This document shows positions 1 to 24,250 of a stretch of 24,250 nt of DNA, in pieces. How positions within the stretch are numbered: position 1 is the stretch's first letter; each line of letters opens with the position of its first letter. The DNA is taken from the IMG/VR virus record IMGVR_UViG_2162886007_000094, positions 1 to 24,250 of that record; one strand, written 5' to 3'. This stretch comes from a virus. Below the pieces are notes generated by a model. That model saw nothing but the letters and a program-made list of their open reading frames with translations. It was not told where the DNA came from and did no database searches. A program made the translations under genes and the position numbers.

Positions 1-7
1 GTCTGTG

Positions 8-733
8 CTAAGTTCTTGTGTAAACAAGTATCTTCGGCGTAATAGAAAGAAGTCCTGTAGAAATAGACAAACCACTACCAACTCTCACACCACCCAATAC
101 TGTAGCAGTAGCATTTGGAAGTGTGTAAGTTGATGCTGGACCTTGCTCGCCTGTATCACCCTTGGGTCCTTGCTGGCCAGTGGCACCAGTTATGCCGCGC
201 TCACCCTGCACACCCTGCGGTCCAGTTAACCCCTGCGGACCAGCAACGCCCTGAACACCCTGTGCCCCAGTGTCGCCTTTCTCGCCCTTAGCGCCTTGAG
301 CTGCTAACAATGCCCATGATGCATTTTGTGGCAATGGAGCAGTGCCAGTTACACTCTCCAAGCAGAAATACGTTGCTCCTTGGTATGCAACAGCATCATC
401 TTTTACATATGCAGTTGCTGAGTTGTATCCTCCACGCCAAGTTAGTCCAGCAGGACCAACTGGACCGACATCACCTTGCGGACCAATTGGCCCTTGTATG
501 CCTTGATCACCTTTTGATCCTTTTTCACCCTGCAACCCTTGAGGCCCTATAGGGCCTTGAATACCCTCAACACCTTGGGGACCAATTTCTCCTTGAGGCC
601 CTGTAGCCCCAATATCCCCCTTGTCACCTTTTGTAGCTGTAAATGCTTCAGCAATTCCTGCCTCTATTCGATTCATGTCGGTATGGTAAAGCGTCTCACC
701 ACTAACCCAGTTAGTTTTAGGTGTGTAATTCAA
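8..733 (-). CDS. Collagen-like phage tail fibre / adhesin protein
   Basis: A 241-residue virion protein, probably a trimeric fibre. After about 35 residues of unique N-terminus come Gly-X-Y collagen repeats (GPQG, GEKG, GPIG types). A non-collagen insert with WRGGYNSATAYVKDDAV follows, resembling small carbohydrate-binding repeat domains. A second collagen block and a C-terminal ATATVLGGVRVGSGLSI segment, of the kind found in phage fibre trimerisation or head-fibre domains, complete the protein. I chose TTG at 733 because GGAG sits 7 bases upstream; the longer GTG start at 760 falls inside the preceding terminator stem. It follows the capsid gene. Collagen-like repeats and the insert suggest surface or sugar binding, which is an inference. 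Fibre assignment is fairly safe; receptor unknown. Confidence 0.8.
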   Translation of the reverse strand: MNYTPKTNWVSGETLYHTDMNRIEAGIAEAFTATKGDKGDIGATGPQGEIGPQGVEGIQGPIGPQGLQGEKGSKGDQGIQGPIGPQGDVGPVGPAGLTWRGGYNSATAYVKDDAVAYQGATYFCLESVTGTAPLPQNASWALLAAQGAKGEKGDTGAQGVQGVAGPQGLTGPQGVQGERGITGATGQQGPKGDTGEQGPASTYTLPNATATVLGGVRVGSGLSISTGLLSITPKILVYTRT

Positions 734-752
734 TTTTAAATCTCCAGATATG

Positions 753-782
753 AAAAACACCCTAGCGGTTAAGCTAGAGTGT
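753..782 (-). terminator. Rho-independent terminator after the major capsid gene
   Basis: On the minus strand a 10-bp stem (ACACTCTAGC with GCTAGGGTGT, one G-U pair) around a 6-base loop is followed by five T. It lies between the capsid gene and the fibre gene, so it should lower fibre transcription relative to capsid. Confidence 0.8.
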
Positions 783-817
783 CAAAATCTAAGTTTATTG
801 GGAGGCTAGCCCCCATA

Positions 818-1786
818 TTAGGGCGTAGCTGGAGTTACAGCGTAGTCAGCATATACAGCAGACTTTGGTTGTTTCCATAATGCCCCAGTGAAACCAGAAA
901 GGTATCCAGACTCATAAGTTAATAAATCACGCTGGCGAACTTGTAAAACTTCTGGATTGTGAACCTTCATTTCAAGGTAGTTTGAATCGGAAGTATAAAC
1001 TGCGAGTCGAGCCTTACCATTAACAATATTACGAGCATACATCGAAGGCACGCGAACAAATGTAATATTGAAATTATCGTTTTGCGAAGTCTTGCGAAGT
1101 GCTGCAAGAATCTTATCGAAAGCAGATAATGGCAATGTATCAACACCAACAATCACGCCGCCAGTATCAAACTTGCCTAGCGCTGTGATCATGTCAGCAG
1201 CATCCATAGCAATATGTGTAGGCTGAATGCGATAGTCTGAAGCAGCCCATGCACGATTATAGTTTGCCAACACAAAATCAATAAACTCTTGAGCAGTCAT
1301 TGCAGCAATAGTTTTTGTTTGGTCCACACCATGCGGAACGCTAGTTCCATTTAAAAGACCTTCTTGTCCTTTAGCTTCTTGATGTCCTAAAAATCCAGCA
1401 TATTGAATTGTCGCCATTGCGTTAGCATACAAAACATCTTGCTTCATCTTAACAACATCAATACCTAAACGAGCAATCTTTTGAACTTCAAGCTCAGACC
1501 AAGTTTCAGCTTTACCCCAAACAGCCACTGGAGCCTTTTGGAAAGTAACATCAGCATCAAGAGTTTTTAAACTGTTCGTCTTGTTGCCAATCAAACCATC
1601 ACGTACATCACCTGAAGCATTTGTAATACCGAATTCAACATACTCAAGAGCAAGGTCGAGATTAAAATCAATTGGCAAAGCTTCTGCAATCATGATTTCA
1701 GGAAATTGTGTTTCTTGTAACTGCGTGTCACGCTCGGTTAAAGCTTCTTGCAAAACCTCACCGTATTGACCAGAAATATAAGCCAT
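818..1786 (-). CDS. Major capsid protein, DUF2184 family
   Basis: This 322-residue protein forms the icosahedral head shell. It resembles the DUF2184 (HK97-like fold) capsid family in length and in features such as the N-terminal stretch LQETQFPEIMIAEALPID, VWGKAETWSELEVQKIARLG and the C-terminal region with a GYLSGFTGALW segment. The ATG at 1786 has GGAG 8 bases upstream. It lies 3 bases downstream of the decoration-protein gene and ends before a strong terminator. The order protease/scaffold, decoration protein, capsid is typical for this head type. No truncation is seen. Confidence 0.9.
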   Translation of the reverse strand: MAYISGQYGEVLQEALTERDTQLQETQFPEIMIAEALPIDFNLDLALEYVEFGITNASGDVRDGLIGNKTNSLKTLDADVTFQKAPVAVWGKAETWSELEVQKIARLGIDVVKMKQDVLYANAMATIQYAGFLGHQEAKGQEGLLNGTSVPHGVDQTKTIAAMTAQEFIDFVLANYNRAWAASDYRIQPTHIAMDAADMITALGKFDTGGVIVGVDTLPLSAFDKILAALRKTSQNDNFNITFVRVPSMYARNIVNGKARLAVYTSDSNYLEMKVHNPEVLQVRQRDLLTYESGYLSGFTGALWKQPKSAVYADYAVTPATP

Positions 1787-1789
1787 TCG

Positions 1790-2263
1790 TTAAGCTCCTG
1801 CAACTTGTGTATTGTTTAATGTAACTTCAATTACGCCATTAGTACCGCCACCAACCTTATCTACAATATAACCAACATCAATTGTTGAAGCTGAAGCAGT
1901 AGCAGTGAATAAGCCAGCATTAGCGCCAGTACATTGAATATAGACCTTAGCGCCACGTGTAAATGTTTGACCAGCAACAGTCGCAACACGGATACCATCG
2001 CCAATCCCAATTTTGGCAATCTCAGTGATTTTTCCATTTGGCGCAGCATTTGGATAGATGTCTCGAACAACAACACCAGCAAATACTTCTGTTACTGCCG
2101 TAAATTTCTTTACACCGCCAGCAGGGTTAAATGCAACTGCCGTACCATAAACAAGGTCATCAGTTGTTTTATTAATCTCACCCCAAATTTTAATGTCAGA
2201 GCTTGATGCGCGTGAGAAATTACCCGCTAAAAGCGTTCCATCCCATTCGGTAAAATAAGCCAT
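1790..2263 (-). CDS. Head decoration / structural cement-like protein
   Basis: A 157-residue, beta-rich, Ala/Gly/Thr-rich protein placed directly between the DUF2213 protein and the capsid protein. Its composition (VAFNPAGGVKK, GAKVYIQCTGANAG, DVGYIVDKVGGGTNG) resembles the small structural cement (gp24/DUF2190-like) proteins that bind the outside of DUF2184 capsids. GGAG lies about 10 bases before the ATG. The gene is separated by 2 bases from the gene before it and 3 from the one after, so it is in one operon. The role as cement is inferred from position and composition. Confidence 0.72.
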   Translation of the reverse strand: MAYFTEWDGTLLAGNFSRASSSDIKIWGEINKTTDDLVYGTAVAFNPAGGVKKFTAVTEVFAGVVVRDIYPNAAPNGKITEIAKIGIGDGIRVATVAGQTFTRGAKVYIQCTGANAGLFTATASASTIDVGYIVDKVGGGTNGVIEVTLNNTQVAGA

Positions 2264-2265
2264 TA

Positions 2266-3534
2266 TTATTTAGCTCCTTTGTTGCGTAATGATGCTGGTA
2301 CTTTTGGTTCTGACTTAGAATCATTACCAACGAATTTTTTACCAATTTCAGGTTTTTTAATTTGCATTGTTTTTGCAGCAGCATATGCACTATTCAATGC
2401 ACAATCTTGCAATTTTAATGCCTGATCAACGGTATAAGAGCCAGTTGATGCAACAGCAGCAGCCTTAGCTTGACGAGCTGACATGCCATCTTTAAATGCA
2501 ACTTTAGGGAAGCTTGCCTTTGCATCGCCAAGAGTTGCAGAATTATCTTCAGCATCTTTAAGAGATTTATTCTCTTCTTCTAGCTGAGCGATTTTTGCAT
2601 CTTTTTCCTGAAGCTGAGCTTCAAGGTCAGCCAATTCAGCAGCAGCAGCAGCCGTATCTTCATCCGTTACGGTAGTTGCTGGAACTTCTTCCTCAATCTG
2701 AGAAGCAAGCTCTTCAGCTTGAGCAGTTGCCGCTTGAGCATCATCAAGTACAGCCTGGGCCTCTTCGGTTAAAGAAGCCGCTTCAGCTTGAAGCTCTTGG
2801 ACCGCAGCCGCCTTTTCTTCAGTAGTAGCATCAGCACTTAAAACAACTTCTTCAGCGTCAGCTAACTTTTTATCAAAATCCGCTTTAGCATCATTTAATT
2901 TTTTCTTACGATCATTAAGTTTAATCTTGGCATCGCCAAATTTAACTGAGGTTGATTTTTTAGGCTTGCGACCTAAAATCTTATCAAGCATGGTTCGCTT
3001 TTTTGTCATCTCTTTGGGTTTCCCATCATTAAGATTTAGTTTGCATTCACTGCCGCATCGACCTTCATCAAGAACTGCCAAATGATTGCCGCGAATATTT
3101 ACTTTAGTGAGCTTGCCATTAATAGTTTCAATGTCAGCGTCATAACCGCATGATACCTCACTAGTTCCGTCTTGAATAGTCTTGATGGCATTGGCAGAAT
3201 TAATAATAGCATCGCCAAGCAAAAACTTTCTATCCTCACTAGGTCGAACGTTTACGATAGTACCTTTGGTCAACTCCTCCCAGTTCTTTGAGTTAACCTC
3301 CATTTCTTCTGGATGGTTAATTGTAATAGGAACATTTTCAAAAGATTTAATTGTATCAGGGCTAAAAAGCTCATCCTCATTTACATAAACGTCGTAAATC
3401 TTATTTTCTTCTTTACCAAGATCGGAACCTAAATACTCCATAGGTCCAGTGCGAGCAAGCTTTACGCCCTCTGAAATTAGGTAGCCAGCATCTGTTAGCT
3501 TAAACCTAGCTCTTGCATTGTCATTCAGTTTCAT
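2266..3534 (-). CDS. DUF2213 protein: probable prohead protease fused to scaffold
   Basis: A 422-residue protein. Residues 1-170 match DUF2213: LTDAGYLISEGVKLARTGP, ITINHPEE, and SCGYDADI, a layout seen in phage prohead protease-type proteins. Residues 200-350 are Ala/Glu/Lys-rich and strongly predicted coiled coil (repeated EELASQIEEE, LEAQLQEKDAKIAQLEEE), as expected for an assembly scaffold. The C-terminus is basic. An internal ATG near residue 177 (MTKKRTMLDKILG) could start a separate scaffold, as in lambda C/Nu3, but its ribosome site is weak. It is the first gene of the capsid operon and has its own upstream promoter. Protease catalysis is a family-based inference; the exact catalytic residues were not assigned. 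Confidence 0.8.
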   Translation of the reverse strand: MKLNDNARARFKLTDAGYLISEGVKLARTGPMEYLGSDLGKEENKIYDVYVNEDELFSPDTIKSFENVPITINHPEEMEVNSKNWEELTKGTIVNVRPSEDRKFLLGDAIINSANAIKTIQDGTSEVSCGYDADIETINGKLTKVNIRGNHLAVLDEGRCGSECKLNLNDGKPKEMTKKRTMLDKILGRKPKKSTSVKFGDAKIKLNDRKKKLNDAKADFDKKLADAEEVVLSADATTEEKAAAVQELQAEAASLTEEAQAVLDDAQAATAQAEELASQIEEEVPATTVTDEDTAAAAAELADLEAQLQEKDAKIAQLEEENKSLKDAEDNSATLGDAKASFPKVAFKDGMSARQAKAAAVASTGSYTVDQALKLQDCALNSAYAAAKTMQIKKPEIGKKFVGNDSKSEPKVPASLRNKGAK

Positions 3535-3561
3535 AATATTAAAGCCTTATCAATAATCCCT

Positions 3562-3590
3562 ATAATACCAATTACAAAAACGGCTTGCAA
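3562..3590 (-). promoter_or_regulatory. Predicted promoter for the leftward capsid operon
   Basis: Minus-strand TTGCAA, 17-base spacer, TATTAT with an extended TGG just before the -10. It starts 28 bases upstream of the DUF2213 gene and would restart head-gene transcription beyond the oppositely oriented cassette. Confidence 0.55.
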
Positions 3591-3627
3591 ATTATGATTA
3601 ATACATAAAATTTACAATTAATTTATT

Positions 3628-3641
3628 TTTGCTATTGCAAA
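3628..3641. promoter_or_regulatory. Operator-like 14-bp dyad at the cassette promoter
   Basis: TTTGCTATTGCAAA has perfect 5-bp inverted arms (TTTGC / GCAAA) around TATT. It covers the -35 box of the rightward cassette promoter. Seven related sites occur elsewhere in the window. Confidence 0.6.
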
Positions 3642-3663
3642 ATAAAGTTAATGTCGATACTAT
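3635..3663 (+). promoter_or_regulatory. Predicted promoter of the plus-strand cassette
   Basis: TTGCAA (3635-3640), 17-base spacer, TACTAT (3658-3663). The same hexamers and spacing are used at the leftward promoter near 11140. The first cassette gene starts 25 bases downstream. Confidence 0.62.
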
Positions 3664-3688
3664 AAATTATCTTTTGGGAGGGCTGGGA

Positions 3689-3880
3689 ATGAAAGTATTA
3701 AGTTCTATAGAAATGGAAGCATCAATTAAATTGGAAATGCAACTAAAAGAAAGAGAAGTGTGGACAAGAGTTGCTTGTTCAGTGGCTAGTGCTAATGATT
3801 GTAAGAATACAGGCGTAGCAATTCACTGGGCTAATACTATTACAGATGCTTATGTCAAAAGATTTGGAGATTCAAAATGA
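3689..3880 (+). CDS. Small hypothetical protein, first gene of the reversed cassette
   Basis: A 63-residue soluble protein that I do not recognise. It begins with a helical, charged segment (EMEASIKLEMQLKEREVW) and ends with AIHWANTITDAYVKRFGDSK. The ATG at 3689 follows a GGGAGG ribosome site; a longer open frame exists upstream but would start inside the promoter. It is the promoter-proximal gene of the plus-strand cassette inserted between the head genes. Confidence 0.62.
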   Translation: MKVLSSIEMEASIKLEMQLKEREVWTRVACSVASANDCKNTGVAIHWANTITDAYVKRFGDSK

Positions 3881-3928
3881 CCAAATCAAAAAAGCAGCAG
3901 ATAGAAAGTATTTGAAGGAGATCCAAAA

Positions 3929-4144
3929 ATGGTTACTATTGAAGTTCACTCACATGTAAAACCAAAGTGCTTGACAATAATTGCAAAGCAGAATGGTAAG
4001 CAATTGCTGAAGTCGCCAATGATGTGTAAAACAATGACACAAAAGACAATTGAATCTCAAATTCGCAAGGATTTAAAGATTTATGACACGCCACTATATG
4101 GTGGAATATCGATTGTATATTTCGTAAAAATTGGAGATAAATAA
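3929..4144 (+). CDS. Small hypothetical protein
   Basis: 71 residues, basic, with three Met-rich/Thr-rich central positions (SPMMCKTMTQKT) and a hydrophobic, Gly-containing C-terminal third (PLYGGISIVYFVKIG). AAGGAG lies 8 bases before the ATG. The next gene begins 1 base after its stop. No family recognised. The strong ribosome site and tight spacing support that it is real. Confidence 0.62.
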   Translation: MVTIEVHSHVKPKCLTIIAKQNGKQLLKSPMMCKTMTQKTIESQIRKDLKIYDTPLYGGISIVYFVKIGDK

Positions 4145-4145
4145 G

Positions 4146-4379
4146 ATGAGCCATAAAGATTACAAAAATCTATGCAAGCGTGTCGCACTTATTAATAAAG
4201 GTGCGGCCAGATATATGCGAACCAAAGCAATTAAACTGGATGGATTTGCTTATGCCAAAATAATCATGGGTTGTTTTTATTTTGGAGATACTCCTCAAGG
4301 AATTGAATATTGGCAAAATATCTCAAGACAATTGAGTGAGGGAATGATTATCCAAAAACGTGACTGGGTGAAGGGATGA
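4146..4379 (+). CDS. Small hypothetical phage protein
   Basis: 77 residues starting MSHKDYKNLCKRV, with a conserved-looking middle (DGFAYAKIIMGCFYFGDTPQG) and an aromatic end (IEYWQNISRQL). GGAG lies 9 bases before this ATG; an upstream in-frame ATG at 4131 overlaps the previous gene and has no better site. The stop overlaps the next start (ATGA). It looks like small proteins frequent in Moraxellaceae phages, but the function is unknown. Confidence 0.65.
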   Translation: MSHKDYKNLCKRVALINKGAARYMRTKAIKLDGFAYAKIIMGCFYFGDTPQGIEYWQNISRQLSEGMIIQKRDWVKG

Positions 4380-4531
4380 CTAGAACAGAGCTACTGGTGG
4401 AAGGTAATAGCCTTGCATGTAATGGCGAGATAATTATAAACCACGAAGGCAGATGGCAGGTTTTTGGATCCACAAAGTTTTTTAGAACTTTAGAAGAGGC
4501 TGTTAAGTTCTGCATGGAGAAGAGCCAATGA
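4376..4531 (+). CDS. Very small hypothetical protein, paralogue of the 5467 gene
   Basis: 51 residues, joined to both neighbours by ATGA overlaps (4376-4379 and 4528-4531), with GAAGGG just upstream. Its end, TLEEAVKFCMEKSQ, matches TLEEAIKYCLECDQ at the end of the product encoded at 5467-5628, and both have a short beta-rich front half (LACNGEIIINHEGRW / IHCKGKMICFEQL). The two are likely duplicates. Function unknown. Confidence 0.6.
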   Translation: MTRTELLVEGNSLACNGEIIINHEGRWQVFGSTKFFRTLEEAVKFCMEKSQ

Positions 4532-4944
4532 GAGCAGAACAATTTATCAAAGACCACGGTTTAGAACGGGCGAGAGAGGTTGTTGAGGGTGCGCCTGAAG
4601 GGTCGACTCATTTTGTAGGTTCTACATATTTAAAGCTTATTGGTGCAGTTTGGTGGAATGCATGGTTGTCAGAGTGGAATCACAAGGACAGCAGCATGGT
4701 CAAGAGATGGAAATGTGAAAGCATTGAACTGATAAAGACTTGGGGTGATGTTTTTAAATTGGACGAGATAAAACGCCTCGTGGAGTCGGTGGATTTATTC
4801 AAAAAACTGAAGACTAAAAAGAATGCTAATCGTGAGTTTATGAAGGCTTGCATGAGAGGGCAGACAGAGCGAGCAAACCAGATCAAGCGAGCAATCGATG
4901 CACATGATGCCATCTATGGAAAGAAAGGAGCCAGCCATGAGTGA
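4528..4944 (+). CDS. Hypothetical phage protein, 138 residues
   Basis: The largest product of the cassette. The N-terminus (AEQFIKDHGLERAREVVEGAPEG in outline, followed by STHF) and a WWNAWLSEW segment are of a type found in many small phage early proteins. The C-terminal half is highly charged and helical (KLKTKKNANREFMKACMRG, then RANQIKRAIDAHDAIYGK). It overlaps the genes on both sides. Nothing identifies an enzyme. A basic helical end could bind nucleic acid, which is only a guess. Confidence 0.72.
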   Translation: MRAEQFIKDHGLERAREVVEGAPEGSTHFVGSTYLKLIGAVWWNAWLSEWNHKDSSMVKRWKCESIELIKTWGDVFKLDEIKRLVESVDLFKKLKTKKNANREFMKACMRGQTERANQIKRAIDAHDAIYGKKGASHE

Positions 4945-5116
4945 GTTTAAAGAAGAACCATGTCAACACGTGTGGAATGAAACAACTAGTAATGGTGATA
5001 AGTATAGATTCTTTGTTTGTAAGCACTGTGACAGCACTTGCGATTACGAGCCATTGGAAGTTTTAGACAAACCAGAAAACCACATTTCGCCAAACTGCAA
5101 AGCAAAGGATGTTTGA
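4937..5116 (+). CDS. Small zinc-ribbon-like protein
   Basis: 59 residues with a likely metal site: CQH near residue 8, CKHC near residue 28, followed by further Cys residues. AAAGGAG sits 6 bases before the ATG and the start overlaps the end of the previous gene by 8 bases. The pattern CQHxW...CxHC is shared with the 33-residue product at 5625-5726, so these look like paralogues. Zinc binding is inferred from Cys/His spacing only. Confidence 0.62.
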   Translation: MSEFKEEPCQHVWNETTSNGDKYRFFVCKHCDSTCDYEPLEVLDKPENHISPNCKAKDV

Positions 5117-5117
5117 G

Positions 5118-5474
5118 ATGGTTAAATATAAAGATCAGATAGTTGATTGCAAGTGGATTAACGATCCCAAGCAAGAGGAAGTGATTCAGCTTAAAGCGAA
5201 AGTGGAGGAGCTGCAAGAAGAGTTCGCCGAAGATGAACGATTCTTAAAAGAGCAGATCAAAGATAAAGACTTAAAAATTGAAAACCTTGAATATCTGCAA
5301 GGCATGGATAAAGAACTTATTCAGACATTACAGGGCAAGGTTAATGAGCTGCAAAATCGGGTGGATGCAGCACTAAGTCATCTTGGTGATGTGAATTTTC
5401 CACCAGATTACGAAGACGCATGGGAGAGTTTTTACAAGGCAGAGCAAGCGCTCAAGGGGGAGGCAGATGATTAA
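5118..5474 (+). CDS. Small coiled-coil protein
   Basis: 118 residues. From about residue 15 to 85 the sequence is a strong heptad-type coiled coil rich in Glu, Lys and Leu (VIQLKAKVEELQEEFAEDER, LIQTLQGKVNELQNRV). The C-terminus contains FPPDYEDAWESFYKAEQAL. AAGGA lies 8 bases before the ATG at 5118, which I prefer over the ATG three codons earlier. It overlaps the next gene by 8 bases. No known family; it is probably an oligomer. Confidence 0.68.
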   Translation: MVKYKDQIVDCKWINDPKQEEVIQLKAKVEELQEEFAEDERFLKEQIKDKDLKIENLEYLQGMDKELIQTLQGKVNELQNRVDAALSHLGDVNFPPDYEDAWESFYKAEQALKGEADD

Positions 5475-5628
5475 AGCAGAAGTGATATTTGATGGTGATG
5501 AAATTCACTGCAAAGGAAAAATGATCTGTTTTGAGCAGCTAACAACTGGTGATTTTCATGTTGTAGATGGTGACTTATTCAACACATTAGAAGAAGCAAT
5601 TAAATACTGTTTGGAGTGCGACCAATGA
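5467..5628 (+). CDS. Very small hypothetical protein, paralogue of the 4376 gene
   Basis: 53 residues, start inside the end of the coiled-coil gene, with GGGGGAGGC just upstream. It ends TLEEAIKYCLECDQ, the same motif as the product of 4376-4531. The stop codon overlaps the start of the next gene. Function unknown; the duplication supports that it is a real coding sequence. Confidence 0.58.
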   Translation: MIKAEVIFDGDEIHCKGKMICFEQLTTGDFHVVDGDLFNTLEEAIKYCLECDQ

Positions 5629-5726
5629 CCACATTCAAAGAGTGTCAACACGAATACCAATACAACTGGCTATTCAAAAGCCATATTTGCATACATTGTG
5701 ATGAGGTAATGAAAGATGAAGATTAA
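5625..5726 (+). CDS. 33-residue zinc-ribbon-like mini-protein
   Basis: A very short frame (MTTFKECQHEY ... HICIHCDEV) that overlaps its neighbour on each side. Cys7, His9, Cys22 and Cys25 have the same order as in the 59-residue product at 4937-5116 (CQH then CxHC), so it may be a cut-down paralogue. There is no strong ribosome site of its own; translation would rely on coupling through the ATGA overlap at 5625. Confidence 0.45.
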   Translation: MTTFKECQHEYQYNWLFKSHICIHCDEVMKDED

Positions 5727-5904
5727 ACAAATCCGCGCCAATGCTCCAGATAGTGCGACTCATTACCATAAATATTATATTGGTTATTCTACTGGATACA
5801 TGTATTACAAAATAGTTGATGGAAATTTGTATGCATGGGTATCCTGCTTTCAAGAATGGATACTTGATAAATTTACAAGAGAATCAGAATTAGAACCCCT
5901 ATAA
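5716..5904 (+). CDS. Small IRxNxPxxATHY-family phage protein
   Basis: 62 residues. It opens MKIKQIRANAPDSATHYHKY and has YYKIVDGNLYAWVS in the middle. The same plan (MKIEEIRKNKPEDATHYDP ... YYKISKHCVFFWVE) occurs in the product at 9882-10064, so the two are paralogues. This is a common small protein type in Moraxellaceae phages with no known function. It is the last cassette gene; its stop codon lies in the loop of the terminator. Confidence 0.7.
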   Translation: MKIKQIRANAPDSATHYHKYYIGYSTGYMYYKIVDGNLYAWVSCFQEWILDKFTRESELEPL

Positions 5905-5918
5905 AGGGGTTTTAATTT
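5894..5918 (+). terminator. Terminator of the plus-strand cassette
   Basis: AACCCC / GGGGTT stem with a 6-base loop followed by TT and an AT-rich tail. It lies between convergent genes. The T-run is on the plus strand only, so leftward head transcription is not obviously stopped here. Confidence 0.65.
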
Positions 5919-6759
5919 ATCCAAAGTTTACTACTGGCAATGAAGTACATCGGCAGTTGTAAATATCTCCAGCAAGAATTTCAACACCCCCAATTTCACT
6001 ACGCTTGCGCCAAGTCTTGCCGTTATCATCGCTAAATACAGTTGGGTCATCAAACTTACAAAGCTTACCATCCATTACAACATGGTCACGCCTAGTTCGC
6101 TCATCAATCACCGTAGACCAAACATAGGTTTTTGATCCAAGTGCCTCAGACCTCAATCTAGTGATTTGAGCATTTACTCTTGATGTCTCAGTACGGGCAA
6201 TAAGTTTTGCCCTGCTTTCACTTACCTTTCCTTTCTCCTTAATCTCGGTTATAAGGCGTGTAGATCGCTCACCAGCAAGAATATTGTCACGAACAACCTT
6301 ACCTACTTCTTCAGCATACTGATTCTTAATAGAAGTGATTAGGGCCGCATTCTCTGCAATCCTAACCTCTAATAATGTATCAATATCATCAGATCTAATC
6401 TGACCAGCCAAATCAACGCCAGTAGCATTTTGAATATTTTTACTCATTGATCTAGCATTATTTCTATCTAAGCGAGACAGGAAGCCTCGCGCTAGATTTT
6501 CTGCAAATGCAGCAATATTCAACTGATCAAGACGGGCGTTAATTTTTGTGAGTTGTGCAGCTAAAAATTGAACGCCTTTTTTAATAGAAGCATCATTTAC
6601 AGTAAGTGAAACTGGAGATTGTATTAGCTGAGACTCTGAGTCGTCTTTAAGCTCATTAACAACAATATCCTGCATAACACTAATTAGCTGAGATAGCTGT
6701 CTGCGATAATAAACTTCTGCTTGCTTGCTCGGTCTCACTGCCCTGATTTTGCGCGCCAT
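5917..6759 (-). CDS. MuF-like head morphogenesis protein (SPP1 gp7 family)
   Basis: A 280-residue minor head protein that acts with the portal. The C-terminal third carries the family pattern: ARTETSRVNAQITRLR, then VWSTVIDERTRRDHVVMDGK, and finally GDIYNCRCTSLP. The basic N-terminus (RPSKQAEVYYRRQLSQL) overlaps the portal gene by 80 bases in another frame. A start at Met29 would avoid that overlap, but it has no ribosome site, while AAAGGA precedes the ATG at 6759. It is the last leftward head gene before the reversed cassette. Confidence 0.86.
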   Translation of the reverse strand: MARKIRAVRPSKQAEVYYRRQLSQLISVMQDIVVNELKDDSESQLIQSPVSLTVNDASIKKGVQFLAAQLTKINARLDQLNIAAFAENLARGFLSRLDRNNARSMSKNIQNATGVDLAGQIRSDDIDTLLEVRIAENAALITSIKNQYAEEVGKVVRDNILAGERSTRLITEIKEKGKVSESRAKLIARTETSRVNAQITRLRSEALGSKTYVWSTVIDERTRRDHVVMDGKLCKFDDPTVFSDDNGKTWRKRSEIGGVEILAGDIYNCRCTSLPVVNFG

Positions 6760-8011
6760 AATTCAAAAAATCCTTTAAAACTTTAATGCTTTCATCTGTA
6801 ATAGAATCAACAAGGCCTTTATTTTTAAGTTCAGTTGCATACTCAACTTCTGTAATAACACCATCTTGGAGTGCGGTAGATAATGCTGTTACAGTTGTTC
6901 CAAGTACAGTTGACTCTTCAACCTCATTGGTAAGCTCAATAGATGGATAAGTATAATCCAATTGACTGTACTCTGACTGCATATCATGCAAGATAAATTT
7001 ATCAAAGAAGTCATCGATAGGTCGCAACCGAGCCTCTTGCAAAGATGCAATTGTTTCATAATAGATCTGGTTATCTTCAGCTCCACTTGCGAATCCAGAA
7101 GCAGACTGACCAAATAGGCGAGTAAGAGGACGACTACAAGCTCCTGCCAAGTCATCGCGTTGAGCCTTAAGGATCTCAACAAGGCCAGCAAAGGTCATTT
7201 CCTTGCGTTCATAATCGGTTGTTTTGTCAATCATCAAGGCATCTGTAGAGCTTTGAATCGCTCGCATTGCCTGAGCAACCAATGCAAATTGCTCTTCCTT
7301 TCCAGCCGCAATAGCAAGGTTAAAGTCTTGAATTTTTAAAACATCGACTTTAGATTGATCAACAATGTCAGATATGTTTGTTGCAGTAGTTAGATAGTTA
7401 ATTAATGGCTGATAAATAGACTGGATATCCGATCTACCATATTTTCCATTAACACCGTTTTTATCTTTAATTGATCTTCTTCCAGCCTCAATTCGACAAA
7501 CTCGGCTATTGTGAATTAGAACATTCCCACGACCAACATTGATTCGATACATTCTGGGGCGACCAAAGTTTGCATCCCTTATATCATCCTCGTATGCTCT
7601 GTCAAAATCATAGGCAGTTTTATCAAGAACAATAAATCTAACTATTTTCTCTTCATCAAGATTTAATGGCGACTCAAGATCTTCAGCGTCAGTAATAGCA
7701 ACAACCATTGCATCGCCATAAACTGACACCCAAGTCAAAACATCTTGACGATGCTTAAATACACCCAATCTTCTTGATGTAGACTCAAGAGATTTCGTTT
7801 CTTCGCTATCTAGTGTTGTTTCAATATTTCGATTTAGGCGTGTCATGTCAGATACGCCGCCATCTACAAACTTTTGAATAATCCAAGAGTTAGCATAAAG
7901 ATCTGCAAGCTTATTATCGGTTAAGCGCTTATTGCCAACAAAGTCTCTGGCAGCAGTTCTTGAACCAATACTATTTGCAAGAGATACAATATTGTCATTT
8001 AATGTAGTCAT
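6680..8011 (-). CDS. Phage portal protein, DUF1073 family
   Basis: 443 residues, the expected size for a portal, which forms the dodecameric DNA gate at one head vertex. It opens with helices (TLNDNIVSLANSIGSRTAA, WIIQKFVDGGVSDMTR) and has LTWVSVYGDAMVVAI, YGRSDIQSIY and LTRLFGQSASGFASGAEDN, all typical of the DUF1073/Phage_portal_3 group. ATG at 8011 is preceded by AGGTGAAG at good spacing; a GTG three codons upstream is the alternative. It lies 32 bases after the large terminase and before the MuF gene. Confidence 0.87.
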   Translation of the reverse strand: MTTLNDNIVSLANSIGSRTAARDFVGNKRLTDNKLADLYANSWIIQKFVDGGVSDMTRLNRNIETTLDSEETKSLESTSRRLGVFKHRQDVLTWVSVYGDAMVVAITDAEDLESPLNLDEEKIVRFIVLDKTAYDFDRAYEDDIRDANFGRPRMYRINVGRGNVLIHNSRVCRIEAGRRSIKDKNGVNGKYGRSDIQSIYQPLINYLTTATNISDIVDQSKVDVLKIQDFNLAIAAGKEEQFALVAQAMRAIQSSTDALMIDKTTDYERKEMTFAGLVEILKAQRDDLAGACSRPLTRLFGQSASGFASGAEDNQIYYETIASLQEARLRPIDDFFDKFILHDMQSEYSQLDYTYPSIELTNEVEESTVLGTTVTALSTALQDGVITEVEYATELKNKGLVDSITDESIKVLKDFLNYGAQNQGSETEQASRSLLSQTAISAN

Positions 8012-8043
8012 TTTCTTCACCTAAGAACAATAAGCACAATATA

Positions 8044-9297
8044 TCACAGCAAGTCAAGGAAGCTACCTTTTGCCTTCATGATTGGTTCAAGAGCATAACG
8101 CAATGCATCAATATGATGGTTCCACTTATCAATAATAATTGTAAGCACCTCACCAGTTAATCTATCCGTCTTATAAGAGTAGTTATCAAACTCTTGCTTT
8201 GTGCCAACACAGCGAGAATGAATAATTATCTTATTAAACGATTTGATGAACTCAATACCATCTTCAACAGAACCCTTGCCTTTTTCACAAGGAACAACCA
8301 AAGGCATACCATTGCGCTTTAAAAAGCTAATTGTTTCTGGTCGAGAGTTATCGGCACGTGTTGAAACTTGATTTACATTTGGAACCCTATTTGAAATAAA
8401 GTTAGACATGTGATCAGTTTCAAGCCCGACCTCACTACAATCGTACTCAATGTAAAGATTTCCATCATTAATCCAACATCTAACAAATGCCATAGGATCG
8501 GCAGAGAAGCCAAAATCTAAGCCTTGATATGGGCCATCCCATGTATGATCTGGCGCAAAGTCAGAAACAACATATTTGTTTGCGAAAATTTGCGCATCAG
8601 AGTTTTGATTGTATGCACCTTCCCAAATCCAATTGTATTTTTCTGGCGTAAGATTACGCAAAGCCAAACGTCTTTGACGGTCAAGAATCTTTGGAAATCT
8701 CGGATTGTCTCTCCAGTTAATCTCAACACCAACACCAATCAATTCACCCGTATCTGGATCGTAAATCTTTTCATGTCTAAATTTCTTATCGCAAGGGCTA
8801 TCCATTTTTTCTGGGTTCCAAGTTACCCAGATTTCAGCATCGTCAATACCTCGAATTGTAGGCTCTAATTTATCCCATGCAGCCTGTGATACCGACTCAG
8901 CCTCATCAACCCAGCAAAGCAAGATACGAGCCTTAGACTTGATGCTATCAAGGTTATGACGCAAACCACAAAATAGGAATTCAACTTTTCTATTTTTTGT
9001 TCTAATGTAATTTTCGCCCATTTCGTAATAGTCATTAAGAAACGGAACCTCTTTAATTGCCTGCTTAATCTCCTCCATTGATGAGTCAGATAGAGTATTC
9101 ATGAACTCACGGCCACAAAGGATTACACCACTAATTCCAGCCTCTGCATACATGTATCCTTTTACGGCAGACATTGTGGCAAAGCCACGAGTCTTACCAG
9201 ATCCACGGCCACCCCAAGAACACCGATACATCACATTAGGCTGTGAGAATAAAGGTATTAACTTGGGTATCATCTCAATATTGGCAGAGTTACTCAT
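8044..9297 (-). CDS. terL: Terminase large subunit (packaging ATPase and nuclease)
   Basis: 417 residues. It pumps DNA into the prohead and cuts it. Walker A is GGRGSGKT at residues 29-36. The acidic Walker B pair is D131-E132 in ILLCWVDEAE, followed by the coupling-type segment WVTWNP at 158-162. The C-terminal RNase H-like nuclease starts at GLDFGFS (D261) and includes RADNSRPETISFLKR. This fits the Terminase_3/PBSX-type group. It overlaps the small-subunit gene by 8 bases. Full length and intact. Confidence 0.93.
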   Translation of the reverse strand: MSNSANIEMIPKLIPLFSQPNVMYRCSWGGRGSGKTRGFATMSAVKGYMYAEAGISGVILCGREFMNTLSDSSMEEIKQAIKEVPFLNDYYEMGENYIRTKNRKVEFLFCGLRHNLDSIKSKARILLCWVDEAESVSQAAWDKLEPTIRGIDDAEIWVTWNPEKMDSPCDKKFRHEKIYDPDTGELIGVGVEINWRDNPRFPKILDRQRRLALRNLTPEKYNWIWEGAYNQNSDAQIFANKYVVSDFAPDHTWDGPYQGLDFGFSADPMAFVRCWINDGNLYIEYDCSEVGLETDHMSNFISNRVPNVNQVSTRADNSRPETISFLKRNGMPLVVPCEKGKGSVEDGIEFIKSFNKIIIHSRCVGTKQEFDNYSYKTDRLTGEVLTIIIDKWNHHIDALRYALEPIMKAKGSFLDLL

Positions 9298-9763
9298 CTA
9301 ATGGCTTCAACCCCACTAGATTAATCGTAGTAGGCTTTTGACCCATAGAGCCATCAGAAGATGTATGATCCTGTTTCTCAGCTAATCCAAGCTCTCTTGC
9401 GATAATTGCAGAGTTAAGCAATCCAGCACTAGCACCTTCAAATTTTTGAGTATAAATTACAGCCTCAATGCGCTCACAGATGTCTAAGAAATCTTTTCTT
9501 TCTTTGTAGTTGTAATAAGCTTGACGACTAATATCCAAAAAGAAACAAAGACCCTGAATAGTCATTGCCCGCATCTTATCAATATCACCCTCAACAATAT
9601 CGCCCTCATAAGAAAACAACTTCTTTTCATTTAAAGGATTATCTTGAACCCATTCAAAATACTCACAAGCAGCCTCCCACAAATCTTCAGGCGTAGCAAA
9701 AATAGGCTTACGCCCATGACTAGATCTTTGCAACCAGAATTTATTTCCACATGGAGCGGACAT
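9290..9763 (-). CDS. terS: Terminase small subunit, P22 gp3-like
   Basis: 157 residues. It recognises phage DNA for packaging. The sequence closely follows the P22 gp3 plan as I recall it: APxGNxFWxxRSSHGRxP near the start, LWEAACEYFEWVQDNPL, KMRAMTIQGLCFFLDI and YTQKFEGASAGLLNSAIIAR. I chose ATG at 9763 because AGGAG is 8 bases upstream and P22 gp3 begins at the same point; a GTG three codons earlier overlaps the ribosome site. A P22-like small subunit hints at headful packaging, which is an inference. Confidence 0.9.
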   Translation of the reverse strand: MSAPCGNKFWLQRSSHGRKPIFATPEDLWEAACEYFEWVQDNPLNEKKLFSYEGDIVEGDIDKMRAMTIQGLCFFLDISRQAYYNYKERKDFLDICERIEAVIYTQKFEGASAGLLNSAIIARELGLAEKQDHTSSDGSMGQKPTTINLVGLKPLDE

Positions 9764-9803
9764 TCCAAACACTCCTAAATATATATTTTCTATAGGATAC
9801 CAT

Positions 9804-9836
9804 AAAAAAAACCCTAGTGCGTCAACACTAAGGGCT
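9804..9836 (-). terminator. Terminator before the terminase genes
   Basis: Minus-strand stem CCCTTAGTG / CACTAGGG (one bulged T) with a 6-base loop followed by eight T. It ends the five-gene leftward operon 9882-11102. A weaker T-run 7 bases past the stem on the plus strand could make it partly bidirectional. I could not identify a convincing sigma70 promoter between it and the terminase genes. Confidence 0.72.
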
Positions 9837-9881
9837 TCTGTTTTTTTGACTATTCTTACGAAATATCATATTTAAATATTA

Positions 9882-10064
9882 TCATAATTCATATAAATAA
9901 TCCTTATAGTTTTCCAATGTTAAAGACGAATTCATCCATTTATTTCTTTCTTCTACCCAAAAGAAAACACAATGTTTACTAATTTTATAATAAACCAACC
10001 ATCCTCTAGGATCATAATGCGTTGCATCTTCTGGCTTATTTTTACGTATTTCTTCAATTTTCAT
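9882..10064 (-). CDS. Small IRxNxPxxATHY-family phage protein
   Basis: 60 residues, paralogue of the product at 5716-5904: MKIEEIRKNKPEDATHYDP then WLVYYKISKHCVFFWVE. ATG at 10064 has GGAG 8 bases upstream; nine further codons of open frame upstream are not needed. Last gene of its operon. Unknown function. Confidence 0.72.
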   Translation of the reverse strand: MKIEEIRKNKPEDATHYDPRGWLVYYKISKHCVFFWVEERNKWMNSSLTLENYKDYLYEL

Positions 10065-10065
10065 T

Positions 10066-10263
10066 TTAATAACTCCCATATTTAAGTACACTTACAATAG
10101 AATCATTTTCTTTAGATTTTCTATTAAGCTTATCAATTTCATATTTAAGCTTATCAACCTCACCTTTCATGTAATCATAAATATAATCATGAGAAGTTTT
10201 ATTAATTCTATCTTTTAAAGGAATATTGTAAAACTCTTTAAATAATTCATTTGCTGTTTTCAT
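10066..10263 (-). CDS. Small charged helical protein
   Basis: 65 residues. It is Lys/Asp/Tyr-rich and mostly helical (NELFKEFYNIPLKDRINK, KLKYEIDKLNRKSKEND). GGAG lies 7 bases before the ATG, and the start overlaps the upstream stop by 4 bases. I do not recognise it. Confidence 0.65.
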   Translation of the reverse strand: MKTANELFKEFYNIPLKDRINKTSHDYIYDYMKGEVDKLKYEIDKLNRKSKENDSIVSVLKYGSY

Positions 10264-10583
10264 CCCTCAGCTCCCGATTCGCTTGCTTCAATCATTGCTT
10301 TGTATCCAGTTTTACTTAGTGTCGACATTGGTGCGACTGAGTAACGTTCGTAAGCTTGGAACATCTTTTCAGTTGGTACTTTTGGCACAACCACACAACC
10401 CTCTGGCACCGCCTTAGCTTTGGCTTTTTCTTGCCATGCATACCAAGCGCCATTGATAAATGATTCTGCGCACGAGTTGAACGGCAAGTCGTAAAAATCT
10501 CCATTAAAATGCGATTTTTCTTCATTTAATATTTCTGCAATATCTGGAAGCTTCTCAAAAGCCTCTATTTCATTCAATGTCAT
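10260..10583 (-). CDS. Hypothetical phage protein with VPEGxVVVPKxPT motif
   Basis: 107 residues. The second half, VPEGCVVVPKVPTEKMFQAY followed by SKTGYKAMIEASE, is a module found at the end of many small phage proteins of unknown function. The first half contains FINGAWYAWQEKAKAKA. ATG has GGAG 9 bases upstream and overlaps the previous stop by 4 bases. Confidence 0.72.
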   Translation of the reverse strand: MTLNEIEAFEKLPDIAEILNEEKSHFNGDFYDLPFNSCAESFINGAWYAWQEKAKAKAVPEGCVVVPKVPTEKMFQAYERYSVAPMSTLSKTGYKAMIEASESGAEG

Positions 10584-10918
10584 TTTTTAAATCTCCGAAT
10601 TTTAGATCCAAATGCAGAAGTTGAAATAATTTCTTTTATTGAATCTTCAAGCTCTATTGAATTTCTGCAAATGTGGCTACGACCAAGAGCAACTATTCTA
10701 AATGGATAGCCGTAATTTGCGTCATGCTCAATTGATGTGATTATTTCATTTGGCGAAAAACAACCATTAGAAATCCTAATAAAGCCATGCTCCAATCCGC
10801 AAAAATCATTTATCTGATTATTAGCATCGGTAATAATTTCACGAATCTCTTTTAAATTAGCCTGCTTATCTTCAGCGGCTTTAATTCCTTTTTTAATTGA
10901 ATCAATAAAATTAAACAC
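10580..10918 (-). CDS. Hypothetical protein, 112 residues
   Basis: GTG start at 10918 with AGGAG 6 bases upstream. The N-terminal 50 residues are helical and charged (FIDSIKKGIKAAEDKQANLK). The rest is mixed and ends in a basic stretch (SKIRRFKK). No family recognised. Its end overlaps the next gene by 4 bases, within the operon started near 11130. Confidence 0.65.
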   Translation of the reverse strand: MFNFIDSIKKGIKAAEDKQANLKEIREIITDANNQINDFCGLEHGFIRISNGCFSPNEIITSIEHDANYGYPFRIVALGRSHICRNSIELEDSIKEIISTSAFGSKIRRFKK

Positions 10919-10919
10919 A

Positions 10920-11102
10920 TCATTCTCCTAAAAATTTAAAAATAGTTAAAACAACAAATAAAATAAAAGACAATAATCCAGATACAAAAAATGACGCAAA
11001 TAATTTATAAGTAAAATAATCACTAAATGACCATTTTGTATATATTAAAATATACATCCCAAGAAATACAAACAACAACCAGCAAAATTGAATAATATTC
11101 AT
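10920..11102 (-). CDS. Small inner-membrane protein with two transmembrane segments
   Basis: 60 residues with two hydrophobic helices (about residues 3-22, IIQFCWLLFVFLGMYILI, and 36-56, FFVSGLLSFILFVVLTIF) joined by a short polar loop. AGGAGG precedes the ATG. It is the first gene behind an operator-covered promoter. It is too small and unspecific to be called a holin, and its place far from lysis genes argues against that. Confidence 0.65.
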   Translation of the reverse strand: MNIIQFCWLLFVFLGMYILIYTKWSFSDYFTYKLFASFFVSGLLSFILFVVLTIFKFLGE

Positions 11103-11121
11103 TTAACAACCTCCTATTTAT

Positions 11122-11135
11122 TTAACTATAGTAAC
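11122..11135. promoter_or_regulatory. Operator-like dyad overlapping the -10 box
   Basis: TTAACTATAGTAAC, a variant of the 14-bp site. It contains the -10 of the leftward promoter and lies exactly 22 bp from the second copy at 11144. Confidence 0.52.
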
Positions 11136-11156
11136 TTAATTATTTTACTATTGCAA
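11128..11156 (-). promoter_or_regulatory. Predicted leftward promoter for the 11102-9882 operon
   Basis: Minus-strand TTGCAA (11151-11156), 17-base spacer, TACTAT (11128-11133). It lies just after a terminator and just before the AGGAGG of the first gene. Confidence 0.65.
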
Positions 11157-11157
11157 A
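11144..11157. promoter_or_regulatory. Operator-like dyad overlapping the -35 box
   Basis: TTTACTATTGCAAA, identical to the site at 18344-18357. It contains the -35 hexamer TTGCAA. The arrangement with its partner 22 bp away is the same as at 18322/18344. Confidence 0.6.
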
Positions 11158-11166
11158 TATTTTAAG

Positions 11167-11189
11167 CAAAAAAACCTCCCGAAGGAGGC
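11167..11189 (-). terminator. Strong terminator ending the long early operon
   Basis: Minus-strand GCCTCC, TTCG tetraloop, GGAGGT, then a run of T: a textbook rho-independent terminator. It ends transcription coming from the right before the new promoter at 11156. Confidence 0.88.
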
Positions 11190-11516
11190 AGAGGAGTAAA
11201 CTTAAATGAAGTGAACAACTACGCTACTTCTACAAGTGTCATTGTTCATGTATCGGCAGAGTTGGGTTTCGGCAAAGTGGACGACCTCCCACGGACAGTA
11301 TCCAATCCTCCACATGTCTATCATGCTTTTATTCACTTCTCTAAATTGCCTACTTTCAGGCGGTCAGGCACTGCGTATGCCAAGCTTAATTAACATCAAT
11401 CGGGATTGCATGCCCCAAGCTATATACAATTAATTAAACCATACCAAACTTTCTTGGCAGTCATTTGTTTACACTGTGGTGCGTATTCCACAAAAACAAT
11501 ATTAACAAAAATACAA
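11190..11516. other. G+C-rich intergenic stretch with overlapping mini-frames
   Basis: 327 bases without a clear gene, between the nuclease gene and the terminator. A hand count gives 49 G+C in the 100 bases 11221-11320, much higher than the surroundings. On the minus strand three short frames chain together: 11364-11411 (15 residues), 11333-11371 (12 residues, GTG) and 11202-11336 (44 residues, GTG), joined by overlaps of 8 and 4 bases. No tRNA was recognised. It may hold a small coding module, a structured RNA, or a decayed gene. Confidence 0.5.
11202..11336 (-). CDS. Possible 44-residue mini-protein
   Basis: GTG start at 11336 overlaps the stop of the frame before it (GTGA); an ATG four codons later is an alternative. 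The product is unusual for this window: Cys, Trp and His-rich (MWRIGYCPWEVVHFAETQLC), ending SSVVVHFI. It uses codons such as CCG and GTC that are scarce in neighbours. It ends just before the terminator. No family recognised and the ribosome site is poor, so coding status is doubtful. Confidence 0.3.
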   Translation of the reverse strand: MNKSMIDMWRIGYCPWEVVHFAETQLCRYMNNDTCRSSVVVHFI

Positions 11517-11798
11517 TTATTTGCAAGTAACAATTTCAATAGCTTGCTCAACTGAATTTGCTACCTTAACTTGCCCATTCCAATTAACATGCCATTCAAC
11601 TTGATCAGGTGTTAACTTTTGTCCTGAAGGGGGCTTATTGCCATCCTTAATTTCAATTAAGAAATTTTCACCTCTAAATCCCACTAAAATGTCAGGACAT
11701 CCCTTCCCAACACTAGAAAGAATCTGAACACTACATCCAATCTTTCTAAGTGCTGCTACTATTTCATTTTGGTTTGCATCAATTTTAGCTGCTCTCAT
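11517..11798 (-). CDS. VRR-NUC-like PD-(D/E)XK nuclease
   Basis: 93 residues. Catalytic pattern: E12 in the first helix, P35-D36 in GCPDILVGF, and E49-I50-K51 in FLIEIKDG, the PD-(D/E)XK core. The size and LTPDQVEWH helix match small phage VRR-NUC domains, which are thought to resolve branched DNA or act in recombination. It overlaps the upstream gene by 4 bases. It is the last gene of the long leftward operon before the terminator. Family call is fairly firm; the substrate is not known. Confidence 0.8.
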   Translation of the reverse strand: MRAAKIDANQNEIVAALRKIGCSVQILSSVGKGCPDILVGFRGENFLIEIKDGNKPPSGQKLTPDQVEWHVNWNGQVKVANSVEQAIEIVTCK

Positions 11799-12166
11799 TC
11801 TGGACGCTTCCGCAATGATTTCTTCCAGTCGCCTTTGTAACCAAAATCAGGAGCTAAACACATATCACAGTTTTGGTAAAATTCCATATCATTTCGGCGC
11901 GGCTCTCGCTCATACCAGAAAAATTTACCATCTTTATCCATAACCCAATAATTGTATCGTTTAGATACATAATCCCAATCAATCACAAAATCATCATTTA
12001 GTACTTCTGGCAAACTTTTATCCTTGCGTTTTTCATCTTCTGCAAGCATTAGGTCTGCATATTGCCAAGAATGTGCAACCAATAAATCAAGACTATAATT
12101 GCTATTTAATACACCAACATCAATTCCATGCAAAGCAAAAGCATGCGCCAATTCTAATTTATTCAC
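11795..12166 (-). CDS. Hypothetical protein, 123 residues
   Basis: I take GTG at 12166 (MNKLELAHAFALHGIDV) as start because the upstream gene ends there (GTGAATAA) and GGTGGTGAGA precedes it; TTG or GTG codons up to 12178 are alternatives. The middle has LLVAHSWQYADLMLAEDEKR and YNYWVMDKDGKFFWYEREP. Cys-x-x-Cys (CDMC) occurs near the end. No family recognised. Confidence 0.65.
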   Translation of the reverse strand: MNKLELAHAFALHGIDVGVLNSNYSLDLLVAHSWQYADLMLAEDEKRKDKSLPEVLNDDFVIDWDYVSKRYNYWVMDKDGKFFWYEREPRRNDMEFYQNCDMCLAPDFGYKGDWKKSLRKRPE

Positions 12167-12710
12167 TCTCACCACCAATTAAATTTTCGATTAATTTGCT
12201 ATAACCGCCGATGTCATGCCATGAATCAATATGATTATGATCTCCATTAACTAAACGAGCCATTTTTGAGGCAATCATATATAAGGCCATTTGATGCGAC
12301 TTAGGCATATTGTCATATTTGCATTTACGCAATAAATCAATAATACCTTGAGTGACAAAAGCTACATCTTCAAAACATCCATATTGGGATTGGCGCTCCA
12401 ATAGGGTTACATCAACCTTACTTAGCTCAGCATGAACAATTAAGTCATCATTATTTCTAACCCATAATTTTTTAGAATTAATAAATACAGATGCATCCCC
12501 ACTATTATCAAAATCTTTCAGCCGACTATCAAAGTACATTAAATCAGAATTATAAAAATTACATTTTCCATTTTCTAGTTTAACATAATAATCCGAACCA
12601 TTTGGAATTTCGATAAATCTATCATTATTTAAATCAATTCCAATCGGAGCAGATTTCCAATAATGATAAGTTCCATCATCAAATTTCTCTAAATACTCAA
12701 CGTGCTTCAT
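12159..12710 (-). CDS. DUF6378-type phage protein with extra N-terminal domain
   Basis: 183 residues. The C-terminal 60 residues (HQMALYMIASKMARLVNGDH, then HIDSWHDIGGYSKLIENL) match the DUF6378 pattern found in phage early proteins, with conserved Lys, Arg, His, Trp, Asp and Gly-Tyr. The N-terminal 110 residues form aromatic, Asp/Asn-rich beta-like segments (DDGTYHYWKSAP, GSDYYVKLENGKCNFYNSD). GGAG lies 9 bases before ATG 12710. DUF6378 has no proven activity that I know of. Confidence 0.72.
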   Translation of the reverse strand: MKHVEYLEKFDDGTYHYWKSAPIGIDLNNDRFIEIPNGSDYYVKLENGKCNFYNSDLMYFDSRLKDFDNSGDASVFINSKKLWVRNNDDLIVHAELSKVDVTLLERQSQYGCFEDVAFVTQGIIDLLRKCKYDNMPKSHQMALYMIASKMARLVNGDHNHIDSWHDIGGYSKLIENLIGGESE

Positions 12711-12873
12711 TTTCAACTACTCCACAAGAAATATAATTACGCTCATCTTCTGCCTTTAATGCTTCAAGTTCATTGTGAATATAATCCCATTCATCAATAA
12801 ACATCTGCAATGTTTCACCTTCTTTCAACGGATCTGATCCATTAATCTTGTCACGAATTGACTTTAGATTCAT
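12697..12873 (-). CDS. Small hypothetical protein, 58 residues
   Basis: MNLKSIRDKINGSDPLKEGE, then a helical acidic half (MFIDEWDYIHNELEALKAED). AAAGGTGA lies before the ATG, the start overlaps the upstream stop (ATGA), and the 3' end overlaps the next gene by 14 bases. The tight coupling supports it. Function unknown. Confidence 0.62.
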   Translation of the reverse strand: MNLKSIRDKINGSDPLKEGETLQMFIDEWDYIHNELEALKAEDERNYISCGVVENEAR

Positions 12874-13628
12874 AGCTCACCTTTCAATTTTTTGCGATAT
12901 TTTAAGTTTTGCTCTTTACGGCAAGCGCAACATCTACCACCATACTTACCCTCAAAAACATATCTTGTCATGCCATGATTTGAGCACTCAGCCATAAACT
13001 CAGATTTACCATCAATAATAGCCTTCTTTCTAGCCTCAATAACTGATGTTCGTCTTAGATGGTCTGGATTAGTTGATTTGGTGTATTTTGGTTTTTTAAC
13101 TCTTGGCGTAAACTCAAAAGTTTCAAGAACCAATAAAACTCTATCAAAGCTTTCATCAGAAAATACAGCATCCATACGTGCAACATTATTAAAACTTGGA
13201 ACCGAAACACCAACCAAATCACAGAATCGTTTTCTATCTCCATTGCCAAATTTAGCAATAATTTGCTTTAGATTTCTCGATTGTATAATCTGCTTTGTTG
13301 CATTATTACTACTTGATCTTTCTGTTTTAACTTTAAATGGTTTTTTTGAAATAGATTTATTTCTTTCCAAAATATCCTCATTTGAAGTCTCATGAATCTC
13401 AATTGCATTTGGTGATCGCTCCCATCCAGCAGCAACCTTGGCGCTTAAACCACCTTTACCAAAAGCAGTATGGCCCAATGGAACTTCATTTATTTCACCA
13501 CCTTTTGCAAGAAATTCATCAATCTCACTATTTAATTTATCCCTAGCCTCTTGCTTGTCTTTCACGCCAGTAAAGACCTGTATTCTTGAATCACGTATTA
13601 AATCAATTCTTTCCTGAATATTCACCAT
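12870..13628 (-). CDS. Possible DNA-binding protein with C-terminal zinc-finger-like site
   Basis: 252 residues. Residues 24-75 include QEARDKLNSEIDEFLAKGGE and VPLGHTAFGKGGLSAKVAAGWE. Residues 111-150 (QIIAKFGNGDRKRFCDLVGV in part) could form a helix-turn-helix. The C-terminus has C215, H218, then C233, C234 and C236 in a basic setting (ECSNHGM ... GGRCCACRKEQN), like a small zinc knuckle. Basic stretches are frequent. A regulatory or DNA-binding role is inferred; no named family recognised. Confidence 0.62.
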   Translation of the reverse strand: MVNIQERIDLIRDSRIQVFTGVKDKQEARDKLNSEIDEFLAKGGEINEVPLGHTAFGKGGLSAKVAAGWERSPNAIEIHETSNEDILERNKSISKKPFKVKTERSSSNNATKQIIQSRNLKQIIAKFGNGDRKRFCDLVGVSVPSFNNVARMDAVFSDESFDRVLLVLETFEFTPRVKKPKYTKSTNPDHLRRTSVIEARKKAIIDGKSEFMAECSNHGMTRYVFEGKYGGRCCACRKEQNLKYRKKLKGEL

Positions 13629-13849
13629 TAACGCTCCATTTTCTTAAGTTGATCAAGTGTTGTGTATCTTTTGTGATTAAACATTGCAACATCTAAAGCG
13701 CACTGATAATCGTAAGTTTTACTTTGACCCCAAGTAATAACAACTCTTGGGTTTTTATATCTTAAATCCAACTTATAACCAAGGCGATCAAGCTCTTTAG
13801 ATATAGCTACAATCGTTTGAAATTCATTGATTTCTATTTTCATATTCAT
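13628..13849 (-). CDS. Small hypothetical protein, 73 residues
   Basis: Begins MNMKIEINEFQTIVAISKEL and continues RLGYKLDLRYKNPRVVITWG. AGGAG is 8 bases before the ATG. It is the first gene behind the predicted promoter at 13877-13904, and its stop overlaps the next gene by 1 base. The fold looks alpha/beta; no family recognised. Confidence 0.65.
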   Translation of the reverse strand: MNMKIEINEFQTIVAISKELDRLGYKLDLRYKNPRVVITWGQSKTYDYQCALDVAMFNHKRYTTLDQLKKMER

Positions 13850-13870
13850 TCTGTAAACTCCTCTTCAATA

Positions 13871-13884
13871 TTTGCTATAGTAAA
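13871..13884. promoter_or_regulatory. Operator-like 14-bp dyad
   Basis: TTTGCTATAGTAAA, covering the -10 of the leftward promoter upstream of 13849. One member of the eight-site set. Confidence 0.58.
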
Positions 13885-13904
13885 CTAAATTTAGAACATT
13901 GCAA
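13877..13904 (-). promoter_or_regulatory. Predicted leftward promoter upstream of 13849
   Basis: Minus-strand TTGCAA (13899-13904), 16-base spacer, TACTAT (13877-13882), followed by AGGAG and the ATG at 13849. It lies in the only gap (70 bases) between the replication genes and the small genes downstream. Confidence 0.58.
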
Positions 13905-13918
13905 GCATAATTTTTAAA

Positions 13919-14092
13919 TTATTTGCAGGTTATGATCTTTTTAATTTCAGGATCATCAGAATAAAATTCTATAGCCTCATCTTCATTTTCCATCATCACC
14001 TTGTCTAAGGGTTCTATTTTGCTTGGGAACACATCAGTAACGATATATTTGATACCATACAAATAAACCCGATCACCAACTTTGTATTTCAT
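13919..14092 (-). CDS. Small hypothetical protein, 57 residues
   Basis: MKYKVGDRVYLYGIKYIVTD is beta-rich and looks like an SH3-like or KOW-like strand pattern; the rest is acidic (MMENEDEAIEFYSDD) and ends KKIITCK. ATG at 14092 overlaps the stop of the P-like gene (ATGA). It is the last gene of the replication operon. Function unknown. Confidence 0.62.
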   Translation of the reverse strand: MKYKVGDRVYLYGIKYIVTDVFPSKIEPLDKVMMENEDEAIEFYSDDPEIKKIITCK

Positions 14093-14781
14093 TTTTGATT
14101 GCCTCTTAAAACTTCTAAAATTGCAGATGAATGTGACATACCAGACGCAACAAGCTCTTTTACTTTCGCTTCAGTATTTTCAAGATTCTGGCGGTCTTCA
14201 GGGGTTAATATATTCAAATAATCTTTTTTGAGAACCTTAACGACTGGACGACTTTCAATCTTCGGTGGCTCAATCCAAATAGATTGCAATTCACCTTTCT
14301 TAATAAATTCCTTTACCACTTCCGTATAAGTCTCTTTGAACGACTCAAAAGCGTAATATTTTGCCTTCTCGTAGTTATTCGCCCACTGTAGCTGATTAAA
14401 CATGTCGTAAACGCGATTGTAAGCCTCTCTCTCGGCGTTTGTGATCGAAACTGATGAATCGCCCATCCAAGCATTAATATTGGCTAGAGCAGCCGTTTTA
14501 GGCTTATATGACTGCTTTACGTAATCCTCACACCATTCCCGAAATTCTGTAAACACTGGACAGAACTTTGCAGTCCGCATCGTTTGCAATCCAAATTTAA
14601 TATGATCAGGTGTCATGCCTTCCATAATCTCACAACAAATGGAAATTAAGTTTTCCATATATTGCTCATCAGACATACCATTTCGCTTAGGGTATGTGTT
14701 ATCAAAACGTGCCCCAAAATATCCTTGCATCTTTTCGATTAAACCCATAGCCCATTTACGGGGAAATTCTTGTTCAATCAT
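14089..14781 (-). CDS. Replication protein P-like (helicase loader)
   Basis: 230 residues. It resembles lambda P, which loads the host DnaB helicase at the phage origin. Supporting parts: YFGARFDNTYP near residue 22, an EIMEGMTPDHIKFGLQTMR segment, FCPVFTEFREWCED, and helical segments around NEREAYNRVYDM-type sequence. GGAG precedes the ATG; the start overlaps the O-like gene by 4 bases, the usual O-P order. Family match is by motif memory. Confidence 0.78.
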   Translation of the reverse strand: MIEQEFPRKWAMGLIEKMQGYFGARFDNTYPKRNGMSDEQYMENLISICCEIMEGMTPDHIKFGLQTMRTAKFCPVFTEFREWCEDYVKQSYKPKTAALANINAWMGDSSVSITNAEREAYNRVYDMFNQLQWANNYEKAKYYAFESFKETYTEVVKEFIKKGELQSIWIEPPKIESRPVVKVLKKDYLNILTPEDRQNLENTEAKVKELVASGMSHSSAILEVLRGNQK

Positions 14782-15599
14782 TCTTTATGCTCCAAGTAGT
14801 TGTATTGGTAATCAGGTGTAACATCTCTCATCATTTCCTGTTGCATGTAATCGGCCATAGATGGCGTTTGTCTGCTTTGAGGTGTTGAGTAGCTTGGTTG
14901 TTTATTTTGAATCCAAGTAGGATCAAATCCTTTCCAATCTCTTTGAACACAAATTTCTAAAACTTGATTCAAGTTCATATTTGATTTGTTCACGTTATTC
15001 ATGAATAGATCAAATGCTTTTTCAGTGTTAGTTGCCTTCTTGTTTTTTCTAACTGCCATAAATGCAATTGCTAAATCTTCAGTAGCTCCTTTCTCAATTA
15101 ACGACTTCTTAAAATCAAAACGTTTCGGCTTGTCCGAATCGCCTATATTATTAATACTCGTTATTGGTTTATCGTTATTGGTTAATGGTTGTTGGTTAGT
15201 ATTACATTCGCTTTCTTCTTGCAATGCGTTCGCATTAATTTCGCAATCCGAATTATCACCACATAAATCATTAACTTTATTACGTTTCTTACTCCATCTA
15301 GCATCAGCAGAAGCTTTTGCCTTTAAAGATTTGCTGTGATAAGCAGATAATTCACGCACTACATAATCATTAATATAACCTTCCGCAGTAAGTTCGAAGA
15401 AGTAATGCAATACAATCTTAATGCTATCGGTATGCGAACGCATGCGTATTAGCATTGCAATTTCTTCGATGTTTTCAGGCAAAGGTTTTTCAGTTAAATA
15501 ACAATGATCAAGCATACGTCTGTATGCAAGATCTTCTAAAGGCTCCAAGAAAGCCGTTTTGCTCATATAGTCTTTCGGCTTAAAAGTGTAGTAATGCAT
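14778..15599 (-). CDS. DUF1376 / lambda O-like replication initiator
   Basis: 273 residues. Residues 1-100 match DUF1376 (YYTFKPKDYMSKTAFLEPLE, DLAYRRMLDHCYLTEKPLP), a winged-helix-like domain common in phage replication initiators. A basic linker (ASADARWSKKRNK) and an Asn/Gln/Thr-rich section (residues 115-150) follow, then a C-terminal domain with ATEDLAIAFMAVRKNKK and QRDWKGFDPTWI. The linker DNA holds tandem 14-bp repeats that may be origin iterons. GGGGGA precedes the ATG. It lies directly before the P-like gene. Confidence 0.8.
   Translation of the reverse strand: MHYYTFKPKDYMSKTAFLEPLEDLAYRRMLDHCYLTEKPLPENIEEIAMLIRMRSHTDSIKIVLHYFFELTAEGYINDYVVRELSAYHSKSLKAKASADARWSKKRNKVNDLCGDNSDCEINANALQEESECNTNQQPLTNNDKPITSINNIGDSDKPKRFDFKKSLIEKGATEDLAIAFMAVRKNKKATNTEKAFDLFMNNVNKSNMNLNQVLEICVQRDWKGFDPTWIQNKQPSYSTPQSRQTPSMADYMQQEMMRDVTPDYQYNYLEHKE
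15159..15200. repeat. Three tandem 14-bp repeats, possible origin iterons
   Basis: Plus-strand units CGTTATTGGTTTAT, CGTTATTGGTTAAT and GGTTGTTGGTTAGT follow each other without gaps, inside the low-complexity middle of the O-like gene. Lambdoid phages keep origin iterons in this position of O. The core is TTRTTGGTTWR; the third unit has more changes. Confidence 0.55.
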
Positions 15600-16252
15600 T
15601 ATTTCCCCCGAACACTTTCTTTTGCCAATTCAGCAGCAATCCATTCAACACCTTTAGGCGTGAATAAGCACTGATTGAAAGCATGACCAGACTGACTCAA
15701 TCCTGTGGATACATGAAAACGACCAGCATCAATATGATTGGCATAACCCATTAAAGCTCCATTTAATCGATACATGATTTTGTTGTCGGTTAGAAAATCT
15801 CTAAACTTTGGCTCTTTGATTTTTAAAAGTTTTGCTAATTCACGAAATCCTTTGTTGCCGACACTCTCAACATACTTTTCAACAAATTCAATTTTTGGCG
15901 CTGCAAGTTCTAATTGTTTAGCTTGATCAGCGCAAAGTTGCAAAGCCTCTCCATATGTTTTAGGTATATAAAATTCCTCTTCAAGTTGTTTCCATCGCTT
16001 AATAATTGCCATGCGTAGCGGCGCAGAATAACCAGATACAAGACACATTGTTGTATCTTGATCAAGCAAATATGCAGTTTGTTTTCGGTTCATTGAGTCT
16101 AAATAGGTGTGTCCAAAATTGGACGCATCTATTTGTAATTGCTCACACATGTTTTCAATATCACGTTTAACATGCTGGTGCTGTTTCATTGTTAATCCAG
16201 CAATTTCAAGGCTAGACATTGTTTTAACATTTGAATTTATTAATTGGTTCAT
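15599..16252 (-). CDS. Rha-family regulator with KilA-C (antirepressor) domain
   Basis: 217 residues. The N-terminal half has the Rha pattern: MSSLEIAGLTMKQHQHVKRD, then YLLDQDTTMCLVSGYSAPLR and IIKRWKQLEEEF. The C-terminal half (from about residue 115) matches the KilA-C/ANT antirepressor domain: GFRELAKLLKIKEPKFRDFL, YRLNGALMGYANHI, LFTPKGVEWIAAEL. Such proteins bind DNA and tune lysis-lysogeny or host range. It precedes the replication genes. The exact target is unknown. Confidence 0.84.
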   Translation of the reverse strand: MNQLINSNVKTMSSLEIAGLTMKQHQHVKRDIENMCEQLQIDASNFGHTYLDSMNRKQTAYLLDQDTTMCLVSGYSAPLRMAIIKRWKQLEEEFYIPKTYGEALQLCADQAKQLELAAPKIEFVEKYVESVGNKGFRELAKLLKIKEPKFRDFLTDNKIMYRLNGALMGYANHIDAGRFHVSTGLSQSGHAFNQCLFTPKGVEWIAAELAKESVRGK

Positions 16253-16656
16253 TGATTTAATTCCTTTAAAATTTCACGTTTAGCAAGTTTTGTGATTTGA
16301 GCCTTAATTCGACCACGTTTTTGTTTCAATAATTTGCGCTCTTTAATTACCTGTAAAGCAGCGTAACAGTGTGGACAATCTTTCTCTGTCATTAATGGCG
16401 CTACATAATATGGTCTTTTATGCTCATACTCTCTACCAGTAACAGGGCAGTTTGAATATTCAATTTCAAATTTTTTCTCTAGCCAATCTGTTAAACAGGC
16501 CGAAACATTTGTTGAAAATGGTGAGCTCACTTCTATTTTTGAATCCCAACACTTATAAGCATGTTCTGCAATTTTTTCAGATAATTTTTTGTATTCGATG
16601 TTTAGCTTTTCAATTTGAATAATTAATTTAAGTGACTTTTCTGCATTTGTTTTCAT
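16249..16656 (-). CDS. Hypothetical coiled-coil protein with Cys pairs
   Basis: 135 residues. The N-terminal 30 residues are helical (IQIEKLNIEYKKLSEKIAEH). The middle has Cys36, Cys54 and Cys70 and then CPHC at residues 94-97, and the C-terminus is strongly basic (ERKLLKQKRGRIKAQITKLAKR). A metal-binding middle with a nucleic-acid-binding tail is possible but unproven. AAGGAG precedes the ATG and the start overlaps the upstream gene by 4 bases. Confidence 0.66.
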   Translation of the reverse strand: MKTNAEKSLKLIIQIEKLNIEYKKLSEKIAEHAYKCWDSKIEVSSPFSTNVSACLTDWLEKKFEIEYSNCPVTGREYEHKRPYYVAPLMTEKDCPHCYAALQVIKERKLLKQKRGRIKAQITKLAKREILKELNQ

Positions 16657-16835
16657 TGTTGCAACTCCTTCAATTTTTTTTCAGCATTCAATAATTGTTC
16701 ATAACGAGATGGATTTACGGTATAGTAAGCAGGCTTATTGTGACTAAGCACACAAGTATCAATATTGCCTTTTACTGCGCTTGGGTTTTTCTTTAATTCA
16801 GAAATACAAGTAACGTTTTCAGAAAGTATTTGCAT
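16653..16835 (-). CDS. Phd/YefM-like antitoxin, no toxin partner seen
   Basis: 60 residues. ISELKKNPSA (11-20) and VLSHNKPAYYTVNPSRYEQL (29-48) follow the N-terminal DNA-binding plan of Phd/YefM antitoxins: 'SELrknPs', then 'vl.rNkPvay.v.p..YE.L'. The usual C-terminal toxin-binding tail is short (KKLKELQQ). No Doc, YoeB or RelE-like toxin lies next to it; the following gene is a 135-residue Cys-rich protein. First gene after a promoter, with AAGGAG upstream. Phages often use such stand-alone proteins as small regulators or against host toxins. Confidence 0.78.
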   Translation of the reverse strand: MQILSENVTCISELKKNPSAVKGNIDTCVLSHNKPAYYTVNPSRYEQLLNAEKKLKELQQ

Positions 16836-16859
16836 TTTTCACTCCTTTATATATGACCT

Positions 16860-16887
16860 ATTTTATGGTTATATTTGTAAATGTCAA
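16860..16887 (-). promoter_or_regulatory. Predicted leftward promoter of the regulator/replication operon
   Basis: Minus-strand TTGACA (16882-16887), 16-base spacer, TAAAAT (16860-16865). It is the best sigma70 match among the leftward promoters and has no copy of the 14-bp dyad. It lies between a terminator and the Phd-like gene. Confidence 0.68.
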
Positions 16888-16911
16888 CAATAATTTTAAA
16901 ATCCAAGACAA

Positions 16912-16934
16912 ATAAAAAGCCCACTAGGGGCTTG
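16912..16934 (-). terminator. Leftward terminator after the 18019-16924 operon
   Basis: AAGCCC / GGGCTT stem with a 5-base loop and a T-rich tail on the minus strand. The stop codon of the last gene lies in the hairpin. Confidence 0.75.
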
Positions 16935-17115
16935 TAATTACTTTTAAATCAGAAATTGGAACAGTAAATAATTCCATGTTCCTTAGTGATTGTATTTTTG
17001 CGGTTCCATTGCAATTAATTTCCCTAACAATAAATTTTGAATCGTCCCTGTTTTTCGATATAAAGGCGACAATACTTCTAATTCCAATTATCTGGATTTC
17101 TTTATTTTTGATCAT
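16924..17115 (-). CDS. Small hypothetical protein, 63 residues
   Basis: IQIIGIRSIVAFISKNRDDS, then VREINCNGTAKIQSL: alternating hydrophobic residues suggest a beta-rich fold. GGAG lies 8 bases before the ATG and the start overlaps the upstream stop. Last gene of its operon. Function unknown. Confidence 0.6.
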   Translation of the reverse strand: MIKNKEIQIIGIRSIVAFISKNRDDSKFIVREINCNGTAKIQSLRNMELFTVPISDLKVITSP

Positions 17116-17363
17116 TTACTTTTCTCCAATTTCCAGCAATTAAAACATTCATTGTTATAAACACGTCTTTCAAATGAATTGCACGACTTGCATGCTCTTG
17201 TGTGCATAAATGTGCGCTTGCCCATTGATCTTGCGCTTGATCTACGCATACGCCACAATTCAATGTCTTTTCTTGGCTCCTTGTCGATACTAACTTTAAA
17301 TGGAACAAGCGAATAGCCAAAACGATCAGGATTCATGAAAGAATCATTAATTAGTGAACTCAT
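17112..17363 (-). CDS. Small zinc-ribbon protein
   Basis: 83 residues. The C-terminus has two Cys pairs, C58-x2-C61 and C73-x2-C76 (ACKSCNSFERRVYNNECFNC), a clear zinc-ribbon layout. The basic centre (LWRMRRSSARSMGKR) could contact nucleic acid. AGGAGG precedes the ATG; overlaps on both sides show coupling. The partner and target are unknown. Confidence 0.7.
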   Translation of the reverse strand: MSSLINDSFMNPDRFGYSLVPFKVSIDKEPRKDIELWRMRRSSARSMGKRTFMHTRACKSCNSFERRVYNNECFNCWKLEKSK

Positions 17364-17548
17364 TTAAATGTACCCTCCTCATATAGATCTAATATATCTT
17401 TTGCGCCATCTTCACCGTGAATTTCAATCAAGTGAATCAAGGAAATCTCTTGTGGTTCGTTGCAATTTCCAGATGTAAAGGCTTCGCATAATGGTCCACA
17501 ACCACCAGACATCCCAGTCATAAAGCAAATACTATACTTACTAGTCAT
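17360..17548 (-). CDS. Small Cys-rich hypothetical protein
   Basis: 62 residues with Cys at 8, 17, 21 and 29 (GCGPLCEAFTSGNCNEP), a spacing that may bind a metal, followed by an acidic helical C-terminus (IEIHGEDGAKDILDLYEEG). AAGGAG lies before the ATG. Overlaps both neighbours by 4 bases. Similar small CGPxCxAF proteins occur in phage early regions, without known role. Confidence 0.64.
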   Translation of the reverse strand: MTSKYSICFMTGMSGGCGPLCEAFTSGNCNEPQEISLIHLIEIHGEDGAKDILDLYEEGTFK

Positions 17549-17868
17549 TTTGTATTCTCCTTAAATCTTGCGTAATACTGATCTTTTAAATAAAGCTCCA
17601 TACTATCCTGACCTATTAATCTGTGAAACTCAGCGGCCATGTTATGAGCTAATAAATTTCCAGATTTTCGCTCATAGATAATTCCAATCTCATTACCCTT
17701 TTTAAATCTAAATAATTCATCTTGTTTTGACTGGGTCATAACATCACAGCCACAATCAACAAGGAAATTTTTAAACTCATTCATTTGACTATTTGATATC
17801 GATATAGTTCTAGATTTATACTGCCTGTTGCTGCCATAGCGAGCTTTTAAGATATCCCAATCATTCAT
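17545..17868 (-). CDS. Hypothetical protein, 107 residues
   Basis: Start at ATG 17868 (MNDWDILKARYGSNRQYKSR), with AAGGAG 8 bases upstream; nine upstream codons in the same frame overlap the previous gene and lack a ribosome site. Contains FLVDCGCDVMTQSKQDELFR and IIYERKSGNLLAHNMAAEFH. No family recognised. Confidence 0.64.
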   Translation of the reverse strand: MNDWDILKARYGSNRQYKSRTISISNSQMNEFKNFLVDCGCDVMTQSKQDELFRFKKGNEIGIIYERKSGNLLAHNMAAEFHRLIGQDSMELYLKDQYYARFKENTK

Positions 17869-17869
17869 T

Positions 17870-18019
17870 TTAATAACTCCTTGAAACCTTGTCATATAAA
17901 TCTAAAACTCTAATTCTTAGGTCAATATCTGACTCTAAACCAATTCTGGATAAGCCGAGACAATAAGCATAATAGTCAAGTTCTTCACCAGTTCCAATCT
18001 CAATTAAATACCTAATCAT
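17870..18019 (-). CDS. Small acidic hypothetical protein, 49 residues
   Basis: MIRYLIEIGTGEELDYYAYC, then LGLSRIGLESDIDLRIRVLD and a YDK end. AGGTGG precedes the ATG. It is the first gene behind the operator-covered promoter at 18045-18073 and ends 1 base before the start of the next gene. The clean ribosome site and position support coding. Unknown function. Confidence 0.58.
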   Translation of the reverse strand: MIRYLIEIGTGEELDYYAYCLGLSRIGLESDIDLRIRVLDLYDKVSRSY

Positions 18020-18044
18020 ACTGCCACCTGTAAAATTCAAAACC

Positions 18045-18073
18045 ATTCTGACACTACTTTATTTATTTTGCAA
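18045..18073 (-). promoter_or_regulatory. Predicted leftward promoter for the 18019 operon
   Basis: Minus-strand TTGCAA (18068-18073), 17-base spacer, CAGAAT (18045-18050) with TGT just before it (extended -10). It follows the terminator of the Cro-like gene. The -10 is weaker than at the other promoters. Confidence 0.5.
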
Positions 18074-18080
18074 TAGCAAA
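18067..18080. promoter_or_regulatory. Operator-like 14-bp dyad
   Basis: TTTGCAATAGCAAA, the exact reverse complement of the site at 3628-3641, with perfect TTTGC/GCAAA arms. It covers the -35 of the leftward promoter. Confidence 0.6.
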
Positions 18081-18090
18081 AATAACTATT

Positions 18091-18117
18091 AATAAAAAAC
18101 CCGAATTAACGGGCTAT
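18091..18117 (-). terminator. Terminator of the Cro-like gene
   Basis: Minus-strand AGCCCG, 6-base loop, CGGGTT, then a T-run. It makes the 63-residue regulator gene a single-gene transcript. Confidence 0.75.
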
Positions 18118-18305
18118 TTTAGCAATTCTCTCTTTCTTGGGTGGAGCTTAACAATTGCTAGTCCAATATCGAAAGATGGTGAATCTCTCTTGCCATTCTT
18201 TAGGTGTGATATGTACGTATCAGATGCCTCAACTCTTTTTGCTAACTCACCTTGATTGATTTTTTTGTATTGCATAACTTCAGAAACGATAATTTTCCAG
18301 TCCAT
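18114..18305 (-). CDS. Cro/XRE-type helix-turn-helix regulator
   Basis: 63 residues, almost only a DNA-binding domain: VMQYKKINQGELAKRVEASD followed by TYISHLKNGKRDSPS, the classical XRE helix-turn-helix (Q18-GELAKRV, then recognition helix with TYISHLKNGKR). The end (IVKLHPRKRELLK) is basic. It is transcribed leftward from the divergent control region, just like cro or cI in other phages. AGGAGGG lies before the ATG. It is a good candidate to bind the 14-bp dyads, which is an inference. It has no dimerisation or cleavage domain. Confidence 0.85.
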   Translation of the reverse strand: MDWKIIVSEVMQYKKINQGELAKRVEASDTYISHLKNGKRDSPSFDIGLAIVKLHPRKRELLK

Positions 18306-18321
18306 AAGACCCTCCTTTGTT

Positions 18322-18335
18322 TTAGCTATGATAAA
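18322..18335. promoter_or_regulatory. Operator-like dyad in the divergent control region
   Basis: TTAGCTATGATAAA, an imperfect copy covering the -10 of the leftward promoter, 22 bp from the copy at 18344. Confidence 0.5.
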
Positions 18336-18356
18336 ATATTAAATTTACTATTGCAA
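18328..18356 (-). promoter_or_regulatory. Predicted leftward promoter of the Cro-like gene
   Basis: Minus-strand TTGCAA (18351-18356), 17-base spacer, TATCAT (18328-18333). Same layout as the promoter near 11140. Confidence 0.65.
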
Positions 18357-18357
18357 A
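18344..18357. promoter_or_regulatory. Operator-like dyad in the divergent control region
   Basis: TTTACTATTGCAAA, identical to 11144-11157. It contains the TTGCAA hexamer that can act as -35 in both directions because it is self-complementary. Confidence 0.6.
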
Positions 18358-18378
18358 CTTTTTAAATTAGTTTAATAT
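18351..18378 (+). promoter_or_regulatory. Predicted rightward promoter of the 18408 gene
   Basis: TTGCAA (18351-18356), 16-base spacer, TAATAT (18373-18378), then AGAGGAG before the ATG at 18408. The -10 is only a moderate match. Confidence 0.48.
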
Positions 18379-18407
18379 CGGTTCTACCTTAAGAGGAGTT
18401 TAAAAAA

Positions 18408-19403
18408 ATGAAATATGAAGAAATGTATATTAAAGCATCCGTAAATCAAAAACCTAAAATTTATGAAGTTTTAGAAAATAATGGATTTGCGCGAATGGGA
18501 AATATGACTATTGGCGGTGTTGATGATTATGTAACAACCTATGAGAATGGGACTTATTGTGATCTTAATATGGCTTGTGTTGGATATCCTGTTTATTCAT
18601 TTGATGAATTTATTTCAAAATACGGAAAGCAAAATAAAATGATTGAATTAATCAACAAAGCAAAATCAGAGCTTAAAATGAATGATAGTGATCTATCTTT
18701 AGCTCTTGGCAAGTCGCGTCAATATATTGGAAAGATGCTTCGAATTCCTCAAACAGATAAGGTTAAGGCTTGTGTGGTTAAAGAAATTGAATCCTTAATT
18801 GCTCGTGAAAAATTTAAACCATTGTCATTATTACAAGATGATAATAAATCTAAAATTGTAGATGAAGTTAAAATCAAAATTAATGTTGATTCTAGTGAAA
18901 TTCAAGAAATAATTAATACTGAGTTAAACGCTTTGCGTGAAAATGCAAATGAAATATCAAACAATCTTAAATCAAAACTTTCCGATAGCAAGAAAGAAAT
19001 TGTTAAGAAGGCCAACAAAATTAAAGAATTTAAGGCATCTGTTGCATTCTTAAATGGTGAAATTGAAAAGCTAAAATTCAATCATTCAAAGCAAGTAACA
19101 GATCTTCAGAAGACGAATGAAAATCAGAAGGCTGTAATTGACAAACTTGACGATCAATTAATTGCGGCTGAAAAAATTCACAATCAAGACATTAAGTTAT
19201 TGAATGCAAAAGATTCAAGTATTAATGAATTGAAGCGAGATATCGGATTCATGAAGCAGGATTTAAACAAAGGTAATTATAATTACAGTGCATTAAAATA
19301 TGAATTTAATACACTTAAATCATCATATGCAACTTCCAAATCATTGAATTGGTTCTTGATTGTATCTGTTATTCTTGCTGCTCTATGGTGTTGGTATGTC
19401 TGA
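18408..19403 (+). CDS. HTH-like, coiled-coil, C-terminally membrane-anchored protein
   Basis: 331 residues. Residues 1-75 form a small domain ending PVYSFDEFISKYGKQ. Residues 79-113 (IELINKAKSELKMNDSDLSL, then GKSRQYIGKML) read like a helix-turn-helix. Residues about 155-310 are a long coiled coil (Lys/Glu/Asn-rich). The last 20 residues, SLNWFLIVSVILAALWCWYV, are a single transmembrane helix with no loop after it, so the bulk should face the cytoplasm. It occupies the slot opposite the Cro-like gene where a main repressor would normally be. Candidate roles are membrane-tethered regulator or superinfection exclusion; neither is shown. Confidence 0.75.
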   Translation: MKYEEMYIKASVNQKPKIYEVLENNGFARMGNMTIGGVDDYVTTYENGTYCDLNMACVGYPVYSFDEFISKYGKQNKMIELINKAKSELKMNDSDLSLALGKSRQYIGKMLRIPQTDKVKACVVKEIESLIAREKFKPLSLLQDDNKSKIVDEVKIKINVDSSEIQEIINTELNALRENANEISNNLKSKLSDSKKEIVKKANKIKEFKASVAFLNGEIEKLKFNHSKQVTDLQKTNENQKAVIDKLDDQLIAAEKIHNQDIKLLNAKDSSINELKRDIGFMKQDLNKGNYNYSALKYEFNTLKSSYATSKSLNWFLIVSVILAALWCWYV

Positions 19404-19473
19404 TTTTTGCAAGGTTTGTTGCGGGTATAGAGTTTTTATTAATAATTGCTGTATAGGGTGTGGATTGAGATGA
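19396..19473 (+). CDS. 25-residue zinc-ribbon mini-protein
   Basis: MSDFCKVCCGYRVFINNCCI followed by GCGLR. Two CxxC pairs (C5/C8 and C19/C22) with adjacent extra Cys make a minimal zinc ribbon. The start overlaps the end of the 331-residue gene by 8 bases and the stop overlaps the next start by 4, so it is translationally coupled on both sides. Too short for most gene finders. Metal binding is inferred. Confidence 0.5.
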   Translation: MSDFCKVCCGYRVFINNCCIGCGLR

Positions 19474-19679
19474 TTTATACATTTAATATTGAAACGCGTG
19501 GTTCAAAAATTTTTCAAGTCGAAGCAGAAACACCAGAGAAGGCATGTAGCATTTTGGCAAATTGCGATAATGAAAACGATTATTTGGTTGAGCAAGAAGA
19601 TGATTGGGTTCTTGATGCTTGGAATAGAAAACCAATAGAAGAAAAATTAATGGATCACATTGAGTGTGAAGAATATTAA
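19470..19679 (+). CDS. Small acidic hypothetical protein, 69 residues
   Basis: MIYTFNIETRGSKIFQVEAE, then TPEKACSILANCDNENDYLV and a very acidic end. ATG 19470 overlaps the mini-protein stop. It is the last gene before the terminator at 19684. The plan (short beta hairpin, helix, DWVLDAWNRKP) recalls small phage proteins of unknown role. Confidence 0.64.
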   Translation: MIYTFNIETRGSKIFQVEAETPEKACSILANCDNENDYLVEQEDDWVLDAWNRKPIEEKLMDHIECEEY

Positions 19680-19683
19680 AAAT

Positions 19684-19708
19684 AAATCCCCTTAATTGGG
19701 GATTTTTT
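19684..19708 (+). terminator. Terminator after the 18408-19679 operon
   Basis: AAATCCCC / GGGGATTT stem, 6-base loop, followed by T. It separates the membrane-protein operon from the lipoprotein/recombination operon. Confidence 0.82.
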
Positions 19709-19719
19709 ACATCTTGCAG

Positions 19720-19748
19720 TTGACAATTCTGAATTATTATTTTACTAT
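19720..19748 (+). promoter_or_regulatory. Predicted promoter of the lipoprotein/recombination operon
   Basis: TTGACA (19720-19725), 17-base spacer, TACTAT (19743-19748). Consensus -35, with the operator dyad over the -10. Confidence 0.7.
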
Positions 19749-19754
19749 AGCAAA
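19741..19754. promoter_or_regulatory. Operator-like 14-bp dyad
   Basis: TTTACTATAGCAAA, overlapping the -10 of the rightward promoter. Single copy here; no partner 22 bp upstream. Confidence 0.58.
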
Positions 19755-19773
19755 TATAGAGGAGTGGCAATAA

Positions 19774-20112
19774 ATGAATAAATTATTGATTTTAGTTGGA
19801 GCTTTAGCAATGATAGCGTGTACAAATCACACACCAGTTATTCATGGTCCTTATGAGATTGAGTCGGTAGACTTAAAAAATGATGTAGCTGCAATTAAGT
19901 CAGGAGACTTGGTTTTGGAAGTTGAATTTGATCCTATGTATTTTAAAGATGGAAATGGATATGCATCTTGGAATGAATTTACAATTCATGAAGTTAAAAA
20001 TGTAAAAGTATTCAATGAGGATGGTGAAACAGAAAAATATGTTTTGCCAAGTGAAGAAGTATCAAACATTGTAAATTTAATTGAAAAAGAAGTTGCGGAG
20101 AATCTAGAGTGA
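19774..20112 (+). CDS. Phage-encoded lipoprotein
   Basis: 112 residues. A signal peptide (MNKLLILVGALAMIAC) with a lipobox-like LAMIAC predicts lipidation at C16 and export to the periplasm or outer membrane. The mature part is acidic and beta-rich (GDLVLEVEFDPMYFKDGNG, FTIHEVKNVKVFNEDGE). GAGGAG precedes the ATG. First gene of the operon that also encodes RecT and the exonuclease. Phage lipoproteins can block superinfection; here that is a guess. Confidence 0.76.
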   Translation: MNKLLILVGALAMIACTNHTPVIHGPYEIESVDLKNDVAAIKSGDLVLEVEFDPMYFKDGNGYASWNEFTIHEVKNVKVFNEDGETEKYVLPSEEVSNIVNLIEKEVAENLE

Positions 20113-20351
20113 GCGAGCAAGAATTAAAGAAAGAAATTGAAACATTGGCATCTGAATTGATCGGATTATCAAATTCAAAAACCATTATTGAGCGTAGTTT
20201 TAGCTGGTTGAAAGTTCAGTATGTTGGTCGTGGCTCGGATAGTATTCAATTGTGGTTGAGTGATGAATATTCTGAACAATTTAGAACTCGATATATGAAT
20301 GAAACAATCGACAGACTAATGAAGATTAAAGCGAATTTATTGGAAGGGTAA
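20109..20351 (+). CDS. Small hypothetical protein, 80 residues
   Basis: GTG start at 20109 overlaps the lipoprotein stop (GTGA). Helical ends flank a short beta part (SWLKVQYVGRGSDSIQLWLS). The C-terminus is YMNETIDRLMKIKANLLEG. Its place directly before recT suggests a recombination accessory, without further support. Confidence 0.62.
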   Translation: MSEQELKKEIETLASELIGLSNSKTIIERSFSWLKVQYVGRGSDSIQLWLSDEYSEQFRTRYMNETIDRLMKIKANLLEG

Positions 20352-20354
20352 GAT

Positions 20355-21209
20355 ATGAACCAAGTTGCACAAACTGGACAAAAGTCACTCAAACAATATG
20401 TTTCAGATGACAAGGTTAAACAAAAATTTACAGACCTTTTGGGTAGTAAGTCTACTGGATTTTTAGCATCTGTTATGCAGGTTGCAAATAGCCCAGCATT
20501 AAAGAATGCCGATCCTGTTAGTGTTATTAATGCAGCAATGATGGCAGCAACGCTTGACTTACCTGTAAACAACAACCTTGGATTCTCTTATATCGTTCCA
20601 TTTAAGAACGATGCTCAGTTTCAGATAGGTTACAAAGGTTTTATTCAATTAGCGCAACGTAGCGGTCAATTTAAGAGAATTGCGGCTACTCCAGTATATG
20701 ACGGTCAGTTGATATCAGCAGACCCATTATACGGATATCAATTTGATTGGAATATTGAGGCAGAAGGGAACCCAATTGGATATGTTGCTTTCTTCCAGTT
20801 ACTAAATGGATTTACCGCAGAGCTATACATGAGTCGTAAAAAGATTGATGATCATGCAAAAAAATATAGCCAAACGTATAAGCGCGGCTTTGGAGTCTGG
20901 AAGGATAATTTTGATGCCATGGCAATTAAAACGGTTTTAAAGCTATTGCTTTCAAAACAAGCTCCACTATCAATTGAGATGCAAAAAGCTATTGAAATTG
21001 ATCAAGGAACAATTGATGTAGACGGCGTTGCTAACTATATTGACAATCAAGATTCTAAAGAGGTTTCTGGAGCTAAATTGATTAGCGCTGAGGATTTCCC
21101 AGAATTCTTAAATGCTATTGAAGGCGGACAACTAAAAAAGGAGCATGCTTTAAATGGCTCTGTTTACGCACTGAGTGAAGAACAACGACAAAAGGTAGCA
21201 TCGCTATGA
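20355..21209 (+). CDS. recT: RecT-family single-strand annealing protein
   Basis: 284 residues. RecT anneals complementary single strands during phage recombination. Family features: SVINAAMMAATLDLPVNNNL near residue 55, FSYIVPFKNDAQFQIGYKGF, IQLAQRSGQFKRIAA, and the C-terminal AIKTVLKLLLSKQAPLS. GGAAGG precedes the ATG. It is paired with the exonuclease gene that overlaps its end by 4 bases, the usual RecT/RecE-type module. Full length. Confidence 0.93.
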   Translation: MNQVAQTGQKSLKQYVSDDKVKQKFTDLLGSKSTGFLASVMQVANSPALKNADPVSVINAAMMAATLDLPVNNNLGFSYIVPFKNDAQFQIGYKGFIQLAQRSGQFKRIAATPVYDGQLISADPLYGYQFDWNIEAEGNPIGYVAFFQLLNGFTAELYMSRKKIDDHAKKYSQTYKRGFGVWKDNFDAMAIKTVLKLLLSKQAPLSIEMQKAIEIDQGTIDVDGVANYIDNQDSKEVSGAKLISAEDFPEFLNAIEGGQLKKEHALNGSVYALSEEQRQKVASL

Positions 21210-22000
21210 ATATAATATTTCGTTGCTCACAGCTTCATAAATTGATGGGAAATGCTAGGTCAATAGATGAGTCACTAATGAATGATTATATTGTTCAAAT
21301 GAAAAAGCATTGCGACCTAGTTAGAAAACGTAAAAAAATTGAAGATTATGAATTGGAATTTATTCATATGTTTGATTTAGAGATTGATAAATTGCAAAAG
21401 CAGACATTGTCTGCTACTGCAAAATCACTTGTGAAGGAGATAGTTAGAGGCATTAAACATGGTGCGCCTACTAAGTTTTCTGGCAGTCGTGAAACAGAAA
21501 AAGGAAATATGGTTGAAGAAGATGCAATCAGGTTTCTTATGCAGCAAGAGTTTATTAGCGTTGAAAAGAATACGATACGCTATACAAACAACTGGGTTAC
21601 TGGGGAGCCTGACATTATCGGTGAAAAGATTCAAGATGTTAAGTGTCCTTGGTCCTACTGGACAATGGAATACTTTGAAGATGATATTGAAAGTAAATCT
21701 CTTGATGCTGGTTATGATTGGCAGCAGCTAGGCTACATGTGGCTATTAAGAGAAAATAATGAATACGATTCTGTAATCATTGATCTGGCTGAGCTTAAAT
21801 TTATATTAATGCCAACACCACCGAGCCTTTTACGAAAATATGATGATGTTTACCTTCATACGCAATTTGTTTTAGATTTGCCAGCAAAAGACAGAATATC
21901 AACCTACCCTGTCAGGTATGACCAAGAAAAGGTAGAGTTGATTAAAATTAAAGTTCAAGCTGCTAGAAAGTATGCAGCAACATTAAATTTTGGTAAGTGA
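21206..22000 (+). CDS. YqaJ/RecE-like PD-(D/E)XK exonuclease
   Basis: 264 residues. It probably resects double-strand ends to provide single strands for RecT. Active-site pattern: E104/E105 in ETEKGNMVEEDAI, D136 in VTGEPDIIG, and D144-V-K146 in IQDVKCPWSYW (D-x-K in place of E-x-K), then Q173-Q174-L-G-Y-M in the later helix. These fit the lambda exonuclease/YqaJ fold. It overlaps recT by 4 bases. The YqaJ-type call is by motif and context. Confidence 0.84.
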   Translation: MNIIFRCSQLHKLMGNARSIDESLMNDYIVQMKKHCDLVRKRKKIEDYELEFIHMFDLEIDKLQKQTLSATAKSLVKEIVRGIKHGAPTKFSGSRETEKGNMVEEDAIRFLMQQEFISVEKNTIRYTNNWVTGEPDIIGEKIQDVKCPWSYWTMEYFEDDIESKSLDAGYDWQQLGYMWLLRENNEYDSVIIDLAELKFILMPTPPSLLRKYDDVYLHTQFVLDLPAKDRISTYPVRYDQEKVELIKIKVQAARKYAATLNFGK

Positions 22001-22001
22001 T

Positions 22002-22292
22002 ATGAAAATTAAAGATAGCTTAACTTTTCCGTTTGTAATGTGGATGAGTCTCGGCGATCATTCGCTAAGCGGAAAGAAAGACATAATCATGAAAAGAAAT
22101 GGCAAGGTAGCAAGGATTACCATGTCTGACGATGACTACCATTGCATGAATGAGTATTGCTCACAGCGATATGAATTGTTTTTAAAGCAGTGGTTTAATA
22201 ATGGAGTTTCTTTTATTGAGGATCTAACAATGAAGGGAAATATTGAGGTAATGAGAAATCGACAAAAATCTTACTTGGAGTTGGCAAAGTGA
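22002..22292 (+). CDS. Hypothetical protein, 96 residues
   Basis: Begins MKIKDSLTFPFVMWMSLGDH and continues with SLSGKKDIIMKRNGKVARIT and a Cys/Tyr-containing helical part. It follows the exonuclease by 1 base. The ribosome site is weak (GGTAAG), so coupling to the upstream gene is likely. No family recognised. Confidence 0.64.
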   Translation: MKIKDSLTFPFVMWMSLGDHSLSGKKDIIMKRNGKVARITMSDDDYHCMNEYCSQRYELFLKQWFNNGVSFIEDLTMKGNIEVMRNRQKSYLELAK

Positions 22293-22447
22293 ATATAATG
22301 CACATTCTTTTGGTGATTTCTCTTGCTCTGGCATTGATTGCTTCAATATACATTACAGAGTCAATTAGGCGTAAAAATTACCAGCAACGCAAATCAGAAG
22401 ATCAACGTAAATTTAATCCTATTCGTGAAAAACAATGGTGGAAGTAA
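22289..22447 (+). CDS. Small single-pass membrane protein, 52 residues
   Basis: GTG start with GGAG 8 bases upstream, overlapping the previous stop. Residues 4-22 (MHILLVISLALALIASIYI) form one transmembrane helix; the rest is basic and polar (ESIRRKNYQQRKSEDQRK) and should stay in the cytoplasm. Function unknown; it sits between the exonuclease and MazG-like genes. Confidence 0.58.
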   Translation: MNIMHILLVISLALALIASIYITESIRRKNYQQRKSEDQRKFNPIREKQWWK

Positions 22448-22449
22448 TT

Positions 22450-22962
22450 ATGAACTTAGAGCAATTAATTCAAAATATCGAACAATGGGCACATGATCGA
22501 AATATCATTAAAGGATCAAAACCAATTGATCAGGCTATGAAGTTATTTAGTGAATTTGGCGAGCTTGCGGATAATGTCGGAAAAGGTCGTGATTGTCGTG
22601 ATGATATTGGTGATGTGTTTGTAGTGCTTACTATTATGGCTAAGCAGAAAAACTTAAGCATGGTCGATGCATTGGATTTTAGCGGAATAAGTGTTGGTAG
22701 CATAAAGCACGGCGTTGTAAATTTATCTGGATGTTTAGAGTACTTTGTTAGACATGATGAACAAGGGGCGCTAATGGAATCACTCGAAGCTTTAGATTCA
22801 GTATGTTTTGAATCAAAAAACAACCTAAAAGAATGTGTCCAAATAGCATACAACGACATTAAAGATCGCAAGGGTTTAATGCACAATGGGGTGTTTATCA
22901 AGGAGTCGGACCCAGCTTACGAAAGTGTAATTAAATCAATTGAGGCTAATTACAATGCTTGA
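22450..22962 (+). CDS. MazG-like nucleotide pyrophosphohydrolase
   Basis: 170 residues. Residues 34-60 carry the MazG-type metal-binding pattern: E35-F-G-E38 (KLFSEFGELADN) and DDIGDVFVVL with D52 and D55. Such enzymes hydrolyse (d)NTPs to monophosphates; phage copies are thought to adjust nucleotide or alarmone pools. The C-terminal half has an added helical part ending with DIKDRKGLMHNGVFIKESD. GGAAG precedes ATG 22450. Family assignment is good; substrate unknown. Confidence 0.8.
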   Translation: MNLEQLIQNIEQWAHDRNIIKGSKPIDQAMKLFSEFGELADNVGKGRDCRDDIGDVFVVLTIMAKQKNLSMVDALDFSGISVGSIKHGVVNLSGCLEYFVRHDEQGALMESLEALDSVCFESKNNLKECVQIAYNDIKDRKGLMHNGVFIKESDPAYESVIKSIEANYNA

Positions 22963-23161
22963 CAATTTTGTTAAATCACTTGGGTTTATTGGTGTTGATG
23001 CGATTAACATGAAGTTTAAGCCAAGTGATAAATATATGTTTGATTTTGAAGATGAAAATATAGATAAGCATTGGCGATGCTTTTATGCATTTTACAAGCT
23101 TGGGTATAATGACTGTGCAAATAAAATTGGAGCATTTGCAATTCAGGAGATTAGGAAATGA
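22955..23161 (+). CDS. Small hypothetical protein, 68 residues
   Basis: MLDNFVKSLGFIGVDAINMK, then YMFDFEDENIDKHWRCFYAF. GAGG lies 9 bases before this ATG; the longer TTG start at 22940 lies within the MazG-like gene. Overlaps both neighbours. No family recognised. Confidence 0.64.
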   Translation: MLDNFVKSLGFIGVDAINMKFKPSDKYMFDFEDENIDKHWRCFYAFYKLGYNDCANKIGAFAIQEIRK

Positions 23162-23364
23162 AGTGGATTAGTGTTAATGATGAGTTGCCTTATAACAGCC
23201 AATCTGTTTTGGCATATATAGATGGGAAAATTATTGAATGTGTATATTCAATAAATGATGGATTTGAACCAATATTCTTACCATCACATGGTTGTGGTAA
23301 GTGTTGCAATGAAGATGATCCGCCAGCAACGCATTGGATGCCGATAATCGATTTACCAAGCTAA
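23158..23364 (+). CDS. DUF551 protein with an extra Cys-rich insert
   Basis: 68 residues. MKWISVNDELPYNSQSVLAY at the start and THWMPIIDLPS at the end are the DUF551 signature, common in phage early regions. Before the last block there is HGCGKCCNEDD, an extra Cys/His group that may bind metal. It is the last gene of the rightward operon and ends at the terminator. No known activity. Confidence 0.82.
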   Translation: MKWISVNDELPYNSQSVLAYIDGKIIECVYSINDGFEPIFLPSHGCGKCCNEDDPPATHWMPIIDLPS

Positions 23365-23397
23365 AAAAAGAAGCCTCATTGAGAGGCTTTCTTTTTA
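23363..23397. terminator. Bidirectional terminator between convergent genes
   Basis: AAGCCTC, 5-base loop, GAGGCTT, with a T-rich run on both strands (TCTTTTT rightward, CTTTTTTT leftward). It ends the DUF551 operon and the leftward 23669 gene, whose stop lies in the stem. Confidence 0.82.
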
Positions 23398-23669
23398 TCT
23401 ACTGAACTTTGAACAAATCTTGCAAACTTAGTTAACCCAATAGATAGACTTTTTGCATCTTCTGGATGTGCTTCAACAAATAATCCAAACCACTCATTGA
23501 GATCAATTTGTGACTCTTCTTTTGGTTTGCACATTTCATAAGCGCCCGCAAAATCTAGAGTCCTCATAGCATAGGCATAAGCATCAGGATTTTTAATAAT
23601 CACCTTTGCTTGTGCTATTTGCTCCTCGGTACAGCCTTGTGATCTTAAAGTTTGCTCAATATTGCTCAT
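23376..23669 (-). CDS. Hypothetical protein, 97 residues
   Basis: MSNIEQTLRSQGCTEEQIAQ, then KNPDAYAYAMRTLDFAGAYEM and an acidic middle. It is helical overall. It follows the Q-rich gene on the minus strand, 33 bases further on, and ends in the shared terminator, so it is probably part of a late (virion) operon whose start is outside the window. No family recognised. Confidence 0.66.
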   Translation of the reverse strand: MSNIEQTLRSQGCTEEQIAQAKVIIKNPDAYAYAMRTLDFAGAYEMCKPKEESQIDLNEWFGLFVEAHPEDAKSLSIGLTKFARFVQSSVDKKKASQ

Positions 23670-23702
23670 ACACTATTCCACAAATAAATAGAATAATATC
23701 AG

Positions 23703-23885
23703 TTATCGAACGCTATTGTTAGTGGCATTTGAAGTTTGACCGACGCCAGCTTGCACACCAAAGTTTACGTTTTGTTGCGTAGCTCGGATGTTTTGATCAA
23801 GACCATGAATACAACCTAACAAATTAGTAATTTGTTGTTGCTGAGCTTGGAATTGAAGTTGTTGCTGATTCTGATTGTTTGTCAT
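23703..23885 (-). CDS. Q-rich C-terminal part of a split virion-associated protein
   Basis: From ATG 23885 this gives 60 residues, very rich in Gln and Asn (MTNNQNQQQLQFQAQQQQIT ... QTSNATNNSVR). There is no ribosome site before that ATG. The same frame stays open to the right through 24016 (including LITANQIAELNRIAAERQDL) without any ATG, GTG or TTG, so this is better read as the continuation of the upstream gene (24002-24250) in the -1 frame. The Q-rich tail ending in SVR resembles proteins in podovirus-like structural regions, from memory. See the finding on the frame shift. Confidence 0.6.
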   Translation of the reverse strand: MTNNQNQQQLQFQAQQQQITNLLGCIHGLDQNIRATQQNVNFGVQAGVGQTSNATNNSVR

Positions 23886-24001
23886 ATTAATTTCGATACT
23901 ATGACGATCATCTCGGCGGCGACCTTCATTTTGAAGTTCATTGATTAAATCTTGTCGCTCAGCAGCAATACGGTTTAATTCTGCAATTTGGTTTGCTGTA
24001 A

Positions 24002-24250
24002 TTAATGCTCTGGTTTTTCTCCATCATCTTTTACAGTTGCAGATAGTTGCCAACCTAAGCGTTCAATATTGGTATTTGTAACACCTTGACCAATTGCCAA
24101 TTGAGTTGAAACAGCATCAATTTTATCGCCATTTTGTGCAAAACCCTGAAGAGTTGCTAGTTGACCATTAAAACCTTGTTGTTGCAATGCAATAGTTTGC
24201 TGCATGTTTTGGCTTGTGATGTCTGCTTGTGCTCCAGCCAATGCCAATTG
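24002..24250 (-). CDS. N-terminal/middle part of the split virion-associated protein, partial
   Basis: The frame is open to the right edge, so the true start lies outside the window. It encodes IALQQQGFNGQLATLQGFAQ, NIERLGWQLSATVKDDGEK and then PEH-stop at 24002. In related proteins, as I recall them, DDGEK continues as TRALI; that is exactly what the -1 frame reads after the AAAAA run at about 24013-24017. So the sequence either uses a -1 frameshift, has lost one A, or contains a homopolymer error. Ala/Gln-rich and helical; probably part of the virion. Confidence 0.6.
   Translation of the reverse strand, partial: QLALAGAQADITSQNMQQTIALQQQGFNGQLATLQGFAQNGDKIDAVSTQLAIGQGVTNTNIERLGWQLSATVKDDGEKPEH

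What the first reader, a model, noticed from the sequence alone, without database searches (positions are those of the whole stretch)
3535..5918. Ten-gene cassette inserted head-on in the middle of the head operon
Between the MuF and DUF2213 genes lies a complete plus-strand unit: promoter with the common operator dyad, ten tightly overlapping small genes, terminator. Extra genes in late operons usually point the same way or are single genes. Here the set shares its operator with the early region, so it should be expressed early or be repressed together with the lytic genes. This may be a variable accessory (anti-defence) locus.
Basis: partly seen in the sequence, partly recalled or inferred. 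Interest (0 to 1): 0.6.

Follow-up and report, generated by a model that had tools for sequence, protein, structure and literature searches.

The report
Backwards early operon inside phage head genes
A block of ten small genes sits backwards inside the head-building operon of an Acinetobacter-type phage, under the phage's own early-gene switch; related phages carry the same operon the other way round at the same spot, or nothing there, so this is a swappable accessory site whose genes still have no known function.

Summary
Between MuF (5917-6759, -) and DUF2213 (2266-3534, -) lies a complete + strand unit: a promoter (TTGCAA-17-TACTAT) with an operator dyad over its -35, ten tightly packed genes, and a strong terminator hairpin. 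The operator occurs 6 times in the window (0.16 expected), each time at a candidate promoter.
The closest relative that differs here (head proteins 77-92% identical) has an empty site of about 63 bp that keeps the DUF2213 promoter. The cassette is homologous and colinear (g3-g5/9-g6-g7-g10-g11) to an operon at the same junction of Obolenskvirus-type phages, where it runs with the head genes; in WCHABP12 it starts at that phage's own early operator. The same gene order also occurs in other Acinetobacter phage loci away from head genes. Cassette genes can be far more alike than the flanking head genes (72-77% against 24-27%), so the operon moved between phages.
Best reading: an early, host-facing accessory operon docked in inverted orientation at a hot spot that tolerates it because the capsid genes have their own promoter.
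Anti-defence is untested, and prophage repression is doubtful because no tyrosine integrase was found.

The parts
3593..5916 (+). cassette as defined by comparison with the empty relative (extra DNA between the MuF stop and the DUF2213 promoter)
   Evidence: L004 aligns with the window up to 3572 and from 5913, with about 22 bp between; junction sequences
3627..3642 (+). operator dyad TTTTGCTATTGCAAAA over the -35 of the cassette promoter
3635..3663 (+). cassette promoter TTGCAA-17-TACTAT
   Evidence: sequence; same layout at 11144(-), cro 18344(-), 18067(-)
3689..3880 (+). g1, 63 aa, phrog_13068, unknown function
3877..3915 (+). possible 12-aa ORF overlapping g1 by 4 nt (translational bridge?)
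   Evidence: no homology evidence
3929..4144 (+). g3, 71 aa, phrog_18516; 73-77% identical to Obolenskvirus-type homologs at the same junction
   Evidence: dN/dS 0.10-0.12
4146..4379 (+). g4, 77 aa, phrog_16354 (weak)
4376..4531 (+). g5, 51 aa, phrog_7780; paralog of g9
4528..4944 (+). g6, 138 aa, phrog_1245; conserved ends, variable middle
4937..5116 (+). g7, 59 aa, Cys/His-rich, conserved C-terminal end
5118..5474 (+). g8, 118-121 aa (start 5109 or 5118), coiled coil
5467..5628 (+). g9, 53 aa, phrog_7780
5625..5726 (+). g10, 33 aa, Cys/His-rich
   Evidence: homologs 66-71% in L014/L015
5716..5904 (+). g11, 62 aa, phrog_7563; paralog of 10091-9882(-)
   Evidence: 72.5% to L090
5887..5918 (+). 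terminator hairpin between the convergent g11 and MuF ends
3562..3590 (-). promoter of the DUF2213-capsid segment, TTGCAA-17-TATTAT with extended -10 (TGGTATTAT)
   Evidence: same position in L004 (TTGCAA-17-TAATAT) without a cassette
5917..6759 (-). MuF-type head protein
2266..3534 (-). DUF2213 head maturation protease
18344..18357 (.). operator between cro-like 18305-18114(-) and the divergent regulator 18408-19403(+)
18067..18080 (.). operator/promoter of the leftward early operon
11144..11157 (.). operator/promoter of the small-gene set 11102-9882(-) in front of TerS
13871..13884 (.). operator over the -10 in front of 13849-13628(-)
19741..19754 (.). operator over the -10 in front of 19774-20112(+)

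Best explanation
The block is an early-class accessory operon of Acinetobacter phages that has been docked, inverted, into the MuF/DUF2213 junction of the head operon. Shown by sequence: it starts at a promoter whose -35 lies inside the operator that this phage also uses at its cro/regulator and early promoters, it ends in a terminator, and the DUF2213-capsid segment behind it has its own promoter, so both directions can be transcribed separately. Shown by comparison: the same operon, in the same gene order, lies co-directionally at this junction in Obolenskvirus-type phages, and its order recurs at loci without head genes nearby, while a close relative has the junction empty. Inferred: the operon is switched on early with the other operator-controlled genes, makes small proteins that act on the host or its defences, and is switched off later by the phage regulator and by late transcription from the opposite strand. 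Not shown: any expression, any function of a single gene, and how the block is moved.
For: Operator 6 sites against 0.16 expected, all at candidate promoters. Terminator z -5.3. Empty site in L004 with both flanks at 75-78% DNA identity. Colinear homologs at the same junction in 9 of 9 Obolenskvirus-type loci examined, opposite orientation to here. WCHABP12 has its own repeated motif ATTTACTATTGAGAAT at the operon start and at four other sites in its early and accessory regions, and its regulator is 40% identical over 142 aa to window 18408-19403. Gene order g3-g6-g7-(g8)-g10 recurs in contigs with no head gene in the fetched flank, and g6 or g3 lie behind cro/replication genes in temperate phages TPWB-05 and Ab105-2phi. 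Cassette identity to L090 72-77% while MuF is 24% and TerL 27%. Purifying selection.
Against: No RNA data. The operator could bind a protein that activates instead of represses. The Obolenskvirus-type phages are themselves related, so the nine loci are not nine independent events. No direct or inverted repeats at the cassette ends and no recombinase in it, so how it moved is unknown.
Confidence: 0.72

Rival explanations
1. Lysogenic-conversion moron: the cassette is expressed from a quiet prophage and protects the host, for example by superinfection exclusion.
For: Own promoter and terminator, and an insertion between late genes that adjoin each other in a relative, as in classical morons. A cro-like gene, a divergent regulator and a Rha/KilAC antirepressor are present.
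Against: The promoter carries the operator of the early lytic promoters instead of an independent one. No tyrosine integrase in the 41.4-kb twin; serine recombinases and transposases were not searched for.
Confidence: 0.1
2. Counter-defence island: the ten genes are mainly inhibitors of host defence systems.
For: Early-type control, small variable proteins, g6 with conserved ends and a highly variable middle, and presence/absence variation.
Against: No hit to any family of known function in Pfam, PHROGs or NCBIfam; PADLOC was also empty, but it lists defence and not anti-defence genes. Predicted folds of g3 and g6 gave no significant match. The families seem confined to Acinetobacter phages, so a host-physiology role is equally possible.
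Confidence: 0.3
3. Timing device: head-on placement is itself functional. Late transcription runs antisense through the cassette and shuts it off.
For: The terminator is directional: strong for the cassette and weaker for the late strand, so late read-through is plausible. Head-on units recur at this junction in L005, ZX7 and BCPPmi_001.
Against: The homologous operon is co-directional in Obolenskvirus-type phages, so antisense control is not needed for its function.
Confidence: 0.12
4. Self-mobile element or assembly artefact.
For: The insertion is sharply bounded, and homing-type endonucleases occur at this junction in other phages (AP22, WCHABP12, ZX7).
Against: A second IMG/VR contig has the same block at 99.9% identity, the junction is colinear with other phages, and no recombinase or endonuclease lies in the cassette.
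Confidence: 0.03

Closest known systems
[quoted passage not shown] AP22, WCHABP12, IME-AB2)
   Same: Same junction; homologous genes in the same order; the block starts at the phage's own repeated early-region motif (shown for WCHABP12)
   Different: There it is co-directional with the head genes and preceded by a non-coding element; here it is inverted, and that element lies instead at 11185-11520(-) in front of the pre-TerS gene set
Early lytic operons of temperate Acinetobacter phages (TPWB-05, Ab105-2phi)
   Same: Share gene families g3, g5/9, g6 and g10 and parts of their order
   Different: Those genes follow the cro/replication region instead of lying among head genes
Head-on small-gene sets in Proteus phages BCPPmi_001 and ZX7 and contig L005
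   Same: Same MuF/DUF2213 junction and same head-on orientation, ending in a terminator at MuF, with a separate DUF2213 promoter
   Different: No detectable homology to the cassette genes at this junction (one g11-like gene lies at the TerL/portal junction of L005); partnered with a second, co-directional gene set
Morons of lambdoid and P2-like phages, and P2/P4 hotspots (PMC9122126)
   Same: Extra genes with own signals at a fixed, variable site
   Different: Morons are typically expressed from the prophage; here the promoter carries the early lytic operator

Membership tests
Moron (independent accessory unit in a phage genome) | Extra DNA between two genes that are adjacent in a relative | tested here: met
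   L004 empty site
Moron (independent accessory unit in a phage genome) | Own promoter and terminator | tested here: met
   by sequence only
Moron (independent accessory unit in a phage genome) | Expressed independently of the lytic programme, from the prophage | tested here: inconclusive
   shares the early lytic operator, which argues against; no expression data
Moron (independent accessory unit in a phage genome) | Base composition unlike the flanking genes | tested here: not met
   cassette 38.2% GC, head genes 38.6-40.7%
Obolenskvirus MuF-protease accessory operon | Location between MuF and DUF2213 | tested here: met
Obolenskvirus MuF-protease accessory operon | Homologous genes in the same order | tested here: met
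Obolenskvirus MuF-protease accessory operon | Same orientation as head genes | tested here: not met
   inverted here
Obolenskvirus MuF-protease accessory operon | Starts at the phage's own early operator | tested here: met
Anti-defence locus | Contains a known anti-defence family | tested here: not met
   no match of known function in Pfam, PHROGs or NCBIfam; no dedicated anti-defence library was available
Anti-defence locus | Counteracts a host defence system | not testable with these tools
   needs plaque assays
Invertible DNA switch | Inverted repeats at both ends and an invertase | tested here: not met
   only two imperfect inverted repeats, both internal; no recombinase in the cassette

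The most novel reading that the evidence does not exclude
The head-on placement is a built-in timer: an early operon with the early operator lies antisense to the late head operon, so that late transcription silences it, and this convergent layout has arisen repeatedly at the same head-gene junction in unrelated phages with different genes.
Probability: 0.12. Interest if true: 0.62.

Novelty: new variant of a known kind. Interest (0 to 1): 0.45.

Why it matters
It shows one operon, with its gene order kept, moving between phages whose head genes are hardly related, and landing at the same head-gene junction in opposite orientations, in at least two phages under that phage's own early-region motif. 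That makes the MuF/DUF2213 junction a place to look for early, probably host-directed phage genes that are usually assumed to be late because of where they lie, and it gives ten small families of unknown function to test as one unit.

Tried and rejected
Generic promoter scan: not enriched over shuffles, so the promoter claim rests on the repeated operator layout. A loose dyad search with 2 mismatches was at chance; the tighter motif was not. Pfam hits for cassette proteins (TcdB_N, PNKP_ligase, PH_CERLI1, coiled-coil families) are all below the curated cut-offs and were treated as chance. Fold searches for g3 (pLDDT 87) and g6 (pLDDT 79) gave nothing significant. A class-wide genome search with phrog_1245 found nothing, with the control also silent, so it says nothing about absence. 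An invertible switch was considered and dropped: no terminal inverted repeats. Rfam gave only sub-threshold eukaryotic families, taken as chance. For the Proteus phage no repeat of the central promoter region was found elsewhere in its genome, so a shared early operator is shown only for the window phage and WCHABP12. An L009/L005 defence-gene scan was empty apart from a pentapeptide-repeat protein in L233 and a NinX homolog in L009.

Full report
What is there. The window is an IMG/VR virus contig; a second contig, IMGVR_UViG_3300005289_000001 (41,417 b, here G001), matches it at 99.95% over the parts compared. Head genes run on the - strand: TerS 9772-9290, TerL 9297-8044, portal 8020-6680, MuF 6759-5917, DUF2213 protease 3534-2266, a head protein 2263-1790, major capsid 1786-818. 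Between MuF and DUF2213 lie ten + strand genes, 3689-5904, mostly overlapping by 4-11 nt. Nine match PHROG families of unknown function. g3, g6 and g11 are under purifying selection (dN/dS 0.10-0.23, against 0.11-0.12 for MuF and DUF2213).

Signals. Upstream of g1 is TTGCAA-17-TACTAT with the dyad TTTTGCTATTGCAAAA over the -35. The 14-mer TTTGCWATWGCAAA with at most one mismatch occurs six times in the window (3628, 11144, 13871, 18067, 18344, 19741) where 0.16 are expected, and seven times in G001. Four window sites and the extra G001 site (9083) overlap a TTGCAA -35; 13871 and 19741 overlap a TACTAT -10. The site at 18344 lies between a cro-like gene (18305-18114) and a divergent regulator (18408-19403). 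The terminator between g11 and MuF folds to -17.9 kcal/mol (z -5.3) on the + strand and less well on the - strand. DUF2213 has its own candidate promoter (3590-3562, -), TTGCAA-17-TATTAT with an extended -10.

Empty site. In IMGVR_UViG_3300010373_000081 (L004), head proteins are 77-92% identical, both flanks align at 75-78% DNA identity, and MuF and DUF2213 are 63 bp apart. The DUF2213 promoter position is kept there (TTGCAA-17-TAATAT). So the extra block is about 3593-5916, and the capsid promoter does not depend on it. This relative has no copy of the operator within one mismatch.

The junction is a hot spot. Across about 50 loci (many redundant) the MuF to DUF2213 gap ranges from 3 bp to 4.5 kb. 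It is empty or nearly so in Kluyvera, Enterobacter, Morganella and Xenorhabdus prophages, holds one to three co-directional genes in many Pasteurellaceae-type loci, and holds 3.4-4.5 kb in Obolenskvirus-type phages, Proteus phages and L005. Head-on sets occur in the window, L005, ZX7 and BCPPmi_001, and by ORF prediction only in L232, L233 and L234. BCPPmi_001 has head-on sets at two further late junctions. In these Proteus phages and in several Obolenskvirus-type phages an extended -10 element (TGnTATAAT or similar) lies 35-41 bp before DUF2213, against none in the six enteric loci where the genes are directly coupled.

Same operon, other way round. tblastn of the cassette proteins against nine Obolenskvirus-type loci finds homologs of g3, g5/9, g6, g7, g10 and g11, in that order where present, inside the MuF/DUF2213 interval and co-directional with the head genes. 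The split of the Obolenskvirus structural module by variable ORFs of unknown function is already published (PMC8878043). In WCHABP12 the operon starts at ATTTACTATTGAGAAT, a motif repeated at four other places in the early and accessory regions, and its regulator shares 40% identity over 142 aa with window 18408-19403. Parts of the same order (g3-g6-g7-g8/g10, once with g11) recur in IMG/VR contigs with no head gene in the fetched flank; g6 and g3 homologs lie behind cro and replication genes in TPWB-05 and Ab105-2phi. Against contig L090 g3 and g11 are 77% and 72.5% identical while MuF is 24% and TerL 27%, which points to horizontal movement of the operon.

Mechanism, with status. Shown by sequence: self-contained unit, shared operator, separate capsid promoter. 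Shown by comparison: presence/absence, inversion relative to Obolenskvirus-type phages, movement between divergent phages. Inferred: early expression, control by the phage regulator, host-directed function, and later silencing. Unknown: which protein binds the operator, what any gene does, and how the block moves; no terminal repeats or recombinase were found. No tyrosine integrase was found in G001, so lysogeny is not established.

Verdict. Anti-defence is a reasonable guess without evidence. The head-on layout is unusual but not unique. I rate it a new variant of a known kind: an accessory operon at a phage hot spot, here inverted and carrying the phage's own early operator.

Noticed in passing
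window 11185-11520 (-); WCHABP12 NC_041924 36066-36460; L005 7761-7870: Conserved unannotated non-coding element, with a core GACCGCCTGAAAGTAGGCAAYTTAGAGAAGTGAAT and a long closing stem predicted in all 8 distinct copies folded. Similar DNA is in 62 Acinetobacter phage records and Rfam does not name it. In Obolenskvirus-type phages it sits between MuF and the accessory operon; in the window it precedes the pre-TerS gene set. Folding of the whole window copy was not better than shuffles (z -0.45)..
   Followed up: partly
window 9882-11102 (-): Second operator-led small-gene set (five genes) just before TerS, co-directional, ending in a paralog of g11; Obolenskvirus-type phages also have g11-like genes before TerS.
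   Followed up: partly
G001 9083-9557 (L081, outside the window): A seventh operator-promoter in the tail region, in front of a 136-aa gene without Pfam match.
   Followed up: partly
window 12870-13628 (-): Protein with a SutA RNA-polymerase-binding domain match (Pfam 3e-10): candidate phage transcription regulator.
   Followed up: no
window 18408-19403 (+): Regulator homologous to the Obolenskvirus regulator in its HTH part, followed by a long coiled coil and a hydrophobic C-terminal stretch.
   Followed up: partly
L005 6631-7698: A ribonucleotide reductase beta-like gene (read from the sequence, not tested by a family search) sits at the same MuF/DUF2213 junction next to a head-on set of small genes.
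   Followed up: no
g6 family, L131-L210: g6 homologs share both ends but have a highly variable middle, as if the central part is exchanged.
   Followed up: partly
L132 about 4620-5400 (-): A long reverse-strand ORF, probably a homing-type endonuclease, lies right after MuF in this Obolenskvirus-type contig.
   Followed up: no
L007 9998-10842: MuF of the twin contig is split in three frames, probably sequencing errors.
   Followed up: no
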